DNA of 64,000 nucleotides from Microbacterium sp. HD4P20. GTDB taxonomy: Bacteria; Actinomycetota; Actinomycetes; Actinomycetales; Microbacteriaceae. Below, one piece after another: positions 1 to 64,000 of the stretch (positions are counted from its first letter, which is position 1; the number at the start of each line of letters is the position of its first letter). A program made the position numbers and the translations under genes. The notes under the pieces were generated by a model that made no database searches, was not told the DNA's origin, and was given only the letters and a program-made list of their open reading frames with translations. Location of the stretch: the NCBI RefSeq assembly GCF_019449275.2, contig NZ_JAHZQZ020000018.1:248001-312000 (forward strand), given 5' to 3'.

Positions 1-569
1 GCGATCAGCATGAGCAGCAGCACGGCCGCCGTGCCGAGGAGCGCCGTCGTGATGCGCCATCCCCACCCCGAACCCGGGCCGAACGCGAGCATGCCCAGGG
101 CGATGATCCACTTGCCGAGCGGCGGATGGATCACGAACGTGGGGTCGGTCGAGAAGACGCCGACGTCTCCGGACAGGAAGCTCGCGTTGCCGTCCTCCGG
201 CCAGGACCCCTCGTAACCCAGCTGCAGCATCGTCCAGGCGTCTTTGACGTAGTACGTCTCGTCGAACTGGTTCATCAGGTCGTGCGCGGCGCCGAGGTTC
301 CACAGGCGCGCCACGGCGGCGAGGACGACGACGAGAGCCGGGCCCAGCCACCGGTACAGCCGCTGTGCGCGAACGTCGCTGTTCACATGTCGCGAGAACC
401 GGTCATACAGGCTGGGCCGTGCCGGCCGGCGGGCCGGCCGGGGGAGGAGCGGTGCGGCAGGCTGGGCGGCGCTGTCCTGGTCGGCGCTGTCCTGGACGGC
501 ACTGTCCTGGACGGCAGCTGGCTGATCGGCAGTCGGCTGATCGACAGCGGGCCGAGGGGCGTCCGTCAC
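1..569 (-). CDS. pmt: Dolichyl-phosphate-mannose--protein mannosyltransferase, N-terminal part
   Basis: This gene runs off the left edge, so only the first 189 codons are visible. The family (GT39) transfers mannose from a polyprenyl-phosphate donor to exported proteins at the membrane. I see a roughly 70-residue cytosolic tail rich in Q, D, S, A and P, then the first membrane segment (about residues 76-93). It is followed by the FDETYYVKD stretch carrying the conserved Asp-Glu pair (residues 103-104), then HPPLGKW. Both motifs are hallmarks of the family. The GTG start sits 7 bases after a TAGACT hexamer, so the mRNA is probably leaderless. The divergent neighbour is rsmI, the usual actinobacterial partner. 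Recognition is firm; the C-terminal half cannot be judged. Confidence 0.9.
   Translation of the reverse strand, partial: MTDAPRPAVDQPTADQPAAVQDSAVQDSADQDSAAQPAAPLLPRPARRPARPSLYDRFSRHVNSDVRAQRLYRWLGPALVVVLAAVARLWNLGAAHDLMNQFDETYYVKDAWTMLQLGYEGSWPEDGNASFLSGDVGVFSTDPTFVIHPPLGKWIIALGMLAFGPGSGWGWRITTALLGTAAVLLLMLI
471..545. repeat. 15-bp tandem repeats inside pmt
   Basis: Five 15-base units lie head to tail (471-485, 486-500, 501-515, 516-530, 531-545). The first three are nearly identical and the last two diverged. Read on the minus strand they encode pentapeptides ADQDS, AVQDS, AVQDS, ADQPA and VDQPT in the disordered cytosolic tail of Pmt. Copy number is likely to vary between strains. Confidence 0.8.
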
Positions 570-576
570 CCGGCCA

Positions 577-586
577 AGTCTAGGCT
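577..586. promoter_or_regulatory. Overlapping divergent -10 elements for pmt and rsmI
   Basis: The ten bases AGTCTAGGCT contain TAGGCT on the plus strand (581-586), 6 bases before the rsmI GTG. They also contain TAGACT on the minus strand (582-577), 7 bases before the pmt GTG. The two hexamers share the central TA. This is the geometry of one symmetric promoter driving two leaderless transcripts in opposite directions. Confidence 0.65.
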
Positions 587-592
587 GAGGGC

Positions 593-1411
593 GTGATCAT
601 CCTCGCGGCGACGCCGATCGGAAATCTCGGGGATGCCTCGCGCCGCCTCGTCGAGGCGCTCGAGCAGGCGACGACCGTCGCCGCGGAGGACACGCGCACG
701 ACGCAGCGTCTGCTGGCGGCACTCGGAGTGGCGAACCGCCCGCGGCTCATCGCGCTGCACGATCACAACGAGAAGGACCGCGCCCCCGAGCTCGTCGAGT
801 TGGCGCGGACGCAGGACGTGCTGGTGCTCAGCGATGCGGGCATGCCGACGGTGAGCGACCCCGGCTACGGTGTCGTGGCGGCCGCGGCGGCCGCGGGCGT
901 CGAGGTCACCGCGATCCCCGGGCCGAGCGCGGTCGTCACTGCGCTCGCGGTGTCGGGGCTTCCCACCGACCGCTTCACGTTCGAGGGCTTCGTGCCGCGC
1001 AAGCACGGCGAGCGCATGGGAGCGCTTCGCCTGCTCGCCGCCGAGCCGCGCACCATGGTGTTCTTCGAGGCGCCGACACGCGTCGCAGCGACGCTCGTCG
1101 ACATGGCGACCGCGTTCGGCGCCGACCGGCGCGGTGCCGTGTGCCGTGAGCTCACGAAGCTGCACGAGCAGGTCGTGCGCGGCACGCTGGCCGAGCTGGC
1201 GACGTGGGCCGAGGGCGGCGTGCGCGGCGAAGTCGTGGTCGTCGTGGAGGGCGGCGCGGCGCGCGAGGTGCCGTTGGCCGACGCGGTCGCGCAGGTGCGG
1301 GCACTCGTCGGCGACGGCGTGCGGCGCAAGGATGCCGCGGCAGAGGTGTCGGGTCTCACCGGCCATTCCAGCCGCGAGCTCTACCAGGCCTCGCTGTCGG
1401 GTCCGGCATAG
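593..1411 (+). CDS. rsmI: 16S rRNA 2'-O-ribose C1402 methyltransferase RsmI
   Basis: RsmI methylates the ribose of C1402 in 16S rRNA with S-adenosylmethionine, fine-tuning decoding at the P site. The 272-residue protein has the usual family length. It opens with ATPIGNLGDAS and carries AEDTRTTQ and SDAGMPTVSDPG, the conserved blocks of the tetrapyrrole-methylase fold, then IPGPSAVVTAL and FEAPTRV. The GTG start is fixed by the TAGGCT hexamer 6 bases upstream. The gene ends 11 bases from the convergent galactanase gene. Confidence 0.95.
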   Translation: MIILAATPIGNLGDASRRLVEALEQATTVAAEDTRTTQRLLAALGVANRPRLIALHDHNEKDRAPELVELARTQDVLVLSDAGMPTVSDPGYGVVAAAAAAGVEVTAIPGPSAVVTALAVSGLPTDRFTFEGFVPRKHGERMGALRLLAAEPRTMVFFEAPTRVAATLVDMATAFGADRRGAVCRELTKLHEQVVRGTLAELATWAEGGVRGEVVVVVEGGAAREVPLADAVAQVRALVGDGVRRKDAAAEVSGLTGHSSRELYQASLSGPA

Positions 1412-1422
1412 CGGTCCTTGTG

Positions 1423-3609
1423 CTACTTGACCTTCTTCAGCCGATGGAGCGCCTTGTCGACGAGCTTGGTGGCGGCCTTCACGTCGGCGGCCGTCGCCGT
1501 CGAGCCGGCGAGCACGACGTCGCCTACCGCGACCGCTTCGTCGAGGCGTGCCAGCGAGGCATCCGTGTACCGATCGCGGTCGACGGATGCCGCGGCGGCG
1601 AGCGCCTGCTCCAGTGACGTCGTATCGGCTTTTTCCCCGCCGAGGGAGGCCTCGTCGATGAGGCGCACGTCGTCGAGAACCCCCCAGGCACCGGCCGCGA
1701 GCGAGAACTCGGCCGAGATCTCGACCACACCGTCTGCGCCGACCACGATGCCGGGCACCTGGGCGGTGTGGAAGTCGTTCCACACCGTGAGTTCCACCGG
1801 CGCACTCCACGAGCCCGCCGATGTGGTGGCCCGCAGCGACCGGGTGTCGGTGGCCGGACTGTTCGTGCCCTGCGTGGTCGCCCGCAGAACGTACGTGCCG
1901 GCGGGGACGCCGGTCACCGTCTGCGACGCCGTCGCCTCATAAGCCGACCCGTTCCAGAACGTCACGGCATGGTCGCCCGCGTAGGCGTCGGCGGTCTGCT
2001 GGCGCGCGGCGGGGCCGGTGAGAGACCACGCGGTCATGTCGTCGTTCTCGAACCCGGGATTCACGATGTGGTTGGGTGCCTCGACGGTCACAGCGGCCGT
2101 CACGGCGAAGCCGGACTCGGTCGTGCCGGGGATGGAGTACTGCCCCGGGCCGCGGATCCAGTCGATGGCGTCGCTCCACCGCACCGCGTGGTGCTCGGTC
2201 GTGCCGTCGTTGAACTCGACCGCGAGCGTCGCAGGAAGCGCGATCGGCGAACCGTCGACGACGGTCACGTCCACCTCTTCGATCCCGACGATCTCGCGCG
2301 GTGCCACGGCGCCGGTGCGCACGTACGAGAACGTCCTGAGCGATTCGAGCGGCGTGCCGTCCCACGCGAACAGCGCCTGGTTGTCCCACGCCGAGCCGCC
2401 GTACGAGTCTCCGACATGGAGCGGGTCGTAGTCGCCGGCCGCGCTGGTCGCCCAGCCCGACCCGAACTGCTCCCACAGCACGCTGTTCGCCTCGACCTCG
2501 GAGGCCGGTCCGACCGGCAGCCAGGCCGGCTCCCAGTAGTAGACGCCGATGCCGGCATCGCCGACGGCGGCGACTGCCGCGATCACGTCGCGCAGCTGCC
2601 ACGCCTGGCCCTGCACGCTCACCGGGTACTGGCCGGTGGTGCCGCTCGCGCCGATGACGTTCGGATAGCCGTCGCCGTCTTCCAGCGTGTGCGCCCAGCT
2701 GGTCTCGGCGACCATCACCTGCTTGCCATAGGTCGTCGCGACCTCCGACAGGACCGTGGTGAGGTTGTCGATCGTGCCGTGCCAGTACGGGTAGTACGAG
2801 CTTGCGAACACGTCGTAGTCGACCTCGAAGGCATCCAGCCCCGACGCGTACGCCGCATAGCGTCCCGATGTCTCGGGGTTGGTGAAGTGCACGGCGACGA
2901 GCGCGTCAGGCAGCACTTCACGCACGGCGGCGCTTCCGGCCGAGACGAGCGCCGCGAACTGCGCATCGATCTCACGGCCGGGGCGGGTGTGCCCGGCGAT
3001 GGCGTTGTTGGTCTCGTTGCCGATCTGCACCATGCGCACGTCGACGCCGGCATCTTCGAAGCGCTGCAGTGCGTCGACGGTGAAGTCGTGCAGCGCGGTG
3101 ACGGTCTCGCCGTCGCTGAGCGCCGCCCACGCCTTCGGGACGAGCTGGCGTGCCGGGTCGGCCCAGAAGTCGGAATAGTGGAAGTCGACGAGAGTGTCCA
3201 TGCCCGCCGCGGTCGCACGCTGCCCGATCTCGACGGCGCGCGCGACGTCGACGGTGCCGCCGCCGTAGCCGCGGCCGGCCTCGTCGTACGGGTCGTTCCA
3301 GACGCGGACGCGCACCGAGTTCACGCCGTTCTCGGCGAGCACGTCGAACAGGTCGGCCGGCTGACCGGCGGCATCCCGGAACACGACGCCGCTCTCTTCG
3401 AGGGACAGCACCGTCGACACGTCGACGCCCATCGCGAATTCGTCGTCGAGGCCCTCGACCTTGTCGACGAAGATGCCGGCGTCCACCGGCGCGTCCTCGG
3501 CAGAGTCGGCCGCTGAGGCGGTCAGTGCGCCGCCCGCGACGAGAGCGACGGATGCCGCGCCCGCCGCCAGTGCGGAGGCGACGGTGCGGGTGCGGTCTGA
3601 GGTGCTCAT
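1423..3609 (-). CDS. ganB: Secreted arabinogalactan endo-beta-1,4-galactanase (GH53)
   Basis: The enzyme cuts beta-1,4-galactan side chains of pectin outside the cell into galacto-oligosaccharides. The 728-residue precursor has a signal peptide (about residues 1-34, ending in ASA). The GH53 barrel spans roughly 55-400 with acid/base Glu199 in QIGNETN and nucleophile Glu302 in MVAETSWAH. An Ig-like Big_4 region (about 430-500), a carbohydrate-binding-like beta domain (about 510-650) and a short C-terminal helical FIVAR-like stretch follow, so it is much longer than a bare GH53 enzyme. GGAGAA precedes the ATG. It is the last gene of the operon, 39 bases after the permease gene. Symbols here follow the Bacillus gan genes; the family call is strong. 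Confidence 0.92.
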   Translation of the reverse strand: MSTSDRTRTVASALAAGAASVALVAGGALTASAADSAEDAPVDAGIFVDKVEGLDDEFAMGVDVSTVLSLEESGVVFRDAAGQPADLFDVLAENGVNSVRVRVWNDPYDEAGRGYGGGTVDVARAVEIGQRATAAGMDTLVDFHYSDFWADPARQLVPKAWAALSDGETVTALHDFTVDALQRFEDAGVDVRMVQIGNETNNAIAGHTRPGREIDAQFAALVSAGSAAVREVLPDALVAVHFTNPETSGRYAAYASGLDAFEVDYDVFASSYYPYWHGTIDNLTTVLSEVATTYGKQVMVAETSWAHTLEDGDGYPNVIGASGTTGQYPVSVQGQAWQLRDVIAAVAAVGDAGIGVYYWEPAWLPVGPASEVEANSVLWEQFGSGWATSAAGDYDPLHVGDSYGGSAWDNQALFAWDGTPLESLRTFSYVRTGAVAPREIVGIEEVDVTVVDGSPIALPATLAVEFNDGTTEHHAVRWSDAIDWIRGPGQYSIPGTTESGFAVTAAVTVEAPNHIVNPGFENDDMTAWSLTGPAARQQTADAYAGDHAVTFWNGSAYEATASQTVTGVPAGTYVLRATTQGTNSPATDTRSLRATTSAGSWSAPVELTVWNDFHTAQVPGIVVGADGVVEISAEFSLAAGAWGVLDDVRLIDEASLGGEKADTTSLEQALAAAASVDRDRYTDASLARLDEAVAVGDVVLAGSTATAADVKAATKLVDKALHRLKKVK

Positions 3610-3648
3610 GAGTTCTCCGATCGACGTTGATCAGGGGTGCGCCGGGCG

Positions 3649-4560
3649 TCAGCCCTTGACGGACCCCGCGGTGAGGCCGCCGACGATGTAGCGCTGCAGC
3701 GACAGGAACAGGACGAGGACGGGGATCGCCGCGATGACGGCGCCAGCGGCGAACAGCCCCCAGTTGGAGGCGAGCTGGTTCGAGACCCACTGGTACATGC
3801 CGACCGCGAGGGTCCAGTTCTCTTCCGAGACCAGCACGATCTTGGCGATGATGTAATCGCCGAAGGCAGCGATGAACGCCAGCAGCGCGACCACGGCGAG
3901 GATCGGGGTCACCAGCGGCATGATGAGCCGCCAGAAGATCTGGGCGTGCGTCGCGCCGTCGATCTTGGCCGACTCGTCGATCTCGATGGGCACGGTGTTG
4001 AAGAACCCGTACATCAGAAACGTGTTCACGCCCAGCGCACCCCCCAAGTACACGCAGATCAGCGCGATCTTGGAGTTGAGCCCGAGCGCCGGCACGACCT
4101 CGCCGAGCGCCAGCAGCATGAGGAAGATCGCGACGAAGGCGAGCGCCTGCGGGAACATCTGAATGATGAGCAGTCCGGTCAGGCTCGCCCGGCGGCCCGA
4201 GAAGCGGAAGCGCGAGAACGCGTAGGCTGCCGCCGCGCCCATGAGCACCGCGCCGATCGCGGCGACCCCGCCGATGAGCAGGGTGTTGCCCGCCCACGTC
4301 CAGAAGCGGGTCTCGCCCAGGGCGGCGTAGTTCGACAGGTCGAGAACGCTGAAGAGGGCGTTGCTGGCGGCGAGGGTGCCGCGCGGGTTCAGCGAGGCGG
4401 ACAGCACGTACACCAGCGGGAAGATCGAGTAGAAGATCACCACGACGGCCAGCAGGTACTTCCAGCCGACCTCGACGAGCCAGCGGCGGCGGCGCGACCG
4501 CTGGCGATCGCCGGGCGCGGGGCGAGTGGTGGAGGCGGTGACGGCAGTGGCGGTGGACAT
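3649..4560 (-). CDS. ganQ: Galacto-oligosaccharide ABC transporter permease, MalG type
   Basis: This is one of the two membrane subunits of a carbohydrate importer. The 303-residue protein has six predicted membrane segments after a basic N-terminus (RSRRRRW). It carries the EAA loop as ESAKIDGATHAQIFWRLIMP, where the shared ATPase docks. It ends in GGLTAGSVKG, typical of MalG proteins. Its ATG overlaps the stop of the upstream permease gene (TGATG), so translation is probably coupled. Galactan specificity is inferred from the flanking GH42 and GH53 genes. Confidence 0.9.
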   Translation of the reverse strand: MSTATAVTASTTRPAPGDRQRSRRRRWLVEVGWKYLLAVVVIFYSIFPLVYVLSASLNPRGTLAASNALFSVLDLSNYAALGETRFWTWAGNTLLIGGVAAIGAVLMGAAAAYAFSRFRFSGRRASLTGLLIIQMFPQALAFVAIFLMLLALGEVVPALGLNSKIALICVYLGGALGVNTFLMYGFFNTVPIEIDESAKIDGATHAQIFWRLIMPLVTPILAVVALLAFIAAFGDYIIAKIVLVSEENWTLAVGMYQWVSNQLASNWGLFAAGAVIAAIPVLVLFLSLQRYIVGGLTAGSVKG

Positions 4561-6191
4561 CACTGGAACTCCTCGAGCTTGCGGGTCTGGCGGAAAGCGA
4601 CCGCTGAGATGGCGCCGACGACCGCGAACACCAGGATCGACAGCGCGCTGGCGAGGCCGTAGTCGGCGGCGCCGCCCGAGACCCCCGAGATGTCGTAGAT
4701 CGCCGAGATCAGGATGTCGGTGGCCCCGAGTGCGTACGGCGCTCCAGGAATCGCGGGTCCGCCGTTGTTGAACATGTAGATCACGGTGAAGTTGTTGAAG
4801 CTGAACGCGAACGACGAGATCAGCAGCGGCGCCGTGGCCACCAGCACGAGCGGCAGGATGATCGAGCGCAACTGTCGCGTGCGTCCGGCGCCGTCGAGCT
4901 GTGCCGCCTCGAGCGTGTCGGGAGGCAGCGCCTGCAGCGCCCCGGTGCACACCAGGAAGTAGTACGGGTAGGTGAGCCACAGGTTCACCCAGATCACCGC
5001 GCCGCGCGCCAGCCAGGGGTCGCCCAGCCAGTTGATGTCGGCGCCGAAGAAGAAGAGGTCGTTGATCACGCCGAACTCGGCGTTGAACATGCCGCGGAAG
5101 AGCAGGGCGGACATGAAGGCGGGGAACGCGTACGGGAGGATGTACAGGGTCCGCAGGAACCGTCTGCCCTTGAGTCGTGCGTCGTTGTAGATGAGGGCGA
5201 GGAGCAGCCCGAGCGCGAACGGCAGCACCACCGAGAGGATCGCGAAGACGAAGGTCCACACGGTCACCGCGAGCAGCGTCTGGGCCAGCATGGGGTCGGT
5301 GAACAGCCGCAGGAAGTTGTCGAATCCGACATTGACGTACCACCCGGTGGGCAGCGCGGTGCCGTCGTCCGACACGAACGAGCCGCGATCGTCGGCGCTG
5401 TAGACCGTGCCCGTTGTCGTGTCGGTGATGGTCTGCGCGTCGGCATCCCAGACGAGCGTCGATTCGTAGACCGCGCCCGAAGAGCCGTCGCGCGTGCGGA
5501 TCGAGCCATCGTTCGGGTCGTCCGAGACCGGCACGCGCAGCGAGGCGATCTGCTCCTGGAGAGCGGGGTCGGTGATGACCGTCGTGCGCGGCACCACCGT
5601 CCAGCCGGGAACCTCGGTCGGCACGCCCCCCGCGCCCACTTCGGCGTCGCGTGCCTCGCTGAGCGGCTCGATCGCCGAGCCGACCTGCACGTCGCCGTCC
5701 TCGTCGACGATGGCGAAGCCGAGCTCGCCACCGAGTCGTTCCACGACCGACAGTGGGAAGGTGGGGGAGTCGTCGATGCGCCGCTCGCCCTGGATGAGGG
5801 CCGCTTCCACGGCCTGCTCCTGGGTGCCCGCATGACCGGTGCCGTAGTTGGTGAACGCGATGTACGCGGTGTAGGCGAAGATGAACACCTGGAAGACCAG
5901 CAGGAACACCAGGCCCGGGAGCAGATACTTCAGCGGCAGCGCGCGCTTTGTGAAGTAGACCACGTCGGCGGCCAGCAGCAGCACCAGCGTCGCGCCGAAG
6001 ACGACCCACGACTCCGCGCGGAAGGCGCTGATCAGCGCCATCACGCCGAAGGCGTTGACCAGAGCCATGAGCGCGATCTTGGCGAGGAACCCCCAGCCCG
6101 GTCCGCGCCAGCGGCGCGCGTGCGATTCGCCGCCCGGCGTGCCGGTGGTCTGGGGCGGCGAGGCCGGCGTGGTGGGTGCGTCCACCGTCAT
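4560..6191 (-). CDS. ganP: Galacto-oligosaccharide ABC transporter permease, MalF type
   Basis: This is the partner membrane subunit, 543 residues from the ATG at 6191. I chose that start over an upstream one at 6248 because ACAGGAGC lies just before it. N-terminal membrane helices are followed by a large extracytoplasmic insertion (about residues 150-290), as in the P2 loop of MalF. The remaining helices carry the EAA loop EAAQLDGAGRTRQLRSIILP. No ATPase gene is present in the locus, so the system probably borrows a shared MsiK/MsmX-like ATPase encoded elsewhere. Confidence 0.9.
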   Translation of the reverse strand: MTVDAPTTPASPPQTTGTPGGESHARRWRGPGWGFLAKIALMALVNAFGVMALISAFRAESWVVFGATLVLLLAADVVYFTKRALPLKYLLPGLVFLLVFQVFIFAYTAYIAFTNYGTGHAGTQEQAVEAALIQGERRIDDSPTFPLSVVERLGGELGFAIVDEDGDVQVGSAIEPLSEARDAEVGAGGVPTEVPGWTVVPRTTVITDPALQEQIASLRVPVSDDPNDGSIRTRDGSSGAVYESTLVWDADAQTITDTTTGTVYSADDRGSFVSDDGTALPTGWYVNVGFDNFLRLFTDPMLAQTLLAVTVWTFVFAILSVVLPFALGLLLALIYNDARLKGRRFLRTLYILPYAFPAFMSALLFRGMFNAEFGVINDLFFFGADINWLGDPWLARGAVIWVNLWLTYPYYFLVCTGALQALPPDTLEAAQLDGAGRTRQLRSIILPLVLVATAPLLISSFAFSFNNFTVIYMFNNGGPAIPGAPYALGATDILISAIYDISGVSGGAADYGLASALSILVFAVVGAISAVAFRQTRKLEEFQ

Positions 6192-6226
6192 GCTGTTGCT
6201 CCTGTCGCTGTGCGCGGTCGGTGGGG

Positions 6227-6264
6227 GCCGGAGGGCGGGGAGAGGCACTCACCCGCCCTCCGGC
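6227..6264 (-). other. Strong intercistronic hairpin between ganS and ganP
   Basis: Arms 6227-6239 and 6252-6264 form a perfect 13-bp GC-rich stem with a 12-base loop, starting 5 bases after the ganS stop. There is no T-run. In binding-protein transporter operons such a hairpin commonly stabilises the upstream mRNA or partly terminates, giving more binding protein than permease. Confidence 0.7.
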
Positions 6265-6269
6265 GGCTT

Positions 6270-7499
6270 TCAGCCGGCGACCGTCGCCTCGAGGTCGGCG
6301 ACCATGGTGTTCCACGTCGACACCGGGTCGGCGCCGTTGATGATCTGCGACTGCGCCGCGTTCCACAGGTCCCACACCGACCCCATCTCGGGGATGCTCG
6401 GCATCGGCACGCCGGACTGCGCCGAAGCCAGGAAGCCCGCGATGATCGGGTCGGAGGCGACCTCCTCGGCGAGGGTCGACCACGCCGGGATGCGCGGGTC
6501 GGCCTCGTACAGGGCCCGCTGTGCGTCCTCAGTGCCCATGTAGTTGACGAGGAACTCCTGCGCCAGCAGGGCGTTGTCGGACTGCGAGCTGAGGTAGAAG
6601 CCCTGGACGCCCACGAACGGCGCGGCCGGCTGGCCGCCCGCCGACGGGATCGGGTTCACCGCGACGTTCACATCGGGGTAGGCGCTGATCGCCCACGGGC
6701 CCTGGATCGTGTAGGGGGCCTGGCCCGAGTTGAACAGCTCGTTGTTGATGTCGTAGTCGACGGTCGTCGAGATGTAGCCGGTGCCCGCGGAGCCGTTCGC
6801 GCCCAGCCACGAGGCGAACGCCTCGCCGGGGGCGCCGCCCATGCCGACCTCCGACGTGTACGAGCCGGAGTCGTCCTGCACGAACACGGGCGCGCCGAAC
6901 GAGGTCTGGAACCCGTACATCGTGTAGCCGTCGCCGGTCTCGCCGTTCGTGTTGATGACGAAGGGGCGCTCGGCGCCCGATGCCAGGCCGCGGGCGATCA
7001 TGTCATCCCACGACGACGGCGCCTCTTCGCCGACGAGGTCGACGTTCTGCACGAGCGCGATCGTCTCGAGCGAGTACGGCAGAGCGTAGAGCTGACCGTC
7101 GTAGGTCATCGCCTCGAGCGCCACCTCCTCGAATTCGGCGGCCTTGTCGCCGAGGTCGATGGTGTCGACGACGCCCGCCGCCACGAGGGCGCCGAGCCAG
7201 TCGTGCGCGCCGACGGTGATGTCGGGGCCCTCGCCGGTCGGGACCTGCGCGATGAAGTCGTTGCGCAGGTCTTCGAAGTTCTTCTGCACGAGGGTCACCG
7301 TGGCCCCGGTCTCCTCCTCGAACGCCGCCGCGGCATCCGAGATGGCCTGCTCGCGCTCCTCGTCGGTCCAGATGACGAGCTCGACGCCGCTGCCGTCGGC
7401 GTCGTCGCCCCCGCCGTCGTCGTTCGTGCCGCCGGTGCAGCCGGCCAGCACGACCGCGGTCGTGAGCGCCAGCGCTCCGAGTGCGATCTGCTTACGCAT
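6270..7499 (-). CDS. ganS: Galacto-oligosaccharide-binding lipoprotein of an ABC importer
   Basis: This extracellular solute-binding protein delivers oligosaccharides to the two permeases. The 409-residue precursor has a lipobox LAGC (Cys21), a glycine/aspartate-rich linker, and a family 1 (MalE-like) binding fold. The body contains VIWTDEEREQ and ALPYSLETIALVQN, typical of this family. Its ATG overlaps the end of the beta-galactosidase gene by 8 bases. A 13-bp hairpin follows the stop, suggesting that it is made in excess over the permeases. The ligand is inferred from the operon. Confidence 0.9.
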   Translation of the reverse strand: MRKQIALGALALTTAVVLAGCTGGTNDDGGGDDADGSGVELVIWTDEEREQAISDAAAAFEEETGATVTLVQKNFEDLRNDFIAQVPTGEGPDITVGAHDWLGALVAAGVVDTIDLGDKAAEFEEVALEAMTYDGQLYALPYSLETIALVQNVDLVGEEAPSSWDDMIARGLASGAERPFVINTNGETGDGYTMYGFQTSFGAPVFVQDDSGSYTSEVGMGGAPGEAFASWLGANGSAGTGYISTTVDYDINNELFNSGQAPYTIQGPWAISAYPDVNVAVNPIPSAGGQPAAPFVGVQGFYLSSQSDNALLAQEFLVNYMGTEDAQRALYEADPRIPAWSTLAEEVASDPIIAGFLASAQSGVPMPSIPEMGSVWDLWNAAQSQIINGADPVSTWNTMVADLEATVAG

Positions 7500-9546
7500 G
7501 TTGTTCCCTTTCGGTGGTGGTGGGTATTGCGGTGTGGTCGGTCGTGCGCACCACGGCGACGCCGCCTGCGGGCACGGTCAGCGCGCCGTCGACGTGGACT
7601 CCGGTGAGCAGCTCGACTCCGGTGGCGGCGAGGCTGAGCGGCTCGTCGCGGTGGTTGATCGCGACGACGAATTCGGCGTCCGCGCTGCGGCGGACGACGA
7701 CCTCGAGACCTTCGGGATGATCGGATGCCGCCACGCCGGCGTCGGCGTAGACCTCGGCCATGACGGTGCGCAGGCTGCCGGCATCCAGTCGGGTGCTGAT
7801 GTACCAGCCGCTACCCGCCCCGTGGCGGTGGCGCGTGATGGCGGCACCCTCGGCGCCGGGACCGTCGACGTAGGACCCCAGGGGCTCGGCGCCCTCGAGG
7901 ACCAGGTCCTCCTGCCACGCGTCGGCAATCAGGGTGGCGGGGGCCGAGCCGGCCCAGCGCACCTCGTGACGGGCACCCTCGCGAAGGGGAAGGAACTCCT
8001 CCACCACCAGCCCGAGGGCCTCTCGCAGGGGCGCCACGAATCCGCCGGCGTGCACGGCGTCGTTCTCGTCGACGATCGCCGAGAAGAACGAGACCACGAG
8101 CGTGCCGCCGCCGGCCACGTAGTCGGTGAGGTTCGCGGCGTCGGCGGCGCTCAGCAGGTACTGGGCGGGCGCGATGACGAGCTTGTACTGCGACAGGTCC
8201 TGGCCGGGGAGGGCGAAGTCGACGGTGATCCCGTCGCGCCACAGTGCCTCGTAGAACGCCCGGATGCGCTCGGCGTGAGAGACGTCCACCGACGGTCGCC
8301 ACTCGAGGTCCTGCGCCCAGAAGGACTCGAAGTCCCACAGGATCGCGGCATCCGCTTTCACGCGTGACCCGCGGAGCTCGCCCAGCCGGTCCAGCCCGGC
8401 GCCGAGCTCGACGACCTCGCGCCAGACCCGGGACGAGGTGCCGGCGTGCGGGATCATCGCCGAGTGGAACTTCTCGGCGCCCGAGCGCGAGGCCCGCCAC
8501 TGGAAGAACAGGATCGCGTCGGCGCCGCGCGCCAGGTGGGTGAGCGAGTTGCGGGCCATCTCGCCGGGCCGCTTGGCCACGTTGCGCGGCTGCCAGTTGA
8601 CCGCCGACGTGGAGTGCTCCATGAGGATCCAGGGCTTGCCGCCGCCCACCGAGCGCGACAGGTCGGCGGCGATCGCCAGTCCGATCTCGCCCTCGGGGTC
8701 GGCTGCCCACAGGTAGTGGTCGTCCGAGACGATGTCGACCTCGCGGGCCCACGCCCACATGTCGGTCGTCCAGCTCTGGTTGGCCATGAAGTTCGTGGTG
8801 ACGGGCTGCGACGCGTGGGCGCGGATCGCGTCGCGCTCGGCGATGAAGCACTGGCGCAGCTGGTGGTCGGTGAATCGCGCGAAGTCGAGCCGCTGCGCGG
8901 GGTTCACGACCGACGGTGCGGCCGCCGGTGCGCCCACGTGCTCCCATTCGCCGTAGCGCTGGCCCCAGAAGGCGGTGCCCCACGCGGCGTTGAGGGCCTC
9001 GAGCGTGCCGTACTTCGCCTGCAGCCACCCGCGGAAGGCCCGTACCGACTGCTCCGAGAAGTCCTCGCCCACGGGCACGCCGTACTCGTTGTGCACGTGC
9101 CACAGCACGACGGCGGGATGGGAGCCGTAGCGCTCGGCGAGCGCGCCGGCGATGCGGACGATGGCGTCCCGGTAGGCCGGCGACGAGTGCGAGGCCATGC
9201 CCCGCGCGCCGAAGCCCATGACGGTGCCGTCGCGGGTCACGACGCGCGCGTCGGGGTGGTTCGCGAAGAACCAAGCCGGGGGAGAGGCGGTGGGCGTGCC
9301 CAGATCGACGGCGATGTCGTTGGCGTGGAGCAGGTCGAGCAGCTCGTCGAGCCACGCGAAGTCGAAGACGCCCTCGCTGGTCTCCAGCAGTGCCCACGAG
9401 AAGATACCGACGCTGACGAGGTTGACGCCCGCCTCGCGCATGAGGGCGACGTCTTCGCGCCAGACCTCCCGGGGCCACTGCTCGGGGGTGTAGTCGCCGC
9501 CGTAGGCGATGCCCCGGATCTCGGGCCAGCGGTCGGGCGAGGTCAT
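7492..9546 (-). CDS. ganA: Beta-galactosidase, GH42
   Basis: This intracellular enzyme hydrolyses imported galacto-oligosaccharides to galactose. The 684-residue protein has the usual GH42 length and layout. The catalytic barrel comes first, with acid/base Glu in WHVHNEYG and nucleophile Glu in ILMEHSTS, then the trimerisation domain and a small C-terminal beta domain. There is no signal peptide, consistent with a cytoplasmic location. It is the first gene of the operon, with GGAG about 7 bases before the ATG. In Bacillus the homologous gene lies near the operon end, so the order differs here. Confidence 0.94.
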   Translation of the reverse strand: MTSPDRWPEIRGIAYGGDYTPEQWPREVWREDVALMREAGVNLVSVGIFSWALLETSEGVFDFAWLDELLDLLHANDIAVDLGTPTASPPAWFFANHPDARVVTRDGTVMGFGARGMASHSSPAYRDAIVRIAGALAERYGSHPAVVLWHVHNEYGVPVGEDFSEQSVRAFRGWLQAKYGTLEALNAAWGTAFWGQRYGEWEHVGAPAAAPSVVNPAQRLDFARFTDHQLRQCFIAERDAIRAHASQPVTTNFMANQSWTTDMWAWAREVDIVSDDHYLWAADPEGEIGLAIAADLSRSVGGGKPWILMEHSTSAVNWQPRNVAKRPGEMARNSLTHLARGADAILFFQWRASRSGAEKFHSAMIPHAGTSSRVWREVVELGAGLDRLGELRGSRVKADAAILWDFESFWAQDLEWRPSVDVSHAERIRAFYEALWRDGITVDFALPGQDLSQYKLVIAPAQYLLSAADAANLTDYVAGGGTLVVSFFSAIVDENDAVHAGGFVAPLREALGLVVEEFLPLREGARHEVRWAGSAPATLIADAWQEDLVLEGAEPLGSYVDGPGAEGAAITRHRHGAGSGWYISTRLDAGSLRTVMAEVYADAGVAASDHPEGLEVVVRRSADAEFVVAINHRDEPLSLAATGVELLTGVHVDGALTVPAGGVAVVRTTDHTAIPTTTEREQHA

Positions 9547-9564
9547 GGACGCTCCATCGGGTCG

Positions 9565-9570
9565 AAGGTA
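9565..9570 (-). promoter_or_regulatory. Candidate -10 for the gan operon
   Basis: TACCTT on the minus strand would start transcription about 12 bases before the ganA ATG, leaving room for its ribosome-binding site. I see no convincing -35. The call rests on position and a TAnnnT match only. Confidence 0.35.
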
Positions 9571-9604
9571 GGACTCGGTCGATCGGCGCGACGAGCCGTC
9601 GCGG

Positions 9605-9622
9605 ACTGTGACCGGTCACAGT
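9605..9622. promoter_or_regulatory. LacI-type operator, copy 1
   Basis: ACTGTGACCGGTCACAGT is a perfect 18-bp palindrome, identical to a second copy 70 bp away, in the divergent region between ganA and the LacI-type gene. Length, symmetry and central CG fit the LacI/GalR family. Confidence 0.85.
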
Positions 9623-9674
9623 TCTACCTGAGATGAATGCCGCGATGCACGGCGCAGCCGGCAACCGTTACGCA

Positions 9675-9692
9675 ACTGTGACCGGTCACAGT
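9675..9692. promoter_or_regulatory. LacI-type operator, copy 2
   Basis: This is the second exact copy of the 18-bp palindrome, 70 bp centre-to-centre from the first. It lies about 60 bp upstream of the putative start of the regulator transcript. The pair could bind a tetramer and loop, or each site could serve one of the two promoters. Confidence 0.85.
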
Positions 9693-9731
9693 CCGCATCG
9701 TGTCGGGACGGTCTCGACGCCTGCGGGCGGG

Positions 9732-9737
9732 GTAGAG
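9732..9737 (+). promoter_or_regulatory. Candidate -10 for the gan regulator
   Basis: TAGAGT lies 21 bases before the ATG, leaving space for the GGAGGAG ribosome-binding site. No clear -35 is visible. Confidence 0.4.
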
Positions 9738-9758
9738 TCACTCGACGTGGAGGAGACG

Positions 9759-10763
9759 ATGTCCGTGCGGCGCAAGCCGACGATCCGCGACGTGGCCGCG
9801 GCGGCGGGCGTATCGCGCGGGACGGTGTCGCGCGTCATCAACGGTGGGCACTGGGTCTCGCCCGATGCCCGCGTGGCCGTCGAGGACGCGATCCGCCGCA
9901 CCGGTTACACCGCCAACCACGCCGCTCGCAGCCTTGCGACAGGCCGGGCCGGGTCGCTGGCCTTCCTCCTGACCGAGCCGCAGCACCTGCTGTTCGATGA
10001 TCCGACATTCGCCCTGCTTCTTCGCGGGGCGGCCGAGGCCCTCGCTCAGCGGTCCATGACACTGGTGCTGCTCGTGGCCGGCACGCCGGCCGAGCGGGCC
10101 AACGTCGCGCACTTCGTCAGCGCCGGCCACGTCGACGGTGTGCTGCTGATCTCGTCGCACGAAGCCGACCCGCTCGTCGAGCAGCTGCTCGGAGCCGGCA
10201 TGCCCACCGTGTGCTGCGGCATCCCGCTCGGTCACGACACCCCGGTGCCGACGGTCTCGGTCGACGAGATCGGGTCGGCCCGCGAGATGACGCGCTACCT
10301 GCGCGAGCGCGGTCACCGGCGCATCGCCATGATCGCCGGGCCGCACGACACCCCGGGTGGCCGCTTCCGCCTCGTCGGCTTCCGTGACGAGATGGGCGCT
10401 GATTTCGACCCCGGCCTCGTGGAAGAAGGCGATTACAGCCAGGACTCGGGCGCCGCCGCGATGTCGCGGCTGCTCGAGCGCACGCACGACATCGACGCCG
10501 TCTTCGCGGCGAGCGACCTCATGGCGGCGGGCGCGATCGCGGCGATCCACCGTGCCGGCCTGCGCGTCCCCGGCGACATCGCGGTGGCAGGCTTCGACGA
10601 CTCGGGGCTGGCCGCGACCCACCAGCCCCCGCTCACCACGATGCGTCAGCCCTGGGATCGCCTCAGCGAAGAGATGGTGTCGCTCCTGCTGCGCGTGATC
10701 GATGGCGCCGAGGCGCAGCCCATCACGCTGCCGACGACCCTCGTCGTCCGCGCGAGCGCCTGA
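9759..10763 (+). CDS. LacI-family regulator of the gan operon
   Basis: This is probably the repressor of the divergent galactan operon, released by a galactose-containing inducer. Starting at the ATG at 9759, preceded by GGAGGAG, the protein has 334 residues. The N-terminal helix-turn-helix covers about residues 7-26 (TIRDVAAAAGVSRGTVSRVI) and the hinge region follows. The periplasmic-binding-protein-like effector domain contains DGVLLISSH and AVAGFDDSG. A longer reading frame from 9633 would run through the operator region and lacks a ribosome-binding site. The operators at 9605 and 9675 are its likely targets. Confidence 0.9.
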   Translation: MSVRRKPTIRDVAAAAGVSRGTVSRVINGGHWVSPDARVAVEDAIRRTGYTANHAARSLATGRAGSLAFLLTEPQHLLFDDPTFALLLRGAAEALAQRSMTLVLLVAGTPAERANVAHFVSAGHVDGVLLISSHEADPLVEQLLGAGMPTVCCGIPLGHDTPVPTVSVDEIGSAREMTRYLRERGHRRIAMIAGPHDTPGGRFRLVGFRDEMGADFDPGLVEEGDYSQDSGAAAMSRLLERTHDIDAVFAASDLMAAGAIAAIHRAGLRVPGDIAVAGFDDSGLAATHQPPLTTMRQPWDRLSEEMVSLLLRVIDGAEAQPITLPTTLVVRASA

Positions 10764-10794
10764 ACCGGCGTCGCGCCCGCCGCCCCGCCCCACG

Positions 10795-10855
10795 GTTCGT
10801 TCGTCACATACGTACGCGATCCCGCCGTTTCAGCGTGCATATGTGACGAACGAAC
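10795..10855. repeat. 61-bp inverted repeat between the gan regulator and metG
   Basis: Perfect 16-base arms (10795-10810 and 10840-10855) end in TCACATA/TATGTGA. A further 4-bp inner stem (10814-10817 with 10833-10836) follows a 3x3 internal loop. The arms are much less GC-rich than the surroundings. There is no T-run. It may be a terminator for the regulator gene, a dispersed palindromic repeat, or a protein-binding site. Confidence 0.8.
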
Positions 10856-10916
10856 AGGGTGGGGAGGGGATGCCGGGGCCCGCTGTCACAGCGCCGGCCG
10901 AGGGATCCGCTCGAAC

Positions 10917-10922
10917 TAGACT
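10917..10922 (+). promoter_or_regulatory. -10 of metG (leaderless)
   Basis: TAGACT is followed by 6 bases and then the GTG start of metG. Confidence 0.65.
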
Positions 10923-10928
10923 CGTCGG

Positions 10929-12509
10929 GTGACTTCCGGCCGCCAGTCCTTCTACATCACGACGCCGATCTATTATCCGAGCGACGTGCCCCACATCGGC
11001 CACGGCTACACGACCGTGGCCGTCGACACGCTCGCCCGCTGGCACCGCCAGGCGGGCGACGACACGTGGATGCTGACCGGCACCGACGAGCACGGCCAGA
11101 AGATGATGCGCGCGGCCTCGGCCAACGGCGTGACGCCGCAGGAATGGGTCGACAAGCTCGTCACCGAGGCGTGGTTCCCGCTGCTGGAGACGCTGGACGT
11201 CGCCAACGACGACTTCATCCGCACGACCCAGGCTCGCCACGAAGAGCGCGTGCAGCAGTTCGTGCAGGCGATCTACGACCGCGGGTACATCTACGCGGGC
11301 GAGTACGAGGCGCTGTACTGCGTGGGCTGCGAGGAGTTCAAGCCCGAGTCCGAGATCGTCGACGGAACCGGCGCCTTCGAGGGCCTCAAGGTCTGCGCCA
11401 TCCACTCGAAGCCGCTGGAGCTGCTGCAGGAGAAGAACTACTTCTTCAAGCTCAGCGAGTTCCAGGACAAGCTGCTCGAGCTGTACTCGAGCGTGCCCGA
11501 CTTCGTGCGCCCGGATTCGGCGCGCAACGAGGTCGTCTCGTTCGTCAAGAACGGGCTGAAGGACCTGTCGATCTCGCGTTCGGCGTTCGATTGGGGCATC
11601 CCGCTGCCGTGGGACGAGAGCCACGTCATCTACGTGTGGGTCGACGCTCTGCTCAACTACGCCACCGCCGTCGGCTACGGCTCCGATCCGGAGGAGTTCG
11701 CGCGCCGCTGGCCGGCCTATCACGTGGTCGGAAAGGACATCCTGCGATTCCACGCCGTGATCTGGCCCGCGATGCTGATGGCGGCCGGCGTCGAGGTGCC
11801 CAGGGGCGTGTTCGCGCACGGCTGGCTGCTGGTGGGCGGCGAGAAGATGTCGAAGTCGAAGCTCACCGGCATCGCGCCGACCGAGATCACCGACGTGTTC
11901 GGCTCTGACGCGTACCGCTTCTACTTCCTGTCGGCGATCGCGTTCGGGCAGGACGGCTCGTTCTCGTGGGAGGACCTCTCGGCCCGCTACCAGGCCGAGC
12001 TGGCGAACGGGTTCGGCAACCTGGCCTCACGCACGACAGCGATGGTCGAGCGCTACTTCGAAGGCGTCGTACCCCCGGCCGGCGAGTATCTCGAGGAGGA
12101 TCTTGCCATCCAGAAGACGGTGGCGGATGCTGCGGCCACCGCCGACGCCGCGATGGAGCGGTTCCGCATCGACGAGGCGATCACCTCGATCTGGACCATC
12201 GTCGACGCGCTGAACCTGTACATCACCGAGAACGAGCCGTGGGCTCTCGCGAAGGACGACGCCCAGCGCGAGCGCTTGGGCACCGTGCTGTACACGGCCG
12301 CTGAGGGCCTGCGCGCGCTGGCCGTGCTGTTGTCGCCGGTGATGCCGGTCTCGACCGAGAAGCTGTGGATCGCCCTGGGTGCGGCCGAGTCGCTCGGGCG
12401 CCTGCAGGATCAGCCGATCCGCGACGCCGGCGCGTGGGGCCTCCTGAAGCCCGGCACGTCGGTGAACGGCCTGGCACCGCTCTTCCCGCGCGTCGAGCAG
12501 TCGGTCTGA
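10929..12509 (+). CDS. metG: Methionyl-tRNA synthetase
   Basis: The enzyme charges initiator and elongator tRNA-Met. The 526-residue protein carries the class I signatures PHIGHGY near residue 22 and KMSKSK near residue 308, plus the GTDEHGQK block. The inserted domain shows CVGC and then CAIH, so only part of the usual zinc knuckle is Cys. It lacks the C-terminal tRNA-binding extension found in longer forms. The GTG start is set by the upstream TAGACT. It begins a block (metG, tatD, rsmA, ispE) that is contiguous in many actinobacteria but spread out here. Confidence 0.96.
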   Translation: MTSGRQSFYITTPIYYPSDVPHIGHGYTTVAVDTLARWHRQAGDDTWMLTGTDEHGQKMMRAASANGVTPQEWVDKLVTEAWFPLLETLDVANDDFIRTTQARHEERVQQFVQAIYDRGYIYAGEYEALYCVGCEEFKPESEIVDGTGAFEGLKVCAIHSKPLELLQEKNYFFKLSEFQDKLLELYSSVPDFVRPDSARNEVVSFVKNGLKDLSISRSAFDWGIPLPWDESHVIYVWVDALLNYATAVGYGSDPEEFARRWPAYHVVGKDILRFHAVIWPAMLMAAGVEVPRGVFAHGWLLVGGEKMSKSKLTGIAPTEITDVFGSDAYRFYFLSAIAFGQDGSFSWEDLSARYQAELANGFGNLASRTTAMVERYFEGVVPPAGEYLEEDLAIQKTVADAAATADAAMERFRIDEAITSIWTIVDALNLYITENEPWALAKDDAQRERLGTVLYTAAEGLRALAVLLSPVMPVSTEKLWIALGAAESLGRLQDQPIRDAGAWGLLKPGTSVNGLAPLFPRVEQSV

Positions 12510-12529
12510 GACCGGCTCGAGGCATCCGT

Positions 12530-12577
12530 GTCCCGAATTCTCCCCTTCATGTCCCCTTCTCTCCCTTCGATGTCCCG
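12530..12577. repeat. Three TGTCCC boxes with exact 21-bp spacing upstream of tatD
   Basis: TGTCCC begins at 12530, 12551 and 12572, so equivalent bases lie two helical turns apart on one DNA face. The first two 21-base units match at 14 of 21 positions. A fourth copy occurs inverted (GGGACA at 12615-12620) beside the tatD start. The tract is pyrimidine-rich and poorer in GC than its surroundings. I do not recognise the regulator. Confidence 0.7.
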
Positions 12578-12624
12578 AAATCCACCGCTAGAGGCGCGGC
12601 CAGAGCGAGAAAGTGGGACACGCT

Positions 12625-13518
12625 GTGGCTGAGAGCGTTGATCCGAGCAACTACGTGCGCACGCGCTCCCGGGAAGGGCGTGGCGACGTGCGCTGGCCCG
12701 AGCCGCCCCAGCCGCTGGCCATCCCCGTGTACGACAACCACGCGCACCTCGAGATCGAGGACGGCGAGGAGCCGTTGAGCCTCGACACGCAGCTGCAGCG
12801 CGCGGCGGACGTGGGGGTCGCGGGCGTCGTGCAGGCCGGTGGCGACATCGACTCGAGCCGCTGGTCGGCGTGGGCCGCGGCATCCCGCCCCAACGTCCTG
12901 GCAGCCGTCGCCATTCATCCCAACGAGGCGCCGGCCTACGCGGCGGCCGGCCGCCTGGGCGAGGCGATCGCCGTGATCGACGAGCTGGCCGCACAGCCGC
13001 GGGTGCGTGCGATCGGCGAGACCGGGCTGGATTTCTTCCGCACCGGCCAGGACGGCCTCGCGGCGCAGTTCGAGAGCTTCGAAGCCCACATCGCCCTGGC
13101 CAAGAAGCACCGCATCGCGATGCAGATCCACGATCGCGACGCCCACGATGCGGTGCTCGAGACGCTGCAGCGCGTGGGCGCTCCCGATCGCACGGTGTTC
13201 CACTGCTTCTCGGGCGACGTCGCGATGGCGCAGATCGCCGCCGAGCGCGGGTACTACCTGTCATTCGCCGGCAACGTCACCTTCAAGAACGCGCAGAGCC
13301 TGCGCGATGCACTGAAGGTGACGCCGCGTGAGCGGATCCTGGTCGAGACGGATGCCCCGTTCCTGACGCCGACGCCGCATCGAGGGCGCCCGAACGCGCC
13401 GTATCTGATCCCCGTGACGGTGCGGTTCCTGGCCGTCCAGCTCGAGGTCGAGCTGGACGAACTGTGCGCCCAGCTGGCCGCGAACACGCTGGAGGTCTAC
13501 GGCGCCTTCGACGACTGA
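12625..13518 (+). CDS. tatD: TatD-family metal-dependent hydrolase
   Basis: The family comprises two-metal TIM-barrel hydrolases, several shown to be 3'-5' DNA/RNA exonucleases. From GTG 12625 the protein has 297 residues. The metal ligands are visible as NHAHLE, AIGETGLDFF, MQIHDRDAH, FHCFSG and VETDAPFLTP. An in-frame GTG at 12613 would add four residues. I prefer 12625 because close relatives, from memory, begin AESVDPSNY-like. The last 22 bases overlap the convergent transporter gene. Three phased TGTCCC boxes lie upstream. Confidence 0.88.
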   Translation: MAESVDPSNYVRTRSREGRGDVRWPEPPQPLAIPVYDNHAHLEIEDGEEPLSLDTQLQRAADVGVAGVVQAGGDIDSSRWSAWAAASRPNVLAAVAIHPNEAPAYAAAGRLGEAIAVIDELAAQPRVRAIGETGLDFFRTGQDGLAAQFESFEAHIALAKKHRIAMQIHDRDAHDAVLETLQRVGAPDRTVFHCFSGDVAMAQIAAERGYYLSFAGNVTFKNAQSLRDALKVTPRERILVETDAPFLTPTPHRGRPNAPYLIPVTVRFLAVQLEVELDELCAQLAANTLEVYGAFDD

Positions 13519-14774
13519 CCCGGGCCGGAGTCGACAGGGTCGCCGCCCACGACGGGTTTGGCCGCTGCAATGTGCGAGATCGAGCGCCACACCAGCAAGA
13601 GCGTGAGCGCCGAGCCGCCGAACGCGAACCACCACGGCGCCGTCAGGCCCCACGTCTGGGCGAGCAGGCCGCCGATGAACTGCCCGATCACCAGGCCACC
13701 GAAGACGCCGACCATGTTCACCGAAGCGATGCGGCCCTGCAGCTCCATCGGCACGAGGCGCTGGCGTACCGTCGTCGAGATCGTGCCCCACACGAACGCG
13801 TAAGCACCGAAACCGAACATGAGCACGAACGCGACCCACGGTGTCGTCGTGAGCGCGAACCCGAGGTGCATCAGCACCTCGAGCGAGAGGCATACGCGCA
13901 TCAGAGTCGCGAAAGACACGTGGCGCTCGAGCCAGCCGAAGCTGCCGATCGCGATCATTCCGCCGATCGCTGTCGCCGTGGTCAGCGCCCCGTACCCGAC
14001 GGCGCCCATGTTCAGATGCTCGGTGGCATACAGCACGAGCACGCCCCACGGCGCGGCCCACGTCACGTTGAAGACCAGGATGATCAGCACGAGGGTGCGC
14101 ACCGGCGGGTTGCCGCGCAGCCACCGCAGTCCCTCGCGGATCGCGTGGGAGGTGCGCACGGGCTCTTCGCGCCGCGGAAGCGGTGTGCGGGCGATCCGCG
14201 AGATGAGCACGACGGCGAGCGTCACGCACAGGATCTGCACGAGGAACGGCCAGAACGAGCCGATCGCGAACAGGAAGGCGCCCAGCGGGGGACCGACGAG
14301 CTGGTTGCCCACCAGGTAGCCTGCTTGCAGGCGCGCATTGCCGATGCCGAGGTCGGTGGGCCGCACGAGCATCGGCAGCAGCGTGCTGCCGGCCGAGTCC
14401 GCGAAGACCTCGGCGGTGCCGTAGAGGAAGGCCGTCGCCAGCACGATCCACACATTCGCGTGACCGGTGACCAGGAACACCACCAGCGCGCTGACGATGA
14501 TCGCCCGCAGGCCGTTGGCCAGCATCACGAGCCGACGGCGATCGTGATGGTCGGCGACCGCGCCGGCGAGCAGGCCGAACAGCAGCCACGGCAGGAACTG
14601 CATCATCGCGCCGGCGGCCACCAGGAGCGGCGAGGAGGTCATCGAGGCGATCAGCAGCGGCGCCGCCGAGAGGGCGATGCCGTCGCCGATGTTGCTGGTC
14701 CACGACGAGGCGAGCAGCCAGCGGAAGTCCCTGCCCAAGCGGCGGGGTGCGATCAGTTCGCCGAGCGAGGGCAT
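13497..14774 (-). CDS. MFS transporter, drug-efflux-like
   Basis: This 425-residue membrane protein has about twelve predicted helices. Motif A is visible as LLAGAVADHHDRRRLVML, and the overall pattern matches the MFS_3/enterobactin-exporter-like group of efflux proteins. The substrate cannot be told. The ATG at 14774 is 6 bases after TAGGAT, so the transcript is probably leaderless. It sits between tatD and rsmA, which are neighbours in many relatives, and overlaps tatD tail to tail. Confidence 0.85.
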   Translation of the reverse strand: MPSLGELIAPRRLGRDFRWLLASSWTSNIGDGIALSAAPLLIASMTSSPLLVAAGAMMQFLPWLLFGLLAGAVADHHDRRRLVMLANGLRAIIVSALVVFLVTGHANVWIVLATAFLYGTAEVFADSAGSTLLPMLVRPTDLGIGNARLQAGYLVGNQLVGPPLGAFLFAIGSFWPFLVQILCVTLAVVLISRIARTPLPRREEPVRTSHAIREGLRWLRGNPPVRTLVLIILVFNVTWAAPWGVLVLYATEHLNMGAVGYGALTTATAIGGMIAIGSFGWLERHVSFATLMRVCLSLEVLMHLGFALTTTPWVAFVLMFGFGAYAFVWGTISTTVRQRLVPMELQGRIASVNMVGVFGGLVIGQFIGGLLAQTWGLTAPWWFAFGGSALTLLLVWRSISHIAAAKPVVGGDPVDSGPGQSSKAP

Positions 14775-14780
14775 CCGTCC

Positions 14781-14786
14781 ATCCTA
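14781..14786 (-). promoter_or_regulatory. -10 of the MFS gene (leaderless)
   Basis: TAGGAT on the minus strand is followed by GGACGG and then the ATG. Confidence 0.6.
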
Positions 14787-14846
14787 CGACGCGGACGTCC
14801 TTGCGACCGGCTCCCTCCGCCGACGAGGCGGGGGGCGAGCACCTCG

Positions 14847-16304
14847 CTACGGCGCCGCAGTCTCCGGCGCGACGGCAGCTTTCGGCTCCGCACCGTCGAG
14901 CATCGATTCCAGGGTCCGCCCCTTGGTCTCACGCACGTACTTGATGACGAAGAAGATCGCGACGAACGCGAAGAACGTATACACGCCATAGGCGAGTCCC
15001 AGCCCCACCGCGGCGAGGGCCGGGAAGGTGGTGGAGATGACGAAGTTCGCCGCCCATTGGGCGGCTGCGGCGACCGACAGGGCGACAGCGCGAATCCGGT
15101 TGCTGAACATCTCGCCCAGCAGGACCCACACCACCGGCCCCCATGACGCGCCGAAGAACACGACGTACAGGTTCGCCGCCAGGAGCGCGGTCGTCCCCGC
15201 CGCACCTTCCAGGACCGGTTCGCCGTTGACGATCGGCGCGGTGGCGAAGACCACCGTCAACACCGCGAGGCACACGAACTGGCCCATCGCGCCGATGAGC
15301 AGCAGTGGTCGCCGCCCCACCTTGTCGATCAGCATGATCGCGATGATCGTCGTGACGATGTTGGTCACCGAGGTGATGACCGTGATGGTGAGCGAATCCT
15401 GCTCGGTGAAGCCCACCGCCTGCCACAGCGTGGACGAGTAGTAGAAGATCACGTTGATGCCGGTGAACTGCTGCAGCACCGACAAGCCGATGCCGATCCA
15501 GACGATCGGGAGCAGGCCGAACTTCGAGCCGCGCAGGATCGAGAACCGCGGCCTGTCGGGCTTTCCCTGCACGGTCTTGAGGATGTCGGTCGTGGTCTTC
15601 TCGACGTTCCCTCCGACGAAGCGGGTGAGCACGTCCTTGGCCTTCTGCATCTCTCCGCGTGCGATCAGATAGCGCGGGGACTCGGGGATCGTGAGCGCGA
15701 GCAGCCCGTAGATGACCGCGGGAACCAGTTCCGACAGGAACATCCAGCGCCACGCTTCCAGGCCCAGCAACCAGGGCGCCGTAGCGCTGCCGGCCGCCCC
15801 GACGATCGCCGCGTCGCCCAGCAGGGCCACGAAGATTCCCGAGACGATCGCCATCTGCTGCAGAGAGCCGAGACGACCGCGATGCGCGGGAGGCGACACC
15901 TCGGCGATGTAGGCCGGCGCGATCACCGAAGCCGCGCCGACGCCGAGGCCGCCGACGACCCGCCAGAACGAGAGGTCCCAGATGCTGAAGGCGAGCCCGC
16001 AGCCCAGTGCGCTGGCGACGAACAGGATCGCCGCGAGGATCATGACCCTGATCCGTCCGAACCGGTCGGCGATGCGGCCGGCGAACCACGCGCCGATGGC
16101 GCAGCCGATGAGCGCGGACGCGACTGCGAAGCCCAGCAGGAACGGACCGGCCCCGAACACCTCCCCGATCGCGCTGACGGCGCCGTTGATGACCGCGGTG
16201 TCGAAGCCGAACAGGAACCCGCCGAGAGCCGCCGTCGCGGCGACCAGCACCACGCGCGAGATCGGAACGGAGATGTCGGAGCCGGATGCCGGAGCCGAGG
16301 CCAT
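14847..16304 (-). CDS. Sugar:proton symporter, MFS sugar-porter family
   Basis: This 485-residue, 12-helix transporter probably imports a hexose or pentose with protons. Sugar-porter signatures are all present: RIADRFGRI, RGRLGSLQQM, PESPRYL, QQFTGINVIFYYS, DKVGRRPLL and the C-terminal RETKGRTLE. The start at 16304 is supported by AAGGAGG 6 bases before the ATG; longer readings are shadows. It is transcribed away from rsmA and is not obviously linked to the gan locus, though galactose is a possible substrate. Confidence 0.9.
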   Translation of the reverse strand: MASAPASGSDISVPISRVVLVAATAALGGFLFGFDTAVINGAVSAIGEVFGAGPFLLGFAVASALIGCAIGAWFAGRIADRFGRIRVMILAAILFVASALGCGLAFSIWDLSFWRVVGGLGVGAASVIAPAYIAEVSPPAHRGRLGSLQQMAIVSGIFVALLGDAAIVGAAGSATAPWLLGLEAWRWMFLSELVPAVIYGLLALTIPESPRYLIARGEMQKAKDVLTRFVGGNVEKTTTDILKTVQGKPDRPRFSILRGSKFGLLPIVWIGIGLSVLQQFTGINVIFYYSSTLWQAVGFTEQDSLTITVITSVTNIVTTIIAIMLIDKVGRRPLLLIGAMGQFVCLAVLTVVFATAPIVNGEPVLEGAAGTTALLAANLYVVFFGASWGPVVWVLLGEMFSNRIRAVALSVAAAAQWAANFVISTTFPALAAVGLGLAYGVYTFFAFVAIFFVIKYVRETKGRTLESMLDGAEPKAAVAPETAAP

Positions 16305-16445
16305 GGGGAACCTCCTTGTTCGCGCCGCTGCCCACAGCGCACCGGCCGTGCGCCCACCCTGGCGCGGCACGCGCGACCGTGTCAAGCGATAGCCCGGGTC
16401 ACGCACGGTGCAAGGCCCGCGGCCGGGTGCGCGCGCTGCGGTCGG

Positions 16446-16451
16446 TAGGGT
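16446..16451 (+). promoter_or_regulatory. -10 of rsmA (leaderless)
   Basis: TAGGGT is followed by GATCGC and then the ATG of rsmA. Confidence 0.6.
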
Positions 16452-16457
16452 GATCGC

Positions 16458-17318
16458 ATGCCCGTGACACTCCTCGGCGCAGCGGAGATCCGCGCGCTGG
16501 CCGCCGAACTCGATGTCACGCCGACGAAGAAGCTGGGGCAGAACTTCGTCGTGGACGCTAACACGGTTCGCAAGATCGTGCAGGTCGCCGCGGTCTCGCC
16601 GGGGGAGCGAGTGGTGGAGGTCGGGCCGGGCCTGGGATCCCTCACGCTGGCGATCCTCGAGGCAGACGCATCCGTCACCGCCGTCGAGATCGATCACCGC
16701 CTCGCCGAGCGCCTTCCCGCCACCGCGGCTGCTCACGGCGTCGCCGACGGCGCGCTGACCGTGGTGGACGCCGACGCGCTGCGCGTGACCGAGCTGCCCG
16801 GCGACCCGACGGTGCTCGTGGCGAACCTGCCCTACAACGTGTCGGTGCCCGTGCTGCTGCACTTCCTCGAGACCTTCCCGAGCCTTCAGCGCGGTGTCGT
16901 CATGGTGCAGGCCGAGGTCGGGGAGCGGCTCGCGGCGCCGCCAGGGTCGAAGGTCTACGGGGCGCCGAGCGTGAAGGCGGCCTGGTACGGACCCTGGCGG
17001 CTCGCCGGAACCGTTTCGCGGCAGGTCTTCTGGCCCATGCCCAACGTCGACAGCGTGCTCGTCGCGTTCCGCCGTGACCCGGTTCTTCCGGGGGGCGAGA
17101 GCCCGCGCGGCGACGTCGAGCTGCGTCGGCGCACCTTCCGGATCGTGGATGCCGCGTTCCAGCAGCGGCGCAAGATGCTGCGGCAGGCTCTGGCCGCCGT
17201 CCTGGGTGGCACAGCCGCCGAGGCGACAGCCGTTCTCGAACGCGCCGGCGTCGCCCCCACGGCTCGCGGTGAGGAGCTCTCGGTCGACGATTTCGTGCGC
17301 ATCGCGCTCGCCGTCTGA
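16458..17318 (+). CDS. rsmA: 16S rRNA N6-dimethyladenosine transferase RsmA (KsgA)
   Basis: RsmA dimethylates A1518 and A1519 of 16S rRNA during late small-subunit assembly. The 286-residue protein shows [10 protein letters not shown] at the start, the SAM-binding loop [12 protein letters not shown] and the catalytic [13 protein letters not shown] motif. The C-terminal domain contains [12 protein letters not shown]. The start is fixed by TAGGGT 6 bases upstream. Confidence 0.95.
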
Positions 17319-17375
17319 TCTCGGCCATTCACGCAACGTTCACCGTGTTGCCAGGGTTGCCGCCCATCGCGGGGG

Positions 17376-17381
17376 TAGCCT
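17376..17381 (+). promoter_or_regulatory. Candidate -10 for the phosphodiesterase gene
   Basis: TAGCCT would give a leader of about 34 bases before the ATG at 17422. Purine-rich GGCGAGGAAG lies in between. Confidence 0.4.
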
Positions 17382-17421
17382 GCGGGCAGGTCCCGGTGGT
17401 CGAGGCGAGGAAGACGACACG

Positions 17422-18360
17422 ATGCGCACCGCAGAGTACCCCGCACCCGAGCGGATCCTGCTGCACTTGAGCGACACGCACCTGCGCGCAGGGGGTTCAC
17501 GCCTCTTCGACACGGTCGATGGCGCTCACCGACTCTCGCGGGCGCTGGAGGCCGTGGAGGCCAGCGGCGTGCGCCCCGACGCGCTGATCTTCACCGGCGA
17601 CCTTGCCGATCTCGGCGAGCCGGCCGCGTATCAGCAGCTCCGCGACCTCGTCGAACCGCTCGCCGAGCGCCTGGATGCGCAGCTGCTGTGGGTCATGGGC
17701 AACCACGACGACCGCGGCGCCTTTCGTGCGGGGCTTCTCGGCGAGCTTCCCGACACCGACGCGATCGACCGGGTGGACGAGCTCGACGGCCTGCGCGTGA
17801 TCACGCTCGACTCGACGGTGCCCGGGCGCCACCACGGCGAGGTCACCGACGCCCAGCTGGAGTGGCTCGGTGATGCGCTGGCGACCCCCGCGCCACTGGG
17901 GACCGTTCTCGCGATGCACCACCCGCCCGTGCCCAGCGTGCTGCCGCTGGCGGCGAGCGTCGAGCTGCGGGACCAGTCGCGCCTTGCCGACGTGCTGCGC
18001 GGCACCGACGTGCGCGCGATCATCGCCGGCCATCTGCACTACTCGACCTTCGCGACCTTCGCCGGCATCCCCGTCTCGGTCGCCTCGTCCACCTGCTACG
18101 CGCAGGACCTCACGGTGCCCACCGGGGGCACCCGGCCTCAGGACGGCGCCCAGGCTTTCAACCTCGTGCACGTGTACGACCAGACCGTCGTGCACTCCGT
18201 CGTTCCCGTCGATGTCCCCAGGACGCTCGAGCACATCGACGCGGAGCAGGCGCGAGACCGGCTGCGGGTCGCGGGAATCCGGCCCCTCAGCGATGCACCC
18301 GCGGACGCCGCGAGCGTGCCGAGGGATGCGCCGACCGCGCCGATCGCACTGATCCGCTGA
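17422..18360 (+). CDS. Calcineurin-like phosphodiesterase, CpdA/Rv0805-like
   Basis: This 312-residue protein belongs to the class III cyclic-nucleotide phosphodiesterase-like metallophosphoesterases. The two-metal site is clear from [28 protein letters not shown] and AGHLHYS. Rv0805 of Mycobacterium, the best-known relative, hydrolyses cAMP and other phosphodiesters; the natural substrate here is unknown. The start follows a purine-rich stretch. The last 74 bases overlap the convergent Stealth gene. Confidence 0.87.
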
Positions 18361-19912
18361 GTTCTTCGGCGACGGCCGAATCCGCGCGTTCCCATGGAGC
18401 CATGACCGGGAACATCCGCTCCAGGGCCGTGCGCATGGCCTCAACGCGGATCGCCTCGGGCACCTCCACCTCGCCGCCGTCGTTCAGGCAGAACATGTCG
18501 ATGTCGGTGCGCTCCGCCAGCCGTCCGAGCCGGCGCAGTGACGCCGACAGCGTGGTTTGCACATACCGCACGCGCGGTCGATGCGTGGCGACCGCTCTCC
18601 CGGTCATGAGTGCGTAGTAGTGATAGAGGCTGTTGGTCACTGAGATGTCGGTGGCGGAGCGGAAGCGGGATGCCGCGGTGCGGGCGAAGTCCCCGGGGAA
18701 GGCCTGCTCGAGCTCGGCCATCACGCTCTTGCGCAGCGGCGTCGCGCAATGCTCGAGGTCGCGCACGATCGTGCGGCCGAAGCGCTCCCGCAGCAGCGCC
18801 CGGTTGACTCGGAGCCCGTTGTCGTGCCCGCTGCGGTGCGGGGCGGGCTCGCCGGCGCCGATCCGCACCTCGCACTCGACGAACTTGGTCACCCCGCCCG
18901 GTGTGAAGAACAGCTCCGGCTCGATGAGACGGCCGAAGAACATGTCGTCGTTGGAGTAGAGGAAGTGCTCGGCCAGACCCGGGATGCGGTGCAGCTGCGC
19001 TTCGACCGCGTGGGAATTGTGAGTGGGAAGCACTGACGGATCGGCGAAGAACTCCTCGCTGCGCACGATCGTCACCTTCGGGTGCTCGGTCAGCCATGCC
19101 GGAGCCGGAGAGTCCGTGGCGATGAAGATGCGACGCACCCAAGGGGCGTACATGTGCACGCTGCGCAACGCGTACTTCAGTTCGTCCACGTGCCGGTACC
19201 GCGCCGGGCCGTCGTCGCCGTCGCCGACGACGTATTCGGCCATCTGTGCGGCGCGCTGGCGCTGGAACTCCGTCGATGAGCCATCGACCCACGAGAAGAC
19301 CATGTCGACGTCTGCGGTGAACTCGTGCGGCTGCGGGTCGAACATCCCGCTGATCGTGCGCCATGTCCGACCGTAACGCTCCACGGCCGTCACGTCGAGG
19401 TCGCCACGGGGCACGAGCCGACGCGTCAGCGCGTTGTCGCTGGGCGCCTCGAGCACGTCGTCCTGCTGCCGCCAGAACTCCAGGCGCGCGCCGAGCGCGG
19501 CGCCATAGCGCAGCGAGCCGTTCGCGCTCACGCGTGGGCGGTAGACCCGCACCACCGACGGCTCCGCACCGGGGAGGGTGGCCTCGCTCGCCAGCACGGG
19601 CGGGCGTCGCTTGGCCTTGACGTAGACCGGCTCGCGGTCGCACAGCGCGGCGAGCGCTGCGAAGGCGGCGTCCCGCGCGGCGACATCGACGACCAGGGCC
19701 GGAACCGCGCGGTCGTGGCGGATCAGCGTCACCTCGACCCCCGCGGCCTCGAGGGTCGACGCGACCAGGAGCAGATCGCCGATGCGCGCCTGCTCCGGTG
19801 TCACGGTGTCATGGACGATGTGCAGGATCCCGCGATCGAGCACGACATCACGACGATCGAGCAGATCGGACCACGGGTCCGGCTGCGGGGGGACTACCGA
19901 CAGAGCGGGCAT
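18287..19912 (-). CDS. Stealth-family sugar-phosphate transferase
   Basis: Stealth proteins transfer hexose-1-phosphate units to build phosphodiester-linked surface or capsular polysaccharides. The 541-residue protein carries all four conserved regions: [11 protein letters not shown] (CR1), [20 protein letters not shown] (CR2), [17 protein letters not shown] followed by [11 protein letters not shown] (CR3), and a C-terminal CR4 around [17 protein letters not shown] lies 5 bases before the ATG at 19912. It stands alone without other capsule genes. Its 3' end overlaps the phosphodiesterase gene on the other strand. Confidence 0.9.
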
Positions 19913-20030
19913 CGAAACCTCCTTCGCGGCGACACGGAAGATCCGGCTGTCCGAGAACCGGCGTGCGCGGCACGCTCGAGGGCGGGCCGGCTGCGGCCGG
20001 TAGGGCAACCATATGCACCTTTCATTACAA

Positions 20031-20042
20031 CAGGATTTCCTG
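20031..20042. promoter_or_regulatory. Palindrome in an AT-rich island upstream of the Stealth gene
   Basis: CAGGA and TCCTG flank TT within an unusually AT-rich stretch (about 20010-20042) in the divergent region before the Stealth and aldo/keto reductase genes. This is a plausible promoter/operator area, but no -35/-10 pair stands out. Confidence 0.4.
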
Positions 20043-20121
20043 CCATGGGCCTTCCCTTTGCGGCCGCTCTGGTGTACGCGCGCGGCACCCGTCGAAACCT
20101 GCGGGCCGGGCGAGACGTCGA

Positions 20122-20127
20122 TAGCCT
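20122..20127 (+). promoter_or_regulatory. -10 of the aldo/keto reductase gene (leaderless)
   Basis: TAGCCT is followed by GGACCG and then GTG. Confidence 0.6.
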
Positions 20128-20133
20128 GGACCG

Positions 20134-21201
20134 GTGACCGAAGAGCCGCGCTACCGTGCCCGTGGAGGCGACCTCCACCGCCCCTATTCCGCCGCCGACG
20201 ATCGCTACGCCCGCGCGGAGTACCGCCAGGTCGGCGCCTCCGGTCTCACGCTTCCGCCGATCTCGCTCGGGCTGTGGTGGAACTTCGGCGACAACATCCC
20301 GTTCGACAACCAGCGGACGCTGCTGCGCCACGCGTTCGACAACGGCATCACCCATTTCGACCTCGCGAACAACTACGGTCCGCCCTACGGCTCGGCCGAG
20401 ACCAACTTCGGCCGCATGATGCGCGAGGACTTCGCGGCATACCGTGATGAGCTCATCATCTCGTCCAAGGCCGGCTACGACATGTGGCATGGCCCGTACG
20501 GCAACGGCGGCTCGCGCAAGTACCTGCTGGCCAGCGCCGAACAGTCCCTGAAGCGCATGAGCGTCGAGTACGTCGACATCTTCTACTCCCACCGCGTCGA
20601 CCCCGACGTTCCCATCGAGGAGACCGTGGGGGCGCTGGACACGCTGGTGCGGCAGGGCAAGGCGCTCTACGTCGGCATCTCGTCGTACAGCGCCGAGCGC
20701 ACCGCGGTCGCGGCATCCGTCGCCCGTTCGCTCGGAACCCCGCTGGTGATCCACCAGCCCGCATACTCGATCCTCAACCGCTGGATCGAGGACGGCCTGA
20801 CCGGCGTGCTGAAACAGGAGGGCATGGGCGCCATCGCGTTCACGCCGCTCGCGCAGGGGCTGCTCACCGACAAGTACCTCGGTGGCGGCCCCGCCCAGCG
20901 CGCGCAGCAGCGCGGTTCGCTTCCGCAGCAGCAGCTGTCGGAGAAGGGGCTAGCCATTGTGCGCGGGCTCGACGTCGTCGCTAAGGAGCGGGGGCAGTCG
21001 CTCGCGCAGATGGCGATCCAGTGGGTGCTGCGCGACCCGGTCGTCACCTCGGCGCTCATCGGCGCCTCCCGTCCCGAGCAGCTCGACGAGAACCTGCGCG
21101 CCCTCGACGGTCCTGCTTTCAGCACCGACGAGATCGAGCGCATCGACGCGCTGTCGGACGGCATCGACGTCGACCTCTGGGCGGAATCGGCGAGGCGGTG
21201 A
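20134..21201 (+). CDS. Aldo/keto reductase, YghZ/GpR type
   Basis: This 355-residue NADPH-dependent reductase belongs to the AKR14-like group. E. coli YghZ, the best-known member, reduces glyceraldehyde-3-phosphate and methylglyoxal. Visible features are [16 protein letters not shown], carrying the catalytic Asp/Tyr region, and SSKAGYDMW with the catalytic Lys. FYSHRVDPD and the cofactor-binding [15 protein letters not shown] follow. It is leaderless by position of TAGCCT. Its stop overlaps the ispE start (GTGA), so the two are probably translated together. Confidence 0.9.
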
Positions 21202-22124
21202 GCGAGGCCCTCGCCGCCGCCGGCGTCCACGTGCGGGCACCGGGAAAGCTCAATCTCTTCTTCGAGGTCGGCAGGGTGCAGGACGACGGCTACCACGACG
21301 TCGCCTCGGCGTATCAGGCGGTGTCGCTCTTCGAGGACGTGTGGGCGACGCCGTCCGACGAGTTCACGGTGGCCGTCTCGGGCACCGTCGACGTCTCAGG
21401 CGTTCCTGCCGACGACCGCAACCTCGCCGTGCGGGCCGCGCGCCTGCTCGCGCAGCGCATCGGCTACGACGGCGGTGTGCACCTCGACATCGTCAAGCAC
21501 GTTCCGGTGGCCGGCGGCATGGGCGGAGGATCCGCGGATGCCGCGGCCGCTCTCGTCGCGTGCGACGCGCTGTGGGGCGCCGAGCTCGGCGGTGCCGAGC
21601 TGCACAAGCTGGCCGCGCGCCTCGGGGCCGATGTGCCTTTCGCGCTCATGGGAGGAACGGCCGTCGGCACCGGCCGTGGGGACCAGCTGAGCCCGGCGCT
21701 GGCGAAGGGACGCTTCGACTGGGTGGTGCTGCCCTCGGGCGGCGGACTGTCGACGCCCGAGGTCTACGCCCACCTGGATCAGCTGCGGAACGGCCCCGAC
21801 ATCGTCGCTACCCCGAGCGTGCCCGAGGTTGACCCCGCCGTGCTCCACGCGTTGCGCGCCGGCGACCCTGTCGCGCTCGCCGCGCACATCCGCAACGACC
21901 TGCAGGTCGCCGCCCTCTCGATGCGCCCCGAGCTGCGGCGCGCCCTCGAACTGGGCGAGCAGTCCGGCGCGCTTGCCGGGCTGGTGTCGGGGTCTGGCCC
22001 TACGCTGGCTTTCCTGACCGCCGACCCGGAGTCGGCGCTCGAGTTGCAGGTGACGCTGTCGGCTGCGGGGTTCGAGGCGCTGCACGTCCACGGGCCCGTG
22101 GCGGGAGCGCGCATCGCCGCGTGA
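21198..22124 (+). CDS. ispE: 4-diphosphocytidyl-2-C-methyl-D-erythritol kinase
   Basis: IspE phosphorylates CDP-methylerythritol in the MEP route to isopentenyl diphosphate. The 308-residue GHMP kinase shows [12 protein letters not shown] and DDGYHDV. The phosphate loop is [18 protein letters not shown], and [13 protein letters not shown] lies near the end. GTG 21198 is the natural start because it overlaps the stop of the reductase gene and gives the usual N-terminus. Confidence 0.94.
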
Positions 22125-22137
22125 GAACCTGCCGAAA

Positions 22138-22156
22138 CCCGGGCGCTGCTCCCGGG
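22138..22156 (+). terminator. Weak hairpin after ispE
   Basis: CCCGGG and CCCGGG pair around a 7-base loop, 14 bases after the ispE stop. No T-run follows, so termination would be partial at best. Confidence 0.35.
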
Positions 22157-22195
22157 AGAAGGCACCGACCTTCCCAGATCCGAGGAGGACACACG

Positions 22196-23551
22196 ATGAC
22201 CACGTTCCACCAGACCGACGCACAGGTCGCTTCAGCGTCGGATCGGGACGCCTTCCGCGCCGCGCCTCTGGATGAGCAGTCCCGTGCTCGCCTCGCCGAG
22301 AACGGGCTGGAATACCGTCGCGTCGAGGTCGACGGCGACGGCTTCTCGTCGTGGCTGCAGGTCACCGCGCGCGGATTCCAGGACGGTGAGCGCAGCGACG
22401 AGCAGATCTCCGCCGCGCGGGAGCGCAGCGGCTATCGGCGCGTCACCGGCGTGTTCGATCCCGCCGCGCCCATGGCGGAGTCGCCGGCGGCGACGATCGC
22501 CTCGTGGCTGGGCGAGCTCAGTGTGCCGGGCGAGGGAGCGATCCCTTCCGCGGCGATCTCGGCCGTGACCGTGTCGCCGACTCACCGCCGGCGCGGAATC
22601 GCCCGCGCGATGCTGGAGGGCGAGCTGCGCACGGCGCATGCCGCCGGCATCCCCATGGCGATGCTCACGGTGAGCGAGTCGACCCTGTACGGCCGCTACG
22701 GGTTCGCTCCCGCCGCCGCCGCGGCGGCGTGGCGCATCGAGACGCGGCGCGCGACGTGGATCGGGCCGCGCCCCGAGGGCCGGGTCGACTTCATCTCGCG
22801 ACAGCGGCTGCGCGAGCTCCTTCCGGTGCTGCACGAGCGCTCGCGCCGGCGCGTGCCCGGCGAGATCGATGTGCCCGGCGGTCACTGGGACAACTTCGCC
22901 GGCACCCGGCCGGACGCCGAGAAGGCGGGCGAGAAGCGCGCGGTGCAGTACTCCGACGCGTCGGGAGAGGTGCGCGGGCTCGCGGTGTACTCGGTGCGCG
23001 AGAATCACGACGACTTCACCAAGGCGACGGTGAACGTCGGGTATCTGCTCGCCGAGACCGATGACGCGTATGCCGCGCTGTGGCGCTTCCTCCTCGAGCT
23101 CGACCTCGTCGCGGAGGTGCGCGCGTCCGAGCTCGCGGCGGACGAGCCGCTGTTGTGGATGATCGCGGATCAGCGCGCCGCGACCATCACCCTGACCGAC
23201 CACCAGTACGTGCGGATCCTCGACGTCCCGCGGGCGCTCGAGACCCGCCGGTACCCCGTCGCCGGAACACTGGTGTTCGACGTGTCCGATCCGCTGGGCA
23301 TTGCCGGCGGCCGCTTCCACCTCGATGCCGGCGCGGACGGCGCGGCCCGTGTGACGACGCTGTCGGCCGACGAGACACCGGCGGGCGCGGTCACCGTGAC
23401 CCTCGGCATCCAGGAGCTCTCAGCGGTGTATCTCGGAGGCGTGTCGCTGGCCACGCTCTCGGCGGCACGTCGCGTGCAGTCCGATGACGTCGAGGCCGCG
23501 GCTCGCATCTTCGGCTGGCACACCGCGCCACGGCTGAGCATCTGGTACTGA
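22196..23551 (+). CDS. Eis-like GNAT N-acetyltransferase
   Basis: This 451-residue protein has the two-GNAT-plus-SCP2-like layout of the Eis family, hexameric acetyltransferases that modify amines, aminoglycosides or lysines. The acetyl-CoA loop is visible as AVTVSPTHRRRGIARAML near residue 120, then LTVSESTLYGRYGF. The C-terminal carboxylate is W-Y at SIWY, as expected because the terminal carboxyl group acts in catalysis. GAGGAGG precedes the ATG. The physiological substrate is unknown; aminoglycoside modification is possible but not shown by sequence. Confidence 0.87.
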   Translation: MTTFHQTDAQVASASDRDAFRAAPLDEQSRARLAENGLEYRRVEVDGDGFSSWLQVTARGFQDGERSDEQISAARERSGYRRVTGVFDPAAPMAESPAATIASWLGELSVPGEGAIPSAAISAVTVSPTHRRRGIARAMLEGELRTAHAAGIPMAMLTVSESTLYGRYGFAPAAAAAAWRIETRRATWIGPRPEGRVDFISRQRLRELLPVLHERSRRRVPGEIDVPGGHWDNFAGTRPDAEKAGEKRAVQYSDASGEVRGLAVYSVRENHDDFTKATVNVGYLLAETDDAYAALWRFLLELDLVAEVRASELAADEPLLWMIADQRAATITLTDHQYVRILDVPRALETRRYPVAGTLVFDVSDPLGIAGGRFHLDAGADGAARVTTLSADETPAGAVTVTLGIQELSAVYLGGVSLATLSAARRVQSDDVEAAARIFGWHTAPRLSIWY

Positions 23552-23562
23552 GCGGGCCACCT

Positions 23563-23605
23563 TGCACACCGGGGGAACATCCCTGGTGCAGGCGGCGTTC
23601 GCCTG
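23563..23605. other. Two hairpins between the Eis-like and DUF427 genes
   Basis: TGCAC (23563-23567) pairs with GTGCA (23586-23590), with inner GGG/CCC pairing around an AACAT loop. A second stem, CAGGCG/CGCCTG (23589-23605), overlaps it by two bases. It could be a terminator for the upstream gene or a leader structure of the DUF427 gene. Confidence 0.45.
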
Positions 23606-23634
23606 ACTGACACCCACTACCCCCAGGGAGAATC

Positions 23635-23937
23635 ATGAAGGCAGTGTTCGACGGCGTGACGATCGCCGAAGCGGAGCAGGACGACCTCGTCCGGATCGAG
23701 GGCAATTGGTACTTTCCCCCGGCGGCGCTCGCCGAGGGGGCGCTCGTCGAGAGCCCGACGCCCTACACCTGCCCGTGGAAGGGTGAGGCGCAGTACTTCT
23801 CGGTCAGCAAGGGCGGCGCTCAGCTCGCCGACGGCGCCTGGTCGTACCCCACGCCGAAGCCGACCGCGATCGAGCGCGTCGGCGCCGACTTCTCTGGATA
23901 CGTCGCGTTCGACCGGAAGGTGCAGATCGTCGACTGA
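23635..23937 (+). CDS. DUF427 family protein
   Basis: This small, 100-residue soluble protein matches the DUF427 fold. The conserved core NWYFPPAAL, PYTCPWKGEAQYFSV and AWSYPTP are all visible. No biochemical function is established for the family that I can name. CAGGGAG lies 6 bases before the ATG. The ABC-F gene starts 28 bases downstream. Confidence 0.85.
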   Translation: MKAVFDGVTIAEAEQDDLVRIEGNWYFPPAALAEGALVESPTPYTCPWKGEAQYFSVSKGGAQLADGAWSYPTPKPTAIERVGADFSGYVAFDRKVQIVD

Positions 23938-23950
23938 GCTCCGCCTCGCC

Positions 23951-23956
23951 TAGCCT
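23951..23956 (+). promoter_or_regulatory. -10 of the ABC-F gene
   Basis: TAGCCT lies 9 bases before the ATG, so the transcript would carry only about 3 untranslated bases. The intervening GGGGGAG could also act as a ribosome-binding site on a longer mRNA. Confidence 0.5.
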
Positions 23957-23965
23957 GGGGGAGAC

Positions 23966-25771
23966 ATGGCACATCTTCTCGGGGCCGAGGCCCTGCACCT
24001 GGAATTTCCCACCAAGGTCGTCTTCGACGGCATCTCGCTCGGGATCGACGAGGGCGACCGCATCGGCGTCGTCGGACGCAACGGCGACGGCAAGTCCAGT
24101 CTGCTGGCGATGCTGGCCGGCCGTCTCGATCCCGACTCCGGACGCGTCACCGTGCGCAGCGGCGTGCGCGTCGGCGTCCTCGATCAGGCGGACACCCTCG
24201 ATGATTCCCTGACCGTGCGCGAGTCGGTCGTCGGCGATCGTCCCGAGCACGAATGGGCCGGAGACGCACGCGTGCGCGACGTGATCTCCGGCCTGCTGGG
24301 TGAGCTGGAATGGGATGGCCCGGTCACCGGCCTGTCGGGCGGTCAGCGCCGGCGCGTCGCGCTGGCGGCGCTGCTCACCGCCGACCACGACGTCCTGTTC
24401 CTGGACGAGCCGACGAACCACCTCGACGTCGAGGCGATCGCGTGGCTGGCCGACCACATCAAGCGTCGCTGGCCGGCGAACCAGGGCGCCATGCTGGTCG
24501 TGACGCATGATCGGTGGTTCCTCGACGAGGTGTGCACCCGCACGTGGGAAGTGCACGACCGCATCGTGGAGCCGTTCGAGGGCGGCTATGCGGCCTACAT
24601 CCTGCAGCGCGTCGAGCGCGATCGTCAGTCGGCCGCGATCGAGGCGCGCCGCAAGAACCTGGCGCGCAAAGAGCTGGCCTGGCTGCGCCGCGGCGCGCCG
24701 GCGCGCACGTCGAAGCCGAAGTTCCGCATCGATGCGGCGAACGAGCTGATCTCGGACGTCCCAGAGATCAGAGACAAGACCGAGCTGCAGTCGCTCGCGG
24801 TGTCGCGGCTCGGCAAGGACGTCGTCGACCTGCTCGACGCATCGGTGGTCTATGACGGGCGTGAGGTGCTGCACCCGGTGGAGTGGCGCATCGCACCCGG
24901 CGAGCGCACCGGCATCCTGGGTGTGAACGGGGCCGGCAAGTCGACGCTGCTCGGGCTCGTCTCGGGTGAGGTGGCGCCGACGTCCGGCCGCGTCAAGCGG
25001 GGCAAGACGGTCAAGGTCGCGACCCTCTCGCAGCGGATGGACGAACTCGACCAGCACCTCGGCGATCCGGTGCGCGTCGTCATCTCGGGGCTGCGCACCA
25101 CCTACACCTTCGGCACCGGATCCAAGGCGCAAGATCTCACGCCGGGGCAGCTGCTCGAGCGCATGGGGTTTCAGAGTGCACAGTTGTCGACGCCGGTGAA
25201 AGACCTGTCGGGCGGCCAGAAGCGGCGCCTGCAGCTGCTGCTGATCCTCCTCGAGCAGCCGAACGTGCTGATCCTCGACGAGCCCACGAACGACCTCGAC
25301 ACCGACATGCTGGCCGCGATCGAGGACCTCCTGGACTCCTGGCCGGGAACGCTCCTCGTGGTCTCGCACGACCGGTACTTCATCGAGCGCGTGACCGATC
25401 AGCAGTACGCCATCCTGAGCGGACATCTGCGCCATCTCCCCGGCGGTGTCGATGAGTACCTGCGACTGCGCGAACGCGAGCGCACCGCCGGCGCGAACAG
25501 CCCGACGGCACCGAATTCCGCCGTCGCAGCATCCGCATCACCCGCCCTGTCCGGCGCCGAGCTGCGCACGGCGCAGAAGGAGGTCACAGCTCTCGAGCGA
25601 CGACTGGAGAAGCTCGAGGCGCAGATCGCCACGGCTCGGACCGCTCTGGCCGACCACGACCAGTCGGACTACGTCGGCCTCGGATCCGAGATGGAACGGA
25701 TCTCGGCGCTCGAGAACGAGCGGGACGACGTCGAGGAGCGCTGGTTCGTGCTGACCGAGCAGATCGGCTGA
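23966..25771 (+). CDS. ABC-F family ATPase, Uup-like
   Basis: This soluble tandem ATPase has no membrane domain; ABC-F proteins act on ribosomes to relieve stalling, and some give antibiotic resistance. Of its 601 residues, domain 1 has GRNGDGKSS, LSGGQRRRVALA and LFLDEPTNHLD. Domain 2 has GVNGAGKST, LSGGQKRRLQLL and LILDEPTNDLD. The linker between them holds RAR-type basic stretches. A C-terminal coiled coil (about residues 535-601) makes it resemble Uup more than EttA. Its exact role cannot be read from sequence. Confidence 0.92.
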   Translation: MAHLLGAEALHLEFPTKVVFDGISLGIDEGDRIGVVGRNGDGKSSLLAMLAGRLDPDSGRVTVRSGVRVGVLDQADTLDDSLTVRESVVGDRPEHEWAGDARVRDVISGLLGELEWDGPVTGLSGGQRRRVALAALLTADHDVLFLDEPTNHLDVEAIAWLADHIKRRWPANQGAMLVVTHDRWFLDEVCTRTWEVHDRIVEPFEGGYAAYILQRVERDRQSAAIEARRKNLARKELAWLRRGAPARTSKPKFRIDAANELISDVPEIRDKTELQSLAVSRLGKDVVDLLDASVVYDGREVLHPVEWRIAPGERTGILGVNGAGKSTLLGLVSGEVAPTSGRVKRGKTVKVATLSQRMDELDQHLGDPVRVVISGLRTTYTFGTGSKAQDLTPGQLLERMGFQSAQLSTPVKDLSGGQKRRLQLLLILLEQPNVLILDEPTNDLDTDMLAAIEDLLDSWPGTLLVVSHDRYFIERVTDQQYAILSGHLRHLPGGVDEYLRLRERERTAGANSPTAPNSAVAASASPALSGAELRTAQKEVTALERRLEKLEAQIATARTALADHDQSDYVGLGSEMERISALENERDDVEERWFVLTEQIG

Positions 25772-25867
25772 CGCCGACCACGGAGCGTTGACGACCGGAG
25801 ACCAGAACGGTCCGGTGCGGTTCGGCAGCCGTTCACCGTGCGTACGCCGGGCGGACAGCCGTCGTGA

Positions 25868-28800
25868 GTGTGCTCGGACATCGTGATCTCCCGTGTCCCG
25901 GCGCGTCCGCGCGCCGCTCTCGCCTCGCTCGCCGCCACCGTCGTCGCCCTGACGGGGGTGGGGATCGCTTCTCCGGCAGCCGCTGAGGAGACACTGCCGC
26001 CCCTGGTCATCACCGAGGTGATGCAGGACAATGCCGGCACGCCGAGCGACCAGGATCACTTCGAGTTCTTCGAGGTCACCAACACCACGGCCGAGCCCAT
26101 CGACTTCGCCGACTTCCGGCTGCAGTACAACGACGCGGCCTTCATCCAGGTTGTCCAGACCGGCACGGCGACCGCGCTCACCGACGTGATCATCCCCGGT
26201 GGCGGCACCGCCGTGTTCTGGCTGCGCTACGCGGTCGGAGCCGGCGACGCCGCCGTCGAGCAGTGGCAACTGGCCGAGGCGGATTTCCGGGCGCACTACG
26301 GCGACGCCGAAGCGACCTACCCGCTCTTCCACGCCACGGGCCAGGCGGGCTTCGCCAACTCGGGTGCGCGGTCACTGCGCCTGTACGAGGGCGACGGCAC
26401 CACGGTCGTCTCGGGGGCGGACTACCACCGCCCCGCGCCGGACAAGGGTCGCGCGGATCACTTCGTCGTGCCGGCGACGGGGGTTCTGCTCACGAGCCCC
26501 ACCGCGGCCCCTGCCACGCCGGGCGCCGTCCTGCCCGAGCAGCTGGTCCGCCCCGAGCCGGATCCCGAGCCCGAGCCCACCGAGCCCGCGGAGCCGGCAG
26601 AGCCCGGGCCCGGCGCGGACGGCAACGCGGGTGAGTACTTCCCACTCGCGATCACCGAGATCCACGGCGACAACCCCGGCGCGGACGTCTCGGAGTTCGT
26701 CGAAGTCACGAACACCACCAGTGAGCCGATCGACCTGACCGCGGAGGGGATCGGGCTGCGATATCACACCAGCCAGTGGAACGCGGGAACCGCGCAGCCG
26801 TTCCTCCACCTCGAGGGCGAGAGCGACGCTCCCGTCGTGATCCCCGCCGGTGTCTCGGCTCTGTTCTGGTTGAACTACGGGGCTGACTCCGCCCAGGCGG
26901 CCCTGACGAAGGAGCAGTTCCGCACCTCCGTCGGCGCCGATCCGAGCGTGCCGGTCTACCGCTTCGGGCCGCAGGCCGGAATCGCGAACGGCGGCGACCG
27001 CGGCTTCAGCCTGGTCGGCGCGGACGGAACGCTCAGCCGCGCGTGGGCGCCCGCCGATATCGACCCCACCGGCAACTGGAACGCGCAGTTCGCCGTGCCG
27101 AGCACCATCGGCGGTGTCGACGCGGTGCTGCGGGAAGCCGGCCCCGACGTGGCGGTCACGGCCGGCACAGTGACGCTCGCGCAGGTGACGAGCGCGCTCA
27201 CCCGCCCGACCGACCCGGAGCTGCACGCGCCCCTCCTGCAGATCACCGAGGTCGCACCCGACACCGCGAATGTCGGAGGCGGTGACGGGTACGAGTTCAT
27301 CGAGGTCTACAACGCCTCGGATGCCCCGATCGACTTCGACGACTACACGCTGTCGTACCTCTACACCGACAACGCGCTCACCGGTCCTGTCACCTTGAGC
27401 TCGACACTGTGGCCGGCCGAGCCGGGCGATGTCACCATCGCGGCGGGCGGCACTCTGGTGCTGTGGGTGAAGAACCCCGCCGGCGTGGCCGCAGGACTCA
27501 CCGTCGCCGACTTCAACGAGGCGTTCGGCACGGACCTCGTGCTCGGCGACGACATCGTCGAGCTGTTCAACGGCGGCATGGCCAACGGCGGGTCGCGCGG
27601 CCTCCAGGTGCGCACGAACACCGGGCACGACATCAGTCGCGCGTACTACTTCACCAACGACCAGACCACCGCGAGCACCGCGATCCAGTACGGCTGGAAC
27701 ACGCCGTCAACGGCTCCGCTGTGGGCTCCGGCGCCGACCGACGGCACGATCCAGACGATGATGCGGCTGGATGCGCCGACGCCCGGCTCGGTGAGCGCCG
27801 ATCAGGTGCCTGCGGGCTTCGTCGCGGCTCCGGCGGCGGGCAGCGCGCCGGCGATCACCGACCTCACCGGCAGCTCGGACGTGCCCGACACGGCAGACCT
27901 CGACCTCGGCTTCGATGTGAACGACGACGTGCAGGTGCGCACGGTCACGCTCCGCATTCGCGACAACCTCGGCGCGACCCAGACCCGCAGTCTCGCCTTC
28001 GACGCGGCGAATCGGTACTACTACTCCGTACCCGCGGCCGACCTGTTCGGAAAGCGCTGGATCGAGTACACGCTGATCGCGAGCGACGGATCACAGGATG
28101 CCGAGCTCGGTCCGGTGCGCATCGACCTCGTCGACGGCGAACCCGACCCGGTACGGCTCAACCTCGTCGAGGGCCAGTTCGTCGGAGGCGACACCCGGAT
28201 CTCGGCGACGGCGGACAGCGGCGGATCCGAACTCGAGCTCACGATCGACGGCGAGCCTGTCGCCGATGCGGTCCCGTCACTCGAGACCGGCCCCGTCTTC
28301 GCCTTCGAGGCCACGAACACCGACGCGTTCTTCCGCAACGGCGTGAAGCTCGGCGACGAGGTTCTGCGGATCTTCGACGAGGGCTACTACTCCCGCATCG
28401 TCACGGTCGACGCGACGGTGCCCGTGGACCGGGTCGTTCCTGGTCAGCAGCTCACTCTCACCATCGCCGCGGGGACCAAGGCGTGGCCCGAGGCGAATGT
28501 GAATGAGAACAACGACGACTTCACGACGATGAACCTGCGCCTCGCGCTCCCCGACGGACGCGTACTGCGCCCCGACCACTGCGCCACGACGAAGGAGCAG
28601 GAGGGTGCCGTCACCGCACCCGCCTTCGTCGAGTGCCCGGCGCCGGATGCCCGGATCGCATACTCCGACGCGAACCTCGTGTCGTTCCTGGCGACGTTCA
28701 CCATCCCGGAAGACGCGTTCACCTCGGTGTCGGCCGTGTGGAAGACGACCGACACAGCCGACGGCCCTCACATCGTCGCGGCCGCGGCCGGCGAGTCCGC

Positions 28801-31366
28801 CACGTCGCGCACCGTGCACGTCGACAACACCGCGCCGGTCATCGAGAGCCCGCTGGTCGAGGGCGAGCGCTACCGCGGCCACTTCGCCGTGGATGCGACC
28901 GCCACGGATGCGGGGGCGGGTGTGGCGTCGATCACGGCGACCCTGGACGGCGATCCGATCTCGCTTCCGCTCGCGACGACCTCTCTGGCACTGCAGTCCG
29001 GCGCGCACGTCGCCGAATTCACCGCGACCGACCAGGTGGGCAACGTCGCGACGCATACTGTCTCGTTCCAGACCGCGGACGAGCAGCCGGGCATCGAGCT
29101 GGACGGCCCTGGCGACGGCGAGATCGTCCAGGACGATAGCGCTGATCTCTCCGCCACTCCCACTTCGCCGGAGCAGGACGCGCTGGACCTCAGCTTCCGT
29201 GAGGGATACAGCTTCGCGCCAGGCGACGCGGGGCTGACGGTGTCGACCGGCGCGGTCACCGATTCGGGCGTCATGGACCGCAGCTCGGGTGTCGCGCTGG
29301 CTGCCGAAGATCTCTCCAAACTGCTGGGCACCGATGGTGTGAACGTCGAGACGACGAGCACGACGGCGCTGCCGTACCAGCTCTTCACGGTCGCGGTGCC
29401 GGAAGGCACCGATGCCGGCTCGCTGGTGCGCGCCGACTGGCGCGGCAGCGCGAACGCGGACGCCAAGGTCACGCTCTACGCGCGTACCGTGGACGGCACG
29501 TGGGCACAGGCCGATCAGATGCTGACGACCGACGGCGCGGCGACCGCGTTCACGCTCGAGGCGCTCGTGCCGGTGGACGCTCACGCGACCGACGGCACGC
29601 TGACCTTCCTGGTGCAGCACTCCGAGGGCTTCGCCGCCACGGATCTGTCCACCCGTGAGAGCCCGGTGGAGCCCTACCACGTCGAGGCCACGGCGCGCGC
29701 CGAGTTCGACTTCACGGTCGGCATCGAATCGGATACGCAGTACTACAACGAGACAGACGGCTACTACCCGCACCAGCTCGCGATCCACGAGTTCCTGCTC
29801 GAGCAGCGGGCGAATCTCAATCTGCAGTATCTGATCCACACCGGCGACATCGTCAACGTCCACACGCAGCCGCACCAGTGGGCGAACGCGGATGCCGCAT
29901 ACCGCATGCTCGACGACGCGTCGCTGCCGTACGGGGTGCTCGCCGGCAACCACGACGTGGGCGGCTTCGCTGCGGACTACGCGCAGTACTCGCAGTTCTT
30001 CGGCGAGGACCGCTTCGCCGCCAGCCCCTGGTACGGGGGGTCGTACAAGGACAACCGCGGTCACTACGACCTCGTGTCGGTGGGCGGGGTGGACTTCCTG
30101 TTCCTGTACATGGGATGGCCGACGCCGAACGACGAGGCAGCCAACACCGAGGACATCGCGTGGATGAACGAGGTGATCCGGCAGTTCCCCGAGCGCAAGG
30201 TGTGGATCAACCTGCACGAGTACATGCTGACGACGGGTGGTCTCGGACCCTTCCCGCAGCGCGTGTTCGACGAGGTCGTGACGCCGAACCCGAACGTGTT
30301 CGCGGTGAGCTCGGGCCACTACCACGACGCCTACACGCGCACCGATGAGATCGACGACGACGGCGACGGGATCGCGGATCGCACCGTGTACTCGATGCTG
30401 TTCGACTATCAGGGGCTGCCCGAGGGAGGGCAGGGCTACCTGCGGCTGGCGCACTTCGACAACGAGGGCGGGCGGATCGTCTTCCGCACGTATTCGCCGT
30501 CGCTCGACGACTTCGACTCGGACGACGCTTCGCTCAACGACCCGCCGGGCATGCAGGAGTTCGAGATCCCGTACGCGGCGGCGGGAATCGTTCCGCAGGC
30601 GAAGACCCTCGCAACGGACTCGTTCCGCGCGGAGATCCTGACGGCGAACGAGATCGGCGCCGTCTCGGAGGCGCCGTCGGGGGAGCGCGCGACCGTGACG
30701 TGGGAGGACCTCGCAGAGGGCGAGCACGGCTGGTACGTGATCGCCGAGGGACCGCACGGCGGAATCGAGTACTCGCCGGTGCGCACCTTCACGACGGTGC
30801 CGGGCGAGACCGACCCGGGTGAGGGTGAGCCGGGCGGGGGCGACCCCGGTGAGGGTGAGCCCGGCGGCGGTGACCCGGGCGAGGGCGAGCCGGGCGGGGG
30901 CGATCCTGGTGAGGGTGAGCCCGGCGGCGGTGGCCCGGGCGAGGGGGAGACCGTCGAACCGTCGGGCAGCGTCGGGCCGGCCCCGGGGTACGCCCTCGTC
31001 CCCGGCGGCCGTATGCGGGTCGAGTTCCGTGGCTTCCAGCCCGGCGAAGAGGTGCGATTCGTGCTGCACTCGGCCCCCCTCGCGCTGGACGGCGTGCTCA
31101 CGGCGGACGCCGACGGCACGGTGGCGGGAGTGCTGGAGATTCCGTCTCAGACCTCAGCGGGCGTGCACCGGCTCGAGGCGATCGGCGCCTCCGGCCTGTC
31201 GGTGATGTCGGACCGCTTCACGATCTCCGCCGCGGCGGGAGCCGGTGCGAGCTCGCTTCCGTTCACCGGAGTGGACGTGGTGCCGGCGCTCCTCGTCGCA
31301 TCCGTCCTGCTCCTGCTCGGCGCCGCGGTGGTGGTCGTCGTCCGGCGGCGGCGCGTGGCGGGCTAG
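25868..31366 (+). CDS. Giant cell-wall-anchored lamin-tail-domain phosphoesterase
   Basis: This exported 1832-residue surface protein starts with a signal peptide ending in SPAAAEE. Three lamin-tail-like beta domains follow, opening LVITEVMQDN (about 42), LAITEIHGDN (about 258) and LLQITEVAPD (about 455). Ig-like repeats follow. A calcineurin-like phosphoesterase domain (about 1275-1560) carries GIESDTQYY, IHTGDIVN, LAGNHDVGG, NLHEYM and SSGHYHDA. A DPGEGEPGGG repeat linker, one more beta domain, and LPFTG plus a membrane helix and basic tail complete the sortase signal. The start may be 25868 or GTG 25883. Extracellular nucleotide or phosphate-ester hydrolysis is inferred; the substrate is unknown. 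Confidence 0.85.
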   Translation: MCSDIVISRVPARPRAALASLAATVVALTGVGIASPAAAEETLPPLVITEVMQDNAGTPSDQDHFEFFEVTNTTAEPIDFADFRLQYNDAAFIQVVQTGTATALTDVIIPGGGTAVFWLRYAVGAGDAAVEQWQLAEADFRAHYGDAEATYPLFHATGQAGFANSGARSLRLYEGDGTTVVSGADYHRPAPDKGRADHFVVPATGVLLTSPTAAPATPGAVLPEQLVRPEPDPEPEPTEPAEPAEPGPGADGNAGEYFPLAITEIHGDNPGADVSEFVEVTNTTSEPIDLTAEGIGLRYHTSQWNAGTAQPFLHLEGESDAPVVIPAGVSALFWLNYGADSAQAALTKEQFRTSVGADPSVPVYRFGPQAGIANGGDRGFSLVGADGTLSRAWAPADIDPTGNWNAQFAVPSTIGGVDAVLREAGPDVAVTAGTVTLAQVTSALTRPTDPELHAPLLQITEVAPDTANVGGGDGYEFIEVYNASDAPIDFDDYTLSYLYTDNALTGPVTLSSTLWPAEPGDVTIAAGGTLVLWVKNPAGVAAGLTVADFNEAFGTDLVLGDDIVELFNGGMANGGSRGLQVRTNTGHDISRAYYFTNDQTTASTAIQYGWNTPSTAPLWAPAPTDGTIQTMMRLDAPTPGSVSADQVPAGFVAAPAAGSAPAITDLTGSSDVPDTADLDLGFDVNDDVQVRTVTLRIRDNLGATQTRSLAFDAANRYYYSVPAADLFGKRWIEYTLIASDGSQDAELGPVRIDLVDGEPDPVRLNLVEGQFVGGDTRISATADSGGSELELTIDGEPVADAVPSLETGPVFAFEATNTDAFFRNGVKLGDEVLRIFDEGYYSRIVTVDATVPVDRVVPGQQLTLTIAAGTKAWPEANVNENNDDFTTMNLRLALPDGRVLRPDHCATTKEQEGAVTAPAFVECPAPDARIAYSDANLVSFLATFTIPEDAFTSVSAVWKTTDTADGPHIVAAAAGESATSRTVHVDNTAPVIESPLVEGERYRGHFAVDATATDAGAGVASITATLDGDPISLPLATTSLALQSGAHVAEFTATDQVGNVATHTVSFQTADEQPGIELDGPGDGEIVQDDSADLSATPTSPEQDALDLSFREGYSFAPGDAGLTVSTGAVTDSGVMDRSSGVALAAEDLSKLLGTDGVNVETTSTTALPYQLFTVAVPEGTDAGSLVRADWRGSANADAKVTLYARTVDGTWAQADQMLTTDGAATAFTLEALVPVDAHATDGTLTFLVQHSEGFAATDLSTRESPVEPYHVEATARAEFDFTVGIESDTQYYNETDGYYPHQLAIHEFLLEQRANLNLQYLIHTGDIVNVHTQPHQWANADAAYRMLDDASLPYGVLAGNHDVGGFAADYAQYSQFFGEDRFAASPWYGGSYKDNRGHYDLVSVGGVDFLFLYMGWPTPNDEAANTEDIAWMNEVIRQFPERKVWINLHEYMLTTGGLGPFPQRVFDEVVTPNPNVFAVSSGHYHDAYTRTDEIDDDGDGIADRTVYSMLFDYQGLPEGGQGYLRLAHFDNEGGRIVFRTYSPSLDDFDSDDASLNDPPGMQEFEIPYAAAGIVPQAKTLATDSFRAEILTANEIGAVSEAPSGERATVTWEDLAEGEHGWYVIAEGPHGGIEYSPVRTFTTVPGETDPGEGEPGGGDPGEGEPGGGDPGEGEPGGGDPGEGEPGGGGPGEGETVEPSGSVGPAPGYALVPGGRMRVEFRGFQPGEEVRFVLHSAPLALDGVLTADADGTVAGVLEIPSQTSAGVHRLEAIGASGLSVMSDRFTISAAAGAGASSLPFTGVDVVPALLVASVLLLLGAAVVVVVRRRRVAG
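30812..30931 (+). repeat. Four 30-bp tandem repeats coding DPGEGEPGGG
   Basis: Units begin at 30812, 30842, 30872 and 30902; a partial fifth follows. Units 1 and 3 share one set of codon choices and units 2 and 4 another, so the last expansion step duplicated a 60-bp pair. They form the flexible stalk before the sortase signal. Confidence 0.85.
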
Positions 31367-31371
31367 AGGTC

Positions 31372-31399
31372 GCCGGCGCGGGCGGCTGCCCGCGCCGGC
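31372..31399. terminator. Bidirectional hairpin terminator
   Basis: A perfect 12-bp GC stem (31372-31383 with 31388-31399) and a 4-base GGCT loop exactly fill the gap between the convergent phosphoesterase and MarR genes. No T-run is present, as is usual in actinobacteria. Confidence 0.75.
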
Positions 31400-31897
31400 T
31401 CACCCGTCGAAGCCGAGGCTGAGCTTGCGCAGCAGACCCGCCAGCCGGTCGCGGTCGGCGCGCGACAGCGTGCCGAGCAGGACGGCCTCGGCATCCACCA
31501 GGCGTGTGATGGCAGCATCCACCCGGATCCTGCCGTCGTCGGTGAGGGTGACCAGGATGCTGCGCCCGTCGTCGGGGTCGGCTTCTCGTCGCACGAGCCG
31601 CCGTGCGACGAGCCGATCGATGCGGTTGGTCATCGTGCCGCTCGAGACCAGCGTCTGCTGCAGCAGCTGCTTGGGGCTCAGCTGGAACGGCTCGCCCGCG
31701 CGGCGCAGCGCTGACAGCACATCCCACTCCCAGGATTCGAGGTCGCTGCGGCGGAACGCGTCGCGCCGCGCGCGGTCGAGATGCCGCGACAGGCGGTCGA
31801 CGCGCGAGAGCACGCCGAGGGGCGAGAAATCGAGATCGGGCCGCTGAGCGGTCCACGCCTCGACGATGCGGTCGACCTCGTCGGTCTGCTGGGCCAT
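31400..31897 (-). CDS. MarR-family transcriptional regulator
   Basis: This 165-residue winged-helix regulator is probably dimeric and ligand-responsive. The DNA-binding part contains SPKQLLQQTLVSSGTMTNRI (recognition helix) and the wing RREADPDDGRSILVTLTDDG, a classic MarR signature. No target can be assigned. The divergent unit is tRNA-Gln/glmU, an unlikely target, so it may regulate itself or a distant locus. GATAAT lies 6 bases before the ATG, giving a leaderless mRNA. Confidence 0.9.
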   Translation of the reverse strand: MAQQTDEVDRIVEAWTAQRPDLDFSPLGVLSRVDRLSRHLDRARRDAFRRSDLESWEWDVLSALRRAGEPFQLSPKQLLQQTLVSSGTMTNRIDRLVARRLVRREADPDDGRSILVTLTDDGRIRVDAAITRLVDAEAVLLGTLSRADRDRLAGLLRKLSLGFDG

Positions 31898-31903
31898 GCC
31901 CCC

Positions 31904-31909
31904 ATTATC
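31904..31909 (-). promoter_or_regulatory. -10 of the MarR gene (leaderless)
   Basis: GATAAT on the minus strand, one base off TATAAT, is followed by GGGGGC and then the ATG. Confidence 0.6.
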
Positions 31910-32032
31910 GCGACCGGCGCCCGCCGCCACGTTCCGCGACGACGGGGTGGTCCGCGCGCGTCCACGGGCGCAGCGACCGGTGGACCGTCTGGCAGACTTG
32001 TCGGGCGGCGATCCGCCCTCCGGACGCCGCGA

Positions 32033-32104
32033 TCCGCCGTAGTGTAATGGCAGCACGACAGCCTTTGGAGCTGTTAGGTCCAGGTTCGAGTCCTGGCGGC
32101 GGAG
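32033..32104 (+). tRNA. tRNA-Gln (anticodon TTG)
   Basis: A full cloverleaf can be folded. The acceptor stem TCCGCCG pairs with CGGCGGA, then discriminator G. The D arm contains GTGTAATGGCAGCAC, the anticodon stem ACAGC/GCTGT has loop CTTTGGA (anticodon TTG), the variable loop is TAGGT, and the T arm is CCAGG TTCGAGT CCTGG. CCA is not encoded. The glmU ATG begins only one base after the discriminator. A 6-bp GGGCGG/CCGCCC hairpin lies at 32003-32018 just upstream. Confidence 0.96.
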
Positions 32105-32105
32105 C

Positions 32106-33578
32106 ATGACCGACACCACTCCCGAGAGCCGTCTGGCCGTCGTCGTCCTGGCCGCGGGCCAGGGGACTCGCATGAAATCCTCGCTGCCCAAGGTGCTGCA
32201 CCGCATCGGCGGGCGGCCTCTCGTCGGCCACGTGCTCGACACGGCCGCCGCCTTGGGACCGGAGCGCGTCGTGGTCGTCGTCCGCCACGAGCGCGACCGG
32301 GTCGCCGAAGCCGTCGCCGACGTCGCGCCGACGGCTGTCGTGGTCGACCAGGACGAGATCCCCGGCACCGGGCGCGCGGTCGAGGTGGCGCTCGACGCAC
32401 TGCCGGACTTCGCGGGCGATGTGCTCGTGCTCAGCGCCGACGTCCCGCTCCTCGAGCACGGCTCACTGGCCGCCCTCATCCGCATGCACCGCGAGAGCGC
32501 CGCGGCGGCGACGGTGCTCAGTGCCGTCGTCGACGACGCATCCGGATACGGCCGGGTCATCCGCGACGCCGACGGAACGGTGGCGCGCATCGTCGAGCAG
32601 AAGGACGCCACGCCCGAAGAGGCATCCGTCACCGAGATCAACGCGGGTGTCTACGTGTTCCGTGCCACCGAACTGCGGACGCAGCTGTCGCACGTGGGCA
32701 CGGCGAACGCGCAGGGTGAGAAGTACCTCACCGACGTCGTGGGCCTGCTGCGAGCAGCCCAGCTGGCGGTGGCGGCGTCGCCGGCTCCGGATGCCGCGGC
32801 CGCTCTGGGCGTGAACGACCGGGTGCAGCTGGCCGAGGCCGCGCGGCTGCTGAACGCCCGCACGGTGCGGCGCTGGCAGCTGGAAGGCGTGACGGTGCTC
32901 GACCCCGCCACGACCTGGATCGACGTGGATGCCGTGCTCGCCGCCGATGTCACGGTGCTGCCGAACACGCACATCCTCGGGGCCACGACGATCGCGACCG
33001 GGGCCGTGGTCGGGCCCGACACGAGCCTCGTGGACTGCGAGGTCGGCGAAGGGGCGGTGCTGCGCCGCGTCGAAGCGAACCTCGCGGTCATCGGCGCCGG
33101 CGCCACCGTGGGGCCCTACAGCCATCTGCGACCGGGGACCGTGCTCGCCGACGGCGTCAAGATGGGCTCGTTCGTCGAGACCAAGAACGCCAAGGTCGGT
33201 GCCGGCACCAAGGTGCCCCATTTCATCTACCTCGGTGATGCCGAGGTGGGGCGCAACACGAACCTCGGCGCCGGAACCATCACCGCCAACTACGACGATG
33301 TCGCCAAGCACCGCACCGAGATCGGCGACGAGGTGCACACCGGCTCGCACACGGTGCTCGTGGCGCCCATTAGGCTGGGGGACGGCGCGAAGACCGGGGC
33401 AGGGGCGGTCGTCCGCAAGGATGTGCCCGCGGGTGCCCTTGCGCTCAGTGTCGCTCCTCAGCGCAACGTCGAGGGGTGGGTCGAGAAGAACAGACCGGGA
33501 ACCGGCGCGGCGGATGCTGCGGCCAAGGCTCGGTCCGCACAGAAGGCGGACGATGGGGCGCAAGAAGAAGACGGTTGA
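32106..33578 (+). CDS. glmU: Bifunctional GlmU: glucosamine-1-P acetyltransferase / GlcNAc-1-P uridylyltransferase
   Basis: GlmU makes UDP-GlcNAc for peptidoglycan. Of its 490 residues, the N-terminal uridylyltransferase has LAAGQGTRMKS and the SADVPLLE and GTGRAVEVAL blocks. The C-terminal left-handed beta-helix acetyltransferase has GPYSHLRPG, GSFVETKNAKVG, AGTITANYDD and HTGSHT. The tail past about residue 455 is low-complexity. The ATG is 2 bases downstream of the tRNA discriminator. The only ribosome-binding-like bases (GGCGGAG) are the tRNA acceptor stem itself. The end overlaps prs by 26 bases. Confidence 0.96.
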   Translation: MTDTTPESRLAVVVLAAGQGTRMKSSLPKVLHRIGGRPLVGHVLDTAAALGPERVVVVVRHERDRVAEAVADVAPTAVVVDQDEIPGTGRAVEVALDALPDFAGDVLVLSADVPLLEHGSLAALIRMHRESAAAATVLSAVVDDASGYGRVIRDADGTVARIVEQKDATPEEASVTEINAGVYVFRATELRTQLSHVGTANAQGEKYLTDVVGLLRAAQLAVAASPAPDAAAALGVNDRVQLAEAARLLNARTVRRWQLEGVTVLDPATTWIDVDAVLAADVTVLPNTHILGATTIATGAVVGPDTSLVDCEVGEGAVLRRVEANLAVIGAGATVGPYSHLRPGTVLADGVKMGSFVETKNAKVGAGTKVPHFIYLGDAEVGRNTNLGAGTITANYDDVAKHRTEIGDEVHTGSHTVLVAPIRLGDGAKTGAGAVVRKDVPAGALALSVAPQRNVEGWVEKNRPGTGAADAAAKARSAQKADDGAQEEDG

Positions 33579-34587
33579 GCTCGACCGGGCGAATGACATC
33601 GCCCCCGGCCTCGTCGCCAAGACGAAGAAGCGCCTCGTGGTGGCGCGAGGCAGTTCGCATCCGGCTTTGGCAGCCGAGGTCACCGAGCATCTCGGCACCG
33701 AGCTCGTACCGACCGAGTACCGCACGTTCGCGTCGGGAGAGATCCTCACCCGCTTCGAGGTCTCGATCCGCGGCTGCGACTTCTTCCTCATCCAGAGCTT
33801 CGGCCCGCCGGTCAATGAGTGGCTCATGGAGACGCTCATCATGCTGGATGCCGCCAAACGCGCGTCCGCCAAGCGCATCACGGTCGTCGCCCCGTACTAT
33901 CCCTACTCGCGTCAGGATAAGAAGGGTCGCGGGCGTGAGCCGATCAGCGCCCGCCTGGTCGCCGACCTGCTCAGGACCGCCGGCGCCGATCGCGTGATGA
34001 GCGTCGATCTGCACGCCGCTCAGATCCAGGGCTTCTTCGACGGTCCCGTCGATCACCTCTTCGCCAAGCCGGTGCTGCTGGAGTACTTCCAGAAGACGCT
34101 CACGGCGCAGGACCGCGAGCTGCTGACCGTCGTCTCGCCCGACACCGGCCGCGTGCGCGTGGCCGATACGTGGTCGGACAGTCTCGGGGCACCGCTCGCG
34201 ATCATCCACAAGCGCCGCGATCCGAACGTGGCCAATCAGGTGACCGTGAACGAGATCGTCGGCGACGTGGACGGCCGCGTGTGTCTGCTCGTGGACGACA
34301 TGATCGACACCGGCGGCACGATCGTGAAGGCGGCCGAAGCGCTCAAGGCGAACGGCGCCGTGCGCGTCATCGTCGCCGCGACGCACCCGATCTTCAGCGA
34401 TCCCGCGCCGCAGCGTCTGCGCAGCGAGGCGATCGACGAGGTCGTGGTGACCGACACCATCCCCATCCCCGAAGAGAAGCGCTTCCCGACTCTGACGATC
34501 CTGCCGATCGCGCCGCTGCTCGCCCGTGCCATCCACGAAGTCTTCGAAGACGGCTCGGTCACCAGCATGTTCGACGGGGCGGCCTGA
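33553..34587 (+). CDS. prs: Ribose-phosphate pyrophosphokinase (PRPP synthetase)
   Basis: Prs makes PRPP from ribose-5-phosphate and ATP for nucleotide, histidine and tryptophan synthesis, and in actinobacteria for decaprenyl-phosphoarabinose. The 344-residue protein shows the ATP-binding YYPYSRQDKK, the metal site SVDLHAAQIQGFF and the PRPP loop CLLVDDMIDTGGTI. It begins inside the end of glmU with AGAAGGCGG before the ATG, so the pair is probably co-translated. A lysine-rich N-terminal extension precedes the conserved part. Confidence 0.95.
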   Translation: MGRKKKTVELDRANDIAPGLVAKTKKRLVVARGSSHPALAAEVTEHLGTELVPTEYRTFASGEILTRFEVSIRGCDFFLIQSFGPPVNEWLMETLIMLDAAKRASAKRITVVAPYYPYSRQDKKGRGREPISARLVADLLRTAGADRVMSVDLHAAQIQGFFDGPVDHLFAKPVLLEYFQKTLTAQDRELLTVVSPDTGRVRVADTWSDSLGAPLAIIHKRRDPNVANQVTVNEIVGDVDGRVCLLVDDMIDTGGTIVKAAEALKANGAVRVIVAATHPIFSDPAPQRLRSEAIDEVVVTDTIPIPEEKRFPTLTILPIAPLLARAIHEVFEDGSVTSMFDGAA

Positions 34588-34589
34588 GC

Positions 34590-34604
34590 GCGACGAGGCG
34601 TCGC
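34590..34604 (+). terminator. Short hairpin after prs
   Basis: GCGACG/CGTCGC with a 3-base loop, followed by ATTTC, begins 3 bases after the prs stop. It is a short stem with only a minimal T-run, so a weak terminator. Confidence 0.45.
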
Positions 34605-34694
34605 ATTTCAGAGGTGCTTCATAGGACTGGTTGTCAGGATGCTTTCGGGGCCGTGGCATCACGGCCTCGACGTCACGAGCCAGGAGGACCATCC

Positions 34695-35156
34695 ATGATC
34701 CGCACCGCCCTCGCCCCCCGTCCCGTCCGCGCCGGCGCCACCCTGGCGGCCGTCGCGGGAATCGCCCTTCTCGCCGGATGCGCTCCCGCGACCGAGAGCG
34801 CCGCCGACGAGCCGTCGGAGGAAGCGAACTCGAACGAGTCCGAGGCCACGGGATCCGGCTCGTACGCGGACGGCACGTACACGGCGGACGGCACATACGC
34901 GACACCCGAGACGGTCGAGACCATCTCGGTCACGGTGACCCTCGAGGGCGATGTCATCACGGATGTCGAGGTCACCGGCGAGCCGCAGCGCAGCGAGTCG
35001 GAGCAGTATCAGGGCGAGTTCATCGGCGGAATCGCCGAGGTCGTGGTGGGGCAGAACATCGACGACATCCAGGTCAGCCGCGTGGCAGGATCCTCGCTCA
35101 CCAGCGGCGGATTCAACGAGGCGATCGAGACCATCAAGGCCGACGCTGCCGAGTGA
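34695..35156 (+). CDS. FMN-binding lipoprotein
   Basis: This 153-residue exported lipoprotein (lipobox LAGC, Cys29) has an acidic Ser/Glu linker and an FMN_bind domain. The C-terminal segment GSSLTSGGFNEAIETI resembles the site where ApbE links FMN through phosphoester to a Thr; Thr136 is the best candidate. GGAGG lies before the ATG. The apbE start overlaps this gene's stop, and an NqrB-like/FNR fusion follows. It is probably the extracytoplasmic electron carrier of the module. Confidence 0.87.
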   Translation: MIRTALAPRPVRAGATLAAVAGIALLAGCAPATESAADEPSEEANSNESEATGSGSYADGTYTADGTYATPETVETISVTVTLEGDVITDVEVTGEPQRSESEQYQGEFIGGIAEVVVGQNIDDIQVSRVAGSSLTSGGFNEAIETIKADAAE

Positions 35157-36100
35157 GGCGGTCCGGTGAGGCGGCCGGTGAGGCCGTGACCGGCGGAGGT
35201 GTCGGCGCGGCGCCGGCCGTGTGGCGATTCGACGCGATCGGCACCGGGTGGGAGGTCGTCACGGCACTCGAGCTGCCCGGCCCGGCTCGCGCCGAGGTGC
35301 TGCGGGTGATCGACGCGTTCGACCGCGCATGGTCCCGATTCCGCGGCGACTCCACGGTGCGCGGGCTCGCCCGTAGGCCGCGGGCGGTCACCGCGCCGCC
35401 TGACGCGGTCCCCATGCTCGACGCGTTCGCCGCGCTGTCGGAGGCCACTGGCGGCGCGGTCAATCCGCTCGTCGGCGGCTCGCTCGAAAGTCGCGGCTAC
35501 GACGCCTCGTACTCGTTCCGCGACAACGGCGCCGTGCCGGCACCGCCGGACTGGCGTGAGCTGCTCTCGTGGCGCGAGGGCGTCCTCGAGCTGCATCAGC
35601 CGGCGACGATCGACGTGGGCGCACTCGGCAAGGGCCGTCTGGTCGACCTCGTACTCGCCGTGGTCGGGGCTGCCGCGACCGGCGACGTGATCGTCGACGC
35701 CGGCGGTGACCTGGCCGTGCGCGGGGCGCCGCAGCGCATCGGGCTGGAGCATCCGTTCGACTCCCGGCGTGCGATCGGGCTGTGGGAGGTGACGGATGCC
35801 GCGCTCTGCGCGTCGGCGACGAACCGGCGTGCGTGGCCGGCGTCGACGGGCGCCGGGCTGCACCATGTGCTCGACGCGCGCACAGGGGAGCCCGTGCGCA
35901 CGATCGCCGCCACGTGGGCTGTCGCCGGCGACGCCATGACAGCGGACGCGATCGCGACCGCGCTGTTCTTCGACGGCGGCCCTCGGCTCGCCCATGAGTG
36001 GAAGGTGGAGTGGGTGCGCATGACGACCGACGGCCGGCTGGAATGGTCTCCCGGATGCGGAGCCGACCTGTTCGTGCGAAGGGATACCGTTGCACAGTGA
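35153..36100 (+). CDS. apbE: FAD:protein FMN transferase
   Basis: ApbE splits FAD and attaches FMN covalently to Thr residues of extracytoplasmic flavoproteins. The 315-residue protein carries DVGALGKGRLVD, the FAD-binding DAGGDLAVRG, HHVLDARTGEPV and the metal-binding TWAVAGDAMTADAIATALF. I do not see a clear signal peptide, which is unusual for the classical lipoprotein form but common in short actinobacterial ApbE. GTG 35153 overlaps the upstream stop (GTGA); GTG 35186 is an alternative. Confidence 0.9.
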   Translation: MRRSGEAAGEAVTGGGVGAAPAVWRFDAIGTGWEVVTALELPGPARAEVLRVIDAFDRAWSRFRGDSTVRGLARRPRAVTAPPDAVPMLDAFAALSEATGGAVNPLVGGSLESRGYDASYSFRDNGAVPAPPDWRELLSWREGVLELHQPATIDVGALGKGRLVDLVLAVVGAAATGDVIVDAGGDLAVRGAPQRIGLEHPFDSRRAIGLWEVTDAALCASATNRRAWPASTGAGLHHVLDARTGEPVRTIAATWAVAGDAMTADAIATALFFDGGPRLAHEWKVEWVRMTTDGRLEWSPGCGADLFVRRDTVAQ

Positions 36101-36139
36101 CCGATTTCCTCGCCCTCGAGCCGCTGCGGGCGGTGTGAC

Positions 36140-37705
36140 ATGCTCGGAACGCTGACCTCTGCCTGGAACCGGGTCTTCGCCGTCCTCGGTCGTGTGTCGA
36201 TGTACCGCCTGGCCTATCTCGCACTGGCCGCGCTCGCCGTGATCGCGCTGCTGCTGTCGTTCTTCGGACTCGTGGGCCCGGCGCCGCTCGAGCTCGTGGT
36301 GACGCTGGCCGTGCTGTCGGCGGTCTGCGTCGGGGTGGATGCGGCGATGCAGCGCGTGCTGGGGCTGCCCTGGCGCATCGAGTCGTCGCTGATCACCGCG
36401 CACATCCTGCTGTTCGTGCTGCGTCCCACGCTGGAGCTCGGAGGTCTTGCCGGCGTGGCGATCGCGGCCCTCGCCGCGTCGCTGTCGAAGTACGTCCTCG
36501 CCTGGCGCGGCCGCCACATCTTCAACCCGGCGGCGGTCGGTGCGACCGTGCTGACCCTGCTGAGCGTGCCGTGGCCGGCACTGGGCTCATCGTCCTGGTG
36601 GGTCGGTACGCCGGCGATGGCCGCACCGGTGATCGTCCTGGGGATCCTCGTGCTGGTGCGCACCGAGAAGCTGCGGGTGGTGACCGGCTTCGTCGTGATC
36701 GCCGTCGCCGTCGCGGTGCTGCGCACGGCTGCGCAGTACCAGGCGGCGGGAGTCGAGGTCGAGGTGCTCGACATCGTCTCGCCGCTCCTGTGGTCCTCGC
36801 CGTTCCTGTTCCTCGGGGCGTTCATGCTCTCCGAGCCGCTCACCCTGCCACCGCGCCGGTGGCAGCAGTTCGCCGTGGCGGCCGTGGTCGGCGTGCTCGC
36901 AGGCTGGCCGATCCCCGTCGGCGACATCACGCTCGGCCAGGAGCGGGCACTGCTCATCGGCAACCTCGTCGCCTTCGCGTTCGCGGTGCGCACCGCGGTC
37001 CGGCTGACGCTCGTGTCACGCGCCGCGCCGACCCCCACGGTGCGCGAGCTGACCTTCCGCGTGCACGACCGGCTGTCGTTCGTGCCGGGACAGTACCTCG
37101 AGCTGGAGGTTCCGCACCGGCATCCCGACGCCCGCGGGACACGACGGGAGTTCAGCATCGCCTCGGCACCGGGGGACCTGCCGCAGCTCAAGGTCGCCTT
37201 CAAAGACGGGTCGAGTTCGAAGCCGCTGAGCTCGTACAAGAAGGCGCTCGCCGAGGTCGGTGAAGGCGACGGACTGGCGATCACGGGGGTGTGGGGCGAC
37301 TTCCTGCTGCCCAAGCGCGACTCCGCGCCGATCCTGATGGTCGCGGCGGGGATCGGGGTGACGCCGTTCGTCTCGCAACTGCGTCACACCCGTCTCACGG
37401 GCCAGGAACGCGACGTCGTGCTCGTCTACGTCGTGTCGGGTGCCGCCGAGTTGGCGTACCGCGATGAGATCGAGGCATCCGGGGTCCACGTCGTGGTCTT
37501 CTCGCGCGACAGCCCCGCCGACCTCCCCCCGCACTGGCAGTGGGCGCGCGGCGTGCGGCTGGACGCGGACGGCCTGTTGCGCGTGGTGCCCGACATCGGG
37601 GCACGCCACGCGTACATCTCGGGGCCGGCGGCGCTCATCGCCGACCTGGCACCCGCGCTCGAGCGCGCCCGTTCCATCACGACCGACGCCTTCAGCGGCT
37701 ACTGA
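36140..37705 (+). CDS. NqrB/RnfD-like membrane protein fused to a ferredoxin-reductase domain
   Basis: The 521-residue fusion has about nine membrane helices in residues 20-290, with the NqrB/RnfD-type motif RGRHIFNPAAVGATVLT. The GAT at 134-136 resembles a flavinylation site. A cytosolic FNR module (about 295-521) has FAD-binding RREFSIASAPG and NAD(P)-binding MVAAGIGVTPFVSQLRH. It lacks a 2Fe-2S ferredoxin tail. It should take electrons from NAD(P)H in the cytosol, pass them across the membrane through bound flavins, and hand them to the upstream FMN lipoprotein. The terminal acceptor is unknown. Confidence 0.88.
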   Translation: MLGTLTSAWNRVFAVLGRVSMYRLAYLALAALAVIALLLSFFGLVGPAPLELVVTLAVLSAVCVGVDAAMQRVLGLPWRIESSLITAHILLFVLRPTLELGGLAGVAIAALAASLSKYVLAWRGRHIFNPAAVGATVLTLLSVPWPALGSSSWWVGTPAMAAPVIVLGILVLVRTEKLRVVTGFVVIAVAVAVLRTAAQYQAAGVEVEVLDIVSPLLWSSPFLFLGAFMLSEPLTLPPRRWQQFAVAAVVGVLAGWPIPVGDITLGQERALLIGNLVAFAFAVRTAVRLTLVSRAAPTPTVRELTFRVHDRLSFVPGQYLELEVPHRHPDARGTRREFSIASAPGDLPQLKVAFKDGSSSKPLSSYKKALAEVGEGDGLAITGVWGDFLLPKRDSAPILMVAAGIGVTPFVSQLRHTRLTGQERDVVLVYVVSGAAELAYRDEIEASGVHVVVFSRDSPADLPPHWQWARGVRLDADGLLRVVPDIGARHAYISGPAALIADLAPALERARSITTDAFSGY

Positions 37706-37716
37706 CCCGAGATGCC

Positions 37717-39288
37717 TCAGGCCGCCGGGTCGGACGGCCGAGCGGGCAGGCGCACCTCGAACAGCGTGTCGCCGGGCGAGCTGGTCACAGTGAGGGTGCC
37801 GCGGTGGGCATCGACGATCGCGCGCGCGATCGACAGGCCGAGCCCCGTGCCGCCGGTCTGACGCGCGCGGGACCTGTCGGCGCGCGAGAAGCGCTCGAAC
37901 AGCTCGTCCGTGATCGCCGGGTCGATGCCGGGGCCGTCGTCGTGCACGCGCAGCACCGCTTTCGCCCCCTCACGGGCGACACTCACCGTGACCGTCGTCC
38001 CCTCCGGAGTATGCGTGCGCGCGTTCGCCAGCAGATTGGCCGCGACCTGGTGCAGCCGGCCTGCGTCGCCGGCGACCAGCACCGGCTCGTCGCCCACGTC
38101 GAGCACCCACCTGTGGCGAGGGCCGGTCGGGCGGGCATCTCCGACCGCGTCGATCACGAGCCGGGTCAGGTCGACGGTTCCGAAGACGAGCTCCTGCCCC
38201 TCGTCCAGGCGTGCCAGCAGCAGCAGGTCTTCGACGAGAGAGGTCATGCGCAGCGACTGCGCCTGGATGCGCTCGAGCGACGTCTGGGTGTTCTCGATCG
38301 TCGCGGGCGCGTGGTCGCGGCCCAGCGCGCGCAGCGACAACTCGGAGTATCCGCGGATGGATGCCAGCGGCGTGCGCAGCTCGTGACTCGCGTCGGCGAC
38401 GAACGCCCGCATGCGCTCCTCGTTGCGCTGGCGGACCGTGAGCGATTCATCGACGTGGTCCAGGAGCGAGTTCAGCGCCTCGCCCACGCGCCCGACCTCC
38501 GTCCGGGGATCGGCCTGGGCGGCCGGGACGCGCTCCGCGATGGAGACTTCGCCTTGATCCAGTCGCTGCGTGGAGACGCGTGCTGCCGTGTCGGCCACGG
38601 CGCGCAGCGGCGCGAGTCCCGCGCGGATCGTCCAGGCCGTCGCCGTGGCGAGCAGGACGAGTCCTCCTGCCGTGAGCAGTCCGATGGCGGTGAGCATCTG
38701 CGCGATCGTGTTGGCGACCTTGTCGCGCGACAGCCCGACGACGATGAACGACTCGCCGATCCACTCGCCGTCCACACGGAACGTGCCGACCTCGTCGATC
38801 GTGACGATGAGCGGACCCTCGCGCGGCACGGTCGCGACGAGCTGCGCGAGCTGCTCGTCGGTGAGGGCGACGATCGAGCCGTCCTCACCCACGTAGGCCG
38901 CGGTGGCCGCGGCGGGGAGCGTCTGGACGACGAGCAGGGTGCCGGGCCGCATCGGCTGCTTGGCGAGGATGTCCTCCGCCGACATCCCGGCGATCAGGTA
39001 TGTTCGGGCGTGGCTGGCGGTGCTCTGGGTCTGCTCGCGCAGTTCGCTCGTGAGCCCGTCCTCGACGACGGCGCCGAGGATCGCGCTCGTGGCGACGCCC
39101 ACCAGCACGAGGATGAACGACGTGATCGACACCACCGTGACGATCAGCTTCCGCTGCAGTGTCCACGGCGCGTGTCGCGGCCGTTGCGCGCTCGGCTCCG
39201 GTGGGGTCGCAACCTGGGCGGTCGCCGCCTCCGGGGCATCCGTCACCAGCTGGGTGCCGTGGTGCGGCTCGCGCGAGCCGTCCGTCAT
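37717..39288 (-). CDS. Two-component sensor histidine kinase
   Basis: This 523-residue membrane kinase has TM1 near residues 48-72, an extracytoplasmic sensor of about 130 residues, TM2, HAMP, HisKA and HATPase_c. The HisKA domain has phospho-acceptor His302 in DASHELRTPLASI. The ATPase has NLLANARTHTPEG, DDGPGIDP and GGTGLGLSIA. The order resembles the actinobacterial TrcS/TcrY group. The ATG overlaps the regulator's stop (ATGA). It ends 11 bases from the convergent redox gene, so a link to redox sensing is possible but only positional. Confidence 0.93.
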   Translation of the reverse strand: MTDGSREPHHGTQLVTDAPEAATAQVATPPEPSAQRPRHAPWTLQRKLIVTVVSITSFILVLVGVATSAILGAVVEDGLTSELREQTQSTASHARTYLIAGMSAEDILAKQPMRPGTLLVVQTLPAAATAAYVGEDGSIVALTDEQLAQLVATVPREGPLIVTIDEVGTFRVDGEWIGESFIVVGLSRDKVANTIAQMLTAIGLLTAGGLVLLATATAWTIRAGLAPLRAVADTAARVSTQRLDQGEVSIAERVPAAQADPRTEVGRVGEALNSLLDHVDESLTVRQRNEERMRAFVADASHELRTPLASIRGYSELSLRALGRDHAPATIENTQTSLERIQAQSLRMTSLVEDLLLLARLDEGQELVFGTVDLTRLVIDAVGDARPTGPRHRWVLDVGDEPVLVAGDAGRLHQVAANLLANARTHTPEGTTVTVSVAREGAKAVLRVHDDGPGIDPAITDELFERFSRADRSRARQTGGTGLGLSIARAIVDAHRGTLTVTSSPGDTLFEVRLPARPSDPAA

Positions 39289-40013
39289 TGCGGAGCCTTG
39301 ATCATGTACCCGACGCCGCGCACGGTATGGATGAGCGGCTCGCGCCCCGCATCGATCTTCTTGCGCAAGTACGAGATGTACAGCTCGACGACGCTGGAGC
39401 GTCCGCCGAAGTCGTAGTTCCACACGCGGTCGAGGATCTGCGCCTTCGAGACCACGCGGCGCTGATTGCGCATGAGATAACGCAGCAGCTCGAACTCGGT
39501 CGCGGTCAGCTCGATCTCGTCGCCGGCACGTTCGACTTCGTGGCTGTCCTCGTTGAGGGTGAGTTCTCCCACGCGCAGGATCGGCTCGGCCCCTGCGGCA
39601 TGGGCCGTGCCGGCGCGACGCATCAGGCCGCGCAGGCGAGCGACCACCTCCTCGAGGCTGAACGGCTTCGTGACGTAGTCGTCGCCACCGGCGGTGAGGC
39701 CCGCGACGCGGTCGCCCACGGCGTCCTTCGCGGTGAGGAAGAGCACCGGCACGTCATCGCCGGACTGACGCAGTCGCTGCAGCACCGCCATGCCGTCGAG
39801 GTCGGGCATCATGATGTCGAGCACCATCGCGTCGGGCGCGAACTCGCGCGCCGCCTGCAGCGCCTCGAACCCCGAACCGGCCGATCGCACCTCCCAGCCC
39901 TCCATGCGGAGCGCCATCGACAGCAGATCGGTGAGCATCTGCTCGTCGTCGACCACCAGGACGCGAAGAGCGGAGCCGTCGGGGCGGTGAAGCGCAGGCG
40001 CGGGGGAGGTCAT
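39285..40013 (-). CDS. OmpR-family response regulator
   Basis: This 242-residue partner of the adjacent kinase has a receiver domain with acidic pocket VDDE (residues 21-24), phospho-acceptor Asp66 in VLDIMMPD, Thr in FLTAKD and Lys in VTKPFS. The C-terminal winged helix contains LTATEFELLRYLM and SSVVELYISYLRKKID. CATGAT lies 6 bases before the ATG. Three CTATG boxes just upstream may be its own binding sites, suggesting autoregulation. Confidence 0.94.
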   Translation of the reverse strand: MTSPAPALHRPDGSALRVLVVDDEQMLTDLLSMALRMEGWEVRSAGSGFEALQAAREFAPDAMVLDIMMPDLDGMAVLQRLRQSGDDVPVLFLTAKDAVGDRVAGLTAGGDDYVTKPFSLEEVVARLRGLMRRAGTAHAAGAEPILRVGELTLNEDSHEVERAGDEIELTATEFELLRYLMRNQRRVVSKAQILDRVWNYDFGGRSSVVELYISYLRKKIDAGREPLIHTVRGVGYMIKAPQ

Positions 40014-40019
40014 GCGTCC

Positions 40020-40062
40020 ATCATGGCCCGCTATCTATGTGGTTCCTATGGAGCCGCCTATG
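40020..40062 (-). promoter_or_regulatory. Promoter of the response regulator with three CTATG boxes
   Basis: On the minus strand CATGAT (40025-40020) is a weak -10, 6 bases before the ATG. On the plus strand CTATG occurs at 40035, 40046 and 40058, spaced 11 and 12 bases. They cover the expected -35 region, which is the arrangement of OmpR-class direct-repeat sites. Confidence 0.45.
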
Positions 40063-40131
40063 CGGGCGCTGTGAATGGCGGACGACGGGGACTCGCGGGG
40101 GGTCGACGACGACCGATGCCGCCCCCGATCC

Positions 40132-41121
40132 TCAGCCGGCGGTGCTGGCGTGGGCGGCGATGCGATCGAACAGCGCGTCGCGCTCCGCGTTCACCCGCTG
40201 CTGCTCGGGATGAGCGTCGTAGTGGGCCAGGATGCGCCGGGCTCCCTCGTCGAAGGTGATCGTGGTGCGGAACTCGGGCACCAGCGCCGTGACCTTCGAC
40301 GTGTCGAACACCATCGAGTGGGCCTTGTCGCCGACGAGCGTGGGACCGAGGTCTGGCGCGAAAGCCGCGATCGTGTCGGAGGCGACGTGTACGAGGTCGG
40401 GCTCGGCGACGCCCGCCGCCTCGGCCAGCCAGCCGTAGATCTGGTTCCAGGTCGGCGCATGGGTGCCCGTGATCGTGAACGCGTCGCCGATGGCGGCGGG
40501 GTTGCCCAGCAGCCCTGTGAAGGCGACAGCGAAGTCGTCGCTGTGCGTGATCGTCCACTGGGTGGTGCCGTCGCCGTGCACGATGACGGGGCGTCCCTCG
40601 CGCATGCGTGCGATGTCGGTCCAGCCGCCGAGTGTCGGCAGCAGTCGCTCGTCGTACGTGTGCGAAGGGCGCACGATGGTGACGGGCAGCGCGCGCTCGC
40701 GGTGAGCGGCGACCAGCAGGTCCTCGCACGCGATCTTGTCGCGCGAGTACTGCCAGAACGGGTTGCGAAGCGGTGTGGACTCGGTCACCGGCACGCGGCG
40801 CGGCGGCTTCTCGTACGCCGACGCGGAGCTGATGAAGACGTACTGACCCGTGCGTCCCTCGAACAGCTCGAGGTCGGCGGCGACGTGATCCGGGGTGAAA
40901 GCGAGGAACTCGGCGACGACGTCGAACTCCCGGCCCCCGAGCGCTTCCTGTACCGCACCGCTGTCGCGCACATCGGCCTCGACGACCTCGACCTCGTCCG
41001 GAAGCGGGCGCCGGGCCGTTCCTCGATTGAGCACGGTGACCGCATGGCCGCGTGCGACGGACCGCCGGACGCACGCCGCACTGATGGTCCCGGTTCCGCC
41101 GATGTACAGGATGCTGGTCAC
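40132..41121 (-). CDS. NAD(P)-dependent epimerase/dehydratase-like SDR protein
   Basis: This 329-residue extended short-chain dehydrogenase has the nucleotide-binding IGGTGTISAACV at the start and SSASAYEKP. The catalytic Tyr-x-x-x-Lys is YSRDK, and VRPSHTYDERLLP follows. The typical Tyr in the active-site triad is kept. It resembles the isoflavone-reductase/CSP41-like bacterial group; the substrate is unknown. GTG 41121 is preferred because TAGGCT lies 7 bases upstream and the Rossmann motif then starts at the usual place. Confidence 0.85.
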   Translation of the reverse strand: MTSILYIGGTGTISAACVRRSVARGHAVTVLNRGTARRPLPDEVEVVEADVRDSGAVQEALGGREFDVVAEFLAFTPDHVAADLELFEGRTGQYVFISSASAYEKPPRRVPVTESTPLRNPFWQYSRDKIACEDLLVAAHRERALPVTIVRPSHTYDERLLPTLGGWTDIARMREGRPVIVHGDGTTQWTITHSDDFAVAFTGLLGNPAAIGDAFTITGTHAPTWNQIYGWLAEAAGVAEPDLVHVASDTIAAFAPDLGPTLVGDKAHSMVFDTSKVTALVPEFRTTITFDEGARRILAHYDAHPEQQRVNAERDALFDRIAAHASTAG

Positions 41122-41128
41122 AGCGCCG

Positions 41129-41134
41129 AGCCTA
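41129..41134 (-). promoter_or_regulatory. -10 of the SDR gene (leaderless)
   Basis: TAGGCT on the minus strand is followed by 7 bases and then GTG. Confidence 0.6.
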
Positions 41135-41230
41135 CGCGGACCGCCCGACAGCGCGCGATGACGCGGGAGGGGCGCCGACGCCTCTGGCTCGCTGAGGGCG
41201 AACACGGTACCGCGTGTCGGTGGTGCGCTC

Positions 41231-41236
41231 TATGTT
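41231..41236 (+). promoter_or_regulatory. -10 of the FAD oxidase gene (leaderless)
   Basis: TATGTT is followed by TGCGATC and then the ATG at 41244. This decides between two nearby ATG codons. Confidence 0.55.
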
Positions 41237-41243
41237 TGCGATC

Positions 41244-42569
41244 ATGACCATCGACGAGCTCACCACCGCCATCGGCGGTACCGTCATCCGCCCGGGCGAC
41301 TCCGACTGGGAGTCCGCCCGCCGTTTCCACTCCGGTATCGGAGAACCTGCCCTCATCATCCGCGCCAGCACCGTCGACGACGTGCGCGGCGCCGTCCGCT
41401 ACGCCGCCGCCGAACGGCTCGACGTCCTGGTCCGCAGCGGCGGGCACAGCGCGTGGGGCACCGTGGCCGGAGGCCTGACCATCGACATCTCAGCCCTCGA
41501 CGACATCTCGGTCGAGGGCACGCGCGTGCGCGTCGGCGGCGGCGCGCAGTGGGGCGCCGTGGCGCACACGTTGTCCGAGCACGGCCTCGGTATCAGTTCC
41601 GGCGACACCGCGTCGGTCGGCGTCGGCGGCCTCACGCTCGGCGGCGGCATCGGATGGATGGTCCGCGCGTGGGGCCTCGCCGCCGATCAACTGGTCGGCG
41701 CGCAGGTCGTCACGGCGGAGGGCGAGGTCGTGGAGGCGACGGATTCCTCGCACCCGGACCTGATGTGGGCGCTGCGCGGCGGCGGCGGCAACTTCGGTGT
41801 CGTGACGCGGTTCGACTTCGAGGCGCACCCCCTGGAGCGGGTCGTCGTGGCGGTGCTGGGTGTCGAGGGTGACGCACGTCCGGTGCTCCGCGCCCTGCGT
41901 GACGTCATGGCCGACGCGCCCCGTGATCTCACGGTGACGTACATGGACGTCCCCGCCATGGACCCGAATGCGCCCGCAGGCGCGACCATCACCGCGGTGT
42001 GGATCGGCGACGACGAAGACGCGGCACGGCGCGCCCTCGCCCCGCTCTTCGAGACGCCTGGCCTGGCTGAGCGCGAGTTCGGCGTGCAGTCGTATCCCGA
42101 CATCCTGCTGGAGACGCCCGAGTTCGACCCGGACCACCCCATGCCCGGATTCGTCGGCGGCAACACACTGCTGCGCGAACTCGGTGACGACGCGATCGAG
42201 CGCATCGTCGCCTTCCGTGAGCAGAATCCGGCGTCCGTGGCATTCCTGCGCTCTCTCGGCGGGGCGTACGCAGACGTCGCGCAGGAAGACACCCCCTTCC
42301 CCGCGCGGGATGCAACCTGGTTCGCGATGGCGGGCGCGTTCGACGTGCCCGGCATGCTCGATGACGCGGGCCGTGCTGGCGCGCTGGCCGCGTGGGACGC
42401 GATCGAGGCACTCGGCGCCGGTGTCTACGGCAACTTCACGACCTCGACCGAGGCGTCGTGGGTGCAGCGCATGTACCGCGCCGAGGCGCTCGCGCGTCTG
42501 GCTGCCGTCAAACGCGAGTGGGATCCGCACAACGTGTTCCGCCGAAACCACAACATCGCGCCGGCCTGA
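41244..42569 (+). CDS. FAD-linked oxidase, BBE-like
   Basis: This 441-residue flavoprotein oxidase belongs to the berberine-bridge-enzyme/PCMH type, acting on alcohols, sugars or alkaloids with oxygen or another acceptor. The PCMH FAD domain contains VRSGGHSAWG, whose His is the usual covalent 8-alpha attachment point. GVGGLTLGGGIGWM follows; no Cys is seen at the second attachment site of bicovalent members. The C-terminal BBE motif is WDPHNVFRRNHNI. There is no signal peptide. The substrate is unknown. Confidence 0.88.
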   Translation: MTIDELTTAIGGTVIRPGDSDWESARRFHSGIGEPALIIRASTVDDVRGAVRYAAAERLDVLVRSGGHSAWGTVAGGLTIDISALDDISVEGTRVRVGGGAQWGAVAHTLSEHGLGISSGDTASVGVGGLTLGGGIGWMVRAWGLAADQLVGAQVVTAEGEVVEATDSSHPDLMWALRGGGGNFGVVTRFDFEAHPLERVVVAVLGVEGDARPVLRALRDVMADAPRDLTVTYMDVPAMDPNAPAGATITAVWIGDDEDAARRALAPLFETPGLAEREFGVQSYPDILLETPEFDPDHPMPGFVGGNTLLRELGDDAIERIVAFREQNPASVAFLRSLGGAYADVAQEDTPFPARDATWFAMAGAFDVPGMLDDAGRAGALAAWDAIEALGAGVYGNFTTSTEASWVQRMYRAEALARLAAVKREWDPHNVFRRNHNIAPA

Positions 42570-42579
42570 GCCGCGCACG

Positions 42580-42616
42580 CCGAAGGCCGGGCCCCTTGCG
42601 GAGGCCCGGCCTTCGG
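42580..42616. terminator. Bidirectional hairpin terminator
   Basis: A perfect 14-bp stem (42580-42593 with 42603-42616) and a 9-base loop lie between the convergent FAD-oxidase and gnd genes. There is no T-run. Confidence 0.8.
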
Positions 42617-42665
42617 TGCAGTCCGATACCGTCAAGCCCGGTGCGATCGGCGCCGCACGGGCGGG

Positions 42666-44273
42666 TCAGTGGGTGTCTTCGGCCTCGATCTCGGTGCGGT
42701 CGCCCGACCACAGTGTGTGGAAGGTGCCCTCTTTGTCGATGCGCTTGTAGGTGTGGGCGCCGAAGAAGTCTCGCTGGCCCTGGATGAGCGCGGCGGGGAG
42801 GCGCTCGGCGCGCAGACCGTCGTAGTAGGCCAGCGACGACGAGAACGCGGGGGCCGGGATGCCGGCGGTCGCCGACGTCGACACGATGCGGCGCCACGCC
42901 TCCTGGGCGCGGCCGAGGGCGTCGACGAAGTACGGGGCGGTCAGCAGCACCGCGAGGTCGGGGGCTTCGGCATACGCCTCGGTGATGCGGTTGAGGAACT
43001 GCGCCCGGATGATGCAGCCGCCGCGCCAGATTTTGGCGATCGCACCGAGATCGATGTTCCAGCCGTACTCGGCGGCGCCGGCGCGGATCTCGTCGAAACC
43101 CTGGCTGTAGGCGACGATCTTCGATGCGTACAGGGCCAGGCGCACGTCTTCGATGAACGCGTCGACGTCTTCGACCTCGAGTTCCTCTTCCGCTCCGGGC
43201 AGGGCGCGAGAGACCTCGCGCTGCTCGGGGTGGCTCGACAGCGAGCGGGCGAAGGTGGCCTCGGCGATGCCCGAGACCGGCACACCCAGCGACAGTGCGG
43301 TCTGCACGGTCCACGCGCCGGTGCCCTTCGCGCCGGCCTGGTCGACGATCACGTCCACGAGCGGCTTGCCGGTGGCCGCGTCAACCTGTCGCAGCACTTC
43401 GGCGGTGATCTCGATCAGGTACGACTCCAGCTCGCCGCGGTTCCACTCCGCGAAGACCTCGGCGATCTCGGCGGGGGTCTTGCCGGTGCCGCGGCGGATG
43501 AGGTCGTACGCCTCGGCGATCAGCTGCATGTCGGCGTATTCGATGCCGTTGTGCACCATCTTCACGAAATGCCCTGCGCCGTCATGGCCGACGTGGGTCA
43601 CGCACGGCTCGCCCTCGGCGACCGCGGCGATCGAGCGCAGGATCGGTCCCAGCGTGCGCCACGACTCGTCCGAACCTCCGGGCATCAGCGACGGGCCCAG
43701 CAGTGCGCCCTCCTCGCCGCCCGAGACGCCCATGCCGACGAAGTTGATGCCGGTCTCGCGCACCGCCTTCTCACGGCGGATGGTGTCGGTGAACAGCGCG
43801 TTGCCGCCGTCGACGATGATGTCGCCCGGCTCGAACACGTGCACGAGTGCGTCGATCACGGCATCGGTGGCCGTACCGGCCTTGACCATGATCACCGCGG
43901 TGCGCGGAGCGGTCAGCGATGCCGCGAACTCCTCGTACGAGAACGTCGACACGAAGTCGGCCTCGGGGTGGGCCTGGACCAGCTCGTCGGTCTTCGAGCG
44001 GCTGCGGTTGAACACCGCGACGGTGTTGCCCTCACGGCTGGCGAGGTTGCGGGCGAGGTTCGATCCCATCACCGCCAGCCCCACCACGCCGATGTTCGCC
44101 GTCGCGGCGACCACGGCATCCGGACCCTCCGGCTCCGGCGTCGGGCGCCCTACATCCTCCGGCGCCGGCGTGGCCTCATGCGCGGTCGTCGCCTCGTCAG
44201 GAGCCTGGTCCTGATCGGTCGAGATGCTGGTCTGGGCCTGGTCGCCGCTGCGCGAAGGATCGTTCGAAGACAC
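42666..44273 (-). CDS. gnd: 6-phosphogluconate dehydrogenase (decarboxylating)
   Basis: The enzyme oxidises 6-phosphogluconate to ribulose-5-phosphate plus CO2 in the pentose phosphate pathway. The conserved part begins ANIGVVGLAVMGSNLARNLA and contains MPGGSDESW and the catalytic GAGHFVKMVHNGIEY (Lys and His). IWRGGCIIRAQFL and the C-terminal RRDFFGAHTYKRID also match. From GTG 44273 (AGGAGC upstream) the protein has 535 residues with an acidic, proline-rich N-tail of about 55 residues. GTG 44114, with GGAGGG 10 bases upstream, would give the family-typical 482. gntK lies divergently next door. Confidence 0.93.
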   Translation of the reverse strand: MSSNDPSRSGDQAQTSISTDQDQAPDEATTAHEATPAPEDVGRPTPEPEGPDAVVAATANIGVVGLAVMGSNLARNLASREGNTVAVFNRSRSKTDELVQAHPEADFVSTFSYEEFAASLTAPRTAVIMVKAGTATDAVIDALVHVFEPGDIIVDGGNALFTDTIRREKAVRETGINFVGMGVSGGEEGALLGPSLMPGGSDESWRTLGPILRSIAAVAEGEPCVTHVGHDGAGHFVKMVHNGIEYADMQLIAEAYDLIRRGTGKTPAEIAEVFAEWNRGELESYLIEITAEVLRQVDAATGKPLVDVIVDQAGAKGTGAWTVQTALSLGVPVSGIAEATFARSLSSHPEQREVSRALPGAEEELEVEDVDAFIEDVRLALYASKIVAYSQGFDEIRAGAAEYGWNIDLGAIAKIWRGGCIIRAQFLNRITEAYAEAPDLAVLLTAPYFVDALGRAQEAWRRIVSTSATAGIPAPAFSSSLAYYDGLRAERLPAALIQGQRDFFGAHTYKRIDKEGTFHTLWSGDRTEIEAEDTH

Positions 44274-44301
44274 ACATGCTCCTGGGGTCGGGGTCACATC
44301 C

Positions 44302-44307
44302 AGCCTA
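44302..44307 (-). promoter_or_regulatory. -10 of gnd
   Basis: TAGGCT on the minus strand would start the transcript near 44295, leaving about 22 bases that include AGGAG before GTG 44273. Confidence 0.5.
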
Positions 44308-44383
44308 GAGTCTGGCCCATCCGTGTTACACCGCGTGGCGAGGTGCTCACGCGCGGTGCGGGGGTGTTGTGAGGCACGTCCGC

Positions 44384-44389
44384 TAACGT
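44384..44389 (+). promoter_or_regulatory. -10 of gntK (leaderless)
   Basis: TAACGT is followed by GGCCGC and then GTG. Confidence 0.6.
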
Positions 44390-44395
44390 GGCCGC

Positions 44396-44920
44396 GTGAG
44401 CGAGGGACTGCAGACATCGACCGCACGACGCATCGTGGCGATGGGCCCGAGTGGCTCGGGCAAGTCCGTGGTGGGGGCGGTGCTCGCCGAGAGGCTCGAG
44501 CTGGCCTTCATCGACGCCGACGACCTGCATCCGGCGGAGAACCTCGCGAAGATGGCGGAAGGCACGCCGCTGGACGATGCCGACCGGATGCCGTGGCTCG
44601 ACATCGTCGCACAAGCACTGGTATCAGCACCCGGCGGTGCGGTCGTGGCGTGCTCGGCCCTCGCGCGCCGGTACCGCGACCGCATCCTCCAGGGTGCGCC
44701 CGACGCCGTCTTCGTGGAGCTGCGCGTCTCGGCAGACGAACTGGCCAGGCGCATGCGCACGCGTCAGCATTTCATGCCGCCCGCACTGCTCGCCTCGCAG
44801 CTGCAGGCGCTGGAGCACCTCGGCGAGGACGAGCCGGGCGTGGTGGTCGAGAACGACCGCGCCCCGCATGACGTCGTCACTGAGATCGTGCGGGCGCTGG
44901 AGACCCGGCGGCGGGACTAG
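44396..44920 (+). CDS. gntK: Gluconokinase
   Basis: GntK phosphorylates D-gluconate to 6-phosphogluconate, the substrate of the divergent gnd product. The 174-residue P-loop kinase shows MGPSGSGKSVVG and DADDLHPAENLAKMAEGTPL. DRMPWLD, VVACSALARRYRD and MPPALLASQLQALE, the usual gluconokinase blocks, follow. Pairing with gnd suggests a gluconate entry point to the pentose phosphate pathway. The transcript is leaderless by TAACGT placement. Confidence 0.93.
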   Translation: MSEGLQTSTARRIVAMGPSGSGKSVVGAVLAERLELAFIDADDLHPAENLAKMAEGTPLDDADRMPWLDIVAQALVSAPGGAVVACSALARRYRDRILQGAPDAVFVELRVSADELARRMRTRQHFMPPALLASQLQALEHLGEDEPGVVVENDRAPHDVVTEIVRALETRRRD

Positions 44921-44939
44921 CCGGGGCGAGAACGGCCGC

Positions 44940-45062
44940 TCAGTCCTTGCGGTAGGCCTGGCGCCCGAGACCCCAGAACGACAGCACCACGCCGAGGCCC
45001 CCGATGGCTGCCATCGCACCGATCAGCCAGAGCAGGGCGTGAGACCAGAAGCCGTATTCCAT
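44940..45062 (-). CDS. Small single-helix membrane protein, 40 residues
   Basis: This short frame has one hydrophobic helix (about residues 9-31) and a basic tail ending GRQAYRKD. I do not recognise it. Support comes from a strong GGAGGAA ribosome-binding site 4 bases before the ATG, a clean membrane-helix composition, and position in a gap otherwise without genes. It is transcribed away from rplY and toward the end of gntK. Confidence 0.6.
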   Translation of the reverse strand: MEYGFWSHALLWLIGAMAAIGGLGVVLSFWGLGRQAYRKD

Positions 45063-45125
45063 GGGTTCCTCCGTCGCCCGGCGGTCGTGAATCCGGGGCG
45101 TTCTCCATGGTAGCGGGGGCGCTGG

Positions 45126-45131
45126 TAGACT
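45126..45131 (+). promoter_or_regulatory. -10 of rplY
   Basis: TAGACT fits the window's -10 consensus. It predicts a transcript start near 45138 and a leader of about 185 bases, the longest in the window. Confidence 0.5.
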
Positions 45132-45137
45132 CGGGGT

Positions 45138-45322
45138 CGAACTTCGGCGAGGGATGCCTCGCGCCTGTCGAGCATGGCGGGTTGCGACATCCGTGATCGA
45201 CGCGGTGATGCAGGCCACTGGCTTTCCTCACGCGTGTGCGTTCGAGTCGAAACAGATCCCACAATCCCGGGCCTGCCACCGCAGGCCGATTCATCCGGGC
45301 CTCGTGCCCGCAAGGAGAACCC
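45138..45322 (+). promoter_or_regulatory. Candidate structured leader of rplY
   Basis: Hairpins include GCGAGG/CCTCGC (around 45149-45163) and GGCCTGC/GCAGGCC (45270-45276 with 45281-45287). CGGG at 45296-45299 can pair with CCCG at 45266-45269, closing the second hairpin. It can instead pair with CCCG at 45307-45310, making a hairpin that touches the AAGGAG ribosome-binding site. The two folds exclude each other, as in a translational switch. Direct bL25 feedback is a guess. Confidence 0.45.
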
Positions 45323-45964
45323 ATGTCGACCGAACCCGACACCAAGGTCCACGCCGAGCTTCGCGAGAACTTCGGCAAGGGCTTCGCCCGCCGCCTCCGT
45401 GCCGCCGGCAAGATCCCCGCCGTGATCTACGGTCACGGCACCGAGCCCGTGCACGTCGCACTGCCCGGTCACCAGACGGCACTCCTCATCCGCCGTGCCA
45501 ACGCGGTGCTCGAGCTCGACGTCAACGGCACCCACCAGCTGACGCTCGTGAAGGACGTGCAGAAGGACCCGGTGCACCAGGTCATCGAGCACATCGACCT
45601 CCTCGTCGTGAAGAAGGGCGAGAAGGTCCAGGTCGAGATCCCCGTCAACGTCGTGGGCGAGCCCGCGCCCGGCACGATCGTGAATCTCGACGCACAGACG
45701 ATCACGCTCGAGGTGGAGGCTACGCACATCCCGCAGAACGTCGAGGTGGACGTCGAGGGCCTCGAGGACGGCACGCACATCACCGCGGCCGACCTCAAGC
45801 TGCCCAAGGGTGCGACGCTGGTCGCCGACCCCGAGGTGCTGATCGTCGCGATCTCGGTTCCGGCCGCCGCGCTGGCCGCCGAGGACGAGATCGCCCAGGC
45901 CGATGCCGAAGTCGCCGCCGGACAGGCCGAGCAGACCCCAGAGACCGGCGACGCAGGCGAGTAA
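45323..45964 (+). CDS. rplY: Ribosomal protein bL25, CTC form
   Basis: bL25 binds 5S rRNA in the large subunit; the longer CTC form has an added beta domain and stress links in other bacteria. The 213-residue protein has the L25 core (EPDTKVHAELRENFGKGFAR onward, with GKIPAVIYGHG) to about residue 95. The CTC domain follows, then an acidic, alanine-rich tail. AAGGAG precedes the ATG at the ideal distance. pth follows after a strong terminator. Confidence 0.93.
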   Translation: MSTEPDTKVHAELRENFGKGFARRLRAAGKIPAVIYGHGTEPVHVALPGHQTALLIRRANAVLELDVNGTHQLTLVKDVQKDPVHQVIEHIDLLVVKKGEKVQVEIPVNVVGEPAPGTIVNLDAQTITLEVEATHIPQNVEVDVEGLEDGTHITAADLKLPKGATLVADPEVLIVAISVPAAALAAEDEIAQADAEVAAGQAEQTPETGDAGE

Positions 45965-45982
45965 CCGACGCAGCGCGTACGG

Positions 45983-46020
45983 CGAGGGGGTGCGGATGCC
46001 GCACCCCCTCGTTCGTCTTC
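45983..46020 (+). terminator. Intrinsic terminator of rplY
   Basis: A perfect 13-bp stem (45983-45995 with 45999-46011) with a 3-base loop is followed by TTCGTCTTC. It is the most classical terminator in the window and separates rplY from pth. Confidence 0.8.
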
Positions 46021-46062
46021 TCACGACCGATCGTGGTGGTCCGGGTCGGGCAGGATGGATAC

Positions 46063-46647
46063 ATGGCACACGTCTGGCTGATCGTGGGACTGGGCAATCC
46101 GGGGCCTCGCTACGCGGCGACCCGCCACAACGTCGGACAGCTCGTGGTCGACGAGCTGGCCGCGCGGCGCAGTGAGTCGTTCCGCGCGCACAAGGCGAAC
46201 GCCCGTGTGGTCGAGACGTGGCTGCGCCCCGGCGGGACGAAGCTCGTGCTCGCCAAGCCCAACACGTTCATGAACGTCTCGGGCGGTCCGGTGGCCGGCC
46301 TTGTCAAGTTCTACGGGGTCGAGCCCGAGAACGTCGTGCTCGTGCACGACGAACTCGACATCCCCTTCGACACCATCAAGCTCAAGACGGGCGGCGGGCA
46401 CGGCGGTCACAACGGGGTCCGCGATGTCGCGAAGGCACTCGACTCGGGCGACTTCGCACGTGTCCGGGTCGGCATCGGCCGTCCGGTCGGGCGGCAGGAC
46501 CCCGCCGACTGGGTGCTCGACCCGTTCGGCCCGGCCGAGCGCAAGAACCTGCCGATCCTCGTCGGCGACGCCGCCGACGCGGTCGAGCAGCTCGTCGACG
46601 AGGGCCTTCTGGCCGCGCAGCAGAAACACCACGCCCCGCGCGTCTGA
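46063..46647 (+). CDS. pth: Peptidyl-tRNA hydrolase
   Basis: Pth releases peptides from peptidyl-tRNA dropped by ribosomes. The 194-residue protein has the catalytic His in YAATRHNVGQLVVD, with LIVGLGNPG upstream and KPNTFMNVSG, VHDELDIPF and GGGHGGHNG following. The ATG at 46063 is 6 bases after CAGGAT, a weak -10 match. It ends 4 bases before the convergent membrane-protein gene. Confidence 0.95.
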   Translation: MAHVWLIVGLGNPGPRYAATRHNVGQLVVDELAARRSESFRAHKANARVVETWLRPGGTKLVLAKPNTFMNVSGGPVAGLVKFYGVEPENVVLVHDELDIPFDTIKLKTGGGHGGHNGVRDVAKALDSGDFARVRVGIGRPVGRQDPADWVLDPFGPAERKNLPILVGDAADAVEQLVDEGLLAAQQKHHAPRV

Positions 46648-46651
46648 CGCC

Positions 46652-47317
46652 TCAGCCGGCGATGCCGCTCCCGGCCGCGAAGCCGGCGGTGAGGAATCCC
46701 TGCACGACGGCACCGAAGATCGCGGGTCCGACGGCCGCGATCACGACGGCGGCGATTCCGGGCCCCCGCCCTCGGTGCGTGGCAATCGCCACAATCCCCT
46801 GGACCAGCGCCCACACGCCCATGACAGTGCCCGCCCAGAACGCGATCTCACCCATCAGCACCCAATCCCGAACGGGAGTGAGGATCGACCAGTCGAAGTC
46901 GGCGCCGAGCGCGCCCATGGCGATCTGGCGCCCGGTACCCAGCCCGACGTTGAACGACGCGAGCGCCGCGAACAGGCTCGCACCCACGGCGGCCAGGAGC
47001 GCGAGGACGAGCGCGATCATGCCGAGCGTGCGGCTGCGGCGCGGGGGAGCAGATGTGGCGTACGGCCCGCCGGCACCGGGATACCCGGGTGCCGGTGAGT
47101 ACCCGGATGGCGACGGATACCCGGCGGGCGCCGCGTAGCCGGGCGGGGGAGCGAACCGCGCGGTGCTGGACCTGCCGTCGGGGTGCGCGGCGGCGGGTAC
47201 CCCGAAAGGGGGCGCGGCCGGCGGTGCCCAGCCGCCATGCGGTGCGGCATCCGGGCCGTCGTGCGGGTCCGTACTCGACGGCGCGGTGCGGGGTGCGTGC
47301 TCGGCGGGATCGCTCAC
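46652..47317 (-). CDS. Proline-rich membrane protein, DUF4190-like
   Basis: This 221-residue protein of unknown role has an N-terminal half of Pro/Gly/Ala/Tyr-rich, probably disordered sequence with PGY-type repeats. About three membrane helices follow (starting near 105, 150 and 190). The layout is that of DUF4190-type actinobacterial proteins. GTG 47317 lies 7 bases after TAGGAT, fixing the start. It is divergent from mfd. Confidence 0.75.
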   Translation of the reverse strand: MSDPAEHAPRTAPSSTDPHDGPDAAPHGGWAPPAAPPFGVPAAAHPDGRSSTARFAPPPGYAAPAGYPSPSGYSPAPGYPGAGGPYATSAPPRRSRTLGMIALVLALLAAVGASLFAALASFNVGLGTGRQIAMGALGADFDWSILTPVRDWVLMGEIAFWAGTVMGVWALVQGIVAIATHRGRGPGIAAVVIAAVGPAIFGAVVQGFLTAGFAAGSGIAG

Positions 47318-47324
47318 GCGTCTC

Positions 47325-47330
47325 ATCCTA
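47325..47330 (-). promoter_or_regulatory. -10 of the DUF4190-like gene (leaderless)
   Basis: TAGGAT on the minus strand is followed by GAGACGC and then GTG. Confidence 0.6.
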
Positions 47331-47385
47331 GGAGTCGCGCCCGCCGCCCGCCGGGGCCACGGGCGCCGGTGTCCGTCGTGCGACG

Positions 47386-47391
47386 TAGACT
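47386..47391 (+). promoter_or_regulatory. -10 of mfd (leaderless)
   Basis: TAGACT is followed by CGTGCG and then GTG. Confidence 0.65.
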
Positions 47392-47397
47392 CGTGCG

Positions 47398-50300
47398 GTG
47401 ACAGTTCCCGGGATCGTGCGCGCCCTCGAGCAGGCTGAACCATTCCGGGACGCGGTTGCCGCGGCATCCGTCGACGCCGACTTCTCCCTCGTCGAGGGGC
47501 TCGGGGCGCCGCTCCTGGCCGCTCTGGTCGAGCGACGTCGCGCGGCGGGCAAGCCGCCGGTCGTCCTGCTGGTCGCGCCCACGGGGCGCCGGGCCGAGTC
47601 GCTGGGGCCGGCGCTGGGCGCCCTGCTGCCCGGCGCCGAGGTGCTGCACTTCCCGGCATGGGAGACCCTGCCCCATGAACGCCTGAGCCCCAGCGCCGAG
47701 ACGGTCGGCACGCGGCTCGAGGTCCTGACCAGGATCGCGCGATGGGACGCGTCGACCCCGCTGATCGTCACCGCCTCGGTGCGCGGCGCGATCCAGCCGC
47801 TCGCCGCGGGCCTGACCGACGTTGCGCCGGTCGAGCTGGCCGCCGGGGGTCGCGGCCACGACCTCGGCGAGGTCGCGACCCGACTGGTCGAGCTTGCCTA
47901 TCACCGCGTCGACATGGTCTCGCGGCGCGGCGAGTTCGCGTTGCGCGGCGGCATCCTCGATGTTTTCCCGCCCACGGCCGCGCATCCTTACCGGATCGAG
48001 TTCTTCGGCGACGAGGTCGACCAGATCCGCGCGTTCTCGGTGGCCGATCAGCGCTCTCTGCCCGGTGACGTGCCCGAGGTGACGCTGCTGGCCAGTCGCG
48101 AGCTGCTGCTGACGGATGCCGTCCGCGGACGGGCCCGCCAGCTGAGGGACGACTTTCCCGGGCTCTCGGGCATGCTCGAGAAGATGGCCGAGGGCATCCC
48201 GGTCGAGGGCATGGAGTCGCTCCTGCCCGCCGTGGTCGACCGGCTCGTGACGCTCGTGGACTACCTTCCCGAGAGCACAGCGGTCGCGCTGGCCGACCCC
48301 GAGCGCGCTGTCACGAGGGCGCTCACGCTCGGCGACACCAACCGTGAGTTCCTCGACGCGGCATGGAGTGCCGCGACAGCCGGGGCCTCGACGCCCGTCG
48401 ACCTCGGCGCCGGTGATTTCCTGACGCTGCCGCGCCTGCGCGAGGCGACGCGTGAGCGCGGCGGTGTCTGGTGGACGCTGAGCGCCTTCGACTCGGGTGA
48501 GGCGGATGCCGCCGCCGCCCTTCGACAGGCTCGGGAACCGGGCTATGAGGAAGACGTCGATGTCGCCCTCCAGGACGCGGCGACCATCCGCGTGCCGGGC
48601 ACCGCCGTGCCGGCGTTCCACGGCAACGTCGATGGGGCCACCGAGCACGTGGGCGCGCTGCTGGCCGACGGCTGGCGCGTCGTGGTGGCGGCATCCGGAA
48701 CCGGCCTCGTCGAGCGCGCGCGCGATGTGCTGGCCGAGCGGGGGATCGCCGCACGCCGCGTGGACGACGTGATCGAGCCGCCCGAGCGGGGCGTCGCCCA
48801 CGTCGTGGTCTCGGTGCTCGAGCGGGGCTTCGAGGCGCCCGACGCCAAGCTCGCCGTACTCACGGAGTCGGAGTTCTACGGCCGCACCATCGGCGGGGAC
48901 CAGCGTGTGGTCAAGAAGCTCGCGTCGCGCCGCAAGGCCGTCGTCGATCCGCTGCAGCTCAAGGCCGGCGATCTCGTGGTGCACGCGACCCATGGGATCG
49001 GCAGATTCGTCGAGCTGACGCAGCGCGAGGTCTCCAGCGGCGGCCGCAACGCGGTCAAGAGCGTGCGTGAATACCTCGTCCTCGAGTACGCGCCGTCCAA
49101 GCGCGGCTACCCGGGCGACAAGCTGTACGTGCCGACCGACCAGCTCGACCTGCTCTCGCGGTACGTCGGCGGTGAGGCGCCGTCGCTGTCGAAGATGGGC
49201 GGCAGCGACTGGGCCCAGGCCAAGAGCAAGGCGCGTCGCGCGGTGCGCGACATCGCGGTCGAGCTGGTGAAGCTCTACTCGGCCCGCATGGCTGCGAAGG
49301 GGCACGCCTTCGGCCCCGACACCCCCTGGCAGCGTGAGCTCGAAGAGGCGTTCCCGTTCGCCGAGACCCCCGATCAGCTGCAGACGATCGACGAGATCAA
49401 GGCCGACATGGAGAAGCCGATTCCGATGGACCGGCTGCTGTCGGGCGACGTCGGGTTCGGCAAGACCGAGGTCGCCGTGCGCGCCGCCTTCAAGGCGATC
49501 CAGGACGGCAAACAGGTCGCCATGCTCGTGCCGACGACGCTGCTGGTCAAGCAGCACCTCGAGACGTTCACCGAGCGGTTCGCCGGCTTTCCGGTGAAGG
49601 TCAAGGCCCTCTCGCGCTTCCAGACCGACAAGCAGGCGCGCGAGATCCTGGCGGGGCTCACCGACGGCACCGTCGACATGGTCATCGGCACCCACCGGAT
49701 CCTCACCGAGAAGGTGCTGTTCAAAGACCTCGGCCTCATGATCATCGACGAGGAGCAGCGCTTCGGCGTCGAGCACAAGGACCAGCTGAAGAAGCTCAAG
49801 ACCAACGTCGACATCCTCGCGATGAGCGCGACGCCCATCCCGCGCACGCTCGAGATGGCGGTGACCGGCATCCGCGAGATGTCGACGCTGCAGACGCCGC
49901 CCGAGGACCGGCATCCGATCCTGTCTTACGTCGGGCCCCGCAACGACAAGCAGATCGCCGCCGCGATACGCCGTGAGCTGCTGCGCGAGGGGCAGGTCTT
50001 CTACGTCCACAACCGCGTGCAGTCGATTCAGCGTGTGGCGTCGGAGCTCGCCGAGCTGGTGCCGGAAGCGCGCATCGCGGTCGCGCACGGGCAGATGGGC
50101 GAGCACGCGCTCGAAGAGGTCGTCGACGCGTTCTGGGAGCGCCGGTTCGATGTGTTGGTGTGCACCACGATCGTCGAGACGGGCCTGGACATCTCCAACG
50201 CGAACACGATCATGATCGATCGTGCCGACAAGTACGGGCTTTCGCAGCTGCACCAGTTGCGCGGCCGCGTGGGGCGGGCGCGCCAGCGCGCGTACGCGTA

Positions 50301-51042
50301 CTTCCTGTACGACGAGCAGAAGCCGCTCAGCGAGACCGCCGCCGACCGCCTCGAGACCATCGCCGTGAACAACGATCTCGGCTCGGGGATGCAGGTGGCC
50401 CTGAAGGACCTCGAGCTGCGCGGGGCTGGCAATCTGCTGGGCGCCGAGCAGGCCGGGCACATCGCCGGTGTCGGGTTCGACCTGTACCTGCGCATGATCG
50501 GCGAGGCGGTCGCGACGTTCCGCGGCGAAGAGACCGAGGGCCCCACCGAGCTGCGGCTCGAGCTGCCCGTGCAGGCGCGGATCCCCGAGTCCTACATCGA
50601 CAGCGAACGACTGCGGCTCGAGGCCTACCAGAAGCTCTCGGCCGCCGCATCCGCATCGGCGAAGGCCGACGCACTCGACCTCGTCGTCGACGAGCTCACC
50701 GATCGCTACGGCGAGCCGCCGGCCGAGGTCGAGGGACTCCTCGCCGTCGCGCGGCTGCGGCATCGCGCCGCGCAGGCGGGTCTCGCCGACGTCGTGGCGA
50801 TGGGGCCGAACCTGCGCATCGCGCCCGCGAACCTGCCCGACTCGATGCGGGTGCGCCTGCAGCGGCTCTACCCCAAGGCGAAGATGCTCTCGGGCGGGGA
50901 GGCCGTCGTGGTGCCGCTGCCCACGGCCGGGGGCGAGCGGGTGTCGGACGCCGATCTGATCGCATGGGTCCGGCAGCTGCTCGACCAGCTGTGGCCCGTC
51001 AAGTCCGAGTCGGCTGCGCCGGACGCCGCCGCGGCCGGCTGA
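47398..51042 (+). CDS. mfd: Transcription-repair coupling factor Mfd
   Basis: Mfd pushes stalled RNA polymerase off damaged DNA and recruits UvrA. The 1214-residue protein has the full family length. A UvrB-like N-terminal module comes first, then the RNA-polymerase-interacting CarD-like domain near residues 515-610 (LVVHATHGIGRFVEL). The RecG-like translocase has Walker A GDVGFGKTE (about 680), DEEQRFGV, SATPIPRTL and QLRGRVGR. The C-terminal TRCF domain (LELPVQARIPESYI onward) ends the protein. Confidence 0.96.
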   Translation: MTVPGIVRALEQAEPFRDAVAAASVDADFSLVEGLGAPLLAALVERRRAAGKPPVVLLVAPTGRRAESLGPALGALLPGAEVLHFPAWETLPHERLSPSAETVGTRLEVLTRIARWDASTPLIVTASVRGAIQPLAAGLTDVAPVELAAGGRGHDLGEVATRLVELAYHRVDMVSRRGEFALRGGILDVFPPTAAHPYRIEFFGDEVDQIRAFSVADQRSLPGDVPEVTLLASRELLLTDAVRGRARQLRDDFPGLSGMLEKMAEGIPVEGMESLLPAVVDRLVTLVDYLPESTAVALADPERAVTRALTLGDTNREFLDAAWSAATAGASTPVDLGAGDFLTLPRLREATRERGGVWWTLSAFDSGEADAAAALRQAREPGYEEDVDVALQDAATIRVPGTAVPAFHGNVDGATEHVGALLADGWRVVVAASGTGLVERARDVLAERGIAARRVDDVIEPPERGVAHVVVSVLERGFEAPDAKLAVLTESEFYGRTIGGDQRVVKKLASRRKAVVDPLQLKAGDLVVHATHGIGRFVELTQREVSSGGRNAVKSVREYLVLEYAPSKRGYPGDKLYVPTDQLDLLSRYVGGEAPSLSKMGGSDWAQAKSKARRAVRDIAVELVKLYSARMAAKGHAFGPDTPWQRELEEAFPFAETPDQLQTIDEIKADMEKPIPMDRLLSGDVGFGKTEVAVRAAFKAIQDGKQVAMLVPTTLLVKQHLETFTERFAGFPVKVKALSRFQTDKQAREILAGLTDGTVDMVIGTHRILTEKVLFKDLGLMIIDEEQRFGVEHKDQLKKLKTNVDILAMSATPIPRTLEMAVTGIREMSTLQTPPEDRHPILSYVGPRNDKQIAAAIRRELLREGQVFYVHNRVQSIQRVASELAELVPEARIAVAHGQMGEHALEEVVDAFWERRFDVLVCTTIVETGLDISNANTIMIDRADKYGLSQLHQLRGRVGRARQRAYAYFLYDEQKPLSETAADRLETIAVNNDLGSGMQVALKDLELRGAGNLLGAEQAGHIAGVGFDLYLRMIGEAVATFRGEETEGPTELRLELPVQARIPESYIDSERLRLEAYQKLSAAASASAKADALDLVVDELTDRYGEPPAEVEGLLAVARLRHRAAQAGLADVVAMGPNLRIAPANLPDSMRVRLQRLYPKAKMLSGGEAVVVPLPTAGGERVSDADLIAWVRQLLDQLWPVKSESAAPDAAAAG

Positions 51043-51091
51043 GCCCGCTCGGCGCCCACCCGCGCTACGCTGGCGCCGACCAGGAGGACAG

Positions 51092-51691
51092 ATGCGATTC
51101 GAGCACCTCGGGGCACAGCCCCGCATCCATCCCGATGCGGTCATCGCCGCGACCGCGGTCATCAGCGGTGATGTCGAGATCGGCGCCGACTGCCAGATCC
51201 TGCACGGTGCGGTGATCACCGCGGAAGGCGGGCCGATCACCCTCGGTGCGAACGTCATCGTGATGGAGAACGCGCTCGTTCGCGCCACGGCGACCAATGC
51301 CGTGCACATCGGCGACCACGTGCTGGTCGGGCCGATGGCGAGCGTCTCGGGCGCCGTCATCGAAGACGAGGTCTTCCTCGCCACGGGCACGCGCATCTTC
51401 AACGGGGCCCGCGTCGGCCGGCGCAGCGAGGTGCGCATCAACGCCGTCGTGCACCTGCGCACGGCCCTCCCCGCCGAGAGCACGGTGCCCATCGGTTGGG
51501 TCGCCGTGGGGGATCCGGTGCAGATCCTCCCGCCGGACCGTCACGACGAGATCTGGGCGGCCCAGCGTGAACTCGACTTCCCCGGCTATGTCTTCGGCCT
51601 GGACCGCGAGACGCCCGACCTCATGGTGCAGCTGACCGAGCGGTACGGTCGCAGTCTCGCGCGCCACGCGGACGACCGTCGCGTCGACTGA
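51092..51691 (+). CDS. Left-handed beta-helix protein, gamma-carbonic-anhydrase-like
   Basis: This 199-residue hexapeptide-repeat protein has coils including SGDVEIGADCQI, GANVIVMENAL and IGDHVLVGPMA. It resembles the gamma-CA/PaaY group. The His ligands of true gamma carbonic anhydrases are only partly matched (LHGAVI, AVHIGDH, VVHL), so carbonic anhydrase activity is uncertain and an acyltransferase is possible. CAGGAGG precedes the ATG, with TACGCT at 51066-51071 as -10. A link to ppc through bicarbonate supply would make sense, but ppc is on the other strand. Confidence 0.75.
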   Translation: MRFEHLGAQPRIHPDAVIAATAVISGDVEIGADCQILHGAVITAEGGPITLGANVIVMENALVRATATNAVHIGDHVLVGPMASVSGAVIEDEVFLATGTRIFNGARVGRRSEVRINAVVHLRTALPAESTVPIGWVAVGDPVQILPPDRHDEIWAAQRELDFPGYVFGLDRETPDLMVQLTERYGRSLARHADDRRVD

Positions 51692-51703
51692 CGCGCCCGA
51701 TCG

Positions 51704-51895
51704 TCAGCTCCAGTTCGCGCCGCAGTCGCGGCAGCCGAACTCGGGCGCCGCATCGGCATCGCCGCGGCGCACCTCATCGCCCCGATCGAACTCCAGCACG
51801 AACCATTCCTCGGCGATGCGGACATCCGACGACGCGCACACCGGGCACACGTCGATCGCGAGCGTCAGCGTCGCGTCATCCCATCCTCTGCCCAT
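51704..51895 (-). CDS. Small zinc-ribbon protein, 63 residues
   Basis: This short soluble protein has two Cys pairs, CPVC (residues 17-20) and CRDC (55-58), spaced as in a zinc ribbon, and an acidic middle. The function is unknown. The ATG is 6 bases after TACCGT, so it has a leaderless promoter of its own. It lies just downstream of the ppc start-to-stop direction, 61 bases past the ppc stop. Confidence 0.72.
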   Translation of the reverse strand: MGRGWDDATLTLAIDVCPVCASSDVRIAEEWFVLEFDRGDEVRRGDADAAPEFGCRDCGANWS

Positions 51896-51901
51896 GCCCC
51901 G

Positions 51902-51907
51902 ACGGTA
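51902..51907 (-). promoter_or_regulatory. -10 of the zinc-ribbon gene (leaderless)
   Basis: TACCGT on the minus strand is followed by CGGGGC and then the ATG. Confidence 0.5.
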
Positions 51908-51956
51908 ACGCCGGCCGCCGACAGGGCTGGGAGCGACGCGCGTGTCGGCCCGGACG

Positions 51957-54641
51957 TCAGCCGGTGTTCTGCAGCCCCGCCGCGACTCCCGAGACCGACA
52001 GCAGCAGCAGTCGCTGCTGCTCGGGGTCCACCGGGGCGTCCTCGGGCGCGTCGCGCAGTGCGCGCAGTGCCCGCAGCTGCAGAAGCGACAGCGCGTCGAC
52101 GTACGGACTGCGCATCTTCACGGCGCGCTGCAGCACGGGCTTGTTGCCGAGCAACTCGGTTCCGCGCGTGACGCGGACCACCCACGAGCGGGTGAGCGCC
52201 ATCTCGTCGCGCACGAGTGCGGCGAGGTCGTCGCGGTCGCCCAGCTCGAGGTAGTGGCGTGCGATGCGGTCGTCGGCCTTCGCGAGGCTCATCGCGACGT
52301 TGTCGACCAGCGTGCGGAAGAGCGGCCATTCCTCGTACGCACGCTGCAGCAGCGGCTCGTCGCCGACCGCCTCGAGAGCCGTGCCCAGGCCGAACCAGCC
52401 GGCGAGGTTGATGCGCGCCTGCGTCCATGCGAACACCCACGGAATCGCGCGCAGATCCTCGAGCGACTCCACTGACAGCCCCCGCCGTGCCGGCCGCGAG
52501 CCGAGCGCCAGGAGGCCGATCTCCTCCATGGGCGTCACGCGCGCGAACCAGGCGGCGAAGCCCGGCGCCTTGACGAGGGCGAAGAAGCGCTCGCGGGATG
52601 CCGCATCCATCGTCGCCGCCACCTCGGCGTACCGCTCGGCGGCGGCACTGTTGCGTTCCTCGTTCGATGGCGCCGAGGCGAGCAGGATCGCCGCGGCGAC
52701 CTGGTCGATGTGGCGCATCGCGATGGCGGGGTCGCCGTAGCGCGCGAAGATGACCTCGCCCTGCTCGGTGAGCTTGAACCGGCCGTCCACCGAATGCGGC
52801 GGCTGTGCGAGGATCGCCGAGTTCGCGGGCCCGCCGCCGCGGCCGAGGGCGCCGCCGCGGCCGTGGAAGAGGGTCAGTTCGATGCCGTTCTCGCGTGCCC
52901 ACGCCGAGATGGCCGCCTGCGCCTGGTACAGGGCGAGGTTGGCGGCGACCGGACCGACGTCCTTCGACGAGTCCGAGTAGCCGAGCATGACCTCCAGGCG
53001 ACGACCGGTGGCCTCCAGCCGCGCGGCGAACTCGGGGTGATCGACGATCTCGGCGAGGATGCCGGGCGCTGCCTGCAGATCGGCGAACGTCTCGAACAGT
53101 GGCACGACGTCGAGCACGGGAAGGGTGTCGTCCGGGCCGACCGCGTGACGGGCCAGGCGATGCACGGCGGCCAGGTCGTCGGCGGACTGCGTGAACGAGA
53201 CGACATAGCGCCCGGCGGCGCGGGGGCCGTAGCGTTCCTGCACGAAGGCGACCGTGCGGATGACCTCGAGCACTTCTTCGGCGAGTTCGCTCAGGGGCGC
53301 GCCGCTGGAGGCCGCGGCATCCAGTTCCGCCAGCACCTTCGCGTGGACGGCGGAGTGCTGGCGCACCTCGAGCTCGGTGAGATGGAAGCCGTAAGTCTCG
53401 ACCTGCCACAGCAGCTGCTGCAGGTGCCCGTACGCCTGTCGCGGCGCGCCGGCCTGCACGAGGGAGTCCTGAACGACGCGCAGATCGGCGAGCAGGTGCT
53501 CGGGATCGCGATAGGCCAAGTCGGCGTTCCGCTCCCGGGTCGCGTCGATCTTGCGGGCGATGAGCAGGAGGATGCGGCGATGCGGCTCGTCGGGGGAGCG
53601 CTTGGCGATCTCTTTCGCCGCTTCCTCGTCGGCGGCTCGCAGCCGCTGCCACAGCGCGAGCAGCGCCGGACTCGGCGGCGTCGTCGCGGCGTCCAGCGTC
53701 AGTGTGCGGCCGATGCGGCTGGTGGTGCGCTCCAGGCCCAGCAGGACGTGCTCGCTGGCGATCTTCGCCGCTTTGCGCGTGACGGATGCCGTCACGAACG
53801 GGTTGCCGTCGCGGTCGCCCCCGACCCACGAGCCGACGCGCACGAACGGTCGGATCACGGGTGCCCGGCCCCCTGCCGCGGGGCCCTGCAGCGCGTCATC
53901 GACGCGCCGGTAGACGTGAGGCACCGCGGTGTAGAGCGTCTCGTCGAAGACCGCCATGACGGCGCGCACCTCGTCGACGGGCGAGGGCTTCTCAGGACGA
54001 AGCGGCGCGGTCCGCCACAGGGTGTCGACCTCTTCGAGCATGCGCCGCTCGGCGCGCCGCTCATCGGCGCCGTTGCGCAGGGACGCGTCGTGCTCTTCGA
54101 GAAGGGTCGCCAGGCGCCGGATGCTGGACGAGACCGCCCGGCGACGCGCTTCAGTGGGGTGCGCGGTGAAGACCGGGTGGAAGCGCATCTTCTGCAGGTG
54201 TGCCAGCGCGGTGTCGTCGCCGACCTCGGCGGCCAGCCGCATGAAGGCCGCGGCGACCGAGTCGGTCGCGCGCTCACGGTCGGGGCGGCCATCGCGCTCG
54301 CGCAGGATGCGCACGCGCTGGTGCTCCTCGGCGAGGTTGACGAGATGGAAGTAGGCGGTGAACGCACGCGCCACCTCATCGGCCCGTTCGATCGTGAACG
54401 AGTCGGCGATCGCCGCCGCACGGGCGAACGCCTCGGGGGTCTCGTCGGTGTAGGCCTGGATCGTCGCGGTGCGCAACCGCTCGACGTCTTCGTACAGCCC
54501 GGACGATCCGCTCTCGCGCAGGACCCGACCGAGGAGAGTGCCGAGCATGCGCACGTCGGCCCGCATGCGCTCGGGAATCTCCTGCTCCGCCTCGAATCGT
54601 CCGACGACGTCGATCGCTTCGGTCTGGGTGAGTTCGCGCAT
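51957..54641 (-). CDS. ppc: Phosphoenolpyruvate carboxylase
   Basis: Ppc carboxylates PEP to oxaloacetate, refilling the TCA cycle. The 894-residue protein has the full bacterial length. The catalytic His is in FTAHPTEARRR. GYSDSSKDVG holds the essential Lys, and FHGRGGALGRGGGP is the mobile Arg loop. It ends in the conserved GLQNTG. The ATG immediately follows GGAGGG, which is too close to serve as a ribosome-binding site, while TAGCCT sits 6 bases upstream. A leaderless transcript is therefore more likely. Confidence 0.96.
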   Translation of the reverse strand: MRELTQTEAIDVVGRFEAEQEIPERMRADVRMLGTLLGRVLRESGSSGLYEDVERLRTATIQAYTDETPEAFARAAAIADSFTIERADEVARAFTAYFHLVNLAEEHQRVRILRERDGRPDRERATDSVAAAFMRLAAEVGDDTALAHLQKMRFHPVFTAHPTEARRRAVSSSIRRLATLLEEHDASLRNGADERRAERRMLEEVDTLWRTAPLRPEKPSPVDEVRAVMAVFDETLYTAVPHVYRRVDDALQGPAAGGRAPVIRPFVRVGSWVGGDRDGNPFVTASVTRKAAKIASEHVLLGLERTTSRIGRTLTLDAATTPPSPALLALWQRLRAADEEAAKEIAKRSPDEPHRRILLLIARKIDATRERNADLAYRDPEHLLADLRVVQDSLVQAGAPRQAYGHLQQLLWQVETYGFHLTELEVRQHSAVHAKVLAELDAAASSGAPLSELAEEVLEVIRTVAFVQERYGPRAAGRYVVSFTQSADDLAAVHRLARHAVGPDDTLPVLDVVPLFETFADLQAAPGILAEIVDHPEFAARLEATGRRLEVMLGYSDSSKDVGPVAANLALYQAQAAISAWARENGIELTLFHGRGGALGRGGGPANSAILAQPPHSVDGRFKLTEQGEVIFARYGDPAIAMRHIDQVAAAILLASAPSNEERNSAAAERYAEVAATMDAASRERFFALVKAPGFAAWFARVTPMEEIGLLALGSRPARRGLSVESLEDLRAIPWVFAWTQARINLAGWFGLGTALEAVGDEPLLQRAYEEWPLFRTLVDNVAMSLAKADDRIARHYLELGDRDDLAALVRDEMALTRSWVVRVTRGTELLGNKPVLQRAVKMRSPYVDALSLLQLRALRALRDAPEDAPVDPEQQRLLLLSVSGVAAGLQNTG

Positions 54642-54647
54642 CCCTCC

Positions 54648-54653
54648 AGGCTA
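54648..54653 (-). promoter_or_regulatory. -10 of ppc (leaderless)
   Basis: TAGCCT on the minus strand is followed by GGAGGG and then the ATG. Confidence 0.6.
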
Positions 54654-54690
54654 ACGGCGCGCCGCGGGGCCCATTCACGGTGGTCGTTGT

Positions 54691-54790
54691 GTGACGGAGT
54701 GCATCAAGTGACGGAGCGCATCAAGTGACGGAGTGCATCAAGTGACGGAGCGCGTTCGAGTGACGGAGCGCGTCGAGGGTGACGGACCGC
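54691..54790. repeat. Six tandem copies of a ~17-bp unit between ppc and nhaA
   Basis: GTGACGGAGYGCATCAA is repeated at 54691, 54708 and 54725 with no spacer; position 10 alternates T, C, T. Diverged copies of 18 and 19 bases follow at 54742 and 54760, and a partial copy at 54779. The array lies upstream of both divergent promoters (ppc -10 at 54648, nhaA -10 at 54823). The conserved part is GTGACGGA. Confidence 0.85.
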
Positions 54791-54822
54791 GGCGGGAGAG
54801 GGCATGTCGGAGCGGACGTCGA

Positions 54823-54828
54823 TAGACT
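54823..54828 (+). promoter_or_regulatory. -10 of nhaA
   Basis: TAGACT predicts a transcript start near 54835 and a leader of about 70 bases before GTG 54906. Confidence 0.5.
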
Positions 54829-54905
54829 CTCGGGACTGGTGTGCCGGGAAGTCTGGTCGGCGATGCGCTGTGGCGCGACCTGCCGCCCCCGACGAAAGGA
54901 CCTGT

Positions 54906-56102
54906 GTGTCCCTGCTCCGCTCCGCCCGTTTTCCCGCGATCATCCTGCTGATCTCGGCGGTCCTCGCCCTGATCCTCGCCAACTCCCCGGCGGGACCCGG
55001 GATCGCCGCCGTGAAGGACGCGTATCTGGGCATCCCGGGCGTGTTCGAGATGTCGGTCGGCCACTGGGTGCAGGACGGTCTTCTCGCCGTCTTCTTCTTC
55101 ATCGTGGCGGTCGAACTGCAGTTCGAGCTGACCAACGGCGAGCTCAACTCGGCCCGCAAGGCGCTGCAGCCCGCGATCGCTGCCGCGGGCGGCGTGCTCG
55201 TCCCGATCGCGGTCTTCCTTGTGTTCGCTGCCGGATCTGACGCCGTGGACGGCTGGCCCATCCCCACGGCGACCGACATCGCCTTCGCGCTGGGCGTCCT
55301 CGCCGTCTTCGGCAAGGACCTTCCCTCGGGCATCCGCATCTTCCTGCTGGCGCTCGCGATCCTCGACGACATCGTCGGGATCGTGTTCATCGCCGTGCTC
55401 TTCACCGACGACGTCAACGTCGGCCTGCTCGCCCTCGCCGGCGTGGCGGTGCTCGTCTTCGGCGTCCTCAGCCGGCAGCTCGATACGCGCGGTCGGATCC
55501 CGCTCGCGATCGCGCTCGTTCTCCTCGCGATCGCCACCTGGGTGCTCGTGTACCTCTCGGGCGTGCATGCGACCATCGCCGGCGTGGCGCTGGGCCTGGC
55601 GATGGCACAGCAGCCCGCCCTGCGCTCGCGTCATGAGCTGGAGCCGTGGGTGAACGGGATCGTGCTCCCGCTGTTCGCGTTCTCCGCGGCGCTCGTCGTG
55701 ATCCCCGCCGTCTCGCCGTCCGAGCTCTCGCCGGCATTCTGGGGCATCCTCGTGGCGCTGCCGGTGGGCAAGATCATCGGTATCTCGGCAGCCGGATGGA
55801 TCTCGCTGCGCATGGGGAATCGAGGCATGGCCCCGCATCTGTCGTTCCTCGACCTCCTCGCCGCCGGCGCGCTCGGCGGGATCGGCTTCACCGTGTCGCT
55901 CCTGCTCTCGGAACTCGCCTTCGCCGGTGCCCCGCTCATCCGCGACGAGGCGACGCTGGGCGTCCTCGGCGGGTCCGCGATCTCGATCGTCCTCGCGGCG
56001 ATCCTGGTCGCGATGCGGGCGCGGCACTACCGCAGGACGAATCCCGCCACGCGCGGGAACGAGCTGCCACCCACAGGAGAGCACGAGGGGCAGATCGCAT
56101 GA
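54906..56102 (+). CDS. nhaA: Na+/H+ antiporter NhaA
   Basis: NhaA exports sodium in exchange for protons. From GTG 54906, preceded by AAAGGA, the protein has 398 residues and about twelve helices. The ion-binding Asp pair is visible in AILDDIVGIVF, and PTATDIAFALGVLAVFG and GIGFTVSLLLSELAF are conserved. A longer frame from 54804 adds an unlikely Cys-rich head. Its stop overlaps the mazG start (ATGA). Confidence 0.93.
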   Translation: MSLLRSARFPAIILLISAVLALILANSPAGPGIAAVKDAYLGIPGVFEMSVGHWVQDGLLAVFFFIVAVELQFELTNGELNSARKALQPAIAAAGGVLVPIAVFLVFAAGSDAVDGWPIPTATDIAFALGVLAVFGKDLPSGIRIFLLALAILDDIVGIVFIAVLFTDDVNVGLLALAGVAVLVFGVLSRQLDTRGRIPLAIALVLLAIATWVLVYLSGVHATIAGVALGLAMAQQPALRSRHELEPWVNGIVLPLFAFSAALVVIPAVSPSELSPAFWGILVALPVGKIIGISAAGWISLRMGNRGMAPHLSFLDLLAAGALGGIGFTVSLLLSELAFAGAPLIRDEATLGVLGGSAISIVLAAILVAMRARHYRRTNPATRGNELPPTGEHEGQIA

Positions 56103-56779
56103 CCGAGGATGTCGGCCCGTCCTCGGATGCCCTGCGCCAAGCGGCCGACACGATGCGAGCGGTGCGGGATCGATGCGTATGGACGCAGCAGATCGATCAC
56201 CGCGCGCTCGTGCCGTATCTCGTGGAAGAGAGCGCCGAGCTGATCGACGCGGTCGAGGAGGGGTCGCGGGCCGAACTCCGAGAAGAGCTTGGTGATCTGC
56301 TGTGGCAGGTGCTGTTCCACGCCGAGATCGCCTCGCGCGACCCCGACGATCCGTTCGACATCGACGACGTCGCGCGTGGGCTCACCGACAAGATGGTCAG
56401 GCGGCACCCGCATGTCTTCGGCGACGCGGTCGCCACGACACCCGAAGAAGTGCTCGTGCACTGGAACGCCGCGAAGGCGGCAGAGAAGCACGAGCGCACC
56501 AGCGTGCTGGACGGCGTGAGCGAGCGGATGCCGTCCCTCGCGCTCGCGCAGAAACTCGTGGGCAAGGCGGCACAGGCCGGCGTCGCGCCCGCCCCCCGGT
56601 CGTCGAGTGACGAGCGCGGCGACGCGACCGAACACCCTGGACCGGCCACCGAGTCCGAGCTCGGAGACGCCCTCCTCGCGCTGGTCTCGACCGCGCGAGC
56701 GAACGGGTGGGATGCCGAGCGCGCCCTGCGCGAGCGCCTGCGGCTGCTCCAGGCAGAGATTCGCGCTGCCGAACGGTGA
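56099..56779 (+). CDS. mazG: Nucleoside triphosphate pyrophosphohydrolase MazG
   Basis: MazG hydrolyses (d)NTPs to monophosphates plus PPi and helps clear oxidised nucleotides. The 226-residue protein has the metal site EESAELIDAV followed by ELREELGDLLWQ, the ExxE...ExxD signature. RRHPHVFGD and HWNAAKAAEK are also present. The middle has a Ser/Arg/Gly-rich insert, and the second half retains only a degenerate MazG repeat. It is translationally coupled to nhaA; hisS follows 43 bases downstream. Confidence 0.92.
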   Translation: MTEDVGPSSDALRQAADTMRAVRDRCVWTQQIDHRALVPYLVEESAELIDAVEEGSRAELREELGDLLWQVLFHAEIASRDPDDPFDIDDVARGLTDKMVRRHPHVFGDAVATTPEEVLVHWNAAKAAEKHERTSVLDGVSERMPSLALAQKLVGKAAQAGVAPAPRSSSDERGDATEHPGPATESELGDALLALVSTARANGWDAERALRERLRLLQAEIRAAER

Positions 56780-56822
56780 CACGCTGTGCGCGAGCGGGCC
56801 GGCGCACTGGAAGGATAGCTGC

Positions 56823-58130
56823 GTGGCATCCGTCAATCCGCCGCGCGGCATGCGCGACTTCCTCCCCGCTGACAAGGCACGCCGCGAACGCGTGCTCGCC
56901 GTGATCCGGGAGCGCTATCGCGCCCACGGATTCGACGAGATCGAGACCCCGGTGATGGAGGAGCACGGCCGGCTGCACGCCGGCATCGGCGGCGACAACG
57001 AGAAGCTCGCCTACAACGTGCTCAAGCGCGGGCTCGACGCCGACGCTATCCGCGCCGCCGCCGACGACCCCGCGCAGCTCACCGACCTGGGACTGCGCTA
57101 CGACCTCACCGTGCCTCTCGCGCGCTTCTACGCCACCAACCGGGGGCAGCTGCCGGCGGTGTTCCGCTCGATCCAGATCGCCCCGGTATGGCGTGCGGAG
57201 CGGCCGCAGAAGGGCCGGTACCGCCAGTTCCTGCAGTGCGACATCGACGTGATCGGGGATGCCTCGGCGCGTGCCGAGTCAGAGCTGATCGTCGCCACGC
57301 TCGACGCCCTCGACGCGCTGGGGCTCCAGGGCGGACAGGTGCGCATCAACGACCGGCGCGTCCTGGACTGGATGCTCGACAGCCTCGGCTTCACGCCCGA
57401 CGAGCGACCCGGGGTGCTGATCACGATCGACAAGCTCGACAAGCTCGGACCGGCGGGCATCGTCGCCGAGCTGCGCGAGCGGGATGCCACGCCGGCAGCG
57501 GTGGACGCGTTCGAGGCGTTCCTCAACCGGCCCCAGACCCTCGAGTACAACGCGTACGGCGAGCGGCAGATTCGCAAGGCGCTGCCCGATGCTGCCCCCG
57601 ACGACATCGTCGCCCATCTGGTCGGCATCGGTGAGGCCGTCGCCACGGCACGCGTGTCCGAGAGCTCCGACGAGGGGGTCCCCGGCGACATCCCGCTCGT
57701 CTTCGACCCGTTCCTGGTGCGGGGCATGGGGTACTACACCGGCACGATCTTCGAGCTGGCGCACCCCTCCGTCGCGTACTCGCTCGGCGGAGGCGGTCGC
57801 TACGACGGCATGATCGGGCGCTTCCTTGGCCAGGACGTGCCGGCCGTGGGCTTCTCGATCGGGTTCGAGCGCCTGGTGGACCTGGTCGACGAGGGCACGG
57901 ATGCTGCCCACCCGGCCGTCGTGCTCGTCCACGACCGCGACGTGCCCGAGCCGCGGCTGCTCGCGCTCAAGACGGCCCTGATCGCCGAGGGGTCGCGGGT
58001 GCGGCTGGAGCAGCGCACCAAGAACCTCAAGGCGCTGCTCGAGCGCGCGGCATCCGACGGTTACACGGCGTTCGCGACAGTCGCGGCCGACACCGCACGC
58101 GACGCCCTCGAGATCAGGCCGCTCGGGTGA
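56823..58130 (+). CDS. hisS: Histidyl-tRNA synthetase
   Basis: The enzyme charges tRNA-His. The 435-residue class II synthetase has PPRGMRDFLP, motif 1, and motif 2 around IAPVWRAERPQKGRYRQF. The histidine A motif GMGYYTGTIFE, LGGGGRYDGM and motif 3 GFSIGFERL are present, with the anticodon domain at the C-terminus. GTG 56823 follows AAGGAT by 6 bases; this could be read as a weak -10 or a distant ribosome-binding site. The last 17 bases overlap the convergent permease gene. Confidence 0.95.
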   Translation: MASVNPPRGMRDFLPADKARRERVLAVIRERYRAHGFDEIETPVMEEHGRLHAGIGGDNEKLAYNVLKRGLDADAIRAAADDPAQLTDLGLRYDLTVPLARFYATNRGQLPAVFRSIQIAPVWRAERPQKGRYRQFLQCDIDVIGDASARAESELIVATLDALDALGLQGGQVRINDRRVLDWMLDSLGFTPDERPGVLITIDKLDKLGPAGIVAELRERDATPAAVDAFEAFLNRPQTLEYNAYGERQIRKALPDAAPDDIVAHLVGIGEAVATARVSESSDEGVPGDIPLVFDPFLVRGMGYYTGTIFELAHPSVAYSLGGGGRYDGMIGRFLGQDVPAVGFSIGFERLVDLVDEGTDAAHPAVVLVHDRDVPEPRLLALKTALIAEGSRVRLEQRTKNLKALLERAASDGYTAFATVAADTARDALEIRPLG

Positions 58131-59361
58131 CCCGCACCGCCCGGTAGACGATGCCGACGGCGACCACGATCACGCCGGCCACGACCGACTGCCACGGCAG
58201 GGTGACGGCCAGCACGAGGCAGCCGACGCCTCCGATCACCTGCAAGACCGCGGGGTAGCGCCGTGCCGGGCCGCGCTGGCGGAAGGCGGCGACGTTCGCC
58301 ACCAGGTAGTAGAGCAGCACGCCGAAGGATGAGAAGCCGATCGCCCCGCGCAGGTCGACGAAGGCCACCAGCGCCAGCACGGCAACAGCCACGGCCAGCT
58401 CGGCGCGGTGCGGCACATGCCAGCGCGGGTGCACAGTGGCCAGCGCCACCGGCAGGTCGCGCTCGCGCGCCATCGCGAACGTGGTGCGGCTGACCCCGGC
58501 GATGAGCGCCAGCAGGGCGCCGAGCGATGCCGCCGCCGCCCCGATGCGCACCACCGGGCCCGCCCAGCCCCAGCCCGACGCGACGGCGGCATCGGCGACG
58601 GGCTCGGCGGATGCCGCCGTACCGTCGGGCCCGAGAGTGCTGAGCACAGCGATCGCCACGACGACGTAGAGGGCCAGTGCGATCGCGAATGCCACGACGA
58701 TCGCGCGAGGGATGAGGCGCTGCGGGTCGCGCACCTCCTCGCCGAGCGTCGCGATGCGCGCGTAGCCGGCGAACGCGAAGAACAGCAGGCCCGCCGACTG
58801 CAGGGTGCCGTACACGCCGCCCGCGCCCAGCGCGTCGGGGGTGAGCCAGCCGGGGGAGTCCGGAGCCGAGACACTCGCTGCCACGCCCACAGCCAGCGTG
58901 AGCAGCACCGCGACCACGATGACCCGGGCGGCCTGCGCGGTGCGGGTCACGCCGAACCAGTTGACGATCGTCAGTGCCGCGACGGCTGCGAGCGCGACGG
59001 GTCGCTCCCACCCGGGCGGTGCCGCATACGCCGCGAAGGTCAGCGCCATCGCGGCGCAGCTCGCCGTCTTGCCGATCACGAATCCCCAGCCGGCGGTGAA
59101 CCCCCACCACGGGCCGAGTTCGGCACGCCCGTACGCGTAGGTGCCGCCCGACGTCGGGTGGGCGGCGGCCAGCTGTGCCGACGACGTTGCGTTGCCGAAG
59201 GCGACGACGGCCGCGATCGCCAGGCCGATCAGCAGCCCCGCGCCCGCGGCGTCCGCTGCCGGCGCCCACACCGCGAACACGCCGGCGCCGATCATGGCGC
59301 CCAAGCCGATGAACACCGCGTCGGTCAGACCAAGCCGTCGCTGCAGCGAAGGAGACGCCAT
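58114..59361 (-). CDS. APC-family amino acid/amine permease
   Basis: This 415-residue transporter has about twelve helices and the N-terminal APC signature FIGLGAMIGAGVFAVWAP. The substrate site GFTAGWGFVIGKTAS is near helix 3, and GYARIATLGEEVRDPQRLIP is the typical loop after helix 6. The substrate is unknown. The ATG is 6 bases after TAAAGT (leaderless). Confidence 0.87.
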   Translation of the reverse strand: MASPSLQRRLGLTDAVFIGLGAMIGAGVFAVWAPAADAAGAGLLIGLAIAAVVAFGNATSSAQLAAAHPTSGGTYAYGRAELGPWWGFTAGWGFVIGKTASCAAMALTFAAYAAPPGWERPVALAAVAALTIVNWFGVTRTAQAARVIVVAVLLTLAVGVAASVSAPDSPGWLTPDALGAGGVYGTLQSAGLLFFAFAGYARIATLGEEVRDPQRLIPRAIVVAFAIALALYVVVAIAVLSTLGPDGTAASAEPVADAAVASGWGWAGPVVRIGAAAASLGALLALIAGVSRTTFAMARERDLPVALATVHPRWHVPHRAELAVAVAVLALVAFVDLRGAIGFSSFGVLLYYLVANVAAFRQRGPARRYPAVLQVIGGVGCLVLAVTLPWQSVVAGVIVVAVGIVYRAVRVTRAA

Positions 59362-59367
59362 GCGCGC

Positions 59368-59373
59368 ACTTTA
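59368..59373 (-). promoter_or_regulatory. -10 of the APC permease gene (leaderless)
   Basis: TAAAGT on the minus strand is followed by GCGCGC and then the ATG. Confidence 0.6.
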
Positions 59374-59513
59374 TCGGGTCGTGGTTTCCCTCTCGGACGC
59401 AGAGCGGGGGCGCTCTCGCCCGTCACTATGCGCCGGCGCGCGGCGTGTCGGGTGTCACGGAGCGTCACCGGCGCGACGGCATCCGTTCACCCGGCCGTTG
59501 TGGGATGTCGAGC

Positions 59514-60413
59514 ATGGCTCGCGTGCGCGTCGTCCGGCCGCGCAGCGTCGTGATCGGCGCTGCGGGCGTCCTTGTCGGCGGGGGTGCCGCCCTCGTCATG
59601 GCTCGCGCCGTTCTACGGCGCCAGGCGGCGGTCGCGCGCCGGCGCATCGGCAAGCCGCTCGGCGAGGAGGCGCTGGACGCCGACCGGGTGTGGCGCCGCC
59701 GTTACGACGGCCCGCCGGTCGAGCTGCTCGTGCTCGGCGATTCCATCGCCGCCGGCCTGGGTGCCGAACGGCGGAAGGACACCCTCGGCGCGCGCCTGGC
59801 CAAAGGACTCGCGCGGGCCGCGCACCGGCCGGTGCGACTGCGCACCCTCGCGATGGTCGGGGCGGAATCGTCCCTTCTTCGGGTGCAGCTTGCCGAGCTC
59901 CCCGAGGACTATCGTCCCGACGTCGCGGTGGTCATCGTCGGCGGGAACGACGTCACGCACCGAGTGCCGATACCGGTTGCGGTCGGGCATCTCGAAGAGG
60001 CGATCGTGCGGCTGCAGGGGCTCGGGGCCGGGGTCGTCGTCGGCACGTGTCCTGACCTCGGCGCGCTGCGGCCGGTGCCGCAGCCGCTGCGGTCGCTCGG
60101 GTCGCGGCTGTCGAGGGCGCTGGCCGAGGCGCAGGCACGGGCAGCGGCGCGCCACGGCGCGCGGGCGGTCTCTCTGCGGCGTGCAGTGGGGCCGTTCTTC
60201 ATCACGCAGCCCGACGAGATGTTCAGCCTCGATCGGTTCCATCCCAGCGCGCTCGGTTACCGGCGTACGGCCGACGCGCTGCTGCCCGCGGCGCTCGAGG
60301 CGCTGCGGGAGCACGGGTGGCCGAGTGGCGCTCAGCAGCCGGGGCCGGACGGGTCCTCGGTGCACGTGCGGTCCACCAGTGCGGTGCGCACTTCGACGAC
60401 GGTGACGTCGTAG
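59514..60413 (+). CDS. SGNH/GDSL-family hydrolase
   Basis: This 299-residue esterase/lipase-like protein has an N-terminal hydrophobic segment (about residues 10-30) that anchors or exports it. Block I is LGDSIAAGLG (nucleophile Ser), block III is VGGNDVT, and block V is DRFHPSALGY with the catalytic Asp and His. The substrate is unknown. ATG 59514 or 59505 could be the start. The last 82 bases overlap the convergent PKD gene. Confidence 0.85.
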   Translation: MARVRVVRPRSVVIGAAGVLVGGGAALVMARAVLRRQAAVARRRIGKPLGEEALDADRVWRRRYDGPPVELLVLGDSIAAGLGAERRKDTLGARLAKGLARAAHRPVRLRTLAMVGAESSLLRVQLAELPEDYRPDVAVVIVGGNDVTHRVPIPVAVGHLEEAIVRLQGLGAGVVVGTCPDLGALRPVPQPLRSLGSRLSRALAEAQARAAARHGARAVSLRRAVGPFFITQPDEMFSLDRFHPSALGYRRTADALLPAALEALREHGWPSGAQQPGPDGSSVHVRSTSAVRTSTTVTS

Positions 60414-61123
60414 CCCGTCGCGGTCGCCCGGACGACCCCGGCCACCGGGCGCCAGAAGCCGCTGCCGAAGTCGACGGCTGCGGCGTACTCGACGGTGACC
60501 GAGACGGGGTAGATGCCGCGCTCGCGGTAGACGTGGCTGGTCGCGGTCGGGGTGAACTGCGCCTGCCGCAGCGCGGCCCACGACGCGCCACCCGTCGTGG
60601 CGCGGCCCGACGTGCCGTCGCCGTGGTCGAACACGAACACCGTCGGGGTGAAGCGCACGGTGACGTCCCAGTCCAGGACCGTGCCGGGGATGTGCTGCTC
60701 GGATGCCGTGGCCACCAGATTCGCCGGCATGCCCACCACGCCGAACCCGGACGGTTCTCCCGTGAGCGTGGGCGTCGCCGGCCGGAACGAGGCGAGGTCG
60801 GCCAGCGTCACGTCGGGGACCGTCTCGACCGCGAAGCCCCCGCACCGGTCCAGTGGACCGCAGTCCTCCGGCGCGGGCGCGGGAGCCGGAGCGGCATCCG
60901 TCCCAGGTCCTGGCCCGCGGTCGCCGCTGCCTGGCGCGCCACCTCCTGGGCGCGTGCCGCCGGCCGCGACGTCGACGCCATCTCCAGTGTTGGACACGCC
61001 AGGACAACCGGTCCAACTGGATGCCCCGGTGCAGGTTGCTCCTCCGGTGGAGAGCTCTGTCGAGCCCGCTGATGCGGAAAGCAAGCCAGTGAGGAGGACG
61101 ATGCCGGCTATGACGTGGTGCAC
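60332..61123 (-). CDS. Secreted PKD-like domain protein of unknown function
   Basis: This 263-residue exported protein has a signal peptide (about residues 1-20), a Pro/Gly/Ala-rich linker with several Cys, and a C-terminal beta domain. That domain's FDHGDGTSG, TSHVYRERGIYPVSVTVEY pattern is typical of PKD folds. GGAGGA precedes GTG 61123, which lies 16 bases inside the end of the upstream lipoprotein gene, so the pair is probably coupled. I know no function for it. Confidence 0.75.
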   Translation of the reverse strand: MHHVIAGIVLLTGLLSASAGSTELSTGGATCTGASSWTGCPGVSNTGDGVDVAAGGTRPGGGAPGSGDRGPGPGTDAAPAPAPAPEDCGPLDRCGGFAVETVPDVTLADLASFRPATPTLTGEPSGFGVVGMPANLVATASEQHIPGTVLDWDVTVRFTPTVFVFDHGDGTSGRATTGGASWAALRQAQFTPTATSHVYRERGIYPVSVTVEYAAAVDFGSGFWRPVAGVVRATATGYDVTVVEVRTALVDRTCTEDPSGPGC

Positions 61124-61641
61124 CGGTCCTCCTCGACTGCGTTGCTGGCGCTTATGACGAGGCCTGTGGAAGTTTGAGCGGAAGGCAAGAGTTCGACTCT
61201 GAGGGGATACACGTCGGGCCGGTCAGCCGCCACCATCGAGGTTCCCGCGGCGTCTGTTACCACCACGGCGCTCACATCGCTGCAGACGAGGATCCGCACT
61301 CCGCCGTCCTCACCTAGCTCCTCTCCGAAAATGGCTCGGGTCCGGGTTTCGCCAGACACAGCCCACCCATCGGCGTGCATCTCGGACAGCGACTTCCGCT
61401 CGCTGGCGTTCGCCTCACCGGTGGTCCAGGCGTAGACCTCCTCGAACGTTTCCGGGTCGCTGAGGTCGACCTCGTTGAGGGCGTCGACGTACGCGCGGTA
61501 GGTCTCCTCGGCGGCGGCGAAGGCCTCTTCTTCGCTCGTGAACGGGGCGGTGGGCGTCGGCTCGGGTTGGGGCACCGTGCATCCCGTGAGCGCGAGCAGC
61601 AACAGGGCCGCTCCCAGCGCCGGTGTCATGCGGGATCTCAC
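61108..61641 (-). CDS. Lipoprotein of unknown function
   Basis: This 177-residue exported protein has lipobox LTGC (Cys21), a short Pro/Thr linker, then a mixed alpha/beta domain beginning FTSEEEAFAAAEETYRAYVD. That start looks like NTF2-like or Mce-associated-type folds but cannot be assigned. GTG 61641 lies 6 bases after TACTTT, which fixes the start against neighbouring GTG and ATG codons. It is co-transcribed with the overlapping PKD-like gene. Confidence 0.75.
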   Translation of the reverse strand: MRSRMTPALGAALLLLALTGCTVPQPEPTPTAPFTSEEEAFAAAEETYRAYVDALNEVDLSDPETFEEVYAWTTGEANASERKSLSEMHADGWAVSGETRTRAIFGEELGEDGGVRILVCSDVSAVVVTDAAGTSMVAADRPDVYPLRVELLPSAQTSTGLVISASNAVEEDRCTTS

Positions 61642-61647
61642 ACCCCC

Positions 61648-61653
61648 AAAGTA
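61648..61653 (-). promoter_or_regulatory. -10 of the lipoprotein gene (leaderless)
   Basis: TACTTT on the minus strand is followed by GGGGGT and then GTG. Confidence 0.55.
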
Positions 61654-61713
61654 CCGGCGCCCGCCGCGCCGCCGCCGAGTTATCCACAGGTCTCCCGGCC
61701 GCGGCCGAGGGGG

Positions 61714-62223
61714 TCAGCCGGCGCTGACGGACGCCGCCCACTCCGCGACTCGGGCGGCGCTCTCCTCCTCCGACAGGTCCTCGACGCGGGTCATGATCGA
61801 CCAGCGCACGCCGAACGGGTCCCGGATGCTCGCGTACCGGTCGCCCGACACGAAGGTGGACGGCTCCTCGCGTACGGTGGCGCCGGCGGCGACAGCTCGC
61901 GCGGTGACCGCGTCGACGTCGGGCACGTAGAGGCCGATCGAGTAGCAGTCTTGATCGCCCTCGGGCGCGGGCACGGTGCCGTAGGCAGGGCTCGGCTCGC
62001 CGATCTGCAGCAGGCCCAGGCCGAAGTCCAGGCCGGCGTGCACCACGAGGCCATCGAACTCCGTCACGTCGCTCACCCGCGCGCCGAAGACATCGCGGTA
62101 GAACTCCAGCGCCGCCTTGGCGTCGCGGATCGCGAGGAACGGGGTGAGCGCTGTGGCGGCGTTCGGCCGGCCGTCGGTCGTGTGGGCACCGGTCACGCCG
62201 GTGGTGTTCTCTTTATCTGTCAT
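61714..62223 (-). CDS. VOC (glyoxalase/bleomycin-resistance-like) protein
   Basis: This 169-residue vicinal-oxygen-chelate fold protein contains TPFLAIRDAKAALEFYRDVF at the start of the first module and IRDPFGVRWSIMTRVEDL at the end of the second, a PhnB-like pattern. The reaction is unknown. GATGAGG precedes the ATG at 62223. It is divergent from the AraC-type gene, which probably controls it. Confidence 0.87.
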   Translation of the reverse strand: MTDKENTTGVTGAHTTDGRPNAATALTPFLAIRDAKAALEFYRDVFGARVSDVTEFDGLVVHAGLDFGLGLLQIGEPSPAYGTVPAPEGDQDCYSIGLYVPDVDAVTARAVAAGATVREEPSTFVSGDRYASIRDPFGVRWSIMTRVEDLSEEESAARVAEWAASVSAG

Positions 62224-62297
62224 GTCCTCATCGTGCGCCGCGGCGCGGTGGCCCGGCTTGGAGATTCGCGACAACCTGCGGTGTCTGGGCGGCGCGC

Positions 62298-62303
62298 TAG
62301 CGT
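62298..62303 (+). promoter_or_regulatory. -10 of the AraC-type gene (leaderless)
   Basis: TAGCGT is followed by GGGCGGC and then GTG. Confidence 0.55.
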
Positions 62304-62310
62304 GGGCGGC

Positions 62311-63144
62311 GTGACGGAGGCTTCGCGGGCGATCGATCCCACCCGCGGCGTGCTCTACCCGGGCCGCCTGCCCCGCTTCACGCGGCTGCCGCCGCCCGAC
62401 GAGGCATCCGGTCTCGTCTCGTGGTTCTGGATCCCGCAGTGGAACCTGCCCGACGGCGTCGAGACGCGCCAGCCGATCCTGGGCTATCCCGCCGCCAACC
62501 TCGCCGTCGAACCCGACGGCGTCACACTCTGGGGTGCGACGACGAGGGCGTCGGAGCGCGTGCTGACGGGCACGGGCTGGGCGGTGGGAGCGCTGCTGCG
62601 GCCCGCGGCACTGGGGCGTTTGACGTCGTCCCCGAGCGAACTGGTGGACGGATCCGTCCCGCTCGACGAACCCGAGCTGCACGCGGCGGTGGTGGCGGCG
62701 ATGCCCGATGAAGGGGCGGCGGCGTACGTGGTCGCATCCTGGCTGGTCGAGCGGGTCGGAGCGCCGACGCCGGAGGGCCGGCTCGCGAACGATATGGCGG
62801 ACCTGTTCATGACGACGCCCGTTCCCGCTCCACGTATCGTCGACGCGTCGCACCACGCCGCCGGGAGCACGACCGCGATCCTGCGGGTCGAAGATGCCGC
62901 GGCGCAGCTACGGGTCTCGGTGCGCACGCTCCAGCGACTCGCACACCGTACGGTGGGGGTCTCGCCCGCGGCGATGATCCGACGCCGGCGGCTGCAAGAG
63001 GCGGCGCAGCGACTGCGCGACGATCCCGGCGTCACGCTGGCGGCGGTGGCTGCCGAGCTGGGATACGTCGACCACGCGCATCTCGCGAACGACTTCCGCC
63101 GGGTCCTCGGCCTCACGCCCTCGGAGTATCGCGCCGCAACCTGA
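62311..63144 (+). CDS. AraC-family transcriptional regulator
   Basis: This 277-residue regulator has an N-terminal DUF6597-like effector domain and a C-terminal double helix-turn-helix. LRVSVRTLQRLAHRTVGVSP is the first HTH, and VAAELGYVDHAHLANDFRR then LTPSEYR the second. The pairing with a divergent VOC gene is common for this group, and the VOC gene is its likely target. The start is set by TAGCGT. Confidence 0.9.
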   Translation: MTEASRAIDPTRGVLYPGRLPRFTRLPPPDEASGLVSWFWIPQWNLPDGVETRQPILGYPAANLAVEPDGVTLWGATTRASERVLTGTGWAVGALLRPAALGRLTSSPSELVDGSVPLDEPELHAAVVAAMPDEGAAAYVVASWLVERVGAPTPEGRLANDMADLFMTTPVPAPRIVDASHHAAGSTTAILRVEDAAAQLRVSVRTLQRLAHRTVGVSPAAMIRRRRLQEAAQRLRDDPGVTLAAVAAELGYVDHAHLANDFRRVLGLTPSEYRAAT

Positions 63145-63158
63145 GATCGAGACTCCGT

Positions 63159-63638
63159 TCAGTCGGCGCTCGTCGGGGGCGCCGTCACCCGCTTCTTCTC
63201 GCGCACATACACCTCACGCCGCACGCGCGCCACCACATCTCCCGCGGCGTCCGTGATGTCGGTCTCGAACCATTCGAGCACCTTCGCGCCCCCGCGGGCC
63301 CGTTCCCGCAGCTCTTCGGCCTTTTCTCGTGGCACCTCGAAGTGCGCGGTCAGCACGCCGCGGCCGGGCTTGACGAACTCGATCTCACCGCGGGTGTCCC
63401 ACACCATGTAGTCGCGCCCGAGCTGGTGCATCACGAGCATGAAGAAGTACGGGTCGGTCATCGCCGACATGGATCCGCCGAACGCGGTCTTGACGTAGTT
63501 GCGGGTGATGAGATTCACGTGCAGCTCGACGGTCGCGCTGGTCCAGTCCTCGGCGAACCTTCGCACGCGGATGCCGCTCCACAGGTTCGGCGCCCACAGG
63601 CTCATTCCGACGGCCAGACGGCGAGGGGTCATGCGCAT
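63159..63638 (-). CDS. DUF4442 hotdog-fold protein
   Basis: This 159-residue PaaI-like thioesterase-superfamily protein is of unproven activity. LHVNLITRNYVKTAFGGSMS and ARVRREVYVREKKR are typical of DUF4442. AACATT lies 6 bases before the ATG at 63638, matching only the A and last T of the -10 pattern; ATG 63632 is an alternative. Confidence 0.82.
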   Translation of the reverse strand: MRMTPRRLAVGMSLWAPNLWSGIRVRRFAEDWTSATVELHVNLITRNYVKTAFGGSMSAMTDPYFFMLVMHQLGRDYMVWDTRGEIEFVKPGRGVLTAHFEVPREKAEELRERARGGAKVLEWFETDITDAAGDVVARVRREVYVREKKRVTAPPTSAD

Positions 63639-63677
63639 GAGCAGAATGTTCGCGCATCAGCCTGGTCCGCTCCGAAT

Positions 63678-63793
63678 CGATTGTCGACGCTCCACAATCG
63701 CACCCGCGCACGGTGCGCGCGGACGCATCCGCAGCCGACGTGGACCGTGCGCGCCGGTCGGCGCTCGCGGCCCGCGCGGACGCATCCGCAGCC
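63678..63793. repeat. Repeat-rich divergent intergenic region
   Basis: A 7-bp inverted repeat CGATTGT/ACAATCG (63678-63684, 63694-63700) comes first. Next is a 9-bp inverted repeat GCGCACGGT/ACCGTGCGC (63706-63714, 63744-63752). A perfect 20-bp direct repeat, containing GGACGCATCC, occurs at 63717-63736 and 63774-63793. All lie between the DUF4442 and methyltransferase genes. Confidence 0.8.
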
Positions 63794-63822
63794 TTGACGG
63801 CGACGCCCGCCGCTTGTTTGCT
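63794..63822 (+). promoter_or_regulatory. Promoter of the O-methyltransferase gene
   Basis: TTGACG (63794-63799) and TTTGCT (63817-63822) are separated by 17 bases, and 6 bases follow before the ATG. The -35 abuts the second 20-bp direct repeat. Confidence 0.5.
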
Positions 63823-63828
63823 GGGCTC

Positions 63829-64000
63829 ATGAGCGAGCCGACCCCTGACGTATGGCGACGTGTCGACGCCTACCTGACCGACACGCTCGTCGGGCACGAT
63901 CCCTACCTGGAACGGGCGGTCGCCGACCAGAACGCCGCCGGCCTTCCTCCGATCGAGGTGGCGCCTGTCAACGGCAAGCTCCTCCACCTCCTCGCGCGCA
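63829..64000 (+). CDS. O-methyltransferase, N-terminal part
   Basis: The gene runs off the right edge; 57 codons are visible. The sequence WRRVDAYLTDTLVGHDPYLE and then IEVAPVNGKLLHLLAR matches the start of family 3 (caffeoyl-CoA/COMT-like) SAM-dependent O-methyltransferases. The catalytic and SAM-binding parts lie outside the window, so the call rests on the N-terminal pattern. Confidence 0.75.
   Translation, partial: MSEPTPDVWRRVDAYLTDTLVGHDPYLERAVADQNAAGLPPIEVAPVNGKLLHLLAR

Follow-up and report, generated by a model that had tools for sequence, protein, structure and literature searches.

The window analysed here is a stretch of 64,000 nucleotides from the genome of Microbacterium sp. HD4P20. 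Its positions 34695-37705 hold, on the forward strand, the three-gene unit described there by the initial annotation, which consists of a lipoprotein with an FMN_bind domain, of ApbE, and of a protein that joins an NqrB/RnfD-like membrane domain to an FNR domain (Table 1). The lipoprotein and ApbE reading frames share 4 bases at the GTG start of ApbE, and a pattern search found no promoter or terminator pattern for the unit. ApbE has an alternative start, a GTG at 35186 giving 304 aa, and its N-terminus is non-hydrophobic in both forms.

Table 1. Positions of the unit and its neighbouring features in the window.
Feature	Position	Strand	Remarks
FMN_bind lipoprotein (NqrC/RnfG-like)	34695..35156	+	153 aa, lipobox Cys29, predicted flavin acceptor Ser134 in AGSSLTS
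ApbE, FAD:protein FMN transferase	35153..36100	+	315 aa from GTG at 35153
NqrB/RnfD-FNR fusion	36140..37705	+	521 aa; membrane domain ~residues 16-285, FNR-type FAD/NAD(P)H domain ~285-521
Shine-Dalgarno-like AGGAGG	34682..34687	+	just 5' of the lipoprotein ATG; sequence reading
Two-component system (histidine kinase + response regulator)	37717-40013	-	convergent with the unit

The fusion matches the Pfam model NQR2_RnfD_RnfE (PF03116) weakly, at an E-value of 1.4e-5 and 25.1 bits, which is below the 27.7 cut-off, and a search of the genome with PF03116 at E <= 0.001 gave no match. NAD_binding_1 (PF00175) matches the C-terminal part of the same protein with 23.9 bits for a cut-off of 22. The predicted fold, with a mean pLDDT of 92.3, resembles RnfD (8rbq_D, Z 23.1, 263 aligned residues, rmsd 6.8), NqrB (8evu_B, Z 21.8, 253 aligned, rmsd 3.8) and NqrF (8ad0_F, Z 23.5, 236 aligned), and its FNR part resembles 4eh1_A (Z 24.8). 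The fusion has no conserved Cys. The membrane domain seems to be without about 78 residues of RnfD, as RnfD 144-221 have some 9 counterparts in an alignment whose N-terminal half is weak (2.3 bits). The flavin-acceptor Thr of RnfD would lie in this segment. In the available text of Huang et al. 2024 (PMC11334425), the NQR/RNF-like class is reported to be without the NqrB/RnfD acceptor site. The earlier expectation of covalent flavin on either protein is thus not supported as far as the fusion is concerned.

The lipoprotein scores 22.6 bits with the Pfam FMN_bind model, 0.6 bit above its cut-off of 22; it was missed by an FMN_bind search across the family genomes, and the profile search of the Microbacterium sp. 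HD4P20 genome gave one FMN_bind match. Its predicted fold resembles SaFMN3 (8p2a, Z 11.0), NqrC (4xa7, Z 8.8) and RnfG (7zc6_G, Z 8.4). The string GSSLT is invariant in 31 of 31 aligned lipoproteins, and since Ser134 and Thr136 are both identical in all of them, conservation alone cannot decide between the two residues. The initial annotation had placed the flavin on Thr136, and although the conservation of this residue stands, its role as acceptor was rejected on its motif position and on the alignment to domain 2 of SaFMN3 (8p2a), where Ser134 falls on the final place of SGAT and Thr136 on the T of the YTS that comes after it. Motif position thus points to Ser134 as the predicted acceptor. 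The canonical ApbE acceptor motif is given as [S/T]GA[S/T] in a 2025 review. When compared to the longer pattern Dxx[S/T]GA[S/T], the final Ser134 and the G fit in all 31 lipoproteins and the A is replaced by Ser in all 31, while the D is present in 10 and the [S/T] place is taken by S in 7. GAS or GAT is found at the acceptor place in seven named relatives. A motif scan of 72 named lipoproteins left six without a pattern match (L118, L130, L151, L153, L165 and L169), of which L118 is a truncated call, yet contains GSSLTS; eight of the 72 are below 1.5 on the hydrophobicity measure described below, mostly with late called starts.

The fusion is present in 64 of the 150 Microbacteriaceae genomes sampled. 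We examined 60 family loci and dropped three in which no fusion was called (L050, L088 and L092; the gene caller was trained on high-GC genes). Lipoprotein, ApbE and fusion are contiguous at 53 of the 57 other Microbacteriaceae loci with a called fusion and at 65 of the 80 named loci, and this recurrence argues that the arrangement is not due to chance. The exceptions in the family are L073, where a called ORF interrupts the trio, L079, where ApbE and fusion read as a single frame, and L084 and L091, which are without an adjacent ApbE. The joined frame of L079 was dropped as evidence on topology because it reads like a frameshift. ApbE matches occur in each of the 64 family genomes that carry the fusion, with exactly one in 38 of them, and at least one is found in 47 of the 86 family genomes without it; the genomes of L084 and L091 have three and four, although counts above one may be inflated as one gene can split into several matches. 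One ApbE from the latter two genomes (L212) strongly resembles that of the unit. Of 396 genomes sampled across the phylum, 8 have a match that covers the membrane domain, and the other 89 of the 97 matches cover the FNR domain only, among them G462 of the same genus.

Actinobacteria were already named a main holder of the NQR/RNF-like class in 2021 (PMC8238504, available text). That survey of 31,910 genomes has 127 clusters in all, and set against this number the frequency of the fusion in Microbacteriaceae adds a common, poorly annotated branch to a published class of electron export. Since the NqrB/RnfD Pfam model scores the fusion below its cut-off, surveys based on Pfam may undercount this branch. 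A literature search on FMN-binding protein in Microbacterium found no paper.

The unit belongs to this class, and its kind is therefore already known (Meheust 2021; Huang 2024). The class is defined by a fusion encoded no more than five genes away from ApbE or an FMN_bind protein, at least one of them with a signal peptide or lipidation site, and here the lipobox FMN_bind protein and ApbE are both adjacent. As in the systems described in the available text of PMC8238504 and PMC11334425, which occur in Actinobacteria and candidate phyla and are without an NqrB-type acceptor, an NqrB/RnfD-like membrane domain and a PF00175 NAD(P)H domain form a single protein, and an extracytosolic FMN_bind protein and ApbE adjoin. 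Unlike those described in these papers, the unit has AGSSLTS with its Ser, a PF03116 score below the cut-off and an ApbE without a visible signal; neither the Ser motif nor a signal-less ApbE was met in the available text of this literature. Na+-NQR and RNF share with the unit relatives of NqrB/RnfD, of NqrC/RnfG and of the FAD domain of NqrF, but have in addition NqrD/E or RnfA/E (PF02508), for which the genome gave no match while 4 of 14 control genomes did, and the fusion differs in being without a conserved Cys. The MsrQ-like systems, also a transmembrane donor for FMN_bind proteins and common in Actinobacteria (PMC8238504, available text), use instead a heme-binding PF01794 protein, and no PF01794 membrane protein was detected in the genome at E <= 0.001, compared to matches in 4 of 14 control genomes. 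The extracellular electron transfer system of Listeria (Ndh2, EetB, FmnA, FmnB, PplA) shares a covalent-FMN lipoprotein as external carrier and an ApbE-type transferase. NDH-2 is the electron donor in the Listeria system. Its flavinylation takes place outside the cell, with EetB and FmnA required for flavin export (PMC9973259, available text).

ApbE itself matches its Pfam model at E 1.2e-36. It also aligns with FMN transferases of known structure (best E 3.7e-27), and in this alignment Ser210, His227 and Asp254 (numbering of the 304-aa form) align to a Ser, His and Asp spaced like Ser241/His257/Asp285, the ApbE residues named in the 2025 review. It is the single ApbE detected in the genome by profile search. 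Export signals were judged by a measure of N-terminal hydrophobicity with a threshold of 1.7, which differs from SignalP. None of 58 Microbacteriaceae copies, each extended upstream by at most 90 residues or as far as the preceding in-frame stop, is above this threshold, the highest reaching 1.58, and neither is any of 73 named copies. Among the positive controls, E. coli ApbE (Ftp) is above it, and so are 18 of the 30 top-scoring ApbEs taken from the phylum's other classes. The control figure is only rough, as in at least four controls (L230, L234, L239 and L247) the profile match starts late, leaving the true N-terminus unmeasured, and L237 passes at 1.71 with an N-terminus unlike a signal; controls below the threshold include L250-L253 and a few more. 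In a size-filtered comparison 44 of 55 ApbEs were used, those shorter than 270 aa being excluded along with two short lipoproteins. The idea that a signal-less ApbE is a trait of the unit alone was ruled out, as none of 20 hand-picked family ApbEs away from a fusion passes either, although one of these (L212, score 349) is of the unit's type. The missing signal is therefore a trait of the lineage. Among the papers listed in literature searches, none was on an ApbE that is signal-less and acts on an exported protein. According to the review, one early study needed ApbE in the periplasm for activity, which speaks against loading before export.

We consider it highly probable that the three genes encode a transmembrane electron wire of the NQR/RNF-like class, metal-free and made of two proteins, together with its maturation enzyme. 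The path from NAD(P)H through the FNR and membrane domains to an external FMN lipoprotein, as initially proposed, is that of the published class model (PMC8238504; PMC11334425), and the predicted folds fit it. We infer the cofactors of the membrane domain, the direction of flow, the flavinylation site and the acceptor as follows. NAD(P)H would reduce the FAD of the cytosolic FNR domain, and the electrons would traverse the membrane domain by way of a non-covalent flavin (or quinone) and arrive at FMN bound covalently to Ser134, from where they would pass to an acceptor outside the cytosol. Small oxidants, for example Fe(III) or other metal complexes, are the likeliest candidates. The FMN would be attached by ApbE, most likely in the cytosol before export of the lipoprotein, as the missing signal, the sole ApbE detected in the genome and the lipoprotein substrate together suggest. 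Stated generally, in members of the class from Actinobacteria, a Chloroflexota species and candidate phyla, a cytosolic ApbE might flavinylate the precursor (here on Ser134) and the FMN-bearing chain be exported afterwards, a proposal that we put at somewhat less than an even chance.

We give this question more weight than the size of the branch. How FAD reaches ApbE is called obscure in the 2025 review, and a single-copy ApbE without a visible signal beside its lipoprotein substrate makes flavinylation before export directly testable. If true, loading in the cytosol, where FAD is abundant, would make a flavin exporter unnecessary. It would then also amount to a general route by which a protein pre-loaded with a covalent cofactor is exported, in most cases with no twin-arginine signal.

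ApbE could instead work outside the cell, exported without a recognizable signal and flavinylating there as in Listeria and Vibrio. This would agree with most characterized ApbEs being exported lipoproteins and with the inactivity of an ApbE lacking its first 20 residues in an early test (both in the available text of the review), but we think it unlikely given that no family copy reaches the threshold even when read back, and that the called ORF begins right at the ApbE domain in L162, L164, L166 and L168, which are from candidate phyla and Dictyobacter. Dictyobacter is a member of the Chloroflexota. Improbable to a greater degree is that the acceptor is a quinone, or that the flow is inward as in an NQR-like quinone reductase. 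The membrane domain does resemble NqrB, whose riboflavin hands electrons to ubiquinone according to the review; however, the FNR domain is fused directly, and without an NqrD/E-type subunit the genome holds just one half of the NQR path.

That the lipoprotein carries no flavin, with ApbE acting in FAD turnover or on some other target and the fusion, partnered by the lipoprotein, being a quinone or oxygen reductase, we regard as a poor prospect. It would account for a motif, AGSS, that is not canonical and for an acceptor Ser, which the 2025 review gives as a poorer ApbE target than Thr. Against this reading are the complete identity of GSSLT and its alignment to SGAT, the GAS or GAT of the relatives, and a single ApbE adjoining a single FMN_bind protein in the genome. 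The least probable of all is that the unit works in one signalling circuit with the histidine kinase and response regulator next to it. The kinase gene directly adjoins that of the fusion at 18 of the 80 named loci and lies two or three genes off in 5 more, all of them Microbacterium except L116 and L117 (Actinomycetota bacterium). The two-component system noted initially is present, but its genes are on the opposite strand and it is found beside the unit at only one of the 57 family loci (L033, of the same genus). As a convergent neighbour it is nearly confined to Microbacterium.

The electron wire that we favour has no conserved neighbour naming its acceptor among the 57 family and 80 named loci. 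At 58 family loci (window included), the commonest immediate neighbours on the strand of the trio, named from one scanned representative each, encode an NAD(P)H-hydrate dehydratase (14 loci, upstream), a GT87-type glycosyltransferase (11, downstream) and an Hsp20 (9, downstream). In Arthrobacter, argS-lysA-hom lie divergently next to the unit (L126 scanned). A PMR1-type P-type ATPase lies upstream at 11 of the 80 named loci, within three genes in 10, all Microbacterium except L108; the genome of Microbacterium sp. HD4P20 gave no match to it at E <= 1e-50 in a search run without a control genome. Other metal-related neighbours are an MgtA-type ATPase and NRAMP at L169, VIT1 at L172 and, below its cut-off, a weak cupredoxin match at L156. 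Such neighbours are scattered, and gene context was dropped as a means of identifying the acceptor; the rare VIT1 and NRAMP neighbours do hint at metal reduction.

The three-gene flavin unit proposed in the initial annotation is real and is a conserved member of the published NQR/RNF-like flavinylation systems (Meheust et al. 2021, PMC8238504; Huang et al. 2024, PMC11334425), as seen from its domains, predicted folds and conserved gene order. The stop of the lipoprotein gene and the GTG start of ApbE overlap by four bases. On the fusion, NQR2_RnfD_RnfE scores 25.1 bits, less than its Pfam cut-off of 27.7. The host genome comprises 4.03 Mb in 22 contigs. A scan of named genomes gave 425 confirmed loci, of which the best 80 were retained; among these the nearest relative at this locus is Microbacterium salsuginis (L093; fusion 94% identical).

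Features of the flavin unit in the window
Feature	Position	Strand	Evidence or context
Three-gene unit	34695-37705	+	Flanked by prs and a convergent histidine kinase gene
Lipoprotein, 153 aa	First gene of unit	+	Pfam FMN_bind, 22.6 bits (cut-off 22)
ApbE	Second gene of unit	+	Pfam ApbE, 127.1 bits
Membrane/FNR fusion, 521 aa	Third gene of unit	+	Pfam NAD_binding_1, 23.9 bits (cut-off 22)

The fusion was matched at E ≤ 1e-10 in 68 of 150 sampled Microbacteriaceae genomes, of which four are FNR-only, leaving 64 with the fusion. All 64 have an ApbE match (exactly one in 38), and at least one is found in 47 of the 86 genomes that lack the fusion. From 60 loci fetched in this family, 57 have a called fusion, and 53 of these hold lipoprotein, ApbE and fusion contiguously and in that order. 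The contiguous trio also appears in 65 of the best 80 of 425 named loci (first threshold used), which come from Microbacterium, Arthrobacter, other Actinomycetes, Dictyobacter and candidate phyla, among them Saccharibacteria and Uhrbacteria. A match over the membrane domain was seen in 8 of 396 genomes of the phylum sample. This spread agrees with the text of the 2021 survey (PMC8238504).

Both folds were predicted with AlphaFold2, in each case from 31 aligned sequences. The fusion model (mean pLDDT 92.3, pTM 0.86) matches RnfD (8rbq_D; Z 23.1, 263 aligned, rmsd 6.8) and NqrB (8evu_B; Z 21.8, 253 aligned, rmsd 3.8), as well as NqrF (8ad0_F; Z 23.5) and, at Z 24.8, the FAD/NAD portion of the flavohemoprotein 4eh1_A. 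The lipoprotein model has a mean pLDDT of 79.3, with residues 60-153 mostly above 90, and its top match is domain 2 of SaFMN3 (8p2a; Z 11.0, 87 aligned, rmsd 2.1). CbFMN4 (Z 9.2), NqrC 4xa7 (8.8), 3o6u (8.5) and RnfG 7zc6_G (8.4) follow, but since unrelated chains reach 8.9 and 8.7, only 8p2a stands clear. Foldseek alone gave no match for this model at E ≤ 0.001.

The 8p2a alignment also bears on the flavin acceptor, which had been placed at Thr136. The profile puts GSSLTs on GATYTS, and in the motif Dxx[S/T]GA[S/T] FMN is carried by the final residue, according to the text of a review (PMC12052999). Because Ser134 occupies this last place, it is the predicted acceptor, and Thr136 lies two places further on. 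Residues G132, S133, S134, L135 and T136 are identical in all 31 aligned lipoproteins. Among the 72 lipoproteins of the best 80 of 425 named loci, 59 carry [ASG]GSSLT, seven show a GA[S/T] variant, for example SGATDTS (L161, L162, L164, L166, L167, L168 and L172, none with Actinobacteria in the record title) and six match neither pattern. The GSS form is not limited to Actinobacteria, given AGSSLTG in L155, a record titled Saccharibacteria.

Across the whole fusion no Cys is conserved (16 of 31 fusions have none at all), and its membrane domain contains a single conserved His (30/31), which makes both an iron-sulphur cluster and a bis-His heme unlikely. About nine residues correspond to the 78 of RnfD 144-221, in an alignment whose N-terminal half is weak. 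The text of Huang et al. (PMC11334425) describes the NqrB/RnfD acceptor as absent from the class, and models an external flavin near a non-covalent flavin site. No NqrD/E or RnfA/E homologue was found in the window's genome. A PF03116 search of that genome likewise gave no match at E ≤ 0.001, thus surveys that define the class by PF03116 may overlook this branch.

The one point of the unit that deserves a test is the proposed location of ApbE in the cytosol. Ser210, His227 and Asp254 align with the catalytic positions of solved FMN transferases, and a single ApbE and a single FMN_bind protein were detected in the genome. As a signal measure we averaged hydrophobicity over each 15-residue stretch ahead of the ApbE domain and took the maximum, with a threshold of 1.7; family copies were read upstream to the preceding in-frame stop or over at most 90 residues. 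All 58 family copies fall under the threshold (maximum 1.58), and the 73 named copies (best 80 of 425 loci) reach at most 1.34 with open-frame upstream reading and 1.29 from the called start. On this type of measure E. coli Ftp scores 1.99, and of 30 ApbEs belonging to the phylum's other classes 18 are at or above 1.7. Among the lipoproteins the median value is 2.00; 57 of 58 carry a lipobox, preceded by a twin Arg in only seven. The simplest reading is that the lipoprotein would be flavinylated in the cytosol, ahead of export. A cytosolic ApbE that acts on a cytosolic target has precedent in Klebsiella, according to the review text (PMC12052999), but the same text reports that an ApbE confined to the cytosol failed to work, which counts against cytosolic flavinylation. 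A signal-less ApbE may be a rule of the Microbacteriaceae lineage, since 20 of 20 family ApbEs away from any fusion (L203-L222) also fall under 1.7. We did not meet a signal-less ApbE with an exported target in our literature searches or in the sections consulted of PMC8238504, PMC11334425 and PMC12052999.

The two-component system noted initially does adjoin the unit; the kinase/regulator pair runs convergently to it and probably does not belong to it. This kinase neighbours the unit at a single one of the 57 family loci. Among the best 80 of 425 named loci it adjoins the fusion in 18 and lies two or three genes off in five more; at L162, a Patescibacteria copy, a different kinase (38% identity) adjoins.

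Other gene families adjoin the trio in at most 14 of 58 family loci. An NAD(P)H-hydrate dehydratase family gene reaches this number, in each case directly 5' of the lipoprotein gene (e.g. L056:9999-10844). In 11 of the best 80 of 425 named loci (e.g. L093:1757-4501) a PMR1-type P-type ATPase gene separates prs from the unit; the window's genome has no match to it at E ≤ 1e-50. At L110 the fusion comes after the ATPase, and neither lipoprotein nor ApbE was detected. Directly 3' of the fusion, distant relatives carry a VIT1 iron transporter (L172:7537-8250), an NRAMP transporter (L169:7494-8777) or a weak cupredoxin match (L156:6026-6523). Metal reduction was suggested from six VIT1 clusters in the text of Meheust et al. 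(PMC8238504), and the scattered VIT1, NRAMP and P-type ATPase genes would fit such a role weakly. The Microbacterium-like glmU-prs-ATPase-unit run at L108, in a record titled Stenotrophomonas maltophilia, is likely contamination. Directly upstream of the L155 unit is a DUF305/DUF4142 protein (3861-4553), and at 25868-31366 the window itself encodes a protein of 1832 aa that combines lamin-tail domains with a calcineurin-like phosphoesterase domain.
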